Shown piece by piece: positions 1 to 64,000 of a stretch of 64,000 bases of DNA. Every line of letters begins with the position of its first letter. Position 1 is the first letter of the stretch. Below the pieces are notes generated by a model that was given only the letters and a program-made list of their open reading frames with translations, did not search any database and was not told where the DNA came from. This stretch comes from Mesorhizobium sp. M4B.F.Ca.ET.203.01.1.1 (GTDB lineage: Bacteria; Pseudomonadota; Alphaproteobacteria; Rhizobiales; Rhizobiaceae): positions 124,001 to 188,000 of the forward strand of contig NZ_SRUO01000011.1 of NCBI RefSeq assembly GCF_004791025.1. The letters are read 5' to 3'. The translations under genes were made by a program, and so were the position numbers.

Positions 1-1285
1 CGACATCGACGCCGGCCGTCGGGTCCTCGGCGATCAGAAGCTTGCGGCCCGTCGCCAGCCAGCGGCCGACGACCACCTTCTGCTGGTTGCCGCCTGAAAG
101 CGCTTCGATCGGCAGATGCGGATCGTTGGGCCTCAGCCCCAGCCGCGCGCCGAGTTCCTGCGTGAGCTCGCTCTCGTGCGCCGGCTTCATGAAGGAGAAC
201 AGCCCGCGACCGACCGCCGACGGATTGAGATACATGTTCTCGCGCACGGAAAGCGACAGCGCGACCGATTCCTCGGTGCGGTCGCGCGCGATGAGGCCGA
301 CGCCGGCGGCAAGGGCGGCGCCGACCGATGACAGGTCGAGGCGCTTGCCGTCGAGCGAGACCGTTCCCTCGAAACGCTCGGCGCCGAACAGCGCGCGGCC
401 TACAGCCTCCTGTCCGGCGCCGCGCAGGCCGACCAGCCCGAGCAATTCGCCGGAGCGCGCCTCGAAGGTGACTGGGCCGACGTTGCCGCAAGTGAGGTTT
501 TCGACCTTGAGCCGCTCCGGCCCGTCCTGCCATTGCGACTTGGCGAACATCTGGTGCGCCGGCCGGCCGACGATCAGGTCGACCAGTTCCTGCGGCGTGG
601 TCTCGACCACCGGCTTCACCGCGACCATGCGGCCGTCGCGCATGACGGCGACGCGATCGGCGATGCGGAACACCTCGTCCAGCCGGTGCGAGACATAGAT
701 CATGCCGACGCCGCGCTCGCGCAACGGCCGCAGCGCCTCGAACAGGCGCTCGACCTCGTCCGCCGGCAGGCTCGCCGTCGGCTCGTCGAGCACCAGCACG
801 TCGGCCTCAGTCGCCAGCGCGCGGGCGATCGCCACCAGCGACTTTTCGGTGCGGGAAAGATCCTGGACGCGCGTCGCCGGATCGAAGGCGCAGCCGACCA
901 GCGCCAGCGCGCGCTCGGCGCGGCGCTCGGTGTCGCGCCAGTCGATCAGGCCGGAGCGGCGCGAAAAACCTTGCGCCATGCCGACATTCTCGGCCACCGT
1001 CATCCATTCGATGAGGCCGAGGTCCTGATGGATGAAGGCGACCTTCTGCGGCTGGTTGGGACGCGGCGGGCGGTGGTGGTAGTCCTCGCCGCGAAAGCGG
1101 ATCGTGCCTTGGTCGCGCTTGTGGATGCCGGCGAGCGTCTTGATGAGCGTCGACTTGCCGGCGCCGTTCTCGCCGAGCAGGGCGACGATCTCGCCCTCGT
1201 GGATGTCGAGCGACACCGACTTCAGCGCCAGGGTGCCGCCGAAGCGCTTGGAGATGTCGATGAATTCGATGAGCTTGGGCCGCAT
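1..1285 (-). CDS. Sugar ABC transporter ATP-binding protein, RbsA/MglA type (3' end outside the window)
   Basis: Energises uptake of a monosaccharide as the tandem-ATPase subunit of a ribose/galactose-type (CUT2) ABC importer on the inner membrane face. Read leftward from ATG at 1285, it has two ATPase halves. The first has Walker A GENGAGKST near residue 38, a degenerate signature LSRTEKS and Walker B VLVLDEPT. The second has the canonical SGGNQQK signature shortly before the window edge. About 428 residues are present of a usual ~500, and the protein runs off the edge at AEDPTAGVDV. A degenerate first signature with an intact second one is common in this family. The permease and binding-protein genes should lie to the left. 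The promoter side faces two LacI-like palindromes shared with the SMP-30 gene. Substrate is not identifiable from this subunit. Confidence 0.93.
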   Translation of the reverse strand, partial: MRPKLIEFIDISKRFGGTLALKSVSLDIHEGEIVALLGENGAGKSTLIKTLAGIHKRDQGTIRFRGEDYHHRPPRPNQPQKVAFIHQDLGLIEWMTVAENVGMAQGFSRRSGLIDWRDTERRAERALALVGCAFDPATRVQDLSRTEKSLVAIARALATEADVLVLDEPTASLPADEVERLFEALRPLRERGVGMIYVSHRLDEVFRIADRVAVMRDGRMVAVKPVVETTPQELVDLIVGRPAHQMFAKSQWQDGPERLKVENLTCGNVGPVTFEARSGELLGLVGLRGAGQEAVGRALFGAERFEGTVSLDGKRLDLSSVGAALAAGVGLIARDRTEESVALSLSVRENMYLNPSAVGRGLFSFMKPAHESELTQELGARLGLRPNDPHLPIEALSGGNQQKVVVGRWLATGRKLLIAEDPTAGVDV

Positions 1286-1328
1286 CTATGGCCCTCCCAA
1301 GCCAAGCAAACGGACTGAATTGGCACCG

Positions 1329-1344
1329 ATGTTATCGCTAACAT
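1329..1344. promoter_or_regulatory. LacI-type operator palindrome (site 1)
   Basis: The sequence ATGTTATCGCTAACAT is an inverted repeat with 6-bp arms around TCGC and a central CG, which is the usual form of LacI/GalR-family operators. It lies in the 131-bp gap between the divergent sugar ABC ATPase gene (start 1285) and the SMP-30 gene (start 1417). Binding here could control either gene. No LacI gene is visible in the window, so the regulator is presumably outside it. Confidence 0.55.
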
Positions 1345-1381
1345 TTTTGCAGGTCAAGTCTTGAAAACAGCTCGCCGCGAA

Positions 1382-1395
1382 GGCTATCGATAACC
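1382..1395. promoter_or_regulatory. LacI-type operator palindrome (site 2)
   Basis: GGCTATCGATAACC is palindromic at 12 of 14 positions around a central CG and shares the TTATCG/CGATAA core with the site at 1329-1344. The two sites are about 52 bp apart, five helical turns, which would suit one dimeric or looping repressor. It lies about 20 bp upstream of the SMP-30 start. Confidence 0.5.
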
Positions 1396-1416
1396 CGTTT
1401 TCGCGGAGGAAGAAGC

Positions 1417-2340
1417 ATGTTCGGAGACATAGAGGGCGCCGGCTTCGAGGTCCTCGACGAGCGGTTCGAAAGCTGCTTCGTCGGCCATGTGGCGGTCGAG
1501 CGGCTGTGGACCGGCGGGCGCTGGCTGGAAGGCCCGGCATGGTTCGCGGCCGGGCGCTATCTGGTCTTCTCCGACATCCCCAACGACCGCATCATGCGCT
1601 ACGACGAGACCAATGGCGTGGTTTCGGTGTTCCGGGCGCCGGCAAACAATGCCAACGGCAACACGGTCGATACAGAGGGACGGCTGGTCACCTGCGAGCA
1701 TCGGGCGCGCCGCGTCACGCGCACCGAGCATGACGGATCGATCACGGTGATCGCCGACCGTTTCGACGGCAAGCGCCTGAATTCGCCTAACGACGTCGTG
1801 GTGCGCTCGGATGGCACAGTGTGGTTTTCCGATCCGCCCTACGGCATCGCGACCGACTATGAGGGCGACCGCGCCGAACAGGAGATCGAGGGCTGCCACG
1901 TCTACCGCGCCGATCCCGCGACCGGCGCGGTGGCGCGGGTCGTCTCGACGATGGCGAAGCCCAACGGTCTCGCCTTCTCGCCGGACGAGAGCGTCCTCTA
2001 TGTCGGCGACACCGGCATCACGCATCAGAAGGACGGGCCGCGGCACATCCGCAAGTTTGCCGTCGAAGGCAATTCGCTGGGGGAAATCGGCGTTTTCGCA
2101 ACCTGCACGGCCGGCCTGTTCGACGGCTTCAGGGTGGATACGGCCGGCCGTGTCTGGGCAGGCGCCGGCGACGGCGTGCATTGCTTCGACCCCGACGGCA
2201 CGCTGATCGGCAAGATCCGCATCCCTGAAACGGTGGCGAACCTCACCTTCGGCGGCGCCAAGCGCAACCGCCTGTTCATCACGGCGCGGCAGTCGCTCTA
2301 TGCGGTGTTCGTGGTCGCCAACGCGGCCGCAAGAGGCTGA
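1417..2340 (+). CDS. SMP-30/gluconolactonase/LRE family protein
   Basis: A 307-residue six-bladed beta-propeller of the SMP-30/gluconolactonase family, members of which hydrolyse sugar lactones with a divalent metal. Expected metal-site motifs are present: Glu in EGPAWF near residue 38, Asn in LNSPNDVV about residue 127, and Asp in FDGFRVD about residue 231. There is no signal peptide, so it should be cytosolic. The ATG at 1417 follows a GGAGGAAG ribosome site. The gene is divergent from a sugar ABC transporter and shares a gap with two LacI-type palindromes, which suggests lactone hydrolysis in catabolism of the transported sugar. The exact lactone is unknown. Confidence 0.9.
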
Positions 2341-2399
2341 GGTCCGACTTGCATTGCTCGAAAGGCGAGCCGCTCGACAAGCGGCCCGCCTTGTCCATG

Positions 2400-2618
2400 T
2401 CAGGCACCATCCTTTGCCCGATAGGCATCGGGAAGGACGAAGACTTCATCGGCGCGGCCGTAGCCTCCATCAGGAACTTCTTCGATCAGCACCATGGTGT
2501 AGGGGCGCACACCCTCGCCGAAATAGTCGACGAACATCTGCGTGGTCTTGTGGACGAGGTCTTCCTTCTGCGCTTTTGTGAGGGCGGCCTCGGGCATCTT
2601 GAAGTTGGCAAAGGGCAT
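2400..2618 (-). CDS. 4-oxalocrotonate tautomerase family protein
   Basis: A 72-residue tautomerase-fold protein. After removal of Met1 the N-terminus is Pro, the catalytic base of the 4-oxalocrotonate tautomerase/MIF superfamily. The pattern LTKAQKEDLVHKTTQMF followed by a central VLIEEVP strand also fits the family. Length matches the usual 60-75 residues. Such enzymes are small cytosolic hexamers or dimers acting on enol/keto acids. It stands alone on the minus strand between an SMP-30 gene and ispA, and nothing nearby identifies the substrate. Confidence 0.87.
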   Translation of the reverse strand: MPFANFKMPEAALTKAQKEDLVHKTTQMFVDYFGEGVRPYTMVLIEEVPDGGYGRADEVFVLPDAYRAKDGA

Positions 2619-2899
2619 TTGCAGGTTCCTTTCGGTGGATTCATGGCGTTGCTTGGCGAGGCTGATGACGACGGTCGCGCCGTCATCGGGCGGATATAGA
2701 TTGCCGCAGAAGTCGGATAATCACCCCGCTGCTGGCAGCACTATTCGGAAAGAGCGAACAATCGAAGCCGACGTCGGCGCCCTATCCGCAGCTCGCTCAG
2801 CAGTGCGCGCTTTGCTGGAATGGCATCCAGCATTTCGCGCTGGCAGGGTTGTGAAGATCGGACTGGTGGCGAGCCGGCGTCGTCCGCCTGTGCAACAGG

Positions 2900-3847
2900 T
2901 CAGCTGTTGCGCGTCGCCACGAATGTCGCCGCTTCCTTCAGCAAGGCCGCGCGCTCGCCATAGGGATCCAGCAGCGCATGCGCTTGGCCGACGAGGCCGC
3001 TGAGCTGCTTGCGCGCCCAGTCGGCGCCGTGCAGGGCGACCAGCGTCGCCTTGCCGGCGGCGGCGTCCTTGCCGGTCGCCTTGCCCATCTGGTGCGCATC
3101 CGCCGTCAGGTCGAGCAAGTCGTCGGCAAGCTGGAAGGCGAGCCCGATCGCCGAGCCGAATTCGGCCAGCCGCTCGCGGTCTTCCGGCGGCGCGCCGGCG
3201 ACGATGGCGCCGGCCTCGCAGGCAAAGCGGATCAAGGCGCCGGTCTTCATCGCCTGCAGCCGGATGATGCCGGCCTCGTCCGGTGGATTGCGGCCGGCAT
3301 CGAGATCGAGCATCTGCCCGCCGACCATGCCGCCAACGCCGGCGGCGCGGGCAAGTGCCAGCACCAGCGCTGCCCGGCGTTCCACGGGCAGCACGGTCGC
3401 CTCGTCGGCGAGGATGTCGAAGGCAAGCGTCAGCAGCGCGTCGCCGGCGAGGATGGCGGTGGCATCGTCGAAGGCCCGGTGCACGGTCGGCTGGCCGCGG
3501 CGCAGATCGTCATTGTCCATGGCCGGCAGATCGTCATGGATCAGCGAATAGCAATGCACGCATTCGAGCGCCGCCGCGACGCGCGATGCCGCCTCGCCAT
3601 CGGCGGAAAAGAGCGCCGCGCTTTCCATGACCAGAAACGGACGCAGGCGCTTGCCGCCGTTCAACACGCCATGGCGCATGGCCGCCATCAGCCGCTTCGG
3701 CCGGGCGATCTCGCCGGACAGCGCGCGCTGGTCGAGAAGCCGCCTGAGCAGCGCCTCGATTGCCGCTGCGCGCATCAGAAGTGCGGTTTCGAACGCGATT
3801 TCTTCGTCTTTCGCCATGGCCGGGAGCGGTAGCCGACACTCAGACAT
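2900..3847 (-). CDS. ispA: Polyprenyl synthetase, probable (2E,6E)-farnesyl diphosphate synthase
   Basis: A 315-residue trans-isoprenyl diphosphate synthase that condenses isopentenyl diphosphate with allylic diphosphates to farnesyl diphosphate, feeding quinones, hopanoids and undecaprenyl phosphate. It has NGGKRLRPFLV, the first Asp-rich motif DDLPAMDNDD and the second DDLLD, plus GQMLDL. The two residues inserted in the first motif (DDxxxxD) are typical of bacterial FPP/GGPP synthases. Start is uncertain: ATG at 3847 gives ten extra residues relative to ATG at 3817 (MAKDEE), and neither has a clear ribosome site. Short-chain specificity is inferred from overall similarity; geranylgeranyl product cannot be excluded. 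Confidence 0.9.
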   Translation of the reverse strand: MSECRLPLPAMAKDEEIAFETALLMRAAAIEALLRRLLDQRALSGEIARPKRLMAAMRHGVLNGGKRLRPFLVMESAALFSADGEAASRVAAALECVHCYSLIHDDLPAMDNDDLRRGQPTVHRAFDDATAILAGDALLTLAFDILADEATVLPVERRAALVLALARAAGVGGMVGGQMLDLDAGRNPPDEAGIIRLQAMKTGALIRFACEAGAIVAGAPPEDRERLAEFGSAIGLAFQLADDLLDLTADAHQMGKATGKDAAAGKATLVALHGADWARKQLSGLVGQAHALLDPYGERAALLKEAATFVATRNS

Positions 3848-3946
3848 TGCGCAAGAAGCCGCGCGCCATTATGCCGGTTGAGCTGATGGCACGGGTGGGG
3901 CGGCTTGACGGAACCGATCGTCGATCATGAAATCGAAGGACTGGAC

Positions 3947-4654
3947 ATGGCGCGGCCGAGGCGCCTGAACCGCGCCGGCCTCAAGCGCCTGGGCCGGCGC
4001 TCCCTGGTCGTTGCCGCCATCCTGGCGGTGATACCGGTGGTGCTGACCTTCCTCTATCTGCCGTCCTTCGTGCATCCGGTGTCGACGCTGATGCTGAAGG
4101 ACCTCGCGACCTTCTCCGGCTACGACCGGCGCTGGGTTTCCATCGACGACGTGTCACCGGTGTTGGCGCATTCGGTGGTCATGTCGGAGGATGGGCAGTT
4201 CTGCTTCCACCGCGGCGTCGATCTCGGCGAATTGCGCGGCGTCGTCGACGACGCGCTGGCCGGCGAGGCAACGCGCGGCGCCTCGACCATCACCATGCAG
4301 ACGGTGAAGAATCTCTTCCTCTGGTCGCGGCCGCTGGGCACGGTGCGCAAGGTGGTCGAACTGCCGCTCGCCGTCTATTTCGACGCGGTGATGTCGAAGC
4401 GGCGGATCATGGAGATCTACCTCAACATCGCCGAATGGGGGCCGGGCATCTATGGCATCGAGGCCGCCGCCCAGCATCATTTCGGCGTCTCGGCAAAGCA
4501 GCTGTCGCGTCGGCAGGCGGCGCTGCTTGCCGTCACGCTGCCCAACCCGATCGCCCGCAATCCCGCCAAGCCGGGGCCTGGCCTGCGACGGCTGGCGGCG
4601 CTGATCGAGCGACGCGCTGGCAGATCGGGCGCCTATATAGGCTGCCTGGACTGA
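3947..4654 (+). CDS. mtgA: Monofunctional biosynthetic peptidoglycan transglycosylase
   Basis: Polymerises lipid II into glycan strands at the periplasmic face. One N-terminal transmembrane helix ([19 protein letters not shown]) is followed by a GT51 domain with [13 protein letters not shown] (the catalytic Glu is in SED), [16 protein letters not shown] and [14 protein letters not shown]. At 235 residues it matches MtgA and has no transpeptidase domain. I chose ATG 3947 because AAGGA precedes it by a good distance; an in-frame TTG at 3905 would add 14 residues. It is divergent from ispA with a gap of about 100 bp. Confidence 0.93.
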
Positions 4655-4821
4655 AGTGCAGCTTCATGCTGCTTTCCTGCTCCGGCAAAAAAATTTGCCG
4701 CGGTGCTGGCCAAAACGGCGCAGGGCGTGTATAGGCACCCGACTTTCTCAGATTATGGCCCCAGACATGGCCCTTTCACGAGGGTTGCCGGGGCATTTTG
4801 ACCATGTAGTGGAGCATATCC

Positions 4822-5004
4822 GTGGCCGTTCCGAAACGAAAAACCTCTCCGTCGAAGCGCGGCATGCGCCGCTCGGCCGACGCCCTCAAGGCCCCGACCT
4901 ATGTCGAGGACAAGAATTCCGGCGAAATGCGCCGCCCGCACCATATCGACCTGAAGACCGGCATGTATCGTGGCCGCCAGGTTCTGGAGCCGAAGGAAAG
5001 CTGA
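4822..5004 (+). CDS. rpmF: 50S ribosomal protein L32
   Basis: A 60-residue basic protein beginning [18 protein letters not shown], the hallmark of L32, a small component of the large ribosomal subunit. The C-terminal part ([15 protein letters not shown]) is the usual alphaproteobacterial form and lacks the zinc-binding Cys residues found in some other L32 proteins. It is a single-gene unit followed by a strong terminator at 5031-5060. In many alphaproteobacteria it sits directly after mtgA, as here. Confidence 0.97.
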
Positions 5005-5030
5005 GAAGCTTCCGGCGGTTTGCGACTTCC

Positions 5031-5060
5031 AAAAGACCGGCCATTGGCCGGTCTTTTTGC
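5031..5060 (+). terminator. Rho-independent terminator of rpmF
   Basis: AAAAGACCGGCC, a short ATT loop and GGCCGGTCTTTTT form a GC-rich stem of about 11 bp followed by five T residues, 27 bases after the rpmF stop. Confidence 0.9.
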
Positions 5061-5167
5061 GTTTGGCCTCGCCAATCGCTCCAGCGTCGCGGTTCGATAC
5101 CGACTCTGCCGACGGACCCTGCGCGCCGGTCTTTGTGGCCTGACAGGCGCGGGAGGAACCCCCGCTA

Positions 5168-5266
5168 GGGCGGTTCAGCGTTTCATGGAATCGCCGAACC
5201 GCCCCAAGTTTTTGTTTTGACGCAATTCCGGACGGAAAACCGCTGCGCACTTTTCCTGGAATTGCT
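5168..5266. repeat. Intergenic repeat A, copy 1 (double hairpin)
   Basis: Two hairpins in tandem. The first has arms GGGCGGTTC (5168-5176) and GAACCGCCC (5196-5204). The second runs from GCAATTCCGGACGGAAAA (from 5222) to TTTTCCTGGAATTGC. A near-identical unit lies at 57077-57178, with a half copy at 18653-18684. This looks like a REP/RIME-type mobile intergenic repeat rather than a gene-specific signal. Confidence 0.8.
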
Positions 5267-5378
5267 CTGACATGCTTGTTTCGCGCGGTCTTCGAGCGTG
5301 TTAGCGGCGACGCATGAAACTTCTTGACGAGGAAGGCCGGCGGGCTGCAACTGAAGGAAGCTCAATCGGAGTCGCCAG

Positions 5379-5780
5379 ATGTTCGGTGCCATCCCCCTGC
5401 TGATCGTGCCCTTCGTGCTCTACAATCTCGGGCTGCTCGGGATATTCGGCAGCGGCGACGATCCCTGGGCCAACGAGATGTTCTCGTTCCGCATGATGTC
5501 CGGTGGCGTGTTCTCGATGACGCTCGGCGACCTGATGGTGCTGATCGGCCTGTTCTTCCTGTTCGTCGAGATCTCAAAATCGGTGCGCACCACCAACGCC
5601 TCGATCCTCGACCATCTGTTGTCGACGCTGGTCTTCATCGCCTTCCTGGTCGAGTTCCTGCTGGTGAAGGGCGCGGCGCATTCGGTCTTCTTCACCCTGA
5701 TGGTCATCGCGCTGTTCGACGTGCTCGCCGGCTTCTCGGTGTCGATGCGGTCGGCAAGCCGGGATATCAACCTGAACTAG
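5379..5780 (+). CDS. Small polytopic membrane protein of unknown function
   Basis: I do not recognise this 133-residue protein. It has about four hydrophobic segments: IPLLIVPFVLYNLGLLGIF at the N-terminus, one around TLGDLMVLIGLFFLFVEI, one around LLSTLVFIAFLVEFLLV and one around VFFTLMVIALFDVLAGF. The middle loop SKSVRTTNASILDH is polar. It is not linked in an operon to its neighbours: a repeat lies on each side. Codon use looks like that of the surrounding core genes, so it is probably a real conserved inner-membrane protein. Confidence 0.75.
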   Translation: MFGAIPLLIVPFVLYNLGLLGIFGSGDDPWANEMFSFRMMSGGVFSMTLGDLMVLIGLFFLFVEISKSVRTTNASILDHLLSTLVFIAFLVEFLLVKGAAHSVFFTLMVIALFDVLAGFSVSMRSASRDINLN

Positions 5781-5911
5781 GATGTGCCGATATTCAGTTG
5801 AGACCGGTGTGCAAATGCAGGTTTCCTGCGCTTCCGGTGCTCACGTACGCTCCGCTCCGGTTCTCGGAACCAACATTTTCGACTCGGCCTGACTTGAATC
5901 TCGACACATCC
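5780..5911. repeat. Intergenic repeat B, copy 1
   Basis: A 132-bp element bounded by inverted ends GGATGTG (5780-5786) and CACATCC (5905-5911). Inside it are GATATTCAG, CTGCGCTTCCGG, GCTCACGTA, CGGTTCTCGGA and TGAATCTCGAC, all in the same order as the copy at 12147-12345. It begins inside the stop region of the preceding gene and ends just before the convergent gene at 5927. No coding potential. Confidence 0.75.
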
Positions 5912-5926
5912 TCCCGCTGATCCGTC

Positions 5927-6358
5927 TCAGCCCGGATCGGCAGCGAAGCCGGCGGCTTCGATGCCGGCGATCGCGGCGGCCTCGTCATTGTCCGACGTGT
6001 CGCCGGAGATGCCGACCGCGCCGATGACGGCGCCGGCATGATCGCGGATCAGCACGCCGCCGACGACAGGCAGGACACGACCGCCGGAGACGTCGGAGAT
6101 GCCGGCCATCAGATGCGGCCGTTCCTTGGCGAAGGCTTCGACGCGGCGCGAGCCCATGCCGATGGCGAGCGCGCCATAGGCCTTGCCGGCCGACATTTGC
6201 GGACGCAGGAACGAGGCGCCGTCCTGGCGCTGGAAGGCGACTAGGTGGGCGCCGGCATCGAGCACCGATACGCCCAGCGGCCTGAGCTTCAGCTCTGCAC
6301 CCCTGGCGAAGGCGGCGTCGATGATTTGCTTGGCTTTCTCGAGCGTCAGCGCGGTCAT
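5927..6358 (-). CDS. GlcG/HbpS family heme-degradation-like protein (DUF336)
   Basis: A 143-residue single-domain protein of the GlcG/HbpS (DUF336) family, whose members are octameric and are reported to bind heme or corrinoids, or accompany diol and glycolate metabolism. Typical segments are GVSVLDAGAHLVAFQRQDGA, SAGKAYGALA, and VGGVLIRDHAGAVIGAVGISGDTSDNDE. The start at 6358 is preferred because GGAGACTGCC precedes it; an upstream in-frame ATG at 6388 lacks a ribosome site. No neighbouring gene indicates a substrate. Confidence 0.88.
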   Translation of the reverse strand: MTALTLEKAKQIIDAAFARGAELKLRPLGVSVLDAGAHLVAFQRQDGASFLRPQMSAGKAYGALAIGMGSRRVEAFAKERPHLMAGISDVSGGRVLPVVGGVLIRDHAGAVIGAVGISGDTSDNDEAAAIAGIEAAGFAADPG

Positions 6359-6465
6359 GGCAGTCTCCTGTTGAAAGGCCGCGATCATCGTCGACGAGAC
6401 GCAGGATACAATCCCGGCGGCGGTTGAAACTGATTTTCAGGAAGTGGCGAAACGCCGCGCCCTGT

Positions 6466-6978
6466 CTAGCCGGCGGCAGCCTCAGCCTTGCGGGCGACCA
6501 CTGCCTCGTAGCCGGCCTGCAGGGTTGCCCGAACGGTTGGCCCCTCCTGGTCGATCGCCGCGCCGAGGTGTTCATGGCGCAATTCGTCCATGAAGCGCTC
6601 CCATAAGGGTGGGCCGCCGTTTTCCAAAAGCTCGGCGCGGATCGAGAGCTCCTCGCTGACCGGCAGCCAGACACGGCCCCAGGCGCCGAGATGCGCCATG
6701 ATCGGCACCAGGGTGATGGCCATCTCGGTCAGGCTGTAGATCGCCTTCTGCTTGTGGGAGGGATCGTCGGCCTTTGTCAGCATGCCCAGCTCCATCAGCC
6801 GCTTCAGCCGGTCGGCAAGGATGTTGGACGCGATGCCCTCGATCGATCCGTTGAGCATTTCGCGAAAATGGCGCCGGCCGCCGAAGATCATGTCGCGCAG
6901 GATGATCAGGCTCCAGCGATCGCCGAACACTTCGAGCGACAGATTGATCGGGCAGCCGGAACGGTGATCGGTGTTCAT
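6466..6978 (-). CDS. HxlR-family winged-helix transcriptional regulator
   Basis: A 170-residue regulator with an HxlR DNA-binding domain: the N-terminal Cys in SGCPINLSLEVFGDRWSLII, then GRRHFREMLNGSIEGIASNILADRLKRL as the helix-turn-helix, and a wing ending at YSLTEMAITLVPIM. The C-terminal ~60 residues form an extra helical extension. ATG at 6978 follows GGAGACTTTGCAC. It is divergent from an alpha/beta hydrolase gene across about 100 bp containing a 15-bp palindrome, so it probably autoregulates and controls the hydrolase. The single N-terminal Cys suggests redox or electrophile sensing, as shown for some HxlR members. Confidence 0.9.
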   Translation of the reverse strand: MNTDHRSGCPINLSLEVFGDRWSLIILRDMIFGGRRHFREMLNGSIEGIASNILADRLKRLMELGMLTKADDPSHKQKAIYSLTEMAITLVPIMAHLGAWGRVWLPVSEELSIRAELLENGGPPLWERFMDELRHEHLGAAIDQEGPTVRATLQAGYEAVVARKAEAAAG

Positions 6979-7038
6979 GTGCAAAGTCTCCAGAAAAACC
7001 GGTTGCATTATCGTATCAGTCTGATTATCGTGCAACTG

Positions 7039-7053
7039 ATTGCAAAATGCAAT
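7039..7053. promoter_or_regulatory. Putative HxlR operator palindrome
   Basis: ATTGCAAAATGCAAT has perfect 6-bp arms around three A residues. It lies between the divergent HxlR-family gene (start 6978) and the hydrolase gene (start 7078), 24 bp before the hydrolase start. Position suggests repression of the hydrolase. A related TGCA-containing stretch occurs at 7003-7035. Confidence 0.45.
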
Positions 7054-7077
7054 CGGATTGCAGAGGAGGAAGCGACC

Positions 7078-7923
7078 ATGAAGACGAAAGAGCAGCCCCG
7101 GATCGTTTCCGAAACTTTCGGCAGTCCCGCCGATCCCGCGGTTCTGCTGATCATGGGCGCCATGGCGTCGATGCTGTGGTGGCCGGAAGCGTTCTGCCGG
7201 AAGCTGGCCGGCGAGGGTCTGTTCGTGATCCGCTACGACAATCGCGATACCGGCCACTCGAGCAAATACGTGCCGGGCGAGCCGCCCTACACATTCGATG
7301 ACATGGCCGACGATGCCATCCGCGTGCTCGACGATCATGAGGTCGTGAGGGCGCATGTGGTCGGCATGTCGATGGGCGGCATGATCGCGCAGCTGGTGGC
7401 GCTGAAACACCCGTCGCGCGTCACGGCGCTGACCGGGATCAGCACGTCGCCAGTCGGCATCGACACCTCGCATCTGCCGGGAATGTCCGAGAGCTACAAA
7501 GAGCACGCGGCGGCAGGCGAGAAGGTCGATTGGTCGGATCGCGAGCAGGTGATCGACTTCATCGTTAGCGAGGCCCGCGTCATCGCGAGCACCGTGCATC
7601 CGTTCGACGAGAAGCTGACAAGGGCGTTCGTCGAGCGGGACTATGACCGGTCGGGAGGCCTGCTCAGCGCGACCAACCACTTCCTGCTCAAGAGCGGCGG
7701 AGACTGGAATGACCGTCTTCGGAAGATGCGGATTGCGCTGCTCGTCATCCACGGCACGACGGATCCGATCTTTCCGGTCGAGCATGGCGCAGCGCTCGCC
7801 GAGGCGGTTGCCGGTGCGAAGCTGGTGCGTATCGAGGGTGGCGGCCACGAACTGCATCCGGACGACTGGGGCGTCATGATCGCCGCCATCGCGGCGCATG
7901 ACCGGGCAGCGCGGGCCGCCTGA
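7078..7923 (+). CDS. Alpha/beta hydrolase
   Basis: A 281-residue alpha/beta hydrolase. Nucleophile elbow GMSMGG is near residue 99, an oxyanion-hole segment is LLIMGAMASMLWW, the acid is probably in HGTTDPIFP, and the catalytic His is in GGGHELHP. The DNRDTGHSS segment near residue 58 resembles the aclacinomycin methylesterase RdmC-like subgroup. No signal peptide. ATG 7078 has GAGGAGG ten bases upstream. Divergent from, and probably controlled by, the adjacent HxlR regulator. Substrate unknown. Confidence 0.9.
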   Translation: MKTKEQPRIVSETFGSPADPAVLLIMGAMASMLWWPEAFCRKLAGEGLFVIRYDNRDTGHSSKYVPGEPPYTFDDMADDAIRVLDDHEVVRAHVVGMSMGGMIAQLVALKHPSRVTALTGISTSPVGIDTSHLPGMSESYKEHAAAGEKVDWSDREQVIDFIVSEARVIASTVHPFDEKLTRAFVERDYDRSGGLLSATNHFLLKSGGDWNDRLRKMRIALLVIHGTTDPIFPVEHGAALAEAVAGAKLVRIEGGGHELHPDDWGVMIAAIAAHDRAARAA

Positions 7924-8007
7924 CCCGCCGTCTGCCGTGACATCGCCGCACGGAATGCGCCACTATCGAAATCGGGCCAATCCACGCCGAACGGAAGCGA
8001 GCACCCA

Positions 8008-8664
8008 ATGTCCCTGACCATGCACCTCCACCCCCTGGCATCCTTCTGCTGGAAGCCGCTGATCGCGCTCTATGAGAACGGCACGCCTTTCGATGTCGTC
8101 ATCGTCGATCTCGGCAACGAGCAGTCGCGCGCGGCGTTCCTGAGACTGTCGCCGGCGGGCAAGATGCCGGTGCTGCGCGACGAGGCGCGCGGGCAGACGG
8201 TGCCGGAATCGACCATCGTGATCGAGTATCTGGCCGTCCACTATCCTGGCCCGACCGCGCTGATTCCGGACGATGCCGACCTCGCCCGCCAGGTCCGGAC
8301 CGCCGATCGCTTCTACGATTTCTATGTGCAGGAGCCGATGCAGAAGATCGTCGGCGACCGGCTGCGGCCGCAGGGCCAGACCGATCCGTTCGGTGTCGAG
8401 CAGGCGCGGGCGCAGTTGCGTGCCTCCTACGCCATCGTCGAAACCGAAATGCAGTCGAGGATTTGGGCGGTTGGCGAAACCTTCACCATGGCCGACTGCG
8501 CGGCGGCGCCGGCGCTGTTCTACGCCAACAAGGTCGAGCCGTTCGGCGACAGGTTCCCCGCGGTCAGGCGTTATCACGATCGACTGGTCGAACGACCGTC
8601 CTTCGCCCGCGTGATCGAGGAAGCCCAGCCCTACTTCAAATTCTTCCCCTACAACGACGGCTGA
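8008..8664 (+). CDS. Glutathione S-transferase family protein
   Basis: A 218-residue cytosolic GST-fold protein. The N-terminal thioredoxin-like domain has HLHPLASFCWKPLIALYENG, GKMPVLRDE (cis-Pro) and PESTIVIEYL (the glutathione-binding Glu-Ser). The helical C-terminal domain has GETFTMADCAAAPALFY, the usual N-capping box region. Catalytic residue could be Ser or Cys in the ASFC segment. It stands alone between the hydrolase and a convergent small gene; a role in detoxification is inferred only from the family. Confidence 0.9.
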   Translation: MSLTMHLHPLASFCWKPLIALYENGTPFDVVIVDLGNEQSRAAFLRLSPAGKMPVLRDEARGQTVPESTIVIEYLAVHYPGPTALIPDDADLARQVRTADRFYDFYVQEPMQKIVGDRLRPQGQTDPFGVEQARAQLRASYAIVETEMQSRIWAVGETFTMADCAAAPALFYANKVEPFGDRFPAVRRYHDRLVERPSFARVIEEAQPYFKFFPYNDG

Positions 8665-8721
8665 CATCAGTACTTAGCGATCGGAGGCGAGCGGTCCTGC
8701 TCACCTGGCCTTGCATCGCTG

Positions 8722-9111
8722 CTATGGCTCGATCACCTTCTTGCGGCCTTCCGGTTCCACCATCTCGAGCCGGGTTTCGGGACCATCCGCCTCGAGCAAA
8801 ATGTAGCTTGCATCGTCGCCGCCGACGAAACTCAGGCCGGCGCTTGCGGTCGAGGCGCTGATCTTGACCGAAGGCTGGCCATTCTCCGCGATGAGGCGGA
8901 ACAGAACGGTTTCGGCCTCGCCGGCCGTCGCCGGCAGCACGGAGATGCTGGAGCGCACCCGGCCCTGACTATCGACAATCTGAAGCCCGCTTCCGCGCAG
9001 CATGCCTGTGCCGTCCTGCGCCTTCGCCGGCAGGATCTGCATCAGCCCCATGCCAGCGAGCAGAACCAGATTGATCGCCGTCAGAGCGCCAAGTACCGCT
9101 TCGCGTCCCAT
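8722..9111 (-). CDS. Small membrane-anchored protein of unknown function
   Basis: A 129-residue protein with an N-terminal hydrophobic segment (AVLGALTAINLVLLAGMGLM) and a possible signal cleavage after AKA. The remainder is a compact, strand-rich domain (GLQIVDSQGRVRSSISVLP, FRLIAENGQPSVKI, SYILLEADGPETRLEMVEP), probably periplasmic. ATG 9111 is chosen because GGAGGAACCC directly precedes it; a longer frame to 9195 would overlap the end of the ArsR gene. It lies just downstream of that regulator on the same strand. Function not recognised. Confidence 0.75.
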   Translation of the reverse strand: MGREAVLGALTAINLVLLAGMGLMQILPAKAQDGTGMLRGSGLQIVDSQGRVRSSISVLPATAGEAETVLFRLIAENGQPSVKISASTASAGLSFVGGDDASYILLEADGPETRLEMVEPEGRKKVIEP

Positions 9112-9191
9112 GGGTTCCTCCTCCACAGCCAGAAAAAGCGCAGAACGGAATCGCATGAAGCAAGTGCCGGACCGGTCATGCCGCCCAGAGG

Positions 9192-9467
9192 TCACTCGCC
9201 GGGCAATGCTTCCCAGAACTGGTCGAGCCAGATGTTCAACCGCAGGAAGCCGGCACTGCTGACCGTGTAGACACGCCGCGTGCCTTCCGCCTTGGCGTTG
9301 ACCAGGCCGGCCTCGAGCAGAACCTTCAGGTGCTGCGAGACGGCTGGGCGTGAAACTGGCAGTCCGGCCGCCAGTTCGTTGACGGTCTTCGGGCCGCGCC
9401 GGAGCTCTTCGAGAAGATAGCGCCGGTTGGGATCGGCAATCGCCACAAAGGCATCAGAAAACATCAT
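9192..9467 (-). CDS. ArsR-family winged-helix regulator
   Basis: A 91-residue ArsR/SmtB-type DNA-binding protein: FVAIADPNRRYLLEEL, helix-turn-helix around TVNELAAGLPVSRPAVSQHL and a wing with GTRRVYTVSSAG. No Cys residues, so it is unlikely to sense metals in the classical way; the C-terminal LDQFWEAL is typical of the SdpR/YczG-like subgroup. Often such regulators sit before SRPBCC or transporter genes; here the next gene downstream is a small membrane-anchored protein. Confidence 0.88.
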   Translation of the reverse strand: MMFSDAFVAIADPNRRYLLEELRRGPKTVNELAAGLPVSRPAVSQHLKVLLEAGLVNAKAEGTRRVYTVSSAGFLRLNIWLDQFWEALPGE

Positions 9468-9498
9468 GCGTCATTTTAGAGGCAAAGTTTCCCAAATC

Positions 9499-10746
9499 TC
9501 AACCATTGGTTTCAGCCTTTCTGCGCGGATCGAGCCGCAAGGCTTCCGGCGTCACCGAACGGTCGGCCGGCTGGGTCTTGAAGGCGTCGCGGTTTTCGAT
9601 CGGCACCGGGGCGCGGCGGCTGATGCGCAGCAGGGTGTAGCCCGCCAGGCAAAGATGGGCGAGCGCGGTGGCCAGGAACAGGCCCTCGGGACGCAGCGAA
9701 CCCATCAGGCCGGCAGCGAGCAGGGGCCCGATCATGGTGCCGAAGCCGTAGAGCAGCAGAAGGCCGCCCGAAACCTTGACGAAATCCTCCGCCCGCGCGT
9801 GGTCGTTGGCATGCGCCACTGCGATCGAATAGAGCGTGTAGGCGAAGGCGCCATAGGAGGCGGTCAGGACAAGGACGAAGACGCCGGAGCGCGGCTCGAA
9901 CAGGAAGACGACGATGGCGAACAAGGCCGCGCCGAAGGCGGCGCCCGCCAGCACGAAACGGCGGTCGGTCTTGTCCGAGAGGCGCCCGGCCGGAAGCTGC
10001 ATGGCCGCGCCGGCGACCACCACCAGGCTCATCATCAGCGCGATCTCGGCCGTGGAAATGCCGATGCGGGCGCCATAGACGGCGCCGAGCGTGCCCCAGG
10101 CGCCGTTGGCGATGCCGATCAGCAGGCAGGCAACAGCGGACACCGGCGAATTGGCGTAGAGCCCTTTGACATCCAGCTTGACGTCCTGCAGCGGCTTCGG
10201 ATGCGACTGCGTCGAGACGGCGGTCGGGAGCAGCGACAGGCAGAACAGGATGCCGGTGATCATGAACAGCGAAGCCGACTTCACGTCGCCGCCGGCGACG
10301 ATCATCTGGCCGCCCATGATCGATGCATAGGTGACCATCATGTAGAGGCCGAAGACGGTGCCGCGATTCTCGTTGGTCGCCTTCTCGTTCAGCCAGCTTT
10401 CGATGACCATGAAGGCGCCGGCCATGGTGAAGCCGGTAAAGGCGCGCAGCAGGATCCAGACATACTCATCGATGATGAGGCCGGTGAGCAAGGCGACGAT
10501 GGCGCCCGACGCGGCAAAGGCGCCGAAGGCCCGGACATGGCCGGCGCGGCGAACCAGGCGGGGCGCAAAGAAGCAGCCGGTGACGAAGCCGCCCGCCCAG
10601 GCCGTGCCCATCAGGCCGAGCGATGCCGTGGAAAAGCCCTCCAACTGGCCACGCAACGGCAAAAGCAGCCCGTGCAGGCCGGACGCCGCGAGCAGGAAGG
10701 CGGTGCCGCGAAGCAAGGAGAGGATCGGTCGGTAGGTTGCAAACAT
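9499..10746 (-). CDS. MFS transporter (YcaD-like)
   Basis: A 415-residue major facilitator with twelve predicted membrane helices, beginning MFATYRPILSLLRGTAFLLA. Features include LMGTAWAGGFVTGCFFAPRLVRRAGH (loop 2-3 region), an ESWLNEKATNENRGTVFGLYM segment characteristic of YcaD-type exporters, and LPAGRLSDKTDRR in the second half. ATG at 10746 is favoured; the frame stays open to a TTG at 10827, which would nearly touch the DUF1192 stop. The substrate cannot be told from sequence. Lies three genes in a row with DUF1192 on the minus strand. Confidence 0.88.
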   Translation of the reverse strand: MFATYRPILSLLRGTAFLLAASGLHGLLLPLRGQLEGFSTASLGLMGTAWAGGFVTGCFFAPRLVRRAGHVRAFGAFAASGAIVALLTGLIIDEYVWILLRAFTGFTMAGAFMVIESWLNEKATNENRGTVFGLYMMVTYASIMGGQMIVAGGDVKSASLFMITGILFCLSLLPTAVSTQSHPKPLQDVKLDVKGLYANSPVSAVACLLIGIANGAWGTLGAVYGARIGISTAEIALMMSLVVVAGAAMQLPAGRLSDKTDRRFVLAGAAFGAALFAIVVFLFEPRSGVFVLVLTASYGAFAYTLYSIAVAHANDHARAEDFVKVSGGLLLLYGFGTMIGPLLAAGLMGSLRPEGLFLATALAHLCLAGYTLLRISRRAPVPIENRDAFKTQPADRSVTPEALRLDPRRKAETNG

Positions 10747-10829
10747 TGTCTGATCCGGCTTGGGGTTCGTGGCGCCGGTCTGACAGGCGCATTCGGGCTT
10801 TTCGGCGGCAAGCGTTGCCGTCGTCAACG

Positions 10830-11024
10830 CTAGCCGCGGCGGAACAGCGCCTCGGCTGCCGATTTGGTCGCGCCCTTGGCCTTGAGCTCGGCTTCCAGCC
10901 GGGCGATCTCGTCGCGCAGCATGCCGATCCGCTCGGACAATTCGTCGGCCGAAAGCAGGGCCAGATCCTGCCCGATCTCATGCGGGCGCGCTTTCTTTAC
11001 GGGTTCGTCGTCGAAGCTCGCCAT
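10830..11024 (-). CDS. DUF1192 family protein
   Basis: A 64-residue protein, MASFDDEPVKK followed by a short coiled coil (LSADELSERIGMLRDEIARLEAELKAK). This is the form of the alphaproteobacterial DUF1192 family, of unknown function. GGGAGGAGCGACG precedes the ATG at 11024. It is divergent from the quinone oxidoreductase gene at 11136, an arrangement common in rhizobia. Confidence 0.88.
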   Translation of the reverse strand: MASFDDEPVKKARPHEIGQDLALLSADELSERIGMLRDEIARLEAELKAKGATKSAAEALFRRG

Positions 11025-11135
11025 CGTCGCTCCTCCCTGATTTGCCATTTGCCGGATTCGACAATGAGCATACATAGGGCAGGGGCGCTGATGCAAATTG
11101 CCGGCCAGACCGGCCGAAGGAGGACGGGACAGTTC

Positions 11136-12146
11136 ATGGCGAGCGGACAGAAGATTCCGGCGAAGATGACGGCGATCGCGATCTCGGAGCCCGGCGGGCC
11201 GCGGGTGCTGAAGCCAGAAACGCGCGACGTGCCCGTGCCGGGACCGGGCGAGGTGCTGATCCGGGTGCGTGCCGCCGGCGTCAACCGGCCGGATGTGCTG
11301 CAGCGCAAGGGCGCCTATCCGCCGCCGCCCGGCGCGTCCGACCTGCCGGGTCTCGAAGTCTCGGGCGAGGTCGCGGCACTGGGCGACCAGATATCGCGCT
11401 GGCGCATCGGCGACCGGGTCTGCGCGCTCACCCCCGGCGGCGGCTATGCCGAATATGTCAAGGTGCATGCCGGCAGCGTGCTGCCGCTGCCGGCCGGCTT
11501 CACCCACACCGAAGCGGCGGCGGTGCCGGAAACCTATTTCACCGTCTGGCACAATGTATTCGAGCGCGGCGGCTTGAAGAGCGGCGAAACACTGCTGGTG
11601 CATGGCGGCTCGTCCGGCATCGGCACCACGGCGATCCAGCTGGCGGCGGCCTTCGGCGCTTATGTCGTCACCACCGCCGGCAGCAAGGAGAAATGCGACG
11701 CCTGCCTGAAGCTCGGCGCCGACCGCGCGATCAACTATCGCGAGGAGGACTTCGTCGCCGCGGTCAAGGACGCGACCGCCGGCCGGGGCGCCAACGTCAT
11801 CCTCGACATGGTCGCCGGAGACTATGTGACGCGCAATTACGAGGCCGCGGCGGTGGAAGGCCGCATCGTGCAGATCGCCGTGCAGGGCGGGGCGGCGGCG
11901 AGTGTCGATTTCTCCAAGCTGATGGTCAAGCGGCTCACCCATACCGGCTCGACGCTGAGGCCGCGCACGGTCGAGTTCAAGGCGGCGATCGCGGCAGCGC
12001 TCGAGGCGCAGGTTTGGCCGCTGCTCGGCAGCCGCAAGATTGCGCCGGTGATGGACACGATCCTGCCGCTCAGCGAAGCCTGGCGGGCGCATGAGCGGAT
12101 GGAGGATGGGGAGCATATCGGCAAGATCGTGCTCGACGTCGGCTAG
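11136..12146 (+). CDS. NAD(P)H-quinone oxidoreductase, PIG3-like zinc-free MDR family
   Basis: A 336-residue medium-chain dehydrogenase/reductase of the quinone oxidoreductase type. Segments in order: GEVLIRVRAAGVNRPDVLQRKG, PGLEVSGEVAALG, GGGYAEYV, the nucleotide-binding motif HGGSSGIGTTAIQLA (GxGxxG form with AxxGxxG variation), GSKEKCDACLKLGADRAINY and a C-terminal HIGKIVLDV. Zinc ligands of alcohol dehydrogenases are absent, matching quinone reductases that use NADPH. ATG 11136 is preceded by GAAGGAGGACGGGACAG. Probably protects against quinones; single-gene unit. Confidence 0.9.
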   Translation: MASGQKIPAKMTAIAISEPGGPRVLKPETRDVPVPGPGEVLIRVRAAGVNRPDVLQRKGAYPPPPGASDLPGLEVSGEVAALGDQISRWRIGDRVCALTPGGGYAEYVKVHAGSVLPLPAGFTHTEAAAVPETYFTVWHNVFERGGLKSGETLLVHGGSSGIGTTAIQLAAAFGAYVVTTAGSKEKCDACLKLGADRAINYREEDFVAAVKDATAGRGANVILDMVAGDYVTRNYEAAAVEGRIVQIAVQGGAAASVDFSKLMVKRLTHTGSTLRPRTVEFKAAIAAALEAQVWPLLGSRKIAPVMDTILPLSEAWRAHERMEDGEHIGKIVLDVG

Positions 12147-12345
12147 GATATTCAGGTGAGGCCGGCCTGCAAACCTGCGCTTCCGGGGCTCACGTAGTTT
12201 CCTTGCTGCCGCATGTCCTTGTCGGAAAACCGGGAGCACTTTTCCGGGACATGCGGAGGTGCGCTCCGCGCCGGTTCTCGGAAACCACCGTTTTGGTCGC
12301 TCCGCGCCCGTCTTCGACTCCGGCTTGGCCTGACCTGAATCTCGA
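12147..12345. repeat. Intergenic repeat B, copy 2, interrupted by a repeat C hairpin
   Basis: Shares with 5780-5911 the ordered blocks GATATTCAG, CTGCGCTTCCGG, GCTCACGTA, CCGGTTCTCGGA, TTCGACTC, GGCCTGAC and TGAATCTCGAC. Between GCTCACGTA and the CGCTCCG block, where copy 1 has almost nothing, this copy carries about 60 extra bases that form the hairpin at 12209-12256. One repeat has therefore inserted into another. Confidence 0.75.
12209..12256. repeat. Intergenic repeat C hairpin (copy nested in repeat B)
   Basis: Arms CCGCATGTCC (12209-12218) and GGACATGCGG (12247-12256) enclose GGAAAACCGGG and CACTTTTCC, an inner inverted pair. The same plan, ATGTC outside and AAAACCGG/ACTTTT inside, recurs at 14428, 14487, 16472 and, more loosely, 47090. 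Confidence 0.75.
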
Positions 12346-12507
12346 CGCGCCCTGGTGCGTAAATCGCCTGCGGAAAACCTGAACGAGAGCTTAATGCTGC
12401 AATGCACAAAACGCATTGCCGCCATGCAAAAGCGTCCGTTCAATTCTTAGGCGGCGGTGCCTATTTACACGGCATCGAACAAATCAACCAACGACTGGAG
12501 AACCACC

Positions 12508-12648
12508 ATGAACCCGATCCGCGCTTTCCGTAACTGGCGCATGTACAATGAGACCGTGCGCGAGCTGAACAAGCTCAACGCCCGTCAGCTGAGCGACCTC
12601 GGCATCAACCGCGCCGACATCGAGCGTATCGCCCGCCAGGCTCTTTGA
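12508..12648 (+). CDS. DUF1127 small protein
   Basis: A 46-residue protein, MNPIRAFRNWRMYNETVRELNKL then LSDLGINRADIERIARQAL. This is the DUF1127 family (YjiS-like) common in alphaproteobacteria, basic and Arg-rich, with the typical DLGI motif. Short members have been linked to RNA binding and phosphate/carbon metabolism in Agrobacterium and Rhodobacter. It has its own transcription unit, bounded by repeats upstream and hairpins downstream. Confidence 0.88.
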   Translation: MNPIRAFRNWRMYNETVRELNKLNARQLSDLGINRADIERIARQAL

Positions 12649-12659
12649 TTGCAAACGCG

Positions 12660-12765
12660 ACCCGGCCGAAAGGCCGGGGCCGCGTCAAGAAGCCAGAGCC
12701 GTCGTAGACGCTTGCTCGTCTCCGGTTCCAAACCCGCTGGACCCAGTCCGGCGGGTTTTGTCTTT
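12660..12765 (+). terminator. Two hairpins downstream of the DUF1127 gene
   Basis: The first hairpin is CCCGGCC-GAAA-GGCCGGG at about 12662-12679. The second, AACCCGCTGGAC...GTCCGGCGGGTT at 12731-12758, is followed by TTTTG and resembles an intrinsic terminator. Which one terminates the DUF1127 transcript cannot be told from sequence. Confidence 0.6.
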
Positions 12766-12922
12766 CCAAGCCGCGCTTGTGCCCGGCCTCTCCCTTCGGG
12801 GCCTTCCAAAAACATTGCGAAATGGTGACGGAGCGGTTATACAGACCGCGAATTTCCCATTTTGGTGGCTCTAAAACCACCGCCCGCGCGGGAACGCGGG
12901 CGAACGAGAAGGATTTTTGGAA

Positions 12923-13618
12923 ATGGCCAATACGCTGCTGATGCCCAAGGCGACCGCCGTGTGGCTGGTCGACAACACCGCGCTCTCCTTCGAGCAGATC
13001 GCGCAGTTCTGCGGGCTGCATCCGCTCGAGGTCAAGGCGATCGCCGACGGCGAATCGGCGCAAGGCATCAAGGGCATGGACCCGATCATGACCGGCCAGC
13101 TGACCCGCGACGAGATCGCGCGCGCCGAGAAGGACCAGAACCATCGGCTGAAGCTGTCCGACCCCAAGGTGAGGGTGCCGGAATCCAAGCGCAAGGGCCC
13201 GCGCTACACGCCGCTGTCGAAGCGTCAGGACCGGCCGAATGCCATCCTCTGGCTGGTACGCAACCATCCCGAACTGAAGGACGCGCAGATTGCCCGTCTT
13301 GTAGGCACCACCAAGTCGACGATCGAGCAGATCCGCGAGCGCAAGCATTGGAATTCGGCCAATCTGCAGCCGATGGATCCGGTGACGCTGGGCCTCGCCT
13401 CGCAGATCGACCTCGACCTGGAAGTCAACCGCGCCTCGCGCGGCCGCGAGCAGGCGCCGCCGGTCGGCGACACACTGCTGCCGGCGGCGCTGACGGAACG
13501 GCTGGTCCCGGCGCCGGAAAAGCCGAAGGACGAGGACGCCGAGCTCGACGCCAACGCCGTCTTCGCCAAGCTCTCGGCGCTGAAGTCGAAGGACAAGGAC
13601 ACGGACGACGAGGAGTAG
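12923..13618 (+). CDS. trcR: Cell cycle transcriptional regulator TrcR (DUF1013)
   Basis: A 231-residue protein of the alphaproteobacterial DUF1013 family, named TrcR for its role in transcription of cell-cycle genes. Features: MANTLLMPKATAVWLVDNTALSFEQIA at the N-terminus, GLHPLEVKAIADGE, a central block RQDRPNAILWLVRNHPELKD, and the helix-turn-helix-like AQIARLVGTTKSTIEQIRER. The C-terminal ~45 residues are acidic and Lys-rich. ATG 12923 is favoured over an in-frame TTG at 12917. A strong terminator follows. The protein is cytosolic; partners are not visible here. Confidence 0.9.
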   Translation: MANTLLMPKATAVWLVDNTALSFEQIAQFCGLHPLEVKAIADGESAQGIKGMDPIMTGQLTRDEIARAEKDQNHRLKLSDPKVRVPESKRKGPRYTPLSKRQDRPNAILWLVRNHPELKDAQIARLVGTTKSTIEQIRERKHWNSANLQPMDPVTLGLASQIDLDLEVNRASRGREQAPPVGDTLLPAALTERLVPAPEKPKDEDAELDANAVFAKLSALKSKDKDTDDEE

Positions 13619-13630
13619 AATTCTCGGCAT

Positions 13631-13671
13631 GCCAATAAAAAAGCCCGCTTCGAGCGGGCTTTTTTATTGGC
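13631..13671. terminator. Bidirectional terminator (perfect 41-bp palindrome)
   Basis: Two perfect 20-bp arms around one base: GCCAATAAAAAAGCCCGCTT on the left and its complement on the right, centred on 13651. It carries an A-run and a T-run, so it can terminate both trcR from the left and the convergent WYL regulator gene (stop at 13682) from the right. Confidence 0.93.
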
Positions 13672-13681
13672 TTTCGAGGCT

Positions 13682-14401
13682 TCAGTTGCGCGCCGCCCGG
13701 TCCGGCGTCATGCCATAGTCCTCGCTGCGCTCCACCGCGCGGTAGAAATCGGCGAGCTGCTTGCCGCGCTCCGGCTTGTAGACGCGGCCGGCGATCACCA
13801 CCGAGGCAATGCGGTCGATGCGGAAGGCGCGGAAATCGTCGCGCATCTCGCACCAGGCGACCAGTGTCCACACCTTGCCCCAGAACCACAGGCCGAGCGG
13901 CCGGATGTCGCGCGCGGTGCCGCGCCCGGCCTCGTCCGAATAGTCGATGGTCAGGACCTGGCGTTTCTCGATCGCGCGCTCGATCAGGTCGATCGCCTCG
14001 CGCGCGGCATCGCTCACCACCCACATCGGCGTGTGGATCTCGGTGCGGGCGATGCGGTCCTTCTCGGTATCGGGCAGCACGGCGCCGATCTTGACCAGCG
14101 CCTCGTCCGCGGCCCGCGCCATGGCGGCGCCGCCAAAGGCGCGCACCATGCGGGCGCCGGCGACCAGCGCCACGATCTCGTCACGCGTGAACATCAGCGG
14201 CGGAAGGTCGAAACCCTCCCTCATCATGTAGCCGACGCCCGCCTCGCCGTCGATCGGCACGCCGGTCGACTGCAGGTCGGCGATGTCGCGATAGATCGTG
14301 CGCTCGGAAACCTCGAGCCACGTACCCAGCTTCTGGGCGGTGACCAGACGGCCGCCGCGCAAATGCTGCACGATCTGGAAGAGCCTGTCGGCACGACGCA
14401 T
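13682..14401 (-). CDS. HTH-WYL domain transcriptional regulator (YafY/DeoR-like)
   Basis: A 239-residue regulator. Residues 1-55 form an HTH_11 winged helix (MRRADRLFQIVQHLRGGRL, then QKLGTWLEVSERTIYRDIADL). The C-terminal half is a WYL domain, recognisable in RPLGLWFWGKVWTLVAWCEMR and DFRAFRIDRI. WYL proteins often sense small or nucleic ligands. The ATG at 14401 follows GAGGAACCATACG. Upstream lie two tandem repeat C hairpins and then an alkyltransferase-like gene on the same strand. The target is unknown. Confidence 0.9.
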   Translation of the reverse strand: MRRADRLFQIVQHLRGGRLVTAQKLGTWLEVSERTIYRDIADLQSTGVPIDGEAGVGYMMREGFDLPPLMFTRDEIVALVAGARMVRAFGGAAMARAADEALVKIGAVLPDTEKDRIARTEIHTPMWVVSDAAREAIDLIERAIEKRQVLTIDYSDEAGRGTARDIRPLGLWFWGKVWTLVAWCEMRDDFRAFRIDRIASVVIAGRVYKPERGKQLADFYRAVERSEDYGMTPDRAARN

Positions 14402-14417
14402 CGTATGGTTCCTCGAT

Positions 14418-14534
14418 GTTGTTTCTATGCATGTCGTGGCCCCAAAACCGGTTGCCACTTCTGGGCGACATGCACGTTGTTTCTACGCATGTCGTGGTTC
14501 CCAAAACCGGTTCCCACTTTTGGGCGACATGCAC
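14418..14534. repeat. Tandem pair of repeat C hairpins
   Basis: Two copies of a ~59-bp unit in direct orientation. Hairpin arms are TGCATGTCG/CGACATGCA at 14428-14474 and GCATGTCG/CGACATGC at 14487-14532. Each encloses CCCAAAACCGG and CCACTT(T/C)TGGG. Located between the stop of the gene at 14534 and the start of the WYL regulator, so it may also separate their transcription. Confidence 0.8.
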
Positions 14535-14944
14535 TATGGCTTCAGCCCTTCGCGCTTGCGCTGCACGGCGACGAACTCCGTGCCGAAGGACGGTTTCCTC
14601 GTTGTCGGCGTCCTGGCGTCCAGCACCCGCCAGAACGGCGCGATCTCGCTCAGCGCCATGCCGTGCTCGAGATCCTCGCCGGCCGCCTCGGCCACGGTGC
14701 GCAAATGATAGCCGATGGCGACCGGGCATGTCACTTCAGCCCCGTGCTCGATGGCCAGCGCGCTGCGCAGCGCGCGGACGTCCATCTCGACGCCTTCCGG
14801 GATCGAGCGGATGAAATCATCGACCTGGCGCGCCGTCGGCACCAGCATCGGCTGGCCTTCGACGACGTCGGCAAAGCTCCGCGGCGACGGCTTGATGCCA
14901 TTGACGCCCGGCGTGTTCAGCCTGTCGTTCCAGCTCCTCACCAT
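14534..14944 (-). CDS. Small protein resembling an alkyltransferase-like (ATL/MGMT C-domain) protein
   Basis: A 136-residue protein. Its order of motifs follows the DNA-binding domain of O6-methylguanine methyltransferase: QVDDFIRSIPEG (compare L..IP.G), DVRALRSALA, PVAIGYHLRTVAEAAGED (compare RAVGxAxxxN), PFWRVLDA in the place of the active-site PCHRV, and a basic VQRKREG end. The acceptor Cys is thus absent, as in Atl proteins. This is my reading of the pattern, not a search hit; it could be an unrelated hypothetical. ATG 14944 lies 41 bp from an 11-bp-arm inverted repeat shared with the next gene upstream. Confidence 0.55.
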   Translation of the reverse strand: MVRSWNDRLNTPGVNGIKPSPRSFADVVEGQPMLVPTARQVDDFIRSIPEGVEMDVRALRSALAIEHGAEVTCPVAIGYHLRTVAEAAGEDLEHGMALSEIAPFWRVLDARTPTTRKPSFGTEFVAVQRKREGLKP

Positions 14945-14984
14945 GCGAAGCTCACTCTCTACTCCTGCCACACCATGACACGAC

Positions 14985-15010
14985 CCTCCTGACAGCATAC
15001 TGTCAGGAGG
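14985..15010. promoter_or_regulatory. Inverted-repeat operator, Pho-box-like (site 1)
   Basis: Arms CCTCCTGACAG (14985-14995) and CTGTCAGGAGG (15000-15010) around CATA. The core CTGACAG-N4-CTGTCAG is identical to the site at 15299-15316. The 7-4-7 spacing and sequence also resemble a PhoB box, and match 12 of 14 unit positions of the first two units of the pstS Pho box in this window. It is upstream of the alkyltransferase-like gene. Confidence 0.6.
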
Positions 15011-15085
15011 GTTCAGCATATCCGCCGACGCTTCTAGATCTGGGCACCGCGGTGTCCGCATCCAAGCGCGGCACGCAAAAAAAGC

Positions 15086-15253
15086 TCATTGGTCGATGTG
15101 GCGGCCGTTGGCGTACATATCCGGCCAGCCGATGTCCTTGCGAATGTCCGCCGGCAAGCCATTCATGAAACGCTGGGTGCGGATCTCGTTGCGCATCGTG
15201 CGGATCTTGCCGACATAGTGCTGCACACCGCGCAGTATCTGGTAACCGGTCAC
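15086..15253 (-). CDS. Small DUF1127-like basic protein
   Basis: A 55-residue protein, MTGYQILRGVQHYVGKIRTMRNEIRTQRFMNG, ending in DIRKDIGWPDMYANGRHIDQ. The R-rich helix followed by DIG resembles DUF1127 proteins, though with an atypical tail. The start is a GTG at 15253, chosen because AGAGGAGACTAGCC is ideally placed before it; the frame is open further upstream without another good site. It is controlled from a region containing the same inverted repeat as the next gene downstream, which suggests co-regulation. Confidence 0.7.
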   Translation of the reverse strand: MTGYQILRGVQHYVGKIRTMRNEIRTQRFMNGLPADIRKDIGWPDMYANGRHIDQ

Positions 15254-15298
15254 GGCTAGTCTCCTCTTCTTTGATGAGGACACTATCGCACACCCCTG

Positions 15299-15320
15299 CT
15301 GACAGCAGTCTGTCAGGAGG
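15299..15320. promoter_or_regulatory. Inverted-repeat operator, Pho-box-like (site 2)
   Basis: CTGACAG (15299-15305), CAGT, CTGTCAG (15310-15316), then GAGG. Core arms are identical to site 1 at 14985-15010, and both sites stand 40-50 bp upstream of a minus-strand start. Downstream on the minus strand both regions also share AGGG, GTGT and GTGT blocks in register. Confidence 0.6.
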
Positions 15321-15436
15321 ATGGCAGCCTTTCGAAGGAGATTGCGGTCAGTCTGGCCGGCACACGGAGAAGCGGCTGTCCTGCCCGGTTCCGCCCGGCT
15401 TCAAAGCAACGATACCGGCTTTGACAGCCGGCCGCG

Positions 15437-15616
15437 ATGCTGCTCAAAAGCGGCATGTCGAAACTCCTCGCGCTCGTCATCATTGGCATCATGGTCATCC
15501 AGCTGATCAAGCCGCTCGGCTGGCCGGGGCTGAGGCGGCGCAGCGATTTCTGGAAGCTGGCGCTGCTTGCCATGGCGGCGATCTCGCTCACCGCGGTGCT
15601 CGGGCACTGGGGCTAG
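15437..15616 (+). CDS. Small two-helix membrane protein
   Basis: A 59-residue reading frame, too short for routine gene calls, that encodes MLLKSGMSKLLALVIIGIMV with a second hydrophobic helix WKLALLAMAAISLTAVLGHW and a basic loop GLRRRSD between them. Two membrane helices joined by an Arg-rich loop on high-GC, codon-biased sequence support a real gene. An internal ATG at 15455 is an alternative start. Function unknown. Confidence 0.55.
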   Translation: MLLKSGMSKLLALVIIGIMVIQLIKPLGWPGLRRRSDFWKLALLAMAAISLTAVLGHWG

Positions 15617-15642
15617 AGCCGCGACGTCACCCCATCGGGTGC

Positions 15643-16371
15643 CTAAGCCTGGGGCTGCTCGCCCAGAACGGGAGCAAGCAGATGCTCCGCCCAGGCGCGG
15701 TAGCCGGCTTCCGAGGCATGGAATCCGTCAACGGCAAAGCCGGCCTGCGGATCGAGGATCGGCAGCCGCGACGCAGGCACCGCGCCGCGCTCCAGGCAGA
15801 GGCGCTTGCCCATCCGATTCATCTCGGCAGCCCTGATCTCGAGGATCCTGCCAAGCAGGGAGGGCATCGCCGGCGCCCGGGTGAACTCCAGCACCGGCGA
15901 CCACACCACACGCGCCTCCGGCCATTTGGCGCGCAGTGCGTAAAGCAGGCCGCCGAACTCCTTCTTGAAGCGTGGCACCGAGTGGAAGTTCTTGGTGTCG
16001 TTGGTGCCGATGGCGAGCACGATATGCGTCCACGGATCGGCAGACAAATTGGGCAGGACATGGTCGCGCACCTGGCCGGAGGTCGCCGAATTGAAGCCGG
16101 CCGCCCGCCAGCGCACGGAGCTGCCCGTTCGCTCTGAAATCAGGATGGCAAGCTGCGCCGCGAGCCCGTTCTCGGAATGGCCGATGCCGACCGAGGCGGC
16201 GGAGGAATCGCCCAGCACCAGCAGCGTGATCGCCGGCGCCTTGCCCGGCATCTCATGGATGACCGGACCGCGCGCCGGCAGCATGCGGCTGGTGCGACGG
16301 CGCACGCCGAGCCCCTGCCAGACGTAGACGGGAAAGGCGAGCCAGGTGAGGAGGGCGAGCAGGCGCTGCAT
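15643..16371 (-). CDS. SGNH/GDSL hydrolase family protein
   Basis: A 242-residue esterase-type protein. Block I is VLGDSSAASVGIG (Ser nucleophile in GDS), an Asn block is near AAGFNSATSGQVRD, block III is IVLAIGTNDTKN, and a C-terminal block with FAVDGFHASEAGYRAWAEHL holds the catalytic Asp and His. A short hydrophobic N-terminus (LLALLTWLAFPVYVWQGLGV) suggests membrane anchoring or export. Substrate unknown; related enzymes act on lipids or acetylated glycans. Confidence 0.9.
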   Translation of the reverse strand: MQRLLALLTWLAFPVYVWQGLGVRRRTSRMLPARGPVIHEMPGKAPAITLLVLGDSSAASVGIGHSENGLAAQLAILISERTGSSVRWRAAGFNSATSGQVRDHVLPNLSADPWTHIVLAIGTNDTKNFHSVPRFKKEFGGLLYALRAKWPEARVVWSPVLEFTRAPAMPSLLGRILEIRAAEMNRMGKRLCLERGAVPASRLPILDPQAGFAVDGFHASEAGYRAWAEHLLAPVLGEQPQA

Positions 16372-16416
16372 GGCTCATGCCCTTAGCGCATATTGTTGTG
16401 CGGGTGAACGATCTAA

Positions 16417-16460
16417 CTAAAGCGCGTCGCGCCTGAACGGCCTCATGCGACGCGCTTTAG
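16417..16460. repeat. Palindromic intergenic element with 14-bp arms
   Basis: CTAAAGCGCGTCGC (16417-16430) and GCGACGCGCTTTAG (16447-16460) form a perfect inverted repeat around 16 bases. It abuts the repeat C hairpin at 16472-16519. The loop GCCTGAACGGCCTCAT has no coding content. Likely another REP-like element. Confidence 0.7.
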
Positions 16461-16471
16461 CTCATTGTTTT

Positions 16472-16519
16472 ATGCATGTCGTTTTCCCAAAACCGGGGCC
16501 ACTTTTGGGCGACATGCAT
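16472..16519. repeat. Intergenic repeat C hairpin
   Basis: Arms ATGCATGTCG (16472-16481) and CGACATGCAT (16510-16519) with inner CCCAAAA and TTTTGGG, as in the tandem pair at 14428-14532. It lies just beyond the stop of the DUF899 gene at 16531. Confidence 0.8.
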
Positions 16520-16530
16520 TAGCCGCCGGT

Positions 16531-17271
16531 TCAGTCGCAACAGGCCGGCGGCGGCTCGGGGCCGTCCTCGTACTCGTCATGCAGCCGCACCCAGTCCATC
16601 AGGCCGCCATAGGGGCCGGTCTCGTTGCGGCCCTTCGGCGTCATGTCGAGATAGTGATAGGCGCCGATCAGCGGATCGCCGCCGCGGGCGCGCGACGTGA
16701 AGGTGAGGAAGATGTCGCCGGCCCCGTCGCGGTAGAACACGCTGATGCCGGGCAGGTCCTTCGACGTGCGCGCGCGCCTTTCGAAGTTGTAGGTGGTGTC
16801 GCCGGCGGCGATCTGCTTGTCGGTGAAGGAAACCTGCATGTCGAAGTTGAAGTCGGACGCATAGGACGACACCCAGTCGAACCGCCAGCCCATGCGCTGC
16901 TTGTAGGGCAACAGCTCGGCCAGCGGCGCGCGCGCCACCACGACCAGCGACACGTCGTGGTGCTGGAGATGCAGATTGGCGCCGTCGATATGGTCGGCAA
17001 GGAAGGAGCAGCCCTCGCAGCGATGGTTCGAGCCGGGCGCCAGCATGAAGTGATAGACGATCAGCTGGCTGTTTTCGCCAAAGAGCCCGGCCAGCCGCTT
17101 CGGGCCTTGCTCGCTCTCGAAGACGTAGTCCTTGCGGATCTTCAGCCAGGGCAATTCGCGGCGCTCGGCGGCGATCTTGTCGCGCAGCCGCGTCAGTTCC
17201 TTCTCGCGATCGAGGTGCCTTTTGTGCGCCTCGAACCAGTCTTCCCGCGAAACGACGGCATTGCGATGCAT
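16531..17271 (-). CDS. DUF899 family thioredoxin-fold protein
   Basis: A 246-residue protein of the DUF899 family, predicted thioredoxin-like. Typical segments: VVSREDWFEAHKRHLDREKE at the N-terminus, ELPWLKIRKDYVFE, LIVYHFMLAP, the motif CEGCSFLADHID, and LGVVxDxL-like SVFYRDGAGDIFLTFTS; the end carries YHYLDMTPKGRNE and a Cys pair. The CxxC in CEGC is the likely redox site. No signal peptide. Function is not established for the family. A terminator lies between it and the aldolase gene. Confidence 0.9.
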   Translation of the reverse strand: MHRNAVVSREDWFEAHKRHLDREKELTRLRDKIAAERRELPWLKIRKDYVFESEQGPKRLAGLFGENSQLIVYHFMLAPGSNHRCEGCSFLADHIDGANLHLQHHDVSLVVVARAPLAELLPYKQRMGWRFDWVSSYASDFNFDMQVSFTDKQIAAGDTTYNFERRARTSKDLPGISVFYRDGAGDIFLTFTSRARGGDPLIGAYHYLDMTPKGRNETGPYGGLMDWVRLHDEYEDGPEPPPACCD

Positions 17272-17381
17272 GACGATCTCCTGTCCTCTCCTGCCAAGGA
17301 CGTTCGATATCGGCGCGATCCGACATGGCCGACGCGCTTTTCCGCGCAGTCCCAGAAGTGGGGATGCCGCCGGCGAAAAAC

Positions 17382-17409
17382 AAAACCCGGGCAGTGAGCC
17401 CGGGTTTTT
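17382..17409 (-). terminator. Terminator between the aldolase and DUF899 genes
   Basis: AAAACCCGGGC-AGTGA-GCCCGGGTTTTT, an 11-bp stem with A and T tracts on both sides. It lies 22 bases beyond the minus-strand stop of the aldolase gene at 17431. Confidence 0.9.
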
Positions 17410-17430
17410 CGTCGCGTCTGAAGAAACGTG

Positions 17431-18456
17431 TCAGGCGGCCTTTTCCAGCGCCGGCTGCCATTTGCCGAGCGCCGCCAGATGGTTCATGTGGGCGCGATGG
17501 ACAAAGGCGGCCTGGCCGGCGGCGACGTTCGCCGCCTTGCCGCTCCAGGCCTTCTGCGCGGCGGCCTGCAGGGCACGGCCGTAGGAGAAGGTCAGCTTCC
17601 ACGGATGCGGGCCGATGGCGTTGATGGCATTGAGGTTGGCGGTCGCCTCCTCGTCCGATTGGCCGCCGGAGAGGAAGGCAATGCCCGCAACCGCCGCCGG
17701 CACCGTCTCGCGGAACAGTTTGATCGTCTTTTCGGCGACGATCTCTGGACTATCCAGCTTGCCGGATTTCTTGCCCGATATGACCATGTTCGGCTTCAGG
17801 ATGGTGCCTTCGAGCACGACGCGCGCGGCATAGAGCTCGTCATAGAGCTTGAGCAGCGTCGCCTTGCTGATCTCGTAGCAGGTGTCGATGCCGTGGGCGC
17901 CGTCCATCAGCACCTCCGGCTCGACGATCGGCACGATGCCGGCCTCCTGGCAGAGCGCGGCGTAGCGGGCGAGCGCGTGTGCGTTCGAGCCGATCGAGGT
18001 CTGAGACGGCACGCCCTTGGCGATGTCGATATCGATCACCGCGCGCCATTTGGCGAAGCGGGCGCCGAGCTTGTAGTAGTCGGCAAGCCGCTCGCGCAGG
18101 CCGTCGAGGCCCTCGGTGACGGTGTCGCCGGGAAAGCCGGCCAGCGGCTTGGCGCCGGCGTCGACCTTGATGCCGGGGATGGCGCCGGATGCCTTGATGA
18201 TGTCGACCAGCGGCGTGCCGTCAGCAGCCTTCTGGCGGATGGTCTCGTCATAGAGGATGACGCCGGAGATGTAGCGCGTCATCGCGTCCTTGGCGCGGAA
18301 CATCATCTCGCGATAGTCGCGGCGGCTGTCGGCAGTCGATTCGACGCCGATGACGTCGAAGCGCTTCTTGATGGTGCCGGAGCTTTCATCGGCGGCCAGC
18401 AGGCCCTTGCCGTCGGCCACGATCGCGGCGGCAATGTCTTCGAGACGTTCGCTCAT
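17431..18456 (-). CDS. Fructose-bisphosphate aldolase, class I
   Basis: Cleaves fructose 1,6-bisphosphate to triose phosphates through a Schiff-base lysine. The 341-residue sequence is of the vertebrate-like class I type: GLLAADESSGTIKKRF near the N-terminus, a VEPEVLMDGAHGID segment, ILKPNMVISGKKS (Schiff-base Lys in LKPNM) and GIAFLSGGQSDEEATANLNAIN for phosphate binding. ATG 18456 has GGAGGAAGCACA in front of it. It closes a minus-strand set tkt, gap, (antiporter), pgk, aldolase. Confidence 0.95.
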   Translation of the reverse strand: MSERLEDIAAAIVADGKGLLAADESSGTIKKRFDVIGVESTADSRRDYREMMFRAKDAMTRYISGVILYDETIRQKAADGTPLVDIIKASGAIPGIKVDAGAKPLAGFPGDTVTEGLDGLRERLADYYKLGARFAKWRAVIDIDIAKGVPSQTSIGSNAHALARYAALCQEAGIVPIVEPEVLMDGAHGIDTCYEISKATLLKLYDELYAARVVLEGTILKPNMVISGKKSGKLDSPEIVAEKTIKLFRETVPAAVAGIAFLSGGQSDEEATANLNAINAIGPHPWKLTFSYGRALQAAAQKAWSGKAANVAAGQAAFVHRAHMNHLAALGKWQPALEKAA

Positions 18457-18652
18457 TGTGCTTCCTCCTGACAGTGGTTTTCCGCGGTTCACGGAACTCT
18501 ACCGCCAAAGGAATGATGCCGGAAAGCGCGAAATCGATTGAAAGTCGCGCCGCGGGGCCGGCTCGCCGAGTCTTGATCGGGTCAATCGCTCCGGTCGCAT
18601 TTCCGCAACGCCAAGCATCGCCGCCTGGATGCAAATGCTTTGCTCCGCCCAG

Positions 18653-18684
18653 TTCCAGGAATACCGCTGCACGGTTTTCCTGGA
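18653..18684. repeat. Half copy of repeat A, hairpin 3' of pgk
   Basis: TTCCAGGAA and TTCCTGGAA bound a 14-base loop rich in CCGCTGCACGG; this equals the second hairpin of repeat A at 5222-5266. It begins six bases past the pgk stop and may act as its transcript end. Confidence 0.65.
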
Positions 18685-18690
18685 ATTGCT

Positions 18691-19887
18691 TCAGCGCTTC
18701 AGCACCTCGACGCCGGGCAGCGGCTTGCCTTCCATCCACTCCAGGAAGGCGCCGCCGGCGGTCGAGACATAGGTGAAGTCGTCGGCGACGCCGGCGTGAT
18801 TGAGCGCGGCCACCGTATCGCCGCCGCCGGCCACCGAGACCAGCTTGCCGGCCTTGGTGCGTTCGGCGGCGTGCTTTGCAGCCGCCACCGTGGCGCGGTC
18901 GAAAGGCTCGATCTCGAAGGCGCCGAGCGGGCCGTTCCAGACCAACGTGGCGGCGCGGTCGATCCAGTCGCCGACGGCCTTCACGGTCTTTTCGCCGACG
19001 TCGAGGATCATGCCGTCGGCCGGCACGTCCGATATGGCGACGGTCCCGCTGGCGGCGCCGGCCTTGAACTCCTTCGCCACGACGCCGTCGGCCGGCAGGA
19101 TGATGGCGCAGCCGGCTTCGGCCGCCTCGATCATGATCTGCTTGGCAGTGGCGGCAAGATCATGCTCGCAGAGCGACTTGCCGACGGCGGTGCCGCGCGC
19201 GGCCAGGAAGGTGTTGGCCATGCCGCCGCCGATGACCAGCGCGTCGACCTTCTTCACCAGGTTCATCAAGAGGTCGATCTTGGTCGAGACCTTGGCGCCG
19301 CCGACGATGGCGACGACCGGGCGGACGGGATTGCCGAGGCCCTTTTCCAGCGCATCGAGCTCGGCCTGCATGGTGCGGCCGGCGAAGGCCGGCAACAGAT
19401 GCGCCAGGCCTTCGGTCGAGGAATGGGCGCGGTGCGCGGCGGAAAAGGCGTCGTTGACGAAGATGTCGCCGTTGGCGGCGAGCTTCTCGGTGAAGGCCGG
19501 GTCGTTCTTCTCCTCGGCCTTGTAGAAGCGGGTGTTTTCCAAAAGCAGCACATCGCCCTTGTCCATGGCGGCGACGGCGCTGCCCGCTACGTCGCCGATG
19601 CAGTCGGCGGCGAAGCCGACGGGCCGGCCGAGCACGTGCGCCGTGGCGCCGGCGATCGGCTCCAGCGAGAATTCGGGCGTGGGTCCGTCCTTGGGACGGC
19701 CGAAATGGGCAAGCAGGATGACCTTGGCGCCCTTGCCGGACAGTTCGGCGATGGTCGGCGCGATGCGCTCGATGCGGGTGACGTCGGTGACCTTGCCGTC
19801 GGCGACGGGAACGTTGAGGTCGACGCGCACCAGCACGCGCTTGCCGGAGATGTTGCCGATGTCGTCCAGTGTCTTGAAGCCGGCCAT
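18691..19887 (-). CDS. pgk: Phosphoglycerate kinase
   Basis: Converts 1,3-bisphosphoglycerate and ADP to 3-phosphoglycerate and ATP in the cytosol. The 398-residue protein has the standard landmarks: [56 protein letters not shown], and the C-terminal [17 protein letters not shown]. Start ATG 19887 ([11 protein letters not shown]) follows AAAGGGACC. It lies between a K+/H+ antiporter gene upstream and the aldolase gene downstream, all on the minus strand. Confidence 0.97.
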
Positions 19888-19989
19888 GCTGGTCCCTTTC
19901 CGCGAAAATCGCGGGGACCTTACCCGCCAACGGCGACGATGCAAGGCCCGCGTGGAAGCGCGCGCGCAAAATGATGTAGGCGCGTAAGA

Positions 19990-21879
19990 TCAGCTTTCGC
20001 TTGTTGCCTTTTGCGCAGCCGGTTCGGGCGTCGAGGGCTGTTCGGGCGGCGCTTCGACGGCAGGCGCCTGCGCCGGCTTGCGCCAGCCGCGGACGAAGGC
20101 GGCGATGCGGTCGCGGATCTCGCCGGCGCTCAGGAACACCGGTACGCGCGCCACCGGCGCGGTCGGCTCGAAGGACAGGCCGAGGCCGATGATCCGCCCC
20201 TTGTCGTCGACGTCGCGCACGATGAGCTCGATCGGTCCGATCAGCACCCGGTCGGCATATTCGGGATGGCCGCCGAGCCGCTCCGTCACCAGGGCGCCGA
20301 CGGTCAGCTTGCGCTCGGCCTCGGTCAGGCCCGGCCCATAGGCAGCCTCCAGTTCCTCGGCCAAGCGCGTCGGATCGAGCGCGAAGGCGCCGAAGAAGTC
20401 CGCGTCCTCCGGATCGACCACGGCGCGGCTGGCGAACAGCTTGTCGAGCAGGCGCGGATAGCGGTCCGGCACGAAGATGTAGACCTGGTCGCCGGCGGCC
20501 AGCCGGCCCATGTCCTGGAAGCGCATCGAGCGGCCGTCGCGCAGCACCAGCGAGGGCCGCGCCCAGCGCGGGATGCGCTCGCCGCGCGCCACCGGGCTGC
20601 CCGGCGCCACGCGATAGGCGAGCAGCTCGTGATGGGCCGAGCCCGGCAGTTCGAGCTCGACCTTGTCGAGCGGCCCGAGCCGCGCCGGCACGATGAGGCC
20701 GAGGCGGCGCGCCAGCGGCCCGACGGTCCAGCCCTGCACGACCAGCGATACCAGCACGATGATGAAGGCGGTGTTGAAGATGACGCGGCCGTTTTCCAGG
20801 CCGCCGAGCAGCGGCGTGATGGCAAGCAGGATAGAGACCGCGCCGCGCAGTCCGACCCAGGAGACGAAAGCCACCTCGGGCCGCGGCAGGCGGAACGGGA
20901 CAAGGCAAAGCCAGACGGCGACCGGCCGCGCCACGAAGATCAGGAACAGGCCGAGCAGGACCGCCGGCACCAGGATCGCCGGAAACTGCGAGGGCGTGGC
21001 GAACAGGCCGAGGATCAGGAACATGATGATCTGCGCCAGCCATGACATGCCGTCCTGGAAGCGCTTGAGGATGGTGACGGCGCGGATGTCGGAATTGCCC
21101 GCTATCAGGCCGGCGAGGTAGACCGCCAGGAAACCGGAGCCGCCAATGGCGCCGGCGGCGGCGAACACCATCAGCGACAGCGTCAGCACGAAGATCGGCA
21201 GCAGGCCGTGGTCGAGGTTCAGCCGCTCGACAAGGCGCACGATGGCGAGGCCGCCGAGAATGCCGACGACGGCGCCGACACCCATGTTGAGCAAGAAGCC
21301 GAGCGCGAGGTTGGTGACCAGCACATTGGCCTCGGGATTGGCGTGGGCGGCGATGATCTCGACCAGGGTGATGGTGAGGAAGATGGCGATCGGGTCATTG
21401 GTGCCCGATTCCACCTCGAGCGTCGCGCGCACGCGCTCGCGCAAATTGATCTCGCCGGCGCGCAGCAGAAAGAACACCGCAGCCGCATCGGTCGAGGCGA
21501 CGGCGGCGCCGAGCAGGAAGGATTCCAGCCAGGTGAGGTCGAGCAGGTAATAGGCGGCGGCGCCGAACAGGCCGGTGGTCAGGATGACGCCGACGGTCGC
21601 CAGCGACAGCGCCGGCCCGGCTGCCTGGCGCAGCGCATTGAGCGGCGTGCCGAAACCGGAATCGAACAGGATGACGGCCAGCGCCAGTGAGCCGGCAAAA
21701 TAGGCCAGCCTTGCGTTGTCGAATTCGATGCCGAGGCCGTCGGTTCCGGTCGCCAGACCGATGCAGAGGAAGAGAAGCAGGAGGGGAGCGCCGAAGCGAA
21801 AGGCGATCAGGCTCGAAAACGCGGCGGCAACGACAAGGGCGGTGCCGACCAGCGTTACAAGATAGATCGCATGCTCCAT
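19990..21879 (-). CDS. Potassium/proton antiporter, CPA1 family (NhaP2/CvrA-like)
   Basis: A 629-residue inner-membrane antiporter. Around twelve to thirteen helices occupy residues 1-390, with the ion-site segment AVASTDAAAVFFLLR, ESGTNDPIAIFLT and GLRGAVSILLAITPLL, all typical of CPA1 exchangers of the NhaP2/CvrA group. Residues ~400-490 contain a TrkA-C (RCK C) domain, and a C-terminal CorC/HlyC-like domain follows (DPEDADFFGAFALDP onward). The Ala/Pro/Glu-rich tail is low complexity. It interrupts the gap-pgk glycolytic set; a role in K+ and pH balance is inferred. Confidence 0.92.
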   Translation of the reverse strand: MEHAIYLVTLVGTALVVAAAFSSLIAFRFGAPLLLLFLCIGLATGTDGLGIEFDNARLAYFAGSLALAVILFDSGFGTPLNALRQAAGPALSLATVGVILTTGLFGAAAYYLLDLTWLESFLLGAAVASTDAAAVFFLLRAGEINLRERVRATLEVESGTNDPIAIFLTITLVEIIAAHANPEANVLVTNLALGFLLNMGVGAVVGILGGLAIVRLVERLNLDHGLLPIFVLTLSLMVFAAAGAIGGSGFLAVYLAGLIAGNSDIRAVTILKRFQDGMSWLAQIIMFLILGLFATPSQFPAILVPAVLLGLFLIFVARPVAVWLCLVPFRLPRPEVAFVSWVGLRGAVSILLAITPLLGGLENGRVIFNTAFIIVLVSLVVQGWTVGPLARRLGLIVPARLGPLDKVELELPGSAHHELLAYRVAPGSPVARGERIPRWARPSLVLRDGRSMRFQDMGRLAAGDQVYIFVPDRYPRLLDKLFASRAVVDPEDADFFGAFALDPTRLAEELEAAYGPGLTEAERKLTVGALVTERLGGHPEYADRVLIGPIELIVRDVDDKGRIIGLGLSFEPTAPVARVPVFLSAGEIRDRIAAFVRGWRKPAQAPAVEAPPEQPSTPEPAAQKATSES

Positions 21880-22032
21880 CCGGAATTGCCCCTCAAATCC
21901 GCCTCCCTCCCCGCTTTACGGCAGAGTGGGGCGAAGACATGACCAGTGCAAGGCGGCAGCGTGGTTTTTTGCTCCTATGGGGCTGATTTCCGGAGCTTTT
22001 GCCGCTTGGGGCGCCAGCCCGGCCCGCAAACG

Positions 22033-22058
22033 AAAAACGCCCGGCCGAAGCCGGGCGT
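22033..22058 (-). terminator. Terminator of gap
   Basis: On the minus strand ACGCCCGGC-TTCG-GCCGGGCGT followed by five T residues, 31 bases beyond the gap stop at 22089. A stable UUCG-type tetraloop caps a 9-bp GC-rich stem. Confidence 0.92.
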
Positions 22059-22088
22059 CTGGTCTGGAAAGATCGAAGTCCGCCGCGA

Positions 22089-23099
22089 TCAGGCGATGGT
22101 CTTGCCGAAGGCGACCGCGGTGTCGCCCATGCGGTTGGAGAAGCCCCATTCATTGTCGTACCAGGAGAGCACCGACACGAAGTTGCCGTCCATGACCTTG
22201 GTCTGGTCGAGGGCGACGATCGAGGAATGCGGATCGTGGTTGAAGTCGATCGAGACATTCGGGTGATGGGTAACGGCGAGCACGCCCTTCAGCTTGCCCT
22301 TGGAGGCGGCGCTCACCGCTTCGTTGATCTCCTGCGCGGTGGTCGAGCGCTTGGCGATGAACTTGAAGTCGACGACCGAGACGTTCGGGGTCGGCACGCG
22401 GATCGAGATGCCGTCGAGCTTGCCCTTGAGGTCGGGCAGCACCAGGCCGATCGCCTTGGCTGCACCGGTCGAGGTCGGGATCTGCGACAGCGCCGCCGCG
22501 CGGGCGCGGTAGAGGTCCTTGTGCATGGTGTCCAGCGTCGGCTGGTCGCCGGTGTAGGAGTGGATCGTCGTCATCATGCCCTTCTCGATGCCGACGGTCT
22601 CGTGCAGCACGGCGGCGAGCGGCGCCAGGCAGTTGGTGGTGCAGGACGCGTTCGAGATGACGATGTGGTCCTTGGTCAGCTTGTCGTGGTTGATGCCGTA
22701 GACGACGGTGAGGTCGGCGCCTTCGGCCGGCGCCGAGACGATGACACGCTTGGCGCCGGCGGTGAGATGCGCCGCCGCCTTGTCGCGGGCGGTGAAGATG
22801 CCCGTGCACTCGAGCGCGATGTCGACGCCGAGTTCCTTCCACGGCAGCTGGGTCGGGTCCTTGATGGCGGTGACCTTGAACTTCTCCGAGCCGACCGAGA
22901 TCTGATCGCCGTCGACCGTCACTTCATGCGGGAAGCGGCCATGCACGCTGTCGTAGCGCAAGAGATGCGCATTGGTCTCGACCGGGCCGAGGTCGTTGAC
23001 GGCGACGACGTCGATGTCCTTGCGGCCGGATTCATGGATGGCTCGCAGGATGTTGCGGCCGATACGGCCGAATCCGTTGATGGCAACTCTGACGGTCAT
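22089..23099 (-). CDS. gap: Glyceraldehyde-3-phosphate dehydrogenase, type I
   Basis: Oxidises glyceraldehyde 3-phosphate to 1,3-bisphosphoglycerate with NAD. The 336-residue protein begins [20 protein letters not shown] (NAD-binding GxGxxG), contains the active site [12 protein letters not shown] with the catalytic Cys near residue 153, [24 protein letters not shown] and a C-terminal [13 protein letters not shown]. Length and motifs match type I enzymes. Transcribed between tkt and the antiporter, with its own terminator. Confidence 0.97.
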
Positions 23100-23260
23100 G
23101 TTTCTCTCCCTGGGAGCTGGAAGGCGATTGGGTCCGCAGCTTCATAGCGGCGGACGGGCGAAGAATCCAGCCTTGGAAGGCTTGGATTTAAATCGATTAG
23201 GTTGGGCCAGCCCGCCAAGGCGGCCATGCTTGGTTTTGACGGGCTCGCTTGGCTCAACCC

Positions 23261-25252
23261 TTACTTGCCGTGCAGGCGGGCTTCCGCCGCTTTCGCCGCC
23301 GCTTCGGCGGTGATGCCGAAATGCGGATAGAGCTGCTCGATGGTGCCCGAGGCACCGAAGCCGGTCATGCCGACAAAGATGCCATCGCTGCCGATAATAT
23401 GGTCCCAGCCCTGGCGGATGCCGGCTTCGATTGCGACCTTCACCTTCGCATTGCCGATCGTCTTCCTGCGGTAGTCGTCGCTCTGCTGGTCGAACAGTTC
23501 GAAGCAGGGCACCGAGACGACGCGGGTCGGGTGGCCGTGCTGCTGCAGCAACTCACGCGCGCCGAGCGCGACCTCGACCTCGGAGCCGGTGGCGAAGATG
23601 GTCACCGCCGCCTCGCCGTTCGCCGCGGCGAGCTCATAGGCGCCGGACGCGCTGAGGTTCTTCTCGCTGTGCTCGGTGCGAACGGTCGGCAGGTTCTGGC
23701 GGGTCAGCGCCAGCGTCGACGGCGTCTTTTCGGATTCGAGCGCCAGCTGCCAGCACTCCGCCGTCTCGACCGCGTCGGCCGGGCGAAAGACGTTGTGGTT
23801 GGGGATGGCGCGAAGCGCTGCCACATGCTCGACCGGCTGGTGCGTCGGACCGTCCTCGCCGAGGCCGATCGAGTCATGGGTCATGACGAAGATCGAGCGG
23901 ATGCCCATCAGCGAGGCGAGGCGCATCGAGGGACGGGCATAGTCGGAGAAGCACAGGAACGTGCCGCCATAGGCGATCAGGCCGCCATGCAGCGTCAGGC
24001 CGTTGATCGCCGCCGCCATGCCATGCTCGCGGATGCCGTAGTGGACATAGCGCTGGCCATAGTCGTCAGGGGTGATGTTCTTGGTCTGGCTGGTCTTGGT
24101 GTTGTTGGAGCCGGTCAGGTCGGCCGAGCCGCCGATGGTTTCCGGCACCGCGCCGTTGATGACTTCCAGCGCCATTTCCGAGGACTTGCGGGTGGCGACC
24201 TTGGGCTTGTCGGCCGAGAGCTTCTTCTTGTAGTCGGCAATGACGCTGTCGAAGTTCGACGGCAGCTTGCCGGAGATGCGGCGCTCGAACTCGCCCTTCA
24301 GCGTGGCGTCCGCCTTGGCGAGACGGCCCTCCCAATCGGCGCGGGCCTTGGCGCCGGCCTGGCCGGCGGCGCGCCAGGCGTCGAGGATGTCGGCGGGAAC
24401 CTCTAAGGGCGGCGAATCCCAGCCGAAGAATTTGCGCGCGCCGGCGATTTCCTCGGCGCCGAGCGGCGAGCCGTGCGCCTTGTTGGTGCCGGCCTTGGTC
24501 GGAGCGCCGAAACCGATGGTGGTCTTGCAGGCAATCATCGTCGGCTTGTCGGAATGGCGCGCCGCCTCGATGGCGTAGGCGATGGCTTCCGGATCGAAGC
24601 CGTCGATGTGGGTGGCGTTCCAGCCGGAGGCCTGGAAGCGGGCGACCTGGTCGGTGTTGTCGGCGAGCGACACCGGGCCGTCGATCGAGATGTTGTTGTT
24701 GTCCCACAGCACGATCAGCTTGTTGAGCTTGAGATGCCCGGCGAGCGCGATGGCCTCCTGGGAGACGCCCTCCATCAGGCAGCCGTCGCCGGCCAGCACA
24801 TAGGTATAATGGTCGACGAGGTCCTTGCCGAAGGCGGCGTTCATGATGCGCTCGCCGAGCGCGAAGCCGACCGAGTTGGCGAGGCCCTGGCCGAGCGGGC
24901 CGGTCGTCGTCTCGATGCCGGCGGCATGGCCATATTCGGGGTGACCGGCGGTCTTCGATCCGAGCTGGCGGAAATTCATGATCTGGTCGAGGGTCATGTC
25001 CTCGTAGCCGGTCAGATAGAGCAGCGAATAGAGCAGCATCGAGCCGTGGCCGGCCGACAGGATGAAACGGTCGCGGTCGGCCCAGTGCGGGGCCTTGGCG
25101 TCGAATTTCAGGAAGCGGGTGAACAGCACCGTGGCGATGTCGGCGCAGCCCATGGGCAGGCCCGGGTGGCCGGAATTCGCCTTCTCGACGGCGTCCATGG
25201 AAAGGAAACGGATCGCATTGGCCATCCGGTCATGTTGTTCACGCGAGGTCAT
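23261..25252 (-). CDS. tkt: Transketolase
   Basis: Thiamine diphosphate enzyme of the pentose phosphate and Calvin pathways moving two-carbon units. The 663-residue protein has [22 protein letters not shown], the ThDP motif [13 protein letters not shown] ending in NN ([14 protein letters not shown]), [14 protein letters not shown] with the catalytic Glu, [14 protein letters not shown] and a C-terminal [17 protein letters not shown]. Start ATG 25252 directly follows GGAGGAAGC. It heads the minus-strand series tkt, gap, antiporter, pgk, aldolase. The paralogous DXS family is excluded by length and motif order. Confidence 0.96.
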
Positions 25253-25510
25253 GCTTCCTCCGGGGTGGGGGTTTGAGGCCCTGGGAAAGGCCTGGAAAGG
25301 GTGCGCGACACATAGCAGGCGCGGCCCTTGAGTCAACAAATCGGTGCGTTTTTGCCGGGCTTGTGATGGCCCCGGCAGACCTACATTAGCGTTAGCGGGG
25401 GACAGTCGCGAGAGCTTTATTGACGTTGCCTTCACACGGCGCCTAATGTTTCCTGGATAACGCGTTCTGAACGCGAACGATTCGGTGATGGGCAGGGTGC
25501 AGGACGAGCC

Positions 25511-25783
25511 ATGACCGGGGAAACGACGCTCAAGGAAGTCATCGCCAGGCTGGGCAAAGCCATTGAAGGCCTGGAAAACGCCGTCGCGGCCAAGCTCGAG
25601 CACGAGCGCGACTATTCGGAGGCCGAGGCGGAGGTGCAGCGCATGAACGCCGACCGCTCAAGGCTGGCGCAGGAACTCGACAATTCCGAAGCGCGCGCCG
25701 AGCGGCTGGAAGACGCCAACAAGGAAGTATCGCGCCGGCTGGTGACCGCCATGGAAACCATCCGCGCGGTGTTGGACAGGTAG
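25511..25783 (+). CDS. DUF4164 coiled-coil protein
   Basis: A 90-residue, almost wholly helical protein with a heptad-rich coiled coil ([19 protein letters not shown], then long runs of E/A/L up to [11 protein letters not shown]). DUF4164 proteins of this size precede zapA in rhizobia, as here: the stop is four bases before the zapA start. It may assist cell-division or envelope functions with ZapA, but that is an inference from linkage only. Confidence 0.85.
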
Positions 25784-25787
25784 GCCA

Positions 25788-26153
25788 ATGGCACAGGTCA
25801 CGGTTTCCATCGACGGCAAGCAGTACCGCATGGCTTGCGACGAGGGCCAGGAAGAGCACCTGATCGACTTGGCCGAGCGCTTCGACCGCTATGTCGCGCA
25901 TCTCAAGGACTCGTTCGGCGAGATCGGCGACCAGCGGCTGACGGTGATGGCCGGCATCATGGTCATGGACGAGCTTTCGGAGCTGCAGAAGCGCGTCAAG
26001 GGCATGGAAAGCGAAGTGCTGACGCTGCGCAAGACGCGCGACGACGCGCTGGCCAAGGCCGGCAAGAGCGACGGCGTGCTGACCGACGCGCTGGGCGCGC
26101 TGGCCCAGCGCATGGAAGACCTGGCGACGACGCTGGCGGTCAAGAAGGCCTGA
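25788..26153 (+). CDS. zapA: Cell division protein ZapA
   Basis: Binds and cross-links FtsZ at mid-cell. The 121-residue protein has the ZapA N-terminal domain VTVSIDGKQYRMACDEGQEEHLIDLAERFD and a helical stretch VMAGIMVMDELSELQKRV, then a coiled coil. Length fits ZapA. It follows the DUF4164 gene by four bases and is probably co-transcribed with it. Confidence 0.93.
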   Translation: MAQVTVSIDGKQYRMACDEGQEEHLIDLAERFDRYVAHLKDSFGEIGDQRLTVMAGIMVMDELSELQKRVKGMESEVLTLRKTRDDALAKAGKSDGVLTDALGALAQRMEDLATTLAVKKA

Positions 26154-26325
26154 GCCCCGAGGCGGCAGAAATTCCTGCCGGATTTGCCGAGAAAAGATGA
26201 AAATTTTTCATCGCCGACGCCATTCCCGGCGGCCTGCGCCGTATGAAGCCTGCCTTTGGAGTGGTAGAGATTGCGAGCGGTGCCGGCGCGGCATGCCGGC
26301 GGCAGTCAAAGGGTAGGGACATGTC

Positions 26326-26985
26326 ATGAGTCTTCGGATCAACGATATCGCGCCGGATTTCACGGCCGAAACCACGCAAGGGACGATCAGCTTCCATCAA
26401 TGGATCGGCGACGGCTGGGCGGTGCTGTTCAGCCACCCGAAGAACTTCACTCCGGTCTGCACGACCGAGCTCGGCACCATGGCCGGGCTGGAGGGTGAGT
26501 TCAAAAAGCGCAACGTCAAGATCATCGGCATTTCCGTCGACCCGGTCGCCAGCCACGACAAGTGGCAGGCCGACATCAAGACGGCGACCGGCCAGGAGGT
26601 GAAATACCCGCTGATCGGCGACAAGGACCTCGCGGTCGCCAAGCTCTACGAGATGCTGCCGGCCGGCGCCGGCGAGAGCTCGGAAGGCCGCACGCCGGCC
26701 GACAACGCCACGGTGCGTTCGGTCTATGTCATCGGGCCGGACAAGAAGATCAAGCTGGGGCTGACCTATCCGATGACCACGGGCCGCAACTTCGACGAGA
26801 TCCTGCGCGTCATCGATTCCATCCAGCTGACGGCCAAGCACCAGGTGGCGACGCCGGCGAACTGGAAGCAGGGCGAGGATGTCATCATCACCGCCGCGGT
26901 TTCCAACGAGGACGCGATCAAGCGCTTCGGCGCCTTCGATACGATCCTGCCGTATCTGAGGAAGACCAAGCAGCCTTCGGCGTGA
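26326..26985 (+). CDS. Peroxiredoxin, 1-Cys (Prx6) type
   Basis: Reduces hydrogen peroxide and organic hydroperoxides. The 219-residue protein has the peroxidatic motif HPKNFTPVCTTELGTMAGLE with Cys near residue 46, SVDPVASHDKW, and the long C-terminal extension of Prx6-class enzymes (TTGRNFDEILRVIDSIQLT, TPANWKQGEDVIITAAVSNED). No second resolving Cys is evident. The leader of ~170 bases after zapA can fold (see rejected items). Start ATG 26326 is used; ATG 26321 is out of frame with it. Confidence 0.94.
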   Translation: MSLRINDIAPDFTAETTQGTISFHQWIGDGWAVLFSHPKNFTPVCTTELGTMAGLEGEFKKRNVKIIGISVDPVASHDKWQADIKTATGQEVKYPLIGDKDLAVAKLYEMLPAGAGESSEGRTPADNATVRSVYVIGPDKKIKLGLTYPMTTGRNFDEILRVIDSIQLTAKHQVATPANWKQGEDVIITAAVSNEDAIKRFGAFDTILPYLRKTKQPSA

Positions 26986-26993
26986 GCCCTTTT

Positions 26994-27042
26994 CCTTCTC
27001 CCCGTGAACGGGGAGAAGGTGCCCGAAGGGCGGATGAGGGGC
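26994..27042. repeat. Intergenic repeat D, copy 1
   Basis: CCTTCTCCCCGT and ACGGGGAGAAGG form a 12-bp perfect stem with a two-base loop, followed by GTGCCCGAAGGGCGGATGAG. This unit is a widespread rhizobial intergenic repeat. A second, inverted copy lies 75 bases on. Confidence 0.8.
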
Positions 27043-27117
27043 GGCGCTGCGTTCGGCTGTGATTGCGCCGAAACCTTCGTAGGTCGTTCTGAAAGGAAAA
27101 CCTCGCGGCGTGGGCGC

Positions 27118-27171
27118 TGCCCCTCATTGTCCTGCCGGACATTTCTCCCCGTATAGTGACGGGGAGAAAGG
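27118..27171. repeat. Intergenic repeat D, copy 2 (inverted)
   Basis: CCCCTCATTGTCCTGCCGG followed by TTCTCCCCGT...ACGGGGAGAA, the reverse-orientation relative of copy 1 with a longer loop (ATAGTG). Together the two copies fill the gap between the convergent peroxiredoxin and rpoH genes. Confidence 0.7.
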
Positions 27172-27196
27172 GCTGGACCGCCGCTTTGGCCAAACA

Positions 27197-27227
27197 AAAG
27201 GCGGCGCCGGAGCGCCGCCTTTTTTTA
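27197..27227. terminator. Terminator of rpoH
   Basis: AAAAGGCGGCGC-CGGA-GCGCCGCCTTTTTTT: a 12-bp stem with A and T tracts on both sides. It lies 18 bases past the minus-strand rpoH stop and can also act for rightward transcripts. Confidence 0.92.
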
Positions 27228-27244
27228 TTTCTGCCTTGAGCCTA

Positions 27245-28156
27245 TCACGCGGCCGGCTGCGCCTCGATGGTGCGCAGCGCCTGGGTCTGGCGCTTGGCCG
27301 CGGCCTTGACCGCGTCCTGCACCTTCTCGAAGGCGCGCACCTCGATCTGGCGCACGCGCTCGCGGCTGATGTCGAACTCGGCCGACAGCTCTTCCAGCGT
27401 CAGCGGCTCGTCGGCGAGGCGGCGCGCCTCGAAGATGCGCCGTTCGCGCTCGTTGAGCACGGAAAGGGCGCCCGACAGCATGGAGCGCCGGTTTTCCAGC
27501 TCGTCCTGCTCGATCAGCATCTCTTCCTGGCTTTCGTGGTCGTCGACCAGCCAGTCCTGCCATTCGCCGGACTCGCCCTCGCTGGCGCGGATCGGGGCAT
27601 TGAGCGAAGCGTCGCCCGAGAGGCGGCGGTTCATCGACACCACTTCCGCCTCGGAGACGTTGAGGCGCGTGGCGATCTCGGCGATCTGCTCGGGCTTCAG
27701 GTCGCCATCGTCGAGCGCCTGGATCTTGCCCTTCACCTTGCGCAGATTGAAGAACAGGCGCTTCTGGTTGGCGGTGGTGCCCATCTTGACCAGGCTCCAC
27801 GAGCGCAGGATGTACTCCTGGATCGAGGCCTTGATCCACCACATGGCATAGGTGGCGAGCCGGAAGCCGCGCTCCGGTTCGAATTTCTTGACGGCCTGCA
27901 TCAGGCCGACATTGCCTTCCGAGATCACCTCGCCGATCGGCAGGCCGTAGCCGCGATAGCCCATGGCGATCTTGGCGACGAGCCGCAAATGGCTGGTGAC
28001 GAGCTTGTGCGCGGCCGTGGTGTCCTCATGCTCGGCGTAACGCTTGGCGAGCATGTACTCTTCCTGCGGCTGAAGCATCGGAAAGCGACGGATTTCTTCC
28101 AGGTAGCGGCTGAGGCCGCCTTCGCCGGAAACGATACTGGGTAGTGACTGGGCCAT
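27245..28156 (-). CDS. rpoH: RNA polymerase sigma factor RpoH (sigma-32)
   Basis: Directs RNA polymerase to heat-shock promoters. The 303-residue sigma-70-family protein has region 1.2/2.1 (GEGGLSRYLEEIRRFPMLQPQEE), region 2.3-2.4 (RLATYAMWWIKASIQEYILRS), the RpoH box QKRLFFNLRKVKGKI, and a region 4.2 helix-turn-helix (FDISRERVRQIEVRAFEKV). Rhizobia often have two RpoH proteins with distinct regulons; which this is cannot be settled here. It could act on the clpK-like gene in the neighbouring island, but no clear sigma-32 promoter is visible there. Confidence 0.95.
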   Translation of the reverse strand: MAQSLPSIVSGEGGLSRYLEEIRRFPMLQPQEEYMLAKRYAEHEDTTAAHKLVTSHLRLVAKIAMGYRGYGLPIGEVISEGNVGLMQAVKKFEPERGFRLATYAMWWIKASIQEYILRSWSLVKMGTTANQKRLFFNLRKVKGKIQALDDGDLKPEQIAEIATRLNVSEAEVVSMNRRLSGDASLNAPIRASEGESGEWQDWLVDDHESQEEMLIEQDELENRRSMLSGALSVLNERERRIFEARRLADEPLTLEELSAEFDISRERVRQIEVRAFEKVQDAVKAAAKRQTQALRTIEAQPAA

Positions 28157-28367
28157 GATAGCGCCCCCTCTCTATTGGAGTGATGCCCCCGAAACGCGGC
28201 GGGCATGTGACGCGAATGCCAATCGGCTCATCCGCGGCAACTGGTGTATATAGGAACAAAACCAGAAAAGACAGGCATTTGTTCAACACGAAACAGTGTG
28301 TCACGCTGAAGTGAACAACGCCAGTCAGGTTTTTTGATGGTTGGCTTGAAGCGTCTTGATGGCGGGC

Positions 28368-29408
28368 TCAGAGATTGCGAAAGCCGCCGACGAGTTCCTC
28401 CATGTCCCTCGGTATCGGTGCCTCGAACCTCATCGTTAGATGGGTAGCCGGGTGTCGGAATTCAAGCAGCCAGGCGTGCAGGGCTTGCCGCGGAAAGGCA
28501 TTGACCGCGCCTTTCAGCGGTTCGGGCAACCGGTTTGCCTTGGTGCGGAAGGCCTGGCCGTAATCGGGATCGCCGACGACGGGATGCCCGATATGAGCCA
28601 TGTGGACGCGGATCTGGTGGGTGCGGCCGGTCTCCAGCCGGCATTCTACCAGGCTTGCGGTGGCGAGGTCCTTCTGCCGCTCGCCGAAGCGCTCGATCAC
28701 GCTAAAGTGCGTGACAGCGTGCCGGGCGTCGTCGCGGCCTAGCGGCACCACGGCGCGGCGCACGCGGTCGGCGGCGCGGCCGAGCGGCGCATCGACCGTG
28801 CCGGTCGGTCTCGACGGAATGCCCCAGACCAGCGCCAGATAGGCGCGTTCGAGGTCGCCGGTGCGGCCGTGATCGGCAAAGGCCTCCGACAGCGCCTTGT
28901 GGGCGCGGTCGGTCTTGGCGACGACCATGACGCCGCTGGTCTCCTTGTCGAGACGATGAACGATGCCGGGCCGCCTGACGCCGCCAATGCCGGACAGGCT
29001 GTCGCCGCAATGGTGGATGAGCGCATTGACCAGCGTTCCGGTCCAGTTGCCGGCGCCGGGGTGCACGACCAGTCCCGCCGGCTTGTTGATGACGATCAGC
29101 TCGTCGTCCTCATGGAGGATGTCGAGGGCGATCGCCTCGCCGCGGGGCTCGGCCGGCTCGGGCTCCGGCATCTCGACCGCTACCCGCTCGCCGGCGGACA
29201 TCTTGCGCTTGGCCTCCTCGACGACCTTGCCGCCGATGCTGACCGCGCCCTGCCTGATCAGCATCTGCACGCGGCTGCGCGACATGTCAGGGCCGAGTTG
29301 GCCGACCAGCCATTGGTCGAGGCGCTGGCCGACGGCATCGGCCCCTGCCTGCAGCACGATCGGGGCTGCCTCTATGAATTGCTGGGTCTCTTCGCTATGA
29401 GCGCTCAT
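28368..29408 (-). CDS. RluA-family pseudouridine synthase (RluC/RluD type)
   Basis: Isomerises uridine to pseudouridine in 23S rRNA. The 346-residue protein has an N-terminal S4 domain (GQRLDQWLVGQLGPDMSRSRVQMLIRQGAVSIGGK) and a catalytic domain with VVHPGAGNWTGTLVNALI, HRLDKETSGVMVVAKT (catalytic Asp in RLD), and a C-terminal R-T-HQIRVHMAHIGHPVVGDPDYG block. RluD is the most likely assignment from architecture, but RluC cannot be excluded. Confidence 0.92.
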   Translation of the reverse strand: MSAHSEETQQFIEAAPIVLQAGADAVGQRLDQWLVGQLGPDMSRSRVQMLIRQGAVSIGGKVVEEAKRKMSAGERVAVEMPEPEPAEPRGEAIALDILHEDDELIVINKPAGLVVHPGAGNWTGTLVNALIHHCGDSLSGIGGVRRPGIVHRLDKETSGVMVVAKTDRAHKALSEAFADHGRTGDLERAYLALVWGIPSRPTGTVDAPLGRAADRVRRAVVPLGRDDARHAVTHFSVIERFGERQKDLATASLVECRLETGRTHQIRVHMAHIGHPVVGDPDYGQAFRTKANRLPEPLKGAVNAFPRQALHAWLLEFRHPATHLTMRFEAPIPRDMEELVGGFRNL

Positions 29409-29434
29409 CGAAAGAAGGTTCCGGAATTTTTGCC

Positions 29435-29818
29435 ATGGTCAGGCCGATTGCCGACGAAGACGAAGAAAAGCCGCTCGATCCCGGGGTCGAAAGCGTGCGG
29501 AAGAAACTCTTGCGCTTCATGGCCATCAATCTCGGCCTTTTGTTGCTTGCCCTTATGGTGGTGATCGGAGCGCTTGTCTACAAAGCGCGCAACGCGCCGC
29601 CCGCCGGCGCCCCGGTTGCCAGCGATATCCAGGTGCCGGCCGGCGAACCGTTGAGCGCCGACATCGTGCTGCCCGTCGGCGCCAAGGTGGTCAGCCAGTC
29701 GCTGTCCGGCAACCGCATCTCGATCGATGCCGAGCTTGCCGACGGCAGCCGCGCCATCTTCGTCTACGACATTGCCGCGCGCCGCCTCGTTGGCCGTTTT
29801 GCCATTCGCAATAAATGA
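29435..29818 (+). CDS. DUF6476 family membrane-anchored protein
   Basis: A 127-residue protein with an acidic N-terminus (IADEDEEKPLDPGVESV), one transmembrane helix (FMAINLGLLLLALMVVIGALVY) and an outer domain of about 75 residues. The order helix then PAGEPLSADIVLPVGAKVVSQSL and SRAIFVYDIAARRLVG is that of the DUF6476 family, function unknown. It is divergent from the pseudouridine synthase gene and overlaps the downstream VOC gene by four bases (ATGA), so the two are probably translated together. Confidence 0.82.
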   Translation: MVRPIADEDEEKPLDPGVESVRKKLLRFMAINLGLLLLALMVVIGALVYKARNAPPAGAPVASDIQVPAGEPLSADIVLPVGAKVVSQSLSGNRISIDAELADGSRAIFVYDIAARRLVGRFAIRNK

Positions 29819-30228
29819 CGGGCTTTGCCGACAACCGCCGGGTGGCCACGGTGGCGATCGTGGTCAGGGACTATGACGAGGCGATTGCCTGGTATGTCGA
29901 GCGGGCGGGCTTCGTGCTCACCGACGATGTCGACCTCGGCGGCGGCAAGCACTGGGTCACCGTTGCGCCGGCGAACGGAAACGGCGCGCGGCTGCTGCTG
30001 GCCGAAGCATCCGACGCCGAGCAGGCAAGCCGCATCGGCGACCAGACCGGCGGCCGGGTCTTCCTGTTCCTCGAAACCGACGACTTTGCCCGCGACCATC
30101 AGGCGATGCTCGCAAACGGCGTCGAGTTCCGCGAAGCGCCCCGCTTCGAGGCCTATGGCACGGTGGCGGTGTTCGCCGATCTCCACGGCAATCTCTGGGA
30201 CCTGATCGAGCCGAAACGACAGGGCTGA
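29815..30228 (+). CDS. VOC family protein (glyoxalase/bleomycin resistance fold)
   Basis: A 137-residue single-domain vicinal-oxygen-chelate protein. It has VATVAIVVRDYDEAIAWYVERAGF, KHWVTVAPANGNGARLLLAEA and AVFADLHGNLWDLIEP. A typical VOC metal ligand His of the first strand is replaced (VATVAIV), so metal binding is uncertain. Overlaps the upstream gene by an ATGA junction. Role unknown. Confidence 0.88.
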   Translation: MTGFADNRRVATVAIVVRDYDEAIAWYVERAGFVLTDDVDLGGGKHWVTVAPANGNGARLLLAEASDAEQASRIGDQTGGRVFLFLETDDFARDHQAMLANGVEFREAPRFEAYGTVAVFADLHGNLWDLIEPKRQG

Positions 30229-30314
30229 GCTCGACAGTTTTGGAATGTCAGCGAACGCGCCGAAACCCCAGTTGCTTTTTCCCAGCCGCCAGCCTATGTA
30301 GCCGGTTCTTGAGC

Positions 30315-30389
30315 GCGCCCATCGTCTAGCGGTCAGGACACCGCCCTCTCACGGCGGGAACAGGGGTTCGATTCCCCTTGGGCGTACCA
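30315..30389 (+). tRNA. tRNA-Glu (anticodon CUC)
   Basis: A cloverleaf folds cleanly: acceptor GCGCCCA with TGGGCGT, D arm around CGTCTAGCGGTCAGGACA, anticodon stem CCGCC/GGCGG with loop CTCTCAC (anticodon CUC), and T arm AGGGGTTCGATTCCCCT. The 3' CCA is encoded (30387-30389). It marks the left edge of a stretch of accessory genes, a frequent integration point for islands. Confidence 0.96.
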
Positions 30390-30620
30390 AGCTTTTCAAC
30401 GGGATAGCCGCTCAGGTCCGTATATCGTCTAATAACGGTCGAATAAGCCATTCACGCGCTCGGCCCTTTAGGCCTACCAGATCACCAGCTTTACATTTTT
30501 GCAGGTGTTGCAGAGGTCTTTCTCGCGATGGAACCCGCTTAGGTGGTCGCCGGCCAGTTCACGCGTCTTATGGTTTGGGGCAAGAAGGCGATCAAGCATG
30601 GGACCCTATCGCGTGGCGAT

Positions 30621-31061
30621 CTATCCGGGAGTCGCAGCGCCACTGAGCATCGTCATGAATCCGGCTATGATGGTCAAGATGAGGCCAAAGACAAAGATAA
30701 ATCCTGCTATCACAATGACCTTCGACGCCCGCCGGCTCAAAGAAAGCGCGTTCGATTTTGTCGCGTCATTCGGTTTGCCCCACAGCATACGGCGCGCGGC
30801 GGTCCACGCCATCGCCATCGCTAGGCAGCACCCGATGATTGAGACCATGAAGCACAACCACGATGAGACCAGAATGTGCTTGTAGTAAACCGGGGCGCTC
30901 TCCGCCTTCACCAGCTTGTCAGAAAAGTTGACCGAGAATAACAATATGCCGCTGAGCAGCGCGATAAACTGCTCGCACATATCTTTGATTTCCTTGTATT
31001 GGTAGTGCAGGAACTCTTCGACCGGACTAGAGCCGGTGGTGCCACTCTCGCGCTCGGTCAT
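30621..31061 (-). CDS. Small membrane protein of unknown function (island)
   Basis: A 146-residue protein I do not recognise. The N-terminal ~30 residues are polar (EEFLHYQYKEIKDMCEQF), followed by three hydrophobic helices: FIALLSGILLFSVNFSDKL, ILVSSWLCFMVSIIGCCLAMAMA and VIVIAGFIFVFGLILTIIAGF. A basic loop RRMLWGKPND lies between helices two and three. GC content appears lower than in the core genes. It lies just inside the putative island after tRNA-Glu. Some small polytopic proteins of this shape act as toxins or effectors, but nothing specific supports that here. Confidence 0.65.
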   Translation of the reverse strand: MTERESGTTGSSPVEEFLHYQYKEIKDMCEQFIALLSGILLFSVNFSDKLVKAESAPVYYKHILVSSWLCFMVSIIGCCLAMAMAWTAARRMLWGKPNDATKSNALSLSRRASKVIVIAGFIFVFGLILTIIAGFMTMLSGAATPG

Positions 31062-31251
31062 ACCGGGTCGCCTTTCATCGACACCTGAATTGCCAGCGGA
31101 CGGCTAAGCACGGAAGCGTCGTTAGGCGAGCGCCAGAAATTTCTACACAGGAAACGCTCTTCTGCAGGCTCATGCCTTGAGAAGCCGCGAGGCGCCAAAT
31201 CCCCGCGGCTCCGGCCGAAGTGTAGCCGACGAATTCGAACCCGCGCGATCA

Positions 31252-31881
31252 TCAGCCGGACTGCGAGGCGAGGCCGAGGGACACGTCGTTACGATGCTCG
31301 CGCAGCCTGAAGCTCAGCACGAGCAGCGCGACGCCGAAGGCGATGGCGTAAGCGCCGATCCACCAGGTCAAGACCAACGCGCCGATCAGCGGCGCCACTA
31401 CCAGCAATGCCCCGAAAATGACAGAGATGATCCCGCCTGCCACCAGCCACCAGCGGCCGTGATCCCGCCTAAGTTGGTAGGCGGCCGCCCACATCAGCCC
31501 GCCCGACACGACGGCCCAGGCGGCGATGACGAGCACGAAAGCAAGGAGCGTGATCGCCGGCCATAGGAACGCGATGACGCCCGCCGCGATGTCGGCGACG
31601 CCCTCCAGCAGGAGCAGGCCCCAACGTTCGTTTGCACGCGCCGCGCGCAGGGCGGCGGCGATTGCGAACGCGCCGTCCACCAGCATGTAGGCCGAGAAGA
31701 AGAGGACCAGCGAGAGCATAGTCGGCCCGGTGAGTAAAAGCGCGAAAAGGCCGAAGATGATGGCGACCACGCCGCGCAGCGCGATGAGCCACCAGTTGCG
31801 GGCGAGGACGGCGTTCATTGCTTCCTTCTGCGGGAGCGATGGCTCGCCCGGCGCGCGCGCCCTGACATCGGTATTGGTCAC
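31252..31881 (-). CDS. HdeD family acid-resistance membrane protein
   Basis: A 209-residue HdeD/DUF308 membrane protein with six helices. Repeated halves each start with a WW/LxG pattern: NWWLIALRGVVAIIFGLFAL, FSAYMLVDGAFAIAAALRA, LLLEGVADIAAGVIAFLWP, VIAAWAVVSGGLMWAAAY and GGIISVIFGALLVVAPLIGAL. The start is GTG 31881 with AGGAGAAAATC directly before it; ATG codons further upstream lack a ribosome site. It is immediately downstream of the clpK-like gene on the same strand. In other bacteria hdeD and clpK travel together on stress-tolerance islands. Confidence 0.88.
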   Translation of the reverse strand: MTNTDVRARAPGEPSLPQKEAMNAVLARNWWLIALRGVVAIIFGLFALLLTGPTMLSLVLFFSAYMLVDGAFAIAAALRAARANERWGLLLLEGVADIAAGVIAFLWPAITLLAFVLVIAAWAVVSGGLMWAAAYQLRRDHGRWWLVAGGIISVIFGALLVVAPLIGALVLTWWIGAYAIAFGVALLVLSFRLREHRNDVSLGLASQSG

Positions 31882-32032
31882 GATTTTCTCCTGTCTCCTG
31901 GCCCGGGGTGCCGCCGATCGTGACGGCCGTCCAGGCTGGCGGATCGCTCGCCGGTAAGGACTCGGTGGCTGCCTCCTCCAGGACGAGGAGCCAACCATCT
32001 GCGACTAGGCGGTCAGCTGTCGTAAGGCTCTG

Positions 32033-34810
<2,778 letters not shown>

Positions 34811-35325
34811 ATGAGCCTCCTAACGGTCGAGCTTCCCGTCCATCATGCGTGGCGGGTGGGACCGTGGACGCTCTGGCCAATGAACCGTCGGCCGGTGGAA
34901 CGCAAAGGGTCGCAGTGAGCTCAACGCCGGGGTGGACAGTTGGTCGGGATTCTGGCGCTTAGTTAGGCAAACGCACGCGAGCAAGGTTGGTTGCGCGGTG
35001 CCTGAATATTCGCTTCCTGCATCTCGTGCGCACTGTGCGCCTTCGGTCCGCAAACTCCGCTTCAGGTCAAACTCGAACGGCTGGCTGGCCAACATCGGGC
35101 AAGCCCTTCAAAACGCGGTGGCCAGCGCGTCGCGGACCCTTCCCTTTGCCCTCGAAGCGAGAACCGATCGGTCTGTTGGCTTGTTTGACCTCGCGCCGGT
35201 GCCCAAAATCGCTGCTATCATTTCCAGAGGCAAAGGCTCAGAGGGTCAGGTGTATCGGCCACTGGCGGATCGCCCCTGTTAGGTGGCCGGGGCAATTTTC
35301 GCGATGCTGGGGAGGCAGCGGTGCA
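34811..35325. other. Gap between the divergent clpK-like and acetyltransferase genes
   Basis: 515 bases without a convincing gene. The first 60 should hold the clpK-like promoter; I find neither a clear sigma-32 motif nor an EcfG motif. Open frames here (34932-35282 among them) have no coding character and look like decayed sequence. No terminal repeats of an insertion sequence were found. Confidence 0.55.
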
Positions 35326-35901
35326 ATGTCGAAAGTGAGCAGATGGTTTCGAGACAAAAAGATTTTCCTGGGCAGGCACCGATTGCCTGAACATGTCCGG
35401 GTCGGACGATACTCTCACAACCTAAGCAGCAATTCCTTCCTCTATTGCACGGAGAAATCGCCGGTGATTATTGGCGCTTTCTCCGCGATAGCGCCGGGCG
35501 TGCTGTTTGTTTGCCAGGCAGATCATCCGACCGAGACTGCATCCAATTTCGGTTTGCAGAATCAGGTCCTGATGACGAAAACGATAGACCAGTATCTTCA
35601 GACGAAGGGGCCGATAGTCGTTGGCAATGACGTCTGGATTGGAGCCCGCGCCATAATCCTGTCAGGGGTCACCATCGGGAACGGCGCCGTTGTTGCGGCG
35701 GGGAGTGTGGTAACCAAGGATGTTCCGCCCTATGCAATTGCAGCCGGCAACCCGGCCAGGCTGATTAGATACCGTTTCTCGGACGAAACCATCGACGCGA
35801 TGCAACGAATTCGGTGGTGGGACTGGCCGCTGGAAAAGCTGAAGCAAGAAAAGGCAGCCTTCGATCTGCCGGCTGAGCGGTTTGTCGAGCGCTTTGGTTA
35901 G
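35326..35901 (+). CDS. Hexapeptide-repeat O-acetyltransferase (CatB/WcaF-like)
   Basis: A 191-residue left-handed beta-helix acyltransferase. Hexapeptide repeats run through [15 protein letters not shown], and [54 protein letters not shown], which is the hallmark block of CatB/LacA-like enzymes. The catalytic His is in ADHP. It probably acetylates a surface sugar, as it adjoins a glycosyltransferase gene (3' ends overlap by four bases). ATG 35326 has GGGGAGGCAGCG upstream; the frame is open further back without support. Confidence 0.9.
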
Positions 35902-36605
35902 TTGGCAGTGTGGCCAAAGAACTGCCGGCGATACTTTTTCCACCTCCATTCAATGCGTTTCCACCAGAGAGGCCTCTGCTTGCCGCCCTCGATCGACGTC
36001 GTGAACCGGCCGTTGTGCGTGCCCTGTTCTACGATAGGGCGCTCGAACCACAGTATGTCCGTACCGGTGGCCTTGTCGCAGTCATTTACCGCAATATCGA
36101 TTGGAAGATTAAGTTCGTTTCGGTCGAACCAGTTGCATCGCGCTTGCGCGGCGGAGCGAGTCAAGATGTAGGAATCCGTGCAGCGACTATGGTTCGCAGG
36201 ATAGAGCGATCTGCCCTTTGTCAGCTTGGACCTTGGCGTGTAGTAGTTGCCGCCATTGCCCAGATAAACGACCGCCTGTCTGCCGGCCGCAAGCTCCTGA
36301 AGCGCGTCCTCGAGGCGTGCCACGAAGTTGCGAGCGAGAAACACGTCATCCTCAAACACCAGGCAATACGGCAAGTCGGTGTTGAGGAATTCTCTCCAGA
36401 TGCCAATGTGCTTGCGCGCCAGGGACAGCTGCGCGGGTTTGAGAGCTGCCTGTCGATCCTCTGCGGAGAGATCGGCGATGTCGTGGTCCAGATACCAGTG
36501 AACCGGGACACCGCGACGAGCAAACTCGCTGCGAATGTGCAACTCCCGCTCCTCATATCCGGTTTTTACGTGACAGATGCGGCAAAAGATCTGGTTGGGA
36601 AACAT
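35898..36605 (-). CDS. Glycosyltransferase family 25 (LPS biosynthesis)
   Basis: Transfers a sugar, usually galactose or glucose, to lipooligosaccharide or capsule. The 235-residue protein has the family block: [20 protein letters not shown] near the N-terminus, [24 protein letters not shown] with the DxD-like EDDV, and [13 protein letters not shown]. The frame is open to ATG 36641, but ATG 36605 (MFPNQIF) has GGGGG six bases ahead. Convergent with and overlapping the acetyltransferase gene. GC content is visibly lower than in core genes, a sign of transfer. Confidence 0.88.
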
Positions 36606-36730
36606 CGATACCCCCGGGCATACGAAAACGGCGACTAACATTAGTGATTGCCCATCGACAAGTCACCGCGCTCGCACCCTTTCCAACGTGCACGATCGGC
36701 GTTTCTTATCTGGCGCGCGGAACCGCCTTC

Positions 36731-36766
36731 GCTTCTGGCGCGCAGGGCCCGATTGAATTAGCATCG
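36731..36766 (+). repeat. Upstream block of the VOC promoter duplication, copy 1
   Basis: GCTTCTGGCG at 36731-36740 and GATTGAATTAGCATCG at 36751-36766 match 38431-38440 and 38451-38466 with the same 10-base spacing. Copies are 1700 bp apart. Confidence 0.75.
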
Positions 36767-36851
36767 TGTGATGGAACTTTGGCTATCGCTCGCCGCGGCG
36801 GTGCAAAAGGCCGGGCGTAGATCCGGCGGGTGCCGATGCCAGGGTTCCGGG

Positions 36852-36921
36852 GAGGGAGACCGATGCAGAAACTGCAGTCGCAGGGGTCCATCACATCACG
36901 CTGGTCGGCGCCGGGCGCCAG
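36852..36921 (+). pseudogene. Truncated 5' copy of the VOC gene
   Basis: Seventy bases match 38572-38642 except for a single deleted C: GAGGGAGACCG, the ATG at 36863, and the first ~20 codons of the VOC gene at 38583. The missing base shifts the frame after the sixth codon, and similarity stops at the GCGCCAG corresponding to codon 20. This is a remnant, not a functional gene. The intact copy is 1.7 kb downstream. Confidence 0.88.
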
Positions 36922-37071
36922 GTAACCAACGAGGAACGTAGTTTTCACGCGCCGGCGGCGTCAAAGGAAGCGGTGCGGTACCTGAAGATCAAGCGGCGTC
37001 GGCAACGCGCTACTCCCTACGACATGCATCCCGCCTTTTGCGGCAGCGTTCAGGATGAGGGAGGGGGAACC

Positions 37072-38319
37072 ATGGACGAAACGGGCGTTCTGGATGCCGT
37101 GGTTGTGGGTGCCGGATGGGCCGGCCTCGGTGTCAGCTATATGCTTGCCCGATCCGATATGCGGCATTGCGTCCTTGAACGCAGGCAAATCGGGGAAACG
37201 TGGCGGACCCAGCGTTGGGACTCGTTCCACTTCAATCTTCCCAACATTTACAGCGTGATGCCCGGCGATCGTTACGGCGGCCTAGAGCCGGAAGGGTTTA
37301 TGTCGCAGATGGAGTTCGTTGCGCTGCTCGAAGACTATGCGCAACGCAACAGACTTCCGGTTCGCACCGGCGTCTCGGTCACAAAACTGGAAGCAAGTAA
37401 CGGGCTCTTTCGCGTCGTGACGCCCGAGCGGACGTGGCTGGCGAAAAACGTGGTTGTCGCCAGCGGCAGCTTGAACCGCCCGCGTCGGCCGCCTTCGGCG
37501 TCCGCGTTGACGGGCGGGCCAGTGCAGCTCGATGCCTCCGACTACCGTAAGGCCGGCGACCTACCCGTCGGAGCCGTCCTTGTCGTCGGCAGCGCACAGT
37601 CGGGCTGCCAGATCGCCGAAGATCTGATCCTGGCGGGCAGGGAGACTTATCTTGCGACGGGCCATATTGGCCGTCTGCCACGACGCTATCGCGGGCGCGA
37701 CATTGTCGTGTGGATGGTGAAGAGCGGATTGTTTGACGTGCCCCGCAAGGATTTCGTCGATCCGTCCGGCCGCGTTGCCGCTCGGCCCATGCTTGGCGCG
37801 TTGCACACGATAAGCCTGCAGTCTCTCAGCGCGCAGGGCGTTGTGCTGCTGGGACGATTTGTCGGAGTGGATAACAGTCGCCTCATCTTCGCCAACGACG
37901 TTCTCGAAAACATTCGGTTTGGCGACGAGATTTCCGCGCAATTCAAAAACCGTATCGATGAATTTATCAAATGTAATGGTCTCAGCGCTCCTGCGCCCGT
38001 TGAGGATGAGGCGGAGGCGGTCGCTCCGCGTCTGCCCCAGCATCCCATTCTGTCGCTCGATCTCGTCGAGCGGAATATTTCAGCGATTGTCTGGTGTACG
38101 GGCTTTGACGGCGATTTCAGCTGGATCGATGTACCCGGTGTTCTCGACGAGCGACGCCAGCCGGTCCACGAAAATGGCATCGCCTCGGTTCCGGGCGTCT
38201 ATTTTGCGGGGCTCGACTTCGCGTCCACGCGTAGGTCAGGCACCGTCATGGCGGTTGACGATGAGGCACGTCGGTTTGTCGCCCGGATACAGGCTCGGGC
38301 TGATCGAGCCGTGACTTGA
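37072..38319 (+). CDS. FAD-dependent NAD(P)-binding monooxygenase (CzcO/FMO-like)
   Basis: A 415-residue flavoprotein. FAD-binding GxGxxG is in VVVGAGWAGLGVSYML at the N-terminus, followed by ERRQIGETWRTQRWDSF, SQMEFVALLEDYAQRN and ASGSLNRPRRP; a second nucleotide-binding fold is VLVVGSAQSGCQIAEDLI (NADPH) and a late ATG/CTGF segment reads IVWCTGFDGDFSWI. This is the CzcO/flavin monooxygenase group, oxygenating an unknown nucleophile. ATG 37072 has GGGAGGGGGA before it. It lies between the broken and intact VOC starts, in lower-GC sequence, so it is probably a recent arrival. Confidence 0.9.
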   Translation: MDETGVLDAVVVGAGWAGLGVSYMLARSDMRHCVLERRQIGETWRTQRWDSFHFNLPNIYSVMPGDRYGGLEPEGFMSQMEFVALLEDYAQRNRLPVRTGVSVTKLEASNGLFRVVTPERTWLAKNVVVASGSLNRPRRPPSASALTGGPVQLDASDYRKAGDLPVGAVLVVGSAQSGCQIAEDLILAGRETYLATGHIGRLPRRYRGRDIVVWMVKSGLFDVPRKDFVDPSGRVAARPMLGALHTISLQSLSAQGVVLLGRFVGVDNSRLIFANDVLENIRFGDEISAQFKNRIDEFIKCNGLSAPAPVEDEAEAVAPRLPQHPILSLDLVERNISAIVWCTGFDGDFSWIDVPGVLDERRQPVHENGIASVPGVYFAGLDFASTRRSGTVMAVDDEARRFVARIQARADRAVT

Positions 38320-38430
38320 TACGGAATAGAGTAGGCATATTCCGTGATCGGTAAGCTCTGCGCTGTGCTGGCTGTGTCCGCACCGTAGTGGGATCGATCT
38401 CGGACTCTATGCCGCTTGGCGCCGTTGCGA

Positions 38431-38466
38431 GCTTCTGGCGCAGTGCTGCGGATTGAATTAGCATCG
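38431..38466 (+). repeat. Upstream block of the VOC promoter duplication, copy 2
   Basis: The intact-side partner of 36731-36766, lying about 120 bases before the VOC start. The bases between this block and 38572 differ in length and sequence from the corresponding part of copy 1 (105 versus 85 bases), so divergence or replacement has occurred between the matching blocks. Confidence 0.7.
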
Positions 38467-38582
38467 CGTCTTGGTTTTTGCGCCATAGGCGCAAGGCGCC
38501 GTCGCAGGAAGCATCAAGGCGCGGCGGATGCGGATCAGAACTCGCCCGATACAGAGGCGAAGGATCGCAGAGAGGGAGACCG

Positions 38583-39173
38583 ATGCAGAAACTGCAGTCG
38601 CAGGGCGTCCATCACATCACGCTGGTCGGCGCCGGGCGCCAGACCTCGATCGATTTCTGGGAAGGCGTGCTCGGCATGCCCTTCGTCTTCGAGCAGCCCA
38701 ATCTCGACAAGGCGAGCGAGAGCCATCTCTATTTCGATCCGGGCGACGGGCGGCTGATCACCGTCTTCACCGATGAGAGCCGCGCGGCGGTGGCCAGGCG
38801 CACGCCAACCGATACGGGCTGCGTCCACCACATCGCCTTTTCGGTGTCGCGCGTCACCTTCCTGCAGGCGGTCGCCCGGCTCGACGAGCGCGGCATCAAG
38901 CATAGCGGCGTCAAGGACCGCGGCTTCATGGATTCGATCTATTTCGAGGATCCGCTTGGCCTGCTGATCGAGCTCGCCTCGTATCGCTTCGAGCCGCCGA
39001 CGGGCTTCACCCATGCCGACGTGCTGATGCAGGCGCACAAGATCCGTGTCGCGCGCGGCGATTACAACATCGCGGAAGTGCATCTCGCCGACGCGATCCA
39101 GACGCTGGTCGAATGGTCGCGCGCGACCTTGTCGGACGATCGGGGGCCGAAAAATCCATACGCACGAGACTGA
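38583..39173 (+). CDS. VOC family protein, dioxygenase-like
   Basis: A 196-residue two-module vicinal-oxygen-chelate protein. Module one has GVHHITLVGAGRQTSIDFWEGVLGMPF and a strand HLYFDPGDG; module two has GCVHHIAFSVSRVTFLQAVARLDERG and IYFEDPLGLLIELAS. His residues in each VHHI and the Glu in IELAS are the expected metal ligands. Similar proteins are ring-cleaving dioxygenases or glyoxalases. GAGGGAGACCG precedes the ATG. Its 5' end also exists as a broken copy at 36852-36921. The next gene, a GST, follows after 20 bases and may be co-transcribed. Confidence 0.9.
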   Translation: MQKLQSQGVHHITLVGAGRQTSIDFWEGVLGMPFVFEQPNLDKASESHLYFDPGDGRLITVFTDESRAAVARRTPTDTGCVHHIAFSVSRVTFLQAVARLDERGIKHSGVKDRGFMDSIYFEDPLGLLIELASYRFEPPTGFTHADVLMQAHKIRVARGDYNIAEVHLADAIQTLVEWSRATLSDDRGPKNPYARD

Positions 39174-39193
39174 CAAGCCTGAGGGAGGAACAG

Positions 39194-40066
39194 ATGGCGA
39201 AGGCAGCAACAAAGAGCACAGGCAAACCGGCAACCAAGCCGGCAACAAAGACCGCCAAGCCGGCGGCGAAAGCGGCTGCGAAGCCGGCAACAAAGGCAAA
39301 GGCAAAAGCAGCAGCCAAGCCAGCCGCGAGGGCGACGGCCAAGGCCGCGCCTAGGGCGAAACCGGCGAAGAAGCCGGGGCTGAAGCTCAGCATGCTGAAG
39401 CCGAGCGTCAACAACATGACCGTTCGGGTGTTCGCGCGCGCGGCCGGCTTCGACCATGCCGAGACCGACGCCTGGGGGCTTACGCGCTCGCCGGAATTCC
39501 TGGCGCGCAACCCGGCCCATCTGACGCCGATGATCGAGGACAAGGGCCTGCCGCGGGGCGTGCTGTGGGAAAGCTGCGCCATCATGCAGTATCTCGCCAA
39601 CAAGCACGGGCTGGAGAAGTTCTACCCCAAGGCGCCGGCCAAGCGGGCCATGATCGACAGCGCCATGTTCTACCTGGTCGGCACGCTCTACCCTTACGTG
39701 GCACGCGCCACTTATCCGGCGCTCGGCTTCCCGCAATATGCCGGCGAGGTCGGCCACAGCGACGCCCATCCCGACAGGAAATCGGAGGCCCAGAAGGCTG
39801 CCGCCTCCGCAATCGCCGAGCCGCTGGAGGTCTTCCACAGCTTCTTCCGCAACGGCAAGCCGTTCATCGGCGGCAGCAACCCGTCGATCGCCGACATAAG
39901 GCTGGCAGCGACGCTCGAGTTCCTGGCGGTCATCGACTATGCGCTGCCGCAGTGGGCGAAGGACTATATGGCGGCGATGGAGAAGAAGCTCGGCAACGCC
40001 TATGCCGAGCCGGCCGGCGACGTGCGCGGCTACATTGCCTATGTGCGGTCGCAGGCCAAGGCGTGA
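39194..40066 (+). CDS. Glutathione S-transferase-like protein with histone-H1-like N-terminal tail
   Basis: A 290-residue protein. Residues 1-60 are nearly all Lys, Ala, Pro and Thr (repeats of KPATKPA, AAKPA and KAKAKAA), like histone H1 or bacterial AlgP/HU-like tails. From about residue 64 it is a GST: KLSMLKPSVNNMTVRVFARAAG, ARNPAHLTPMIEDKG, LWESCAIMQYLANKHG, then a helical C-domain with SNPSIADIRLAATLEFLAVI. The tail is very basic and may bind nucleic acid or envelope polyanions. ATG 39194 has a strong GGGAGGAACAG site, so the tail is translated. A fusion of this type is unusual. Confidence 0.88.
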   Translation: MAKAATKSTGKPATKPATKTAKPAAKAAAKPATKAKAKAAAKPAARATAKAAPRAKPAKKPGLKLSMLKPSVNNMTVRVFARAAGFDHAETDAWGLTRSPEFLARNPAHLTPMIEDKGLPRGVLWESCAIMQYLANKHGLEKFYPKAPAKRAMIDSAMFYLVGTLYPYVARATYPALGFPQYAGEVGHSDAHPDRKSEAQKAAASAIAEPLEVFHSFFRNGKPFIGGSNPSIADIRLAATLEFLAVIDYALPQWAKDYMAAMEKKLGNAYAEPAGDVRGYIAYVRSQAKA

Positions 40067-40202
40067 GCGCCGCCAGGTAGCGTCGCTGAGCCTGGCGACC
40101 GGTCGGGGTTAGGGATTGGTTAACCAAAGACCTGTCTACTGGCCGCTGGTTCACCTCAGGCGCGCGACCACGGATGTACTGGCGCGGATGCCGAGGCGAA
40201 AG

Positions 40203-40230
40203 GAAAGGTCGGCCTTGCGCCGGCCTTTTG
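40203..40230 (+). terminator. Putative terminator after the GST-like gene
   Basis: AAAGGTCGGCC-TTGC-GCCGGCCTTTT: a stem of about 10 bp followed by a T tract, 137 bases beyond the GST-like stop. It is the only terminator-like hairpin between 40067 and 40354. Confidence 0.65.
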
Positions 40231-40354
40231 CTTTTCGCCGGCTGCCCGACCCTGGCGAAGGCGCCTGGCTATCCGTGCAAAACCTGTTGTCATCTTCGGC
40301 TTTGACCGTAGCATGAAGGTGGCGGCGGAGCGGGAGAGAGGAGGATCCCCGGCA

Positions 40355-40723
40355 ATGAAAGGCACTGCACTCTCGGCATGCTTCGTCGCACTGCTGGCAG
40401 CCATGCCCTGTCAGTCGAATGCCGCCTCGCTCAACACCATGAACGATGTCGGAGCGGCGCTGCAGGCGTGCTGGACCCCGCCGGCCAATTCGGAGAACTC
40501 GTCGGTGACCTTGAGCTTCAGCTTCAGGCGGGACGGCACGCTGATCGGCCCACCCAAGCCGACGGCGATCAAGGTGAACGGCGACGCGAAGGCGAGGCAG
40601 GCCTATGTCGACGCCGCGACCGCGGCGCTGCAGCAGTGCCTGCCGCTGAGCTTCTCGCCGGCGCTGGCGCAGGGCATTGCCGGCAACATCTTCACGCTGC
40701 GGTTCAATTCGCCCAAGCAATAA
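40355..40723 (+). CDS. Secreted TonB/TolA C-terminal-like protein
   Basis: A 122-residue protein with a signal peptide (MKGTALSACFVALLAAMPCQSNAA, cleavage after NAA) and a C-terminal ~90 residues resembling the TonB/TolA C-domain: ALQACWTPP, SVTLSFSFRRDGTLIGPP, AYVDAATAALQQCLPL. Two Cys residues, in ALQAC and LQQC, may form a disulphide in the periplasm. ATG 40355 has GGAGGATCCCC before it. It resembles the small TonB-C proteins common in rhizobia; function unknown. Confidence 0.75.
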   Translation: MKGTALSACFVALLAAMPCQSNAASLNTMNDVGAALQACWTPPANSENSSVTLSFSFRRDGTLIGPPKPTAIKVNGDAKARQAYVDAATAALQQCLPLSFSPALAQGIAGNIFTLRFNSPKQ

Positions 40724-40766
40724 AGACATATGGGCGCGGACGGCTGAAAGCTGGTCGGTCTGGGGA

Positions 40767-40982
40767 TCAATGCCGCGCGCGCCTCGCATCGACATGGCGC
40801 TGCAATTCCGGTGCCTCGAAGACGTAGTCGCTCCAGGCCGACTCCGGAATCTGGCCCGCCAGATAGCATTCCAACAGCAGGTTCTGCTCTTGTGTCAGGG
40901 GTCTCGGCGCCCGCTCATGATCCAGTCCAAGTGAATGGATGAGGTTCCTGGTCAGGCCAGAGACGGTGAAGTGAATCGACAT
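40767..40982 (-). CDS. Small protein of unknown function
   Basis: A 71-residue soluble protein, MSIHFTVSGLTRNLIHSLGL, with a helical centre (LTQEQNLLLECYLAGQIPESAW) and a basic end. AAAGGAGACAGAGG is well placed before ATG 40982. No motif recognised. It ends 43 bases from the TonB-like gene, which runs toward it. Confidence 0.65.
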   Translation of the reverse strand: MSIHFTVSGLTRNLIHSLGLDHERAPRPLTQEQNLLLECYLAGQIPESAWSDYVFEAPELQRHVDARRARH

Positions 40983-41132
40983 CCTCTGTCTCCTTTGCCC
41001 TAGAACGCCGATTGTGCGCCAAAGGTTTCACCGAGGCCATTCGACACTTTGAGCTAGGCCCCGCGTTGGCGGCTGAGGACGCCGTCGGATCGAGCCGCCG
41101 GCCTTCTTTCCGGCCAACTGACCTTGCCGCCG

Positions 41133-41480
41133 CTATTCGCAGACCACGCGGTAGCGCTTGCCGGGCTCGCTGACGTTCCGGCAGGCGAGCGGCTGCTTCG
41201 GCTCGGACGACAGCGAGGGAGGGCTCGCCACCTGCCCTGCCGGCGCTGGCGGGGGGCCGAGCCTGCGGCCAGCCAACCGCCTTGGCGCCTGCGGCGCCAC
41301 CGGAAAGGGGCCTGCCTGCATTCGCGGCGGTCCGGCCTGCGGCTGCGGCGGGGGCCTGTCCCAGATACGCCTGACGTCGAGCGGCTTCGGGATCATCACG
41401 GTGCCATCGTCGCTGCGCGCGCAGCCGCCTGCCGCAAGCAGCGCCGGGCACAGGAAAAACAGCACGATCCGTCCGAACAT
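41133..41480 (-). CDS. Proline-rich lipoprotein of unknown function
   Basis: A 115-residue protein with a lipoprotein signal: FGRIVLFFLCPALLAAGGC, Cys being the lipidation site (LAAGGC). The middle is rich in Pro, Gln and Arg, and the end has QPLACRNVSEPGKRYRVVCE with two Cys. Start ATG 41480 gives a proper signal peptide; the frame also extends to 41531. Probably anchored in the outer or inner membrane facing the periplasm. Confidence 0.7.
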   Translation of the reverse strand: MFGRIVLFFLCPALLAAGGCARSDDGTVMIPKPLDVRRIWDRPPPQPQAGPPRMQAGPFPVAPQAPRRLAGRRLGPPPAPAGQVASPPSLSSEPKQPLACRNVSEPGKRYRVVCE

Positions 41481-41600
41481 TAGCAACACCCCAATATACG
41501 GTTTATAACGCGGCAGCGCCGCAGCCGACAACCTGCGCGATGCGGCCAGGCCGCGACAGTTCGCCCCCGGTCGCGGTTTGTTAAGGTTAGCGGATCGTTA

Positions 41601-45434
<3,834 letters not shown>

Positions 45435-45518
45435 ACCTGTCGAGGCCGCTGCTTCGGAGCGAGTGCCATCGCAGCGCCCGGTTTGCGAAGCACGGCGGAA
45501 AACCGGGGCTGCCGTGGG

Positions 45519-45542
45519 GATATGGTGCGATCGCACCATATC
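45519..45542. repeat. Perfect 24-bp palindrome
   Basis: GATATGGTGCGA (45519-45530) is followed directly by its exact complement TCGCACCATATC. It contains GCGATCGC in the middle. Position 85 bases after the kinase gene stop and ~350 before the pst promoter suggests neither gene directly. Possible roles are a protein-binding site or a transcript-end hairpin. Confidence 0.8.
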
Positions 45543-45864
45543 GAACCGGGCATCGAGCCGAAACAATGGCGGCATCGGATTCGCTCCCCCGGTTACGGGC
45601 GGGAGCAGCGACCGCCGGCTAGAAACAGCGTCGACTCTACCCCAACGGACCTGTTTTCGGCGATGGCTCGGCCATGATACGCTCTGGCCAGGGGCAACGC
45701 GCTCTCGTCCGGCTTTTCTTTTCTCGGCGGCCGAGGCTCGTGCCGCCGAGGGCAGGGCGGGCCTCCAGAATCGCGCAAGTCCCTGATTCCCACGGCAAAC
45801 CGCCGTTGCCTCGCCGAGGGCTGGCTGCCAGCCGTTTCCGGCGAGCCGGTCAGGCGTTACCGGG

Positions 45865-45893
45865 CTGACACGAAACTGTCATGCGACTGTAAT
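45865..45893 (+). promoter_or_regulatory. Pho box, three-unit, of the pst operon
   Basis: Units CTGACAC (45865), CTGTCAT (45876) and CTGTAAT (45887) are spaced at exactly 11 bases, the repeat length of PhoB binding. The second unit matches the consensus CTGTCAT fully. The array lies 95 bases upstream of the pstS start and should bind PhoB, encoded at the far end of the same operon. Confidence 0.92.
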
Positions 45894-45987
45894 AATCGGA
45901 AGCTATTGGCCTCACCGGGCGCCGATGGACAGCGGTGCCAAGAGTCCATCTTTCGAAGAGACCATCTTCCGAACAGGAGCAGGCCAC

Positions 45988-47016
45988 ATGAACAAATTTC
46001 TCCTCACGGCGTCGGCCGCCGCGCTTGCGCTGGCCGCGTCGTCCGGCTTCGCCGCCGCGCGCGACCAGATCCAGGTTGCCGGGTCGTCGACCGTGCTTCC
46101 CTATGCCAAGATCGTTGCCGAGCAGTTCGGCGAGACCTTCACCAAGTTCAAGACCCCGGTGGTCGAGTCCGGCGGCAGCGGCGCCGGCATCAAGGAATTC
46201 TGCAAGGGCGTCGGCGAAGACACCATCGACATCGCCAACTCCTCGCGCCCGATCAAGAAGGACGAGATCAAGTCCTGCGCCGACGCCGGCGTGAAGGATA
46301 TCCAGGAAGTCCGCATCGGCTATGACGGCATCGTCTTCGCCACCGACATCAAGGGCCCGGACTGGGCGCTGGTTCCCGCCGACATCTACAAGGCGCTGGC
46401 CGCCAAGCTCGTCGTCGACGGCAAGCTGGTCGACAATCCGAACACCAAGTGGAGCCAGGTCAACCCGAAGCTGCCCGACTGGGACATCGCCGCCTACATC
46501 CCGGGTGAGAAGCACGGCACGCGCGAAGTGTTCGAGACCAAGCTTCTCGACGCCGGCTGCGACAAGGCTGCCATCAAGGCCACCGGCATCAGCGACGACA
46601 AGGAAATCGGCAAGACCTGCATCGCCATCCGCAAGGACGGCAAGGCTGTCGACATCGACGGCGACTACACCGAGACGCTCGCCCGCATCGACTCCAACAA
46701 GACCGGCGTCGGCGTGTTCGGCCTCGCCTTCTACGAGAACAATGCCGACAAGCTGAAGGTCGCCAGCGTGGAAGACGTCGTGCCTTCGACCGAGACCATC
46801 GCCAGCGGCAAGTATCCGGTTTCGCGCCCGCTGTTCTTCTACGTCAAGAAGGCGCATCTCGGCGTCGTTCCGGGCCTGAAGGAATATGTCGAATTCTTCC
46901 TCGACGACCAGATGATCGGCCCGGAAAGCCCGCTCGCCGAATACGGCCTGGTTTCGGCTCCCGACGCCGAGCGTCAGTCGCAGCGCGACGCCTTCGCCGC
47001 CGGAAAGACCATGTAA
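45988..47016 (+). CDS. pstS: Phosphate ABC transporter substrate-binding protein
   Basis: Captures inorganic phosphate in the periplasm and hands it to PstCA. The 342-residue protein has a signal peptide (MNKFLLTASAAALALAASSGFAAA) and then IQVAGSSTVLPYAKIVAEQFG, SGGSGAGIKEFCKG (phosphate-binding loop), NSSRPIKKDE and GFGLAFYENNAD-like downstream segments. A start at 45988 is preferred because AGGAGCAGGCCAC precedes it; an upstream ATG adds 21 residues without a signal. First gene of pstSCAB-phoUB, behind a Pho box. Confidence 0.96.
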   Translation: MNKFLLTASAAALALAASSGFAAARDQIQVAGSSTVLPYAKIVAEQFGETFTKFKTPVVESGGSGAGIKEFCKGVGEDTIDIANSSRPIKKDEIKSCADAGVKDIQEVRIGYDGIVFATDIKGPDWALVPADIYKALAAKLVVDGKLVDNPNTKWSQVNPKLPDWDIAAYIPGEKHGTREVFETKLLDAGCDKAAIKATGISDDKEIGKTCIAIRKDGKAVDIDGDYTETLARIDSNKTGVGVFGLAFYENNADKLKVASVEDVVPSTETIASGKYPVSRPLFFYVKKAHLGVVPGLKEYVEFFLDDQMIGPESPLAEYGLVSAPDAERQSQRDAFAAGKTM

Positions 47017-47028
47017 TCAAGCTTAGCA

Positions 47029-47056
47029 CCGGGGCGCGGGGTTACCCGCGCCCCGG
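47029..47056 (+). terminator. pstS-pstC intergenic hairpin
   Basis: CCGGGGCGCGGG and CCCGCGCCCCGG form a perfect 12-bp GC stem around GTTA, 12 bases after the pstS stop. No T tract follows, so it is more likely an attenuator or mRNA-stabilising hairpin that keeps PstS in excess of PstCAB than a full terminator. Confidence 0.75.
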
Positions 47057-47089
47057 CCTCTTCGCCCGCCGCAGTGGCGGTGGCGACCG

Positions 47090-47128
47090 GAGCATGATCC
47101 CGAAGTGGGACCGGACAAGATCATGCTC
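47090..47128. repeat. Intergenic palindrome related to repeat C
   Basis: GAGCATGATC (47090-47099) and GATCATGCTC (47119-47128) are perfect 10-bp arms around CCGAAGTGGGACCGGACAA. The loop echoes the ACTTTT/ACCGG content of repeat C. It sits in the pstS-pstC gap, 26 bases before the pstC ATG. Confidence 0.7.
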
Positions 47129-47154
47129 GAACGGGATTTCCCTGGGGTGGGTTC

Positions 47155-48615
47155 ATGTCGTCCATGCTCGTACTTGCCATAGTCGCCGCCATCGGCGTGG
47201 TCGCATTCTTCATTGGCCGCCAACGGGCCGTGGCGCAGGACAATGGTTCGGTGAAGCCGCATTCGCGCGCCCATTATCACGGCTGGTGGGCCTTCCTGCT
47301 CGCCGTCCTGCCGGCCCTCCTGCTGCTTGCCGTCTGGAACATCGGTTCCTCCGTCTATCTCGAGCGCCACATCCACGCCGCCTTGCCCGAGCGCACCGCC
47401 GACAGCGCGGTCGCCAGCGAGGCGCTCGATGTCAGCCTGGTGAAGAGCCTCGCCAGGGGGCTGCGCCAGCTCGATGCAAACACCCAGCTTCCCGCCAGTT
47501 TCGCCGAATTGCAGCCGCTGCTCGCCGCCAAGGGCGTGGCGCTGGCGACGGACACCCAGGACTACATGATCCCGATCGCCGTCGAGGCGAATGCGGTGCA
47601 GGACCGGCTCGGCCTGATCGGCGCCGTCGTCACGCTCGTGCTGTCGATCGCCGGCGCCTTTTACGCGCTCCGGCAAGTCGCGCCGCGAGCGCGCGCCAGG
47701 AACAATGTCGAGCGGCTGATGCTGTGGGGGCTGCTGGCGGCCTCGACCATCGCCATCCTGACCACGGTCGGCATCGTGCTTTCGATGCTGTTCCAGACCA
47801 TCCAGTTCTTCGACAGCGTTTCGCCGGCGAGCTTCTTCTTCGGCACCGTCTGGGATCCGCGCTTCGCCGCGGCCGGCTCGGGCGGCAGCCAGGGCCAGTT
47901 CGGCCTGATCCCGCTCCTGTCCGGCACGCTCTACATCGCCTTCGTCGCCCTGCTGGTGGCGGTTCCGGTCGGTTTGATGTCGGCCGTCTACATGGCCGAA
48001 TACGCCTCGCCCAAGGTGCGCTCGGTGGTGAAGCCCGCGCTCGAGCTGCTGGCCGGCATCCCGACCATCGTCTACGGCATTTTCGCCGTCGTCACGCTGG
48101 GGCCGTTCCTGCGCGATCTCTCGGCGGTGCTGACGGGCGGTTCGCCCTTCATCCAGGGCCAGAGCATCTTCACCGCCGGCCTGGTCATGGGCGTCATGCT
48201 GATCCCGGTCGTATCCTCCCTGTCGGACGACATCATCACCGCGGTGCCGCGCGCCATGCGCGATGGCTCGCTCGGCCTCGGCGCGACGCGCTCGGAGACG
48301 ATCAAGCGGGTGATCCTGCCGGCCGCGCTGCCCGGTATCGTCGGCGCCATCCTGCTGACCGCCTCGCGCGCCATCGGCGAAACCATGATCGTGGTGCTCG
48401 CGGCCGGCGTCGCCGCCAATCTCACCGCCAATCCGTTCGAGGCGATGACCACCATCACCGTCAAGATCGTCAACCAGCTGACCGGCGACCTCGAATTCAA
48501 TTCGCCGCAGACGCTGGTCGCCTTCGCGCTCGGCATCACCCTGTTCGCGCTGACGCTGGTGATGAACATCGTCGCCCTCTACATCGTGCGCAAATACCGG
48601 GAGCAGTACGAATGA
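47155..48615 (+). CDS. pstC: Phosphate ABC transporter permease PstC
   Basis: One of two membrane permeases of the high-affinity phosphate importer. The 486 residues exceed the ~320 of the E. coli protein because of an N-terminal extra helix pair and a periplasmic region (residues ~80-160). The C-terminal part is the standard permease: a core with GLMSAVYMAEYASPKVR, a coupling EAA loop DGSLGLGATRSETIKRVILPAALPGI, and SRAIGETMIV. Ends in an ATGA overlap with pstA. Within pstSCAB-phoUB. Confidence 0.95.
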   Translation: MSSMLVLAIVAAIGVVAFFIGRQRAVAQDNGSVKPHSRAHYHGWWAFLLAVLPALLLLAVWNIGSSVYLERHIHAALPERTADSAVASEALDVSLVKSLARGLRQLDANTQLPASFAELQPLLAAKGVALATDTQDYMIPIAVEANAVQDRLGLIGAVVTLVLSIAGAFYALRQVAPRARARNNVERLMLWGLLAASTIAILTTVGIVLSMLFQTIQFFDSVSPASFFFGTVWDPRFAAAGSGGSQGQFGLIPLLSGTLYIAFVALLVAVPVGLMSAVYMAEYASPKVRSVVKPALELLAGIPTIVYGIFAVVTLGPFLRDLSAVLTGGSPFIQGQSIFTAGLVMGVMLIPVVSSLSDDIITAVPRAMRDGSLGLGATRSETIKRVILPAALPGIVGAILLTASRAIGETMIVVLAAGVAANLTANPFEAMTTITVKIVNQLTGDLEFNSPQTLVAFALGITLFALTLVMNIVALYIVRKYREQYE

Positions 48616-49928
48616 CCGATATCCCGCTGGATACGATGGTCCGGGCCGCGGCTCCCGCGCGCCGCGACATCGGCCTCAAGGCCCGCTACGCCGCCGAACG
48701 CCGGTTCCGCATCTATGGCGTGCTGGCGATCTCGGTCGGCCTCGCCTTCCTCGCCATCATGCTGATCACCATCGTCTCGAAGGGCTACACCGCCTTCTGG
48801 CAGACGACCGTGACGCTGCCGATCAATTTCGACGAGAAGATCATCGATCCTTCCAACAAGCGCGCCACCGATCCGGACGTGCTGATCAAGGCGAACTATC
48901 CCAAGCTGGCCGACAAGGCGCTGATGGCCAAGCTCGGCATCGATCCCTCCAACAAGCCGATGGCGCTGAAGCTGAAGGGCTTCCTGTCGGAGGGCGCGCG
49001 CGTGCAATTGCGCGACATCGTCGTCGCCGATCCGTCGGTCATCGGCACCACGCGCAACGTCGACATCCTCGCCGCGGCCAATCTCGATTCCGCCTTCAAG
49101 GGCCAGATCGACCTCAACGTCGAGGAAGCGCGCCGCAAGGTCTCTGACCAGCAGATCGCCTGGATGAACCAGCTCAAGGCCGACGGCACCATGGCCGAGC
49201 ATTTCAACAAGGGCCTGTTCACCTATGGCGCCTCCAGCCGTCCGGAAACGTCGGGCATGGGCGTGGCCATCATCGGCTCCTTCTACATGATGGTGATCGT
49301 GCTGCTTCTGGCGCTGCCGATCGGCGTAGCCGCCTCCATCTATCTGGAGGAATTCGCCAAGAAGAACCGCTTCACTGACCTGATCGAAGTCAACATCAAC
49401 AATCTGGCGGCGGTGCCGTCGATCGTCTTCGGCCTGCTCGGCCTTGCCGTGTTCATCAACTTCCTCGGCATGCCGCGCTCGGCCGCCTTTGTCGGCGGCC
49501 TGGTGCTGACGCTGATGACGCTGCCGACGATCATCATCGCCACCCGCGCGGCGCTTGCCGCCGTGCCGCCGTCGATCCGCTCGGCGGCGCTCGGTCTCGG
49601 CGCCTCCAAGATGCAGATGGTGTTCCAGCACATCCTGCCGCTTGCCGCCCCCGGCATCCTCACCGGCACCATCATCGGCCTGGCGCGCGCGCTCGGCGAG
49701 ACCGCGCCGCTGCTCCTGATCGGCATGGTCGCCTTCGTCGCCGACTATCCGAAGACGCCATTCGATCCGGCGACAGCGCTGCCGGTGCAGATCTACATGT
49801 GGGCCAACGAGGCAGAGCGCGCCTTCGTCGAGCGCATGTCGGGCGCGATCATCATCCTGCTCGTCTTCCTCATGGCCATGAACATCACGGCGATCGTGCT
49901 CAGGCGCCGCTTCGAACGGCGCTGGTAA
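48612..49928 (+). CDS. pstA: Phosphate ABC transporter permease PstA
   Basis: Second permease subunit. The 438-residue form has a long N-terminal domain: a first helix (GVLAISVGLAFLAIMLITIVS), then ~170 residues of soluble, periplasmic sequence of the DUF3333 type before the second helix. The transport core then has SIYLEEFAKKNRFTDLIEVNINNLAAVPSI, the EAA loop LGLGASKMQMVFQHILPLAAPGILTG and IGLARALGETAPLLLIGM. Overlaps pstC by four bases (ATGA). This extended form is typical of alphaproteobacteria. Confidence 0.95.
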   Translation: MTDIPLDTMVRAAAPARRDIGLKARYAAERRFRIYGVLAISVGLAFLAIMLITIVSKGYTAFWQTTVTLPINFDEKIIDPSNKRATDPDVLIKANYPKLADKALMAKLGIDPSNKPMALKLKGFLSEGARVQLRDIVVADPSVIGTTRNVDILAAANLDSAFKGQIDLNVEEARRKVSDQQIAWMNQLKADGTMAEHFNKGLFTYGASSRPETSGMGVAIIGSFYMMVIVLLLALPIGVAASIYLEEFAKKNRFTDLIEVNINNLAAVPSIVFGLLGLAVFINFLGMPRSAAFVGGLVLTLMTLPTIIIATRAALAAVPPSIRSAALGLGASKMQMVFQHILPLAAPGILTGTIIGLARALGETAPLLLIGMVAFVADYPKTPFDPATALPVQIYMWANEAERAFVERMSGAIIILLVFLMAMNITAIVLRRRFERRW

Positions 49929-49943
49929 AAGAAGGCATCTGGT

Positions 49944-50768
49944 ATGAACATCATGACCGAACAGTCTCTTGAAAACGCAGTGGGCGACAAAATGAACGCC
50001 AAGTCGAACGAAGTGATCAAGATGCGCGGCGACAAGGTCGGCGTGTTCTATGGCGAGAAGCAGGCGCTGTTCGACGTCAATCTCGACGTCCGCCTCAACC
50101 AGGTGACGGCGCTGATCGGTCCTTCGGGCTGCGGCAAGTCGACCTTCCTGCGCTGCCTCAACCGCATGAACGACACCATCGATTCGGCGCGGGTGACCGG
50201 CAAGATCACGCTGGACCAGGAGGACATCTACGACAAGAGCATCGACGTCGTCGAGCTCAGGGCCCGGGTCGGCATGGTGTTCCAGAAGCCGAACCCGTTC
50301 CCGAAGTCGATCTACGAGAATGTCGCCTACGGCCCGCGCATCCATGGGCTGGCCAAGCGCAAGGCCGACATGGACCAGATCGTCGAATCCAGCCTGAAGA
50401 AGGCGGCGATCTGGAACGAGGTGAAGGACCGCCTGCACGAGCCCGGCACCGGCCTGTCCGGCGGCCAGCAGCAGCGCCTGTGCATCGCCCGCGCCATCGC
50501 CGTCTCGCCGGAGGTGATCCTGATGGACGAGCCGTGTTCGGCGCTCGACCCGATCGCAACCGCCCGCGTCGAGGAGCTGATCGACGAGCTGCGCCAGAAC
50601 TACACGATCGTCATCGTCACCCATTCGATGCAGCAGGCGGCGCGCGTGTCGCAGCGCACGGCGATGTTCCACCTCGGCTACCTGGTCGAGGAGGGCGCCA
50701 CCGACAAGATGTTCACCAACCCCGACGACAAGCGCACCCAGGACTACATCACCGGCCGGTTCGGCTGA
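49944..50768 (+). CDS. pstB: Phosphate ABC transporter ATP-binding protein
   Basis: Energises phosphate import. The 274-residue ATPase has Walker [19 protein letters not shown], the Q-loop region [12 protein letters not shown], signature [33 protein letters not shown], and an H-loop in [15 protein letters not shown]. The N-terminus may start at ATG 49944, giving MNIMTEQ, or at internal codons. Seventeen bases after pstA. Confidence 0.97.
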
Positions 50769-50791
50769 TTTCCAAGCACGAGGACAGGATC

Positions 50792-51499
50792 ATGGGTGAA
50801 CATCATACGGTTGCGTCTTTCGACGAGGATCTCGGCGCCATCAGCAAGCTGATCTCCGACATGGGCGATCTCGCCCGCTCGATGGTCGCCGGCTCGACGC
50901 GGGCGCTGCTCAATTCCGACAACGCCCTGGCGCAGCGCGTGGTGTCCGACGACGCCATCATGGACGCGCGCCAGCGCGAACTCGACGACCGCGCCATCAC
51001 ACTGATCGCCAAGCGGCAGCCGATGGCCAACGATCTGCGCGCCGTGGTCGGCTCGATCCGCATGGCGGGCGACCTCGAACGCATCGGCGACCTCGCCAAG
51101 AACATCGCCAAGCGCGTCGGCACCGTCGGTCTCAGCGTCACGCCGCGCGACCTTTCGCATTCCATCGACGGCATGGCGCAGCTGGTGCTGATCCAGGTGC
51201 AGGGGGTCATCGAGGAATATGCCGCCGCTGATGCCGCGGCGCTTGCCAAGCTCCGCAACGACGACGAGCGCATCGACGTTAAATACACCTCGGTGTTCCG
51301 CGAACTTTTGACCTACATGATGGAAGATCCGCGCAACATCACCGCTTGCACGCATCTGTTGTTCTGCGCCAAGAATCTGGAGCGCATCGGCGACCATGTC
51401 ACCAACATCGCCGAGAACGCCTACTACGTGCTGACCGGCCAGCAACTGCCCGCCAATCGTCCGAAGCTGGACGAGACGGCGATGTCGGCGCCGGCCTGA
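50792..51499 (+). CDS. phoU: Phosphate signalling regulator PhoU
   Basis: Links the transporter state to PhoR/PhoB signalling. The 235-residue all-helical protein carries two PhoU repeats: LGAISKLISDMGDLARSMV with DMGDLA, VGSIRMAGDLERIGDLAKNIAKR and its second-half equivalent CAKNLERIGDHVTNIAENAYYVL, both with the expected metal-cluster D/E residues. Located between pstB and phoB. Confidence 0.96.
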   Translation: MGEHHTVASFDEDLGAISKLISDMGDLARSMVAGSTRALLNSDNALAQRVVSDDAIMDARQRELDDRAITLIAKRQPMANDLRAVVGSIRMAGDLERIGDLAKNIAKRVGTVGLSVTPRDLSHSIDGMAQLVLIQVQGVIEEYAAADAAALAKLRNDDERIDVKYTSVFRELLTYMMEDPRNITACTHLLFCAKNLERIGDHVTNIAENAYYVLTGQQLPANRPKLDETAMSAPA

Positions 51500-51518
51500 G
51501 AAGAAGGGTGACGGGCCG

Positions 51519-52208
51519 ATGATCGCGCCACGCATCATGGTGGTGGAGGACGAGGAGCCGCTGGGGGTGCTGCTCCGCTACAATCTTGAATCGGAAGGCT
51601 ACCAGGTCGAGGTGGTGACACGCGGCGACGAGGCCGAAATCCGGCTGCAGGAAAACGTGCCCGACCTCCTGGTGCTCGACTGGATGGTGCCGGCGGTTTC
51701 CGGCATCGAGCTCTGCCGGCGCCTCAGGATGCGGCCGGAGACCGAGCGGCTGCCGATCATCATGCTGACGGCGCGCGGCGAGGAAAGCGACCGGGTGCGC
51801 GGCCTCTCCACCGGCGCCGACGACTATCTGGTCAAGCCGTTCTCGACGCCGGAGTTCATGGCGCGCGTCAAGGCGCTGCTGCGCCGCGCCAAGCCGGAAG
51901 TCCTGTCCAGCATGCTGAAGGTCGGCGACATCGTGCTCGATCGCGAGTCGCACCGGGTGTACCGCAAGAAGAGCGAAATCCGGCTCGGACCGACCGAGTT
52001 CCGCCTGCTCGAATTCATGATGCGGCATCCCGGCCGGGTGTTCTCGCGCAGCCAGCTGCTCGACAATGTCTGGGGCGAGACGATCTACATCGACGAGCGC
52101 ACGGTCGACGTGCATGTCGGCCGCCTGCGCAAGGCGGTCAACAATGGCCGCATGCCTGACGTCATCCGCACCATCCGGGGCGCGGGCTACGCGATCAGGG
52201 AAGATTGA
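51519..52208 (+). CDS. phoB: Phosphate regulon response regulator PhoB
   Basis: OmpR-type activator of the Pho regulon. The 229 residues contain a receiver domain (VVEDEEPLG, phospho-Asp in LVLDWMVPAVSG, and the conserved Lys in YLVKPFSTPE) and a winged-helix output with GPTEFRLLEFMMRHPGRVFSR and TVDVHVGRLRKAV. It is the expected reader of the Pho box at 45865-45893. Only three bases separate its stop from the convergent ROK gene. No phoR is present in this operon or window. Confidence 0.96.
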   Translation: MIAPRIMVVEDEEPLGVLLRYNLESEGYQVEVVTRGDEAEIRLQENVPDLLVLDWMVPAVSGIELCRRLRMRPETERLPIIMLTARGEESDRVRGLSTGADDYLVKPFSTPEFMARVKALLRRAKPEVLSSMLKVGDIVLDRESHRVYRKKSEIRLGPTEFRLLEFMMRHPGRVFSRSQLLDNVWGETIYIDERTVDVHVGRLRKAVNNGRMPDVIRTIRGAGYAIRED

Positions 52209-52211
52209 CGC

Positions 52212-53456
52212 TCAGGCCACGTTCTTCCCGGTGGCGCCGCCTTTCACCTGCACGCCCGGCGCGAAAATCTCCTGGTCGACGAAGGTCAGTGCGCGCATGG
52301 CGCAGCCTTCGCGGATGAGCGGCAATTCGTTCGGCTCGGTGTCGAAGGAGATCGACTTCGAATGCTGGCCGCCGGCGGTCTGGGCGATCGCCTCGCGCAG
52401 CGCCGGCTCGATCAGATCGAAGGCGGCGGCGCTGACGCCGACCATGGCGACGGGAGCTGGATCGATCAGCGCGAACAGGCTGCCGAGGCCGAAGCCGAGC
52501 GCCTCGCCGGCCTTGCGGTAGGCCTGGCGCTCCGGGCCGTCGCCGGCGCGCGCCCTGGCGGCGAGCGAGCGCATGTCGGCGTCGCTGACATCGACCGGCT
52601 CGGCGTCCTCGCCCATCTGCTTGGCATTGCGCCAGATCGCATAGTTGCCGGCATAGGCCTCGACGCAGCCGCGCCGGCCGCAGCGGCAGAGCGCGCCGCC
52701 CGGCCGGTGGATCATGTGGCCGAATTCGCCGCCGGAGGAATGGGTGCCGGTGAACAGCTCTCCCTTCAGCACCAGCCCCATGCCGATGCCGTGCGAGAGC
52801 AGGATGGCAATGAAGTCGTCGCGGTACCGCTCGGGATCGCGCCACTGCAAGGCCACCGCCATCATGTTGCAGTCATTCTCCATCGTGGCCGGAACGCCAA
52901 ATTCGGCTTCCAGAATGTCGGCGAAGGCGATGTCGGTCTGCGGCGTGATCGGCGACCACAACATGGCGCGGGCATGGGTGTCGGTGATGCCCTGGATGCC
53001 CATGGCGATGCGGGCGACGCCGCGGACGTCGAGGTCGGGATCCTCGAAACGGCGCCGGACGATGGCCACGCATTCGCCGATCAGCTCGTCGCGCGGCATG
53101 ATCGCCGTGTCGAGGCGGCGCTGCTCCTCGGCAATGACCTGCCCGGCATAGTCGATGACGGCGACGGAAAGGAAGTTCAGCGACAGGACCACCGTCATCA
53201 CCGCCGTGGCTTCCGGATTGAGGGCAAGCCCGACCTGCGGACGGCCGCGCTTCAGCGAAACAGCCTCGTTTGGCTTGCTCTCGGTCAGGATGCCTTCCTG
53301 GATCAGGTCGGACGAGATCGCCGAGATGGTCGAATGGCTGAGGCCGGTGGTGGCGGCGATCTCGGTCCGCGACGGCTGGCCGGCGCGGCGCACGGCCGAA
53401 ATAACCATCGCCCGGTTGCGTCGGCGCAGATCGTCGTGGCGGATTCCAACCGACAT
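52212..53456 (-). CDS. ROK-family transcriptional repressor of the xylose transporter genes
   Basis: A 414-residue ROK regulator, probably sensing xylose. The N-terminus has a winged helix (VRRAGQPSRTEIAATTGLSHSTISAISSDL) and the rest is a sugar-kinase-like ROK domain: GIGMGLVLKGELFTG, SSGGEFGHMIHRPGGALCRCGRRGCVEAY, with a Cys3-His zinc motif (GHM..CRCGRRGC). It is divergent from xylF, and an operator with 11-bp arms overlaps the xylF -10 box, so it is the likely xylose-responsive repressor. Ends three bases from phoB. Confidence 0.92.
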   Translation of the reverse strand: MSVGIRHDDLRRRNRAMVISAVRRAGQPSRTEIAATTGLSHSTISAISSDLIQEGILTESKPNEAVSLKRGRPQVGLALNPEATAVMTVVLSLNFLSVAVIDYAGQVIAEEQRRLDTAIMPRDELIGECVAIVRRRFEDPDLDVRGVARIAMGIQGITDTHARAMLWSPITPQTDIAFADILEAEFGVPATMENDCNMMAVALQWRDPERYRDDFIAILLSHGIGMGLVLKGELFTGTHSSGGEFGHMIHRPGGALCRCGRRGCVEAYAGNYAIWRNAKQMGEDAEPVDVSDADMRSLAARARAGDGPERQAYRKAGEALGFGLGSLFALIDPAPVAMVGVSAAAFDLIEPALREAIAQTAGGQHSKSISFDTEPNELPLIREGCAMRALTFVDQEIFAPGVQVKGGATGKNVA

Positions 53457-53566
53457 GCTTTGCCTTCCTCCCGGTCGTCGCGGCCGTTTTTGATTTCGAA
53501 GGCCGTCGGCGACACCGTATGAATAGTGGCAGAAGCGGGCCAGCCTGTCATTTATTTATTCCGGAG

Positions 53567-53577
53567 CTCGAAAAAAA
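53567..53577. promoter_or_regulatory. Single ROK-operator half site
   Basis: CTCGAAAAAAA is identical to one arm of the palindrome at 53639-53661. Its left partner, TTTATTCCGGAG, is imperfect. It lies 70-90 bases upstream of the main operator, between the ROK gene and xylF, and could allow looping or autorepression. Confidence 0.5.
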
Positions 53578-53611
53578 TTCGCCGAGGCCTCAGAATCGAT
53601 CAGAATCGTTG

Positions 53612-53640
53612 TTGACAGCGCTCCGGCGTTGGATCATATT
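53612..53640 (+). promoter_or_regulatory. Sigma-70 promoter of xylFHG
   Basis: TTGACA (53612-53617) and CATATT (53635-53640) separated by 17 bases give a near-consensus promoter. The operator at 53639-53661 overlaps its -10 and start region. Confidence 0.8.
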
Positions 53641-53661
53641 TTTTTCGAGGCTCGAAAAAAA
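53639..53661. promoter_or_regulatory. ROK repressor operator at the xylF promoter
   Basis: Perfect inverted repeat: TTTTTTTCGAG, one central G, CTCGAAAAAAA. It overlaps the -10 box and probable transcription start, so a bound ROK repressor would block xylFHG transcription. Confidence 0.85.
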
Positions 53662-53721
53662 GCCTCTATGCCGGCCTCAGGGCCAGTCTGGGTCGCGCCG
53701 CAATGGCGCAGGGAGGATATA

Positions 53722-54762
53722 ATGAAGAAATTCGCAACCGCCATGCTGGCGGGTGTCGCCTTGTCGTTGACGCTCGCGTCGGTCGCCGAGGCGAAGGACA
53801 AGGTGATCGGCGTTTCCTGGTCGAACTTCCAGGAAGAGCGCTGGAAGACCGATGAAGCGGCGATGAAGAAGGCCATCGAGGCGGCCGGCGACAAGTATAT
53901 TTCCGCCGACGCGCAGTCCAATCCGGGCAAGCAGCTGACCGACGTCGAAAGCCTGATCTCGCAGGGCGCCAATGCCCTGATCGTGCTGGCGCAGGACGCT
54001 TCGGCCGTCGGGCCGGCGGTGCAAAAGGCGCTGGACGAAGGCATTCCGGTCGTCGGCTACGACCGGCTGATCGAGAACAAGGACGTCTTCTACCTGACCT
54101 TCGACAACAAGGAAGTCGGCCGCATGCAGGCCCGCGAAGTGTTCAAGGTCAAGCCGGAAGGCAACTATGTCTTCATCAAGGGCTCGGGCGCCGATCCGAA
54201 CGCCGATTTCCTGTTCGCCGGCTCGATGGAAGTGCTGAAGGAAGCCATCGACGGCGGCAAGATCAAGAATGTCGGCGAGGCCTATACCGACGGCTGGCTG
54301 CCCGCCAACGCGCAGAAGAACATGGAGCAGTTCCTGACCGCCAACGACAACAAGGTCGATGCGGTGGTGGCGGCCAATGACGGCACCGCCGGCGGCGTCG
54401 TCGCCGCGCTGACGGCGCAGGGCCTCGCCGGGACCGTTCCGGTGTCGGGCCAGGACGGCGACCACGCCGCGCTGAACCGCATCGCGCTCGGCACCCAGAC
54501 CGTGTCGGTGTGGAAGGACGCGCGCGAACTCGGCAAGAACGCCGCCGAGATCGCCTCGGCTCTCGCCGACGGCAAGAAGATGACCGACATTGCCGGCGTA
54601 AAGGACTTCACCACGCCGGGCGGCAACACCGTCAAGTCGCTGTTCCTGACGCCGGTCGCGATCACCAAGGACAACCTCAACGTCGTCATCGACGCGGGCT
54701 GGATCAAGAAGGACGAAGTCTGCGCCGGCGTTGCCGCGGGCGCCGTCGCTGCCTGCAACTGA
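53722..54762 (+). CDS. xylF: D-xylose ABC transporter substrate-binding protein
   Basis: Periplasmic xylose receptor. The 346-residue protein has a signal peptide ([24 protein letters not shown]) and XylF landmarks: [64 protein letters not shown], and [26 protein letters not shown] site before ATG 53722 is ideal. First gene of xylFHG; regulated by the ROK repressor. Confidence 0.95.
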
Positions 54763-54914
54763 GGCAGTTTGAAGACCAGGCGCCGCGGCCCATGAGCCGC
54801 GGCGTCCATCAAGCTTACGTTTCGCAACGGGCTGCCGGCTTCAAGTGAGCCGGGAAAGCCAATAGAATCATGTTCCGGCAACCGCGCCAGACGGCAAACC
54901 GGTGGGAGGAAATC

Positions 54915-56234
54915 ATGACCGATACGACCTCAAGCACGGTCGCCGCGGACCGGGCACGCGCAGCCGAACTCAGCGCCGCCGGCCGCTTCCTCAAGGCAAC
55001 CGAACTCGACACGCGCATGCTCGGCATGGTCGGCGCGCTGCTGGTCATCTGGATCGGCATCCACGTCCTGTCGGGCGGGCTTTTCCTGACGCCGCGCAAC
55101 CTGTGGAACCTGTCGGTGCAGACGTCCTCGGTAGCCATCATGGCGACCGGGATGGTGCTGGTCATCGTCATGCGCAATATCGATCTTTCCGTCGGCTCCG
55201 TCGAAGGCGTGGTCGGCATGATCATGGGCGTGGCGCAGGCCGAATTCCTGATCCGGGTCATCGGTCTCGAGCTCGGAAATCCCTGGCTGTGGATCATCGC
55301 GCTCGCTGCCGGCGTGGTGCTTGGCCTGGCGATCGGCGCCTTCCAGGGCTTCATCATCGCCTATATGGAGGTGCCGGCTTTCATCGTCACGCTGGGCGGC
55401 CTGCTGGTCTGGCGCGGCATGGCCTGGATGATCACCAGCGGCCGCACGGTCGCGCCGCTCGACGCCACCTTCCAGTTGATGGGTGGCGGACCGCGCGGCT
55501 CGATCGGGGCCACGGCGAGCTGGGTCGTTGGCGTCGTCGCCTGCGCGGCGGTCGCCTTCGCGCTGCTCAACGGCCGCTCGCAGCGCAAGCGGTTCAATTT
55601 CCCGCTGCGTCCGGTATGGGCGGAAGTCTTCCTCGGCGTCGTCGCCTGCGCCGCCATCCTCGGCGCGGTCTCGGTCGCCAATTCCTATCCGTGGCCGGTC
55701 GGCATCGTGCGCCAGTACGCCCAGCAGAACGGCATCACCATTCCCGAAGGCGGTCTGTTCATCGCCCACGGCATCGCCATACCGGTGCTGATGGCGGTCG
55801 CGGTCGGCATCGTCATGACCTTCATCACCCGGCGAACCCGCTTCGGCCGCTATGTGTTCGCCATCGGCGGCAATCCGGAGGCGGCCTCGCTCGCCGGCAT
55901 CAACACGCGCTGGGTGACGATGAAGGTGTTCATGATCATGGGCGTGCTGGCCTCGATCAGCGCCGCCATCTCGTCGGCGCGCCTCAACGCCGCGACCAAC
56001 GCGCTGGGCACGCTGGACGAGCTCCTGGTCATCGCCGCCGCCGTCATCGGCGGCACGTCGCTCGCCGGCGGCTCGGGAACCGTGCTGGGGGCCATGCTCG
56101 GCGCGCTTCTGATGCAGTCGCTGCAGTCAGGCATGGTGCTGCTCGGCATCGACTCGCCGCTGCAGAGCATTGTCGTCGGCGCGGTTCTGGTCGTCGCCGT
56201 CTGGCTCGATACCGTCTACCGCAAGCGAGTCTGA
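54915..56234 (+). CDS. xylH: Xylose ABC transporter permease
   Basis: Inner-membrane permease of the xylose importer. The 439-residue protein has ten or more helices, with the CUT2 segment [24 protein letters not shown], an EAA-like loop [23 protein letters not shown] and [46 protein letters not shown]. Start ATG 54915 follows GTGGGAGGAAATC; the frame is open to 54870. Co-transcribed with xylF. Confidence 0.95.
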
Positions 56235-56262
56235 GCAAGAACTTCAGGGAGGAGACGCGACC

Positions 56263-57060
<798 letters not shown>

Positions 57061-57076
57061 GGATTGGAAGCCGGCC

Positions 57077-57178
57077 AGAGCGGTTCAACGTTTCACGGAA
57101 ACGCAGAACCGCTCTATCTCTTTGTTTTCACTCAATTCCGGACGGAAAACCGGTTCCCGCTTTTCCTGGAATTGCTCT
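57077..57178. repeat. Intergenic repeat A, copy 2 (double hairpin)
   Basis: AGAGCGGTTC (57077-57086) and GAACCGCTCT (57106-57115) form the first hairpin; CAATTCCGGACGGAAAACCGG and CTTTTCCTGGAATTG form the second. Sequence and spacing are nearly those of 5168-5266. It lies directly after xylG and may end its transcript. Confidence 0.8.
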
Positions 57179-57288
57179 AATGTCCGATACGTGATGTGCC
57201 AGGCGTCATGATGATTTGGCCGTGCCATTGTGTTGCCGCGGGGACTTGCTCATAAAGGTGCCCAACCGTTCAGGGGCCACTTCCTCAG

Positions 57289-58911
57289 TTGAAAAAGTTC
57301 TTCCCGATCCTCGCCTTCATCGCCGTCGCGCTGATCAGCCTGACGATGGCGGGGTTCGCCTATTTCGCCACGCAGGAAGCGGCGCGGATCAAGTTCGACG
57401 CGACCGCGGACGACGCGCTCAACCGGATCGAGAGCCGCATCGATCTCCACCTTTCGCTCCTGCGCTCGACCCAGGCGCTGTTCGACGCCCGCAACGGCGA
57501 CATTTCACGCAATGAATTCAAGGCGTTCTTCAACGCGCTCGATGTCGACAACAATTTCGCCGGGCTGCGCGGCATCGGCTTCCTGCGGCTGGCCAAGGCC
57601 GGCGACGAGGCGGCGGTCGAGCGCGATATCCTGCGCGACCATGGCGTCGCGCATCAGGTCTACCCCGCGACGACGCAACCCTGGCGCACGCCGATCGTGA
57701 TGTTCGAACCGATAGCTCCGTCCAACCAGGCCAGCATCGGCTACGACATGTTCACCGAGCCGGCGCGGCGGGTGGCGATCGAAAAGGCGATGGCCGACGA
57801 CCAGCAGCATGCAAGCGGCCTGATCCAGCTCGGCCAGGGGACGGGCGCTACCCAGACCTTCCCTGGGTTCCTGGTCTTCGTGCGGCTCAATGTCGAAACC
57901 GCGCCCGAGGTCATCAACGCCAGCCGGTCGTCGACGGCGGGATTCCTCTATGCGGCCTTCCGCGCCCGGGACCTGTTCCAGACTGCGCTCAGCCGCGCCC
58001 CGCTGCTGCCGGTCAACACCGAGATCTATGACGGCAAGGTGGACGCCGGCAATCTTCTGTTCCGGTCGGAGACGCCGCCGTCCGAGACCCTCGGCGAGAG
58101 GCTGCTGGTGAGCCGCAAGCTCGTCGTCGCCGGTCGTCCCTGGACGGTGCTGTTTCGGCCGACAAGCGCTTTCTCGCTGCCGTCCTCGCGCGCCATTCCG
58201 GTGATGCTCGGCCTGTTCGGACTGTTGCTCGCCGGCGCCATAGCGCTGGTGGCGCGCTATCAGGAGCGTGCCTATGACGCGGTATCGCTGCTGCACGAGA
58301 CGACGGAAAAGAGCCTGCTCGAGAAGGAGCTGATGCTGCAGGAGATGAAGCATCGCATCAAGAACTCGATCACCAGGGTGCTGGCGATCGCGCGCCAGAC
58401 GGCTTCGCACGCCACCGACGTGAAGGAGTTCTCGTCGTCCTTCGCGGCGCGGCTGCAGGCGATGGCGGCGTCGCAGGACATGCTGACCCGCTCGCGCTGG
58501 CAGAAGGCCGATCTCGGCGATCTGCTGCGCATCGAGCTCGGCCAGGTGTTCGGCAAGGAGCTTCCCGCTGGCATATTGTCCGGACCGGAGGTGCTGCTCG
58601 ACGAGACGACGACCCAGGCACTCGGCCTGACTTTCCATGAGCTGGCGACGAACGCGTTGAAATATGGCGAGGCCGGCAATTCCGTGGGGGCGCTCAAGGT
58701 CGACTGGTCGCTGCAGGGGCGCGGCCGCGACAGGCTGCTGGTGCTCAACTGGCGTGAAGCCGGACAGAAGCAGCTCGAAGCCCCGGCCAAGACCGGCTTC
58801 GGCACCAAGCTCATAGATCTCAACGTGACGCGCGAATTGCGTGGCACGATCAAGCGCGAGTTTCTCGCCGAGGGGCTGAAGGTGGAGATCAGAATCCCGC
58901 TGGCGACCTGA
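57289..58911 (+). CDS. CHASE-domain HWE/HisKA_2 sensor histidine kinase
   Basis: A 540-residue membrane kinase. Residues 1-30 form a helix (ILAFIAVALISLTMAGFAYFA), then a periplasmic CHASE domain of about 270 residues (GLRGIGFLRLAKAGDE, GYDMFTEPARRVAIEKAMAD), a second helix (AIPVMLGLFGLLLAGAIALVA), a short linker, and an HWE/HisKA_2 kinase: KELMLQEMKHRIKNSITRVLAIAR (His in MKHR), LGLTFHELATNALKYG. No PAS domain or receiver. Start is a TTG at 57289. Such kinases commonly feed PhyR or single-domain regulators; the gene lies in the same neighbourhood as phyR. Confidence 0.93.
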   Translation: MKKFFPILAFIAVALISLTMAGFAYFATQEAARIKFDATADDALNRIESRIDLHLSLLRSTQALFDARNGDISRNEFKAFFNALDVDNNFAGLRGIGFLRLAKAGDEAAVERDILRDHGVAHQVYPATTQPWRTPIVMFEPIAPSNQASIGYDMFTEPARRVAIEKAMADDQQHASGLIQLGQGTGATQTFPGFLVFVRLNVETAPEVINASRSSTAGFLYAAFRARDLFQTALSRAPLLPVNTEIYDGKVDAGNLLFRSETPPSETLGERLLVSRKLVVAGRPWTVLFRPTSAFSLPSSRAIPVMLGLFGLLLAGAIALVARYQERAYDAVSLLHETTEKSLLEKELMLQEMKHRIKNSITRVLAIARQTASHATDVKEFSSSFAARLQAMAASQDMLTRSRWQKADLGDLLRIELGQVFGKELPAGILSGPEVLLDETTTQALGLTFHELATNALKYGEAGNSVGALKVDWSLQGRGRDRLLVLNWREAGQKQLEAPAKTGFGTKLIDLNVTRELRGTIKREFLAEGLKVEIRIPLAT

Positions 58912-58958
58912 AAGGCGCTCCCCTCACCAGGAACCTTCAAGTGCAGGCGGCACAAACA

Positions 58959-58987
58959 AACGGAGACCGGACGAGCCGGCCTCCGTT
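58959..58987. terminator. Terminator between the CHASE kinase and the lipoprotein gene
   Basis: AACGGAGACCGG and CCGGCCTCCGTT form a 12-bp stem with one mismatch around ACGAG. It lies 47 bases after the kinase stop and 24 bases past the convergent lipoprotein stop. No strong T tract, so both-way termination is only likely. Confidence 0.6.
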
Positions 58988-59011
58988 CCTATTGCGCCTG
59001 GTCCGAAGCGA

Positions 59012-59254
59012 TCAGCAGCGAGCCGTGTAGAGACGGCCGCGATTGTCGCGATACTGGCAATAGCCATTGCGCAGGTTGCGAACCAGCAGACCCGAGCCCG
59101 CGCCGACGGCCGCACCGATGAGCGCGCCCTTGGTGCCGCCAATCAGGCCACCGGCGACGGCGCCGACGCCGGCGCCAACGCCAACGTCCCGCTCGGTCGT
59201 GCTGCAGCCGCTGACCGCGACAACCGCAACCATGGCAATAATCATCTTCCGCAT
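59012..59254 (-). CDS. Small lipoprotein with a glycine-zipper domain
   Basis: An 80-residue outer-membrane-type lipoprotein: signal MRKMIIAMVAVVAVSGC with lipid-site Cys, then a glycine-zipper segment (GVGAGVGAVAGGLIGGTKG) and a short Cys-containing end (GYCQYRDNRGRLYTARC). AGGAGAGGTGACTCT precedes the ATG. Similar Gly-zipper lipoproteins occur in stress loci across rhizobia. No EcfG promoter is visible upstream. Confidence 0.85.
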   Translation of the reverse strand: MRKMIIAMVAVVAVSGCSTTERDVGVGAGVGAVAGGLIGGTKGALIGAAVGAGSGLLVRNLRNGYCQYRDNRGRLYTARC

Positions 59255-59335
59255 AGAGTCACCTCTCCTTTGTCCTCACTTTAGGAGGCTACAACCGCCA
59301 TTTAACATGAAACAACGGCCTTTGCCCGCTCGATT

Positions 59336-59665
59336 TTATTGTTGACCAAGATAGGTTTTTTCGGGCCGCGCACTGTCGTTGGAGGCCAGGACGAGGCCGG
59401 AGACCTGCAGGGACGCGTCGAGTGTGCCGTCCGGACGCACGTTCCAGACGATCTGGTCGTAGTCGTCCTCCAATGCCGGGTCGACGGCGAGGCATTTGGC
59501 AACGACGTGGGGAGCCTGGCCCCGAACGTCGGTCAAGGCGAAGGGCCGTTCGGCGGTGCATTGCTCGGCGGTCTCGAAGACGCTGACAGGCACCGACAAT
59601 TCACGGCATTCGGTCATGGAGTTGGAGCAGCCGATGACCAGCAGCAAGGCAGCAATATGTTCCAT
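59336..59665 (-). CDS. Small secreted Cys-containing protein in the stress locus
   Basis: I do not recognise this 109-residue protein. The N-terminus (MEHIAALLLVIGCSNSMTEC) resembles a short export signal, followed by RELSVPVSVFETAEQCTAERPF and VVAKCLAVDPALEDDYDQIVW. Three further Cys outside the signal suggest disulphides in the periplasm. ATG 59665 gives the signal; the frame opens at 59686. An exact EcfG promoter lies 22 bases upstream, giving a leader of about 15 bases. It should thus be part of the general stress output. Confidence 0.7.
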   Translation of the reverse strand: MEHIAALLLVIGCSNSMTECRELSVPVSVFETAEQCTAERPFALTDVRGQAPHVVAKCLAVDPALEDDYDQIVWNVRPDGTLDASLQVSGLVLASNDSARPEKTYLGQQ

Positions 59666-59686
59666 GGCGAGATTCCTCTCGCACAA

Positions 59687-59711
59687 GAACGGAGCAAAAC
59701 CGGCAAAGTTC
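59687..59711 (-). promoter_or_regulatory. EcfG promoter of the 109-residue secreted protein gene
   Basis: On the minus strand GGAAC (59711-59707), 16 bases, CGTT (59690-59687): an exact match to the EcfG consensus GGAAC-N16-CGTT of the alphaproteobacterial general stress response. The start codon is at 59665. Confidence 0.88.
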
Positions 59712-59771
59712 CTGCGGCAGCGGTGTCGCCCTCGAATAATTGGCGGGCGGGAGCGAGCAGATGGCGGGACG

Positions 59772-59951
59772 TCAGCTGAACTGCATCGCCAGCGTCAGCG
59801 CGATGGCCGCGAGCAGGATGACGGCAGCGGCCAGGCGAAGCAGGGGATGGGAGACGCTGGATGAGGCCGAGGCCGGAGCTTCGGCATCCTGGAACCCGCT
59901 CATCGAGACGCGAGCGGCCTGCTCCAGCCTGTTCATGTCGGCAACCGTCAC
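59772..59951 (-). CDS. Small C-terminally anchored membrane protein
   Basis: A 59-residue protein, MTVADMNRLEQAARVSMSGFQ, with a polar Ala/Ser linker and a single C-terminal helix (LLRLAAAVILLAAIALTLAM). GTG 59951 is used because GGAGGGTGGGTCC lies in front. The frame also starts at ATG codons 59978 and 59936. Function unknown; a tail-anchored protein. Confidence 0.6.
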   Translation of the reverse strand: MTVADMNRLEQAARVSMSGFQDAEAPASASSSVSHPLLRLAAAVILLAAIALTLAMQFS

Positions 59952-60099
59952 GGACCCACCCTCCCTGTCGCGCTGCAACCGGCGAGGGCCTCAGGCCCTG
60001 GCAAGTTGCAGCGCCATCTGGGAAGAACAGCATCGGACTTTATGGTGAACAGCCGGTTAAGGGTCTTGCCGGCGCGCCCGTGGCGCGGCGCCGAGCAAG

Positions 60100-61113
60100 T
60101 CAGTCCGTGGCAAAATTGCCCTTGGGGATGACGAGGCGATATTCGAGGCGATCGCCGATGATTTCGAGCGTCGCCGTGCCGTTGAGCGATGCCGGCACGA
60201 CACGTTCCAGGGCGACGCTGCCGAAACGCTTCTCGCTGCTACTGACGTCGCGGGCGCCGATGGCTTCGCACCATGTCAGCGACAAGGCCGGCTCGCCGCC
60301 GGCGTCGGTCGTCAGCCTCGCGGTCAACTCGACGCGCCCGTCCGGCCGCGACAGGGCGCCATAGCTCACTGAATTGACGGCAAGCTCATGCATGGCCAGG
60401 CCGATATGCAGGGCGGCGTTGGGATTGAGATAGGGGTTCTCGCCCTCGAGGCGCAGGCTGCGCTCCGGGTCGGCGGCGTAGCGGCCAACCTGGCCGGAGA
60501 CGAGCTCGTGAAGGGCTGCGCCCCGCCAATTGGAGGAGGTGACCAGATCCTGCGAGGAGGCCAGCGACTGCAGCCGGCCGCGAAAGCGCGGCAGAAAATC
60601 ACCCGATGCACCGGAATAGCGGCCGGTTTGGGTGGCGATGCTCTGGATGATGGCGAGCAGGTTCTTCGAGCGGTGGCTGACCTCGCGCAGCAGCGTCTTC
60701 AGCGTTTGCTCGCGTCGCCTCTGCTCGGTGGTCTCGACCATGGTGGTGACGATGCCCTGCACTTCGCCGCCCTCGCCGTGGTCGGCGTCGATCCAGACCT
60801 GGAACCAGCGCACGCCGTCTTCGCCCGGCACGCCAAGCTCGAGCCGCTCCGGCTTGCCGGAGGCGATGACGCCGCGTTTGGCGGCGCCGATGCGCTCGGC
60901 CTGGGCGGGCGGCAGTATGCCGTTGCTGTCGGCCGTGTCGGTGGCCCACGGCGCGCGCATGTTGCGCGCCCAGACCGTCTTCATCTCGCGGTCCTGATAG
61001 AGAACGGAAATGCCGGCATTGTGCAGCGCGTGAAGCAGCGCCCGGCCAAGCTGCATTCCGCTTTCGGCCGGATGCAGGGCGATGACCTCTTCGCCCTGTC
61101 TGCTGTCGCTCAT
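60100..61113 (-). CDS. PAS-HWE/HisKA_2 sensor histidine kinase
   Basis: A 337-residue cytosolic kinase: one PAS-type domain at about residues 25-130 (LLHALHNAGISVLYQDREMKTVWARN), then HisKA_2 (LREVSHRSKNLLAIIQSIATQT, His in VSHR), ending in an ATPase domain with AMHELAVNSVSYGAL. No receiver or membrane segment. The start may be ATG 61134; 61113 is preferred for AAGG eight bases ahead. An exact EcfG promoter lies upstream. Kinases of this class phosphorylate PhyR in many alphaproteobacteria, so it probably provides positive feedback. Confidence 0.92.
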   Translation of the reverse strand: MSDSRQGEEVIALHPAESGMQLGRALLHALHNAGISVLYQDREMKTVWARNMRAPWATDTADSNGILPPAQAERIGAAKRGVIASGKPERLELGVPGEDGVRWFQVWIDADHGEGGEVQGIVTTMVETTEQRRREQTLKTLLREVSHRSKNLLAIIQSIATQTGRYSGASGDFLPRFRGRLQSLASSQDLVTSSNWRGAALHELVSGQVGRYAADPERSLRLEGENPYLNPNAALHIGLAMHELAVNSVSYGALSRPDGRVELTARLTTDAGGEPALSLTWCEAIGARDVSSSEKRFGSVALERVVPASLNGTATLEIIGDRLEYRLVIPKGNFATD

Positions 61114-61161
61114 GTTTGAGGCCTTGGAACGCATCGATCGCTTGCCACCGAGCTCAAGCTG

Positions 61162-61186
61162 AACGGCTTACTGCAAAATGGGTTCC
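61162..61186 (-). promoter_or_regulatory. EcfG promoter of the PAS-HWE kinase gene
   Basis: On the minus strand GGAAC (61186-61182), 16 bases, CGTT (61165-61162), an exact consensus match 30-50 bases before the kinase start. Confidence 0.88.
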
Positions 61187-61303
61187 CGAAAATGAGGATC
61201 CAGATGCGGTCCGCCGAGCGGCATCTCGTTGGAGGATACCGCCCGGCGGTGGCTGGAAACCGTTTGAGGGGTGCGGCTTCCAGTGTTCGGTCGAGCCTCG
61301 CCG

Positions 61304-61468
61304 TCACGCCCGTCTGAACAGTCCGGCGACCAGCGAGATGATCAGGAACGCGAGGAAGATGAAGAATAGTATCTGCGCGATGCCGGCGGAGGTGCCGGCG
61401 ATGCCGCCGAAACCAAGCGCACCGGCGATGATCGCCACGACGAGAAAAACGAGCGCCCAGTAAAGCAT
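61304..61468 (-). CDS. DUF1328 small membrane protein (YtjA-like)
   Basis: A 54-residue protein with two hydrophobic helices, [20 protein letters not shown] and [21 protein letters not shown], the pattern of DUF1328/YtjA. These proteins are often induced by stress or stationary phase. AAGGAGACGGATC precedes ATG 61468. An exact EcfG promoter lies 30 bases upstream, so it is a probable GSR target. Confidence 0.92.
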
Positions 61469-61497
61469 GATCCGTCTCCTTCCTATGCTGCGGTAAA

Positions 61498-61522
61498 AAC
61501 GTGGGTGGTTGGCGTTTGTTCC
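61498..61522 (-). promoter_or_regulatory. EcfG promoter of the DUF1328 gene
   Basis: On the minus strand GGAAC (61522-61518), 16 bases, CGTT (61501-61498): an exact match. Predicted start near 61491, leader of about 23 bases before ATG 61468. Confidence 0.9.
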
Positions 61523-61665
61523 ACCCTTTGCCGAAAAAGACGATCCCTGGAAGGGGGGTGAGACGCGAATTCCCAAGCCTCTCGGCGACGCCCGTCGCAG
61601 ACGCGCCGAAAGCTTCATTCTCAAGTGGAATGGCGGATGGCCCAGGCGCGCGCGGCGCTCCTGGA

Positions 61666-62460
61666 TTACGCCGCGGCCTTGGCCTGCCGATCGAAGAACA
61701 GCGCCTGGCTGATCAGCGCCTTGACCATGTCCGGGTTGAACGGTTTGGTGACCAGGAAGGCCGGTTCCGGCCGCTCGCCGGTCAGCAGACGCTCCGGAAA
61801 AGCGGTGATGAAGATCACCGGCACCGGCGTCGAGGATAGGATCTCGTTCACGGCCTCGATGCCTGAGCTGCCGTCGGCGAGCTGGATGTCGGCCAGCACC
61901 ATCTTCGGCCTGGTCTTGCCGAAAATCGTCACCGCCTCGGCATGGGTGCGCGCGGTGCCGACGACGCGATGGCCGAGGCTCTCGACCATCTCCTCGATGT
62001 CCATGGCGATGAGCGGCTCGTCCTCGATGATCAGGACGTCGGTCGCCACCTGGCGGGAAATCTCGTTGCTCGCCTGGGCGAGCAGGTCGGAGAATTCCTG
62101 TTCGTCGGCATCCAGGACCTCGGCCGCCTCGTCTTCGCTGAAGCCTTCGACCGCAACCAGCAGGAAGGCCTGGCGGGGGCGAGGGGCGATCGCGTTCAGA
62201 TTGGCGGCCGCGCGCTGCTCCCATGCCGATTGCGCATGTTCCTGCGGAACGCGAATGGCAATCGAGGTGAAGAGCCGCGCGAAAACCTTGTACAGCGCGA
62301 TGCGGTCGTTCGATGCCTGGGGGAAGATATCGACATCGGCGATGATGGCTTCGAGCATCGCGGCGACCAGCGCATCGCCGCTCTCCTGCGATCCGGAAAC
62401 CGCGCGCGAGAAGCGGCGCAGGAACGGAAGGTGCGGCGTGATGGTGGCGGACAGGCTCAT
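61666..62460 (-). CDS. phyR: General stress response regulator PhyR (sigma-like plus receiver)
   Basis: Anti-anti-sigma factor of the general stress response. The 264-residue protein has an N-terminal sigma-like domain (residues ~1-130, with [21 protein letters not shown] and [23 protein letters not shown] as sigma4 mimic) and a C-terminal receiver ([22 protein letters not shown], phospho-Asp in [13 protein letters not shown], Lys in LVTKPFNPD). When phosphorylated it sequesters NepR and frees EcfG. An exact EcfG promoter precedes it. Divergent from nepR-ecfG. Confidence 0.97.
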
Positions 62461-62548
62461 GTTGGACGTCTCCCTCAGATGACGCAATTGCATCAGGTGG
62501 CTATTGCATAGGTGGCTGGCCAAGCTGATTGCAAGCCCCGAGGAGCCA

Positions 62549-62573
62549 AACGCCGGCTTGCCGAAAAAGTTCC
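62549..62573 (-). promoter_or_regulatory. EcfG promoter of phyR
   Basis: On the minus strand GGAAC (62573-62569), 16 bases, CGTT (62552-62549), an exact consensus. Its GGAAC box is only nine bases from that of the divergent nepR promoter. Confidence 0.92.
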
Positions 62574-62582
62574 GGTTGCGAT

Positions 62583-62607
62583 GGAACTAATATAAGGGGA
62601 CGACGTT
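62583..62607 (+). promoter_or_regulatory. EcfG promoter of nepR-ecfG
   Basis: GGAAC (62583-62587), 16 bases, CGTT (62604-62607), an exact match. Back to back with the phyR promoter. Predicted start near 62614, leader ~80 bases to nepR. Confidence 0.93.
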
Positions 62608-62691
62608 TGAGATCGGGATGGGCAACCAGATGAGGGGGCCGCTTTGCGTTGTATGTTAGGGGCGGCCAGGGTGCTGGAAATAAAGGGCGAA

Positions 62692-62895
62692 ATGAAGGAC
62701 ATGACGAAAGACACTTCGGCCGGCGCCGCGGGACGGCGTCGGGTTGTTTCCGGCGACCCCTTGGGGCCAAACTCGGAAATCGGCCGCAAACTCAAGCAAT
62801 ATTACGATGAATTGGTCTCCGACCACGTGCCGGACCGCTTCGCCCAACTGCTCAGCGAGCTTGAGCAGGCCGAGCCCGCGCGGAAAAAGGACTGA
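62692..62895 (+). CDS. nepR: Anti-sigma factor NepR
   Basis: Sequesters EcfG in unstressed cells. A 67-residue protein with a polar N-terminus and the NepR core IGRKLKQYYDELVSDHVPDRFAQLL, then an acidic/basic tail. Several ATG codons are available: 62692 is chosen for reasonable spacing from GGGCGAA; 62644 would add 16 residues and 62701 would remove three. The stop is three bases before the ecfG ATG, so the two are tightly coupled. Confidence 0.93.
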   Translation: MKDMTKDTSAGAAGRRRVVSGDPLGPNSEIGRKLKQYYDELVSDHVPDRFAQLLSELEQAEPARKKD

Positions 62896-62898
62896 GGC

Positions 62899-63450
62899 AT
62901 GGCGGCCGTCTCGCAGAGCTTCAAGACCGACCTGCTCGGCTCGATCCCGAGTCTGCGCGCCTTTGCCGTGTCGCTGACGCAGAACGCCGACAAGGCCGAC
63001 GACCTGGTGCAGGAAACGCTGGTCAAGGCCTGGGACAAGCATGAGAGCTTCCAGCCGGGCACCAATCTCAAGGCCTGGCTGTTCACCATCCTGCGCAACG
63101 AGTTCTACTCGCAGATGCGCAAGCGCGGCCGCGAGGTGCAGGACAGCGACGGCATCATGACGGCGAGGCTCGCCGTCCATCCGGCCCAGCACGGCCAACT
63201 CGACCTCAAGGACTTTCGCGGCGCACTCGAACAGTTGCCGGAGGATCAGCGCGAAGCCATCATCCTGATCGGTGCGTCGGGCTTTTCCTACGAGGAGGCG
63301 GCCGAAATCTGCGGCTGTGCCGTGGGCACGATCAAGAGCCGAGTCAGCCGCGCCCGCGCCAGGCTGCAGGAGATCCTGAAAATCTCGGGCGAAGACGAGT
63401 ACGGCCCGGACGCGATCTCGGCGCAAGTGACGGGGTCGAACGCCGCCTGA
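62899..63450 (+). CDS. ecfG: General stress sigma factor EcfG
   Basis: ECF15-type sigma factor directing RNA polymerase to GGAAC-N16/17-CGTT promoters. The 183 residues include sigma2 (LRAFAVSLTQNADKADDLVQETLVKAWD, with QETLVKAW), and sigma4 (LEQLPEDQREAIILIGASGFSYEEAAEICGCAVGTIKSRVSRARARL). Follows nepR by three bases. Five exact cognate promoters lie within 3 kb. Confidence 0.96.
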   Translation: MAAVSQSFKTDLLGSIPSLRAFAVSLTQNADKADDLVQETLVKAWDKHESFQPGTNLKAWLFTILRNEFYSQMRKRGREVQDSDGIMTARLAVHPAQHGQLDLKDFRGALEQLPEDQREAIILIGASGFSYEEAAEICGCAVGTIKSRVSRARARLQEILKISGEDEYGPDAISAQVTGSNAA

Positions 63451-63519
63451 CTGTCCGGCCGCCTACCGCTCTATCCCTGTTTGACGAATTCCGGACTTAA
63501 AAACCGTGGCGTTGCTCGC

Positions 63520-63897
63520 TCAGGCGAGCGGTCCGCGGCCGCAGGCCGCCGCCACCGCTTCGACGAGGTCCTCGCCGGAGAAGGGTTTGCTGACCAGCCG
63601 GATCTCCGGAAAGGCCGTCTTCAATTCGTCCACCTCGGAGTGGCCGGAGGCGAAGATGAAGGGCAGGCCCGATTCGCGCAGCCGCGAGGCGAAGCCGAGG
63701 GTAGAGGTGCCGCTCAGCATCAGGTCGACGATGGCGGCATCGAATTGCGCGGCCACGTGCTCCGGCTCGATCTCCGCAAGGTCGCCGGCAACAACCACCT
63801 CGCCGGCGCCATAGTCGCGGCACAGCTGTTCGACGTCGGCGGCGATCAGGAATTCGTCCTCGAGGACGAGAATCCGCAATCCGTCAAGCAATGGCAC
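63520..63897 (-). CDS. Single-domain response regulator
   Basis: A 125-residue receiver with no output domain: VLEDEFLIAADVEQLCRDYGA, phospho-Asp in AIVDLMLSGTS, and Lys in VSKPFSGEDLV. Stand-alone receivers near phyR often buffer or relay phosphate between HWE kinases and PhyR. ATG at 63897 lies close to the right edge; no EcfG promoter is seen in the 100 bases upstream. It is convergent with ecfG. Confidence 0.9.
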   Translation of the reverse strand: MPLLDGLRILVLEDEFLIAADVEQLCRDYGAGEVVVAGDLAEIEPEHVAAQFDAAIVDLMLSGTSTLGFASRLRESGLPFIFASGHSEVDELKTAFPEIRLVSKPFSGEDLVEAVAAACGRGPLA

Positions 63898-64000
63898 CTA
63901 GCGAAGTCTCCTTGCGATAATGTCTTCCTGAAGAGGCAGTCATGGGCGCTATCGGGCGAGCTGTCATTTAAAAAGTTGTGTCGGAGCGCCGATGAAGTTT

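What the first reader, a model, noticed from the sequence alone, without database searches (positions are those of the whole stretch)
59687..62607. Five exact EcfG promoters within 3 kb make a self-amplifying stress-response cluster
GGAAC and CGTT, separated by exactly 16 bases, occur upstream of phyR, nepR-ecfG, the PAS-HWE kinase, the DUF1328 gene and the 109-residue secreted protein gene. All five are perfect and correctly placed. The central proteins of the general stress response are known to be EcfG targets, but here sensor kinase and envelope proteins are included too. It implies positive feedback at kinase, PhyR and sigma levels, and a small operon-free regulon in one locus.
Basis: partly seen in the sequence, partly recalled or inferred. 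Interest (0 to 1): 0.65.

Follow-up and report, generated by a model that had tools for sequence, protein, structure and literature searches.

The report
Stress sigma factor's own target island
In a soil bacterium of the genus Mesorhizobium, the master switch for stress survival sits inside a short stretch of DNA crowded with the kind of promoter it is expected to turn on, nine in about 8 kb, and similar crowding is seen around this switch in many related bacteria.

Summary
Five exact GGAAC-N16-CGTT sites lie at the stated places, before phyR, nepR-ecfG, an HWE kinase, DUF1328 and a 109-aa ORF. The genome has 109 such sites in 6.93 Mb, so 0.046 are expected here (p about 1.6e-9). In 80 named relatives plus this genome the sites mostly keep their place before the same genes, with boxes conserved and spacers drifting. 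In 46 loci of the same family, sites outside the core promoters are 17 times the genome rate.

Autoregulation of phyR and nepR-ecfG, and EcfG control of a neighbouring HWE kinase, are in print. 'Operon-free' is wrong. 'Self-amplifying' is unproven: NepR shares EcfG's promoter, and the kinase's sign is unknown. The kinase promoter is the least conserved of the nine and is missing in one nine-member clade. The wider target island was not described in the listings and passages seen. No expression data were available; EcfG dependence is inferred.

The parts
59688..59712 (-). EcfG-type promoter of the 109-aa ORF (-35 59708-59712, -10 59688-59691)
   Evidence: exact site before 68 of 73 matches of the ORF; identity -35 0.93, -10 1.00, spacer 0.48, n 67
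59336..59665 (-). 109-aa ORF of unknown family; conserved start MEHIAA and Cys13 (lipobox-like VIGC, by eye); secretion not shown
   Evidence: no family; Cys13 in 97 of 97 copies whose alignment began by residue 3 (some genomes counted twice)
61162..61186 (-). EcfG-type promoter of the HWE kinase
   Evidence: exact in 57 of 81 loci; missing in a nine-member Mesorhizobium clade
60100..61134 (-). HWE-family histidine kinase (HRSKN and WCE motifs); likely PhyR-directed (inferred)
   Evidence: PF07536 E 5.1e-23; motifs
61498..61522 (-). EcfG-type promoter of the DUF1328 gene
   Evidence: exact in 81 of 81 loci (in L096 the aligned start lies 21 nt before the end of the site)
61304..61468 (-). DUF1328 small membrane protein (54 aa)
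   Evidence: PF07043 2.7e-16; NF010228
62549..62573 (-). EcfG-type promoter of phyR
   Evidence: exact in 81 of 81 loci; both boxes 1.00 identical, n 81
61666..62460 (-). phyR, response regulator/anti-anti-sigma factor
   Evidence: PF22029, PF22233, PF00072; PRK09191.1 385 bits
62574..62582 (.). 9 bp between the two back-to-back -35 boxes of phyR and nepR-ecfG
   Evidence: 6-10 bp in 73 of 76 pairs of named relatives, 18 of 18 pairs of other genera of the family, 7 of 11 pairs of the order set, which includes two loci of this genus
62583..62607 (+). EcfG-type promoter of nepR-ecfG
   Evidence: exact in 77 of 81 loci; the four misses have AGTT for CGTT
62692..62895 (+). nepR, anti-sigma factor
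   Evidence: PF18557 4.7e-15
62899..63450 (+). ecfG, ECF sigma factor of the general stress response
   Evidence: PF04542, PF08281; PRK12547.1 354 bits; next best in the genome 39% identical

Best explanation
This is the Mesorhizobium PhyR-NepR-EcfG general stress response locus, lying inside an island of EcfG target genes. A stress signal leads HWE kinases to phosphorylate PhyR; PhyR sequesters NepR; EcfG-RNA polymerase then starts at nine GGAAC-N16-CGTT promoters within 8.25 kb. They drive phyR, nepR-ecfG, an HWE kinase, DUF1328, the 109-aa ORF and, past the window end, a DUF883-like gene (with a following ORF), a 55-aa ORF, a YegS/DAG-kinase-like lipid kinase and a PRC-barrel protein. Re-synthesis of PhyR and EcfG raises response capacity; co-synthesis of NepR keeps it reversible. 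Shown here: sites, placement, non-randomness, conservation, gene families. Inferred: EcfG dependence (from the same motif in R. etli and S. granuli), phosphotransfer, the sign of the kinase's effect, and any benefit of clustering.
For: Exact sites at fitting distances. Nine in 8.25 kb against 0.13 expected. Spacer test over 80 relatives' loci: N16 628, N17 87, every other spacer from 10 to 24 only 4-69. Orthologue-linked sites and box-versus-spacer footprint. Gene identities. In 46 loci of the family, 152 sites outside 300 bp of the phyR start against 8.7 expected, decaying with distance; in the 40-locus order set 103 N16 against 5-12 at four control spacers. The same motif is reported for EcfG1 in R. 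etli (PMC3892343, passages) and for the S. granuli GSR (PMC7083833, passages). Relatives of island cargo are stress-sigma targets elsewhere: a PRC-barrel gene with a site in S. melonis (PMC6599016, passage), csbD in S. granuli (PMC7083833, passage), DUF1328 and CsbD genes in a table of RpoS-controlled small genes of Salmonella (PMC5437024, passages).
Against: No transcript data for this organism. Genome-wide the exact motif hardly exceeds its backwards control (109 v 98; N17 53 v 65), so a match alone proves little outside the island. The exact kinase site is absent in 24 of 81 loci and the nepR site is altered in 4. PRC lacks an exact site in 11 of 75, the 55-aa ORF in 6 of 70, the 109-aa ORF in 5 of 73. 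Other orders of the class show a weaker excess (2.2 sites per locus against 0.2 in the control, 14 loci), and 7 of the 86 family and order loci hold no site at all (L140, L144, L147, L179, L187, L194, L213). A sigma factor 39% identical to EcfG exists in the genome and was not examined.
Confidence: 0.88

Rival explanations
1. The loop is a homeostat rather than self-amplifying (compatible with the island, against the reader's label): because NepR is made with EcfG, and the EcfG-driven HWE kinase may work mainly as a PhyR phosphatase, EcfG output limits itself.
For: nepR is first in the ecfG unit. A negative feedback regulator under EcfG (NepR2) exists in Sphingomonas melonis (PMC6599016, passage). 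[quoted passage not shown] that some HWE kinases act as phosphatases is recalled.
Against: A review passage states that GSR-dependent promoters on both core units amplify the response (PMC8103513). Kinase motifs HRSKN and WCE are present.
Confidence: 0.35
2. The clustering is inherited synteny without function: targets happened to lie together in an ancestor and simply stayed.
For: The same genes recur with their sites within Mesorhizobium, and DUF1328, DUF883-like and PRC genes recur in many genera. No species tree of gains and losses was made.
Against: Across genera other cargo appears (CsbD, AI-2E-type, cNMP-binding, ferritin-like genes) while the excess over the family is 17-fold.
Confidence: 0.3
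3. Some sites serve another ECF sigma factor with similar specificity.
For: In R. etli a second EcfG also reads the phyR promoter (PMC3892343, passage). A 39%-identical sigma factor lies at C305 in this genome and was not examined.
Against: EcfG of the window is the only close match in the genome (next 39% and 36%); the 36% one at C272 lies beside what looks by eye like its own anti-sigma gene.
Confidence: 0.08
4. The sites are chance matches in GC-rich DNA.
For: Genome-wide counts are close to those of the backwards control.
Against: Poisson p about 1.6e-9 for five and 2.6e-14 for nine; spacer specificity and footprints.
Confidence: 0.01

Closest known systems
Canonical alphaproteobacterial GSR locus (nepR-ecfG divergent from phyR, HRXXN kinase nearby)
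   Same: Same genes, divergent layout, EcfG-type promoters on both core units (PMC8103513, PMC4814048, passages)
   Different: Here seven further units within about 8 kb also carry exact sites, several of them small or membrane/envelope-type proteins
Sphingopyxis granuli TFA GSR (PMC7083833, passages)
   Same: HWE kinase gene next to phyR2 directly GSR-regulated; GGAAC-N16-CGTT motif
   Different: No wider target island is mentioned in the passages seen
Rhizobium etli EcfG1/PhyR/TcrY locus with ReC64 RNA (PMC3892343, passages)
   Same: GGAAC-N16-CGTT; ecfG1 autoregulated; an EcfG1-dependent transcript beside the phyR-kinase locus, start mapped by 5' RACE
   Different: That neighbour is an 88-nt RNA downstream of tcrY; no Rfam family reached its gathering score in the Mesorhizobium locus
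S. meliloti RpoE2 regulon (PMC3616915, passages)
   Same: rsiA1 and rsiB1 RpoE2-dependent with mapped starts; two response regulator-kinase pairs also RpoE2-dependent
   Different: Those pairs carry SMa and SMb tags, rsiA1/rsiB1 SMc tags, i.e. other replicons (meaning of the tags recalled)

Membership tests
EcfG (ECF15) promoter | GGAAC -35, CGTT -10, 16-17 bp apart | tested here: met
   five exact sites, all N16
EcfG (ECF15) promoter | lies shortly upstream of a start codon | tested here: met
   22-88 nt from site to likely start
EcfG (ECF15) promoter | boxes conserved above spacer in relatives | tested here: met
   -35 0.88-1.00, -10 0.94-1.00, spacer 0.47-0.73 over nine units (n 47-81 each)
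EcfG (ECF15) promoter | transcription needs EcfG | not testable with these tools
   no expression data held
PhyR-NepR-EcfG general stress response locus | PhyR with sigma-like and receiver domains | tested here: met
   PF22029, PF22233, PF00072; PRK09191.1
PhyR-NepR-EcfG general stress response locus | nepR and ecfG adjacent, in one direction, divergent from phyR | tested here: met
   co-transcription itself not tested
PhyR-NepR-EcfG general stress response locus | EcfG of group ECF15 | tested here: inconclusive
   Sigma domains and PRK12547.1; no match named ECF15 among those shown; context fits
HWE histidine kinase of the GSR (HRXXN) | HRXXN and W-x-E motifs, HWE_HK domain | tested here: met
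   HRSKN 154, WCE 288; PF07536; the meaning of W-x-E is recalled
HWE histidine kinase of the GSR (HRXXN) | phosphorylates PhyR | not testable with these tools
   needs phosphotransfer assay
   no PAS family at E 0.01 in Pfam

The most novel reading that the evidence does not exclude
In the window's order the general stress response switch keeps re-gathering its own targets: selection places EcfG-driven envelope and regulator genes within about 7 kb of phyR-nepR-ecfG, with changing cargo but persisting promoter density, so that the locus acts as one early, jointly induced expression domain. The back-to-back phyR and nepR-ecfG promoters, with -35 boxes mostly 6-10 bp apart, would compete for polymerase and thereby tie PhyR to NepR-EcfG supply.
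Probability: 0.35. Interest if true: 0.6.

Novelty: new member of a known kind. Interest (0 to 1): 0.42.

Why it matters
It gives a list of co-located, conserved candidate general stress response targets, several of unknown function, and a rule for finding more: look within about 7 kb of phyR. The missing kinase promoter in one Mesorhizobium clade is a natural experiment that makes the question whether EcfG feedback through the kinase amplifies or restrains the response directly testable in close relatives. DUF1328 and CsbD families, listed as RpoS-controlled in Salmonella (PMC5437024, passages) and found behind EcfG-type sites here, hint at a shared small-protein toolkit of unrelated stress sigma factors.

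Tried and rejected
Rejected: chance matches. Rejected: a local excess due only to the two core promoters; with 300 bp either side of the phyR start left out, 152 sites remain against 8.7 expected. Led nowhere: Rfam scan of the 20-kb locus at gathering scores, no families; sigma-70-type scan, none found, 0.8 expected in shuffles; family names for the 109-aa, 68-aa and 55-aa ORFs. The test 'an ORF follows each site' (476 of 481) is uninformative in GC-rich DNA and is not used as evidence. The 6-10 bp gap between the core -35 boxes was first thought to be strongly constrained; in the named set its spread (sd 2.2) is what the drift of the leader lengths predicts (1.8-2.7), and only the set of other genera of the family is tighter (1.1 against 5.9-13), so it is kept as a suggestion. 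Other site groups in the genome were looked at briefly: some precede plausible stress genes, others nothing clear.

Limits of the counts. The 46 family loci are 46 of the 100 genomes with a strong PhyR match among 121 searched; two share a genus, so 45 genera. The 40 order loci come from the 96 of 120 genomes with any match; two are this genus, 38 other genera. The 14 class loci come from the 42 of 114 with any match. They were chosen by strong score, mostly one per genus and away from contig ends; three are much shorter than 20 kb (L159, L201, L204). Genome sizes used for the expectation are the rounded ones, and the genome counts include the island itself. Several genomes occur both among the 80 named and the unnamed loci (equal contig lengths: L064/L118, L102/L163, L105/L164, L113/L161, L117/L183), so the sets are not independent. 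In one search a site counts if it ends -60 to +260 nt from the aligned start, spacers 16 or 17; the best match may be a paralogue (L113 kinase). One search dropped rows whose alignment began after residue 5 or had under 40% identity, leaving 47 of 81 for the kinase and 50 for PRC. The tree is a quick one of 94 rows: 80 named, own and 14 of the 46 family loci picked by hand, less one without ecfG. Names of the family (Rhizobiaceae) and order (Hyphomicrobiales) are recalled; the tools give codes.
Full report
Observation. The five sites are present exactly as described, with 16-base spacers, each 22-88 nt before the likely start codon of the named gene. Pfam and NCBIfam support PhyR, NepR (Pfam), an ECF sigma factor, an HWE histidine kinase and DUF1328; the 109-aa ORF has no family. 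The window is C22:124001-188000 of a 6.93-Mb genome in 327 contigs; its nearest named relatives by PhyR are Mesorhizobium waimense and M. amorphae (98%), which are also its sisters in a quick tree.

Chance. The window has 7 matches at spacers 15-18 (shuffle mean 1.85; 1 of 100 shuffles had as many). The genome holds 109 exact N16 sites against 98 for the pattern read backwards, and 53 N17 sites against 65. The motif is therefore near background overall, yet five fall in 2.9 kb (0.046 expected, p about 1.6e-9) and nine in 8.25 kb (0.13 expected, p about 2.6e-14; Poisson). The four extra sites lie just beyond the window end, at C22:188077(+), 190564(+), 191813(-) and 191909(+). They stand upstream of a DUF883-like gene (weak, below Pfam's cut-off), a 55-aa ORF, a DAG-kinase-like gene (PF00781) and a gene with three PRC-barrel matches (PF05239).

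Conservation. One scan fetched 80 named loci around phyR, mostly Mesorhizobium with some Aminobacter and Pseudaminobacter. With this genome added (81), an exact N16 or N17 site precedes phyR in 81 of 81, DUF1328 81 of 81, DUF883 79 of 79, nepR 77 of 81, the DAG-kinase-like gene 64 of 66, the 109-aa ORF 68 of 73, the 55-aa ORF 64 of 70, PRC 64 of 75 and the HWE kinase 57 of 81. In the four nepR misses the -10 reads AGTT. Neighbouring genes serve as a contrast in the same call: CHASE-HWE kinase 0 of 81, single-domain response regulator 0 of 78, ecfG 0 of 80, ORF behind DUF883 0 of 79, 68-aa ORF 0 of 60, glycine-zipper lipoprotein 2 of 74. Over the 80 loci GGAAC-Nk-CGTT occurs 628 times at k=16 and 87 at k=17, but 4-69 times at every other k from 10 to 24; six altered box pairs give no peak at 16. 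In alignments of upstream regions the nine -35 boxes are 0.88-1.00 and the -10 boxes 0.94-1.00 identical to this genome, the spacers 0.47-0.73.

Breadth. PhyR was located in genomes of the order, class and family, and stretches of up to 20 kb were fetched for 100 of them. Exact sites (N16 or N17) average 5.4 per locus in 46 loci of the family, 4.8 in 40 of the order (two of this genus) and 2.2 in 14 of the class; control spacers give 0.5, 0.35 and 0.2. Seven of the 86 family and order loci have none (L140, L144, L147, L179, L187, L194, L213). Leaving out 300 bp either side of the phyR start, the 46 family loci hold 152 N16 sites against 8.7 expected from each genome's own count, and 3-19 at thirteen control spacers; 29 of 46 loci have three or more. 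Density is 0.11-0.65 per kb between -7 and +4 kb outside the core bin and 0.00-0.07 beyond, the genome rate being about 0.01. For the order set N16 gives 103, N17 38, four control spacers 5-12; for the class set 10, 9 and 0-3. Families that recur downstream of such sites in 101 loci (names from one member each): PhyR in 63 loci, NepR 48, DUF1328 47, DUF883-like 35, PRC 34, the 109-aa family 21, CsbD 18, AI-2E-type 16, the HWE kinase 15, a cNMP-binding regulator 11, ferritin-like 6.

Kinase feedback. Of 89 loci with the kinase on a quick phyR+ecfG tree, 61 have an exact site, 5 a one-mismatch site and 23 none; at six control spacers no locus has an exact match; the label needs at least 10 changes, 8 forced by starred branches. 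One clade of nine Mesorhizobium loci (support 100) lacks it altogether, with the kinase still aligned over nearly its full length and 164-194 nt behind DUF1328. The tree cannot tell gain from loss, but remnants such as GGGGC-N16-CGTT suggest loss. No terminator-like site was found between DUF1328 and the kinase in this window, in a scan that found no more sites than shuffles did; read-through from the DUF1328 promoter could still supply the kinase. That is inference.

Literature (passages seen, not whole papers). PMC8103513 and PMC4814048 state that nepR-ecfG and phyR are generally both under EcfG promoters and that this amplifies the response. PMC7083833 reports an HWE kinase next to phyR2 as a direct GSR target with the same motif. 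PMC3892343 gives GGAAC-N16-CGTT for R. etli EcfG1 and an EcfG1-dependent RNA beside the phyR-tcrY locus. PMC3616915 lists two RpoE2-dependent regulator-kinase pairs in S. meliloti. PMC4438053 says lovhk is not GSR-regulated in Brucella while lovK and lovR are in Caulobacter, and that the GSR locus often includes one or two kinases. PMC6599016 describes a negative feedback regulator under EcfG and lists a PRC-barrel gene with a site. PMC5437024 lists YtjA (DUF1328) and a CsbD-like protein among small genes under RpoS. PMC6180224 gave nothing on this locus. The searches showed no paper describing an island of EcfG targets around the core locus in the titles, abstract starts or passages seen; supplementary files could not be read, and most subscription papers are missing from the library.

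Mechanism. Stress-activated HWE kinases phosphorylate PhyR, PhyR takes NepR from EcfG, and EcfG transcribes the island. Promoter identity is supported here; EcfG dependence, phosphotransfer and the net sign of the loop are inferred. The fairest statement is an autoregulated locus with positive (PhyR, EcfG) and negative (NepR) arms and a kinase arm of unknown sign whose promoter has changed state repeatedly.

Verdict. A correct observation of a real, conserved feature whose core is known.

Noticed in passing
window 62574-62582: phyR and nepR-ecfG promoters stand back to back with 9 bp between their -35 boxes; 6-10 bp in 91 of 94 pairs of two partly overlapping sets of the family, 7 of 11 in the order set, which includes two loci of this genus.
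   Followed up: partly
window 57289-58911: A second HWE kinase, with a CHASE sensor domain, lies at the locus but has no exact EcfG-type site in any of 81 loci.
   Followed up: partly
window 63520-63897: A single-domain response regulator beside ecfG without an exact site (0 of 78); possible partner of the HWE kinases.
   Followed up: no
window 59336-59665: The 109-aa ORF family keeps MEHIAA-like starts, with Cys at 13 in 97 of 97 copies aligned from residue 3 or before, an oddly rigid N-terminus for a signal peptide.
   Followed up: partly
window 59772-59978: Possible 68-aa membrane protein ORF between the kinase and the 109-aa ORF, no exact site here; similar-looking 60-aa proteins with a site occur in 7 other loci (likeness by eye).
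   Followed up: no
L035 (contig C164, 23824-27888): Another group of exact sites, one before a gene resembling the PRC-barrel protein by eye.
   Followed up: no
window 8116-8140 and 37066-37089: The two other motif matches of the window (spacers 16 and 15), not tested for conservation.
   Followed up: no
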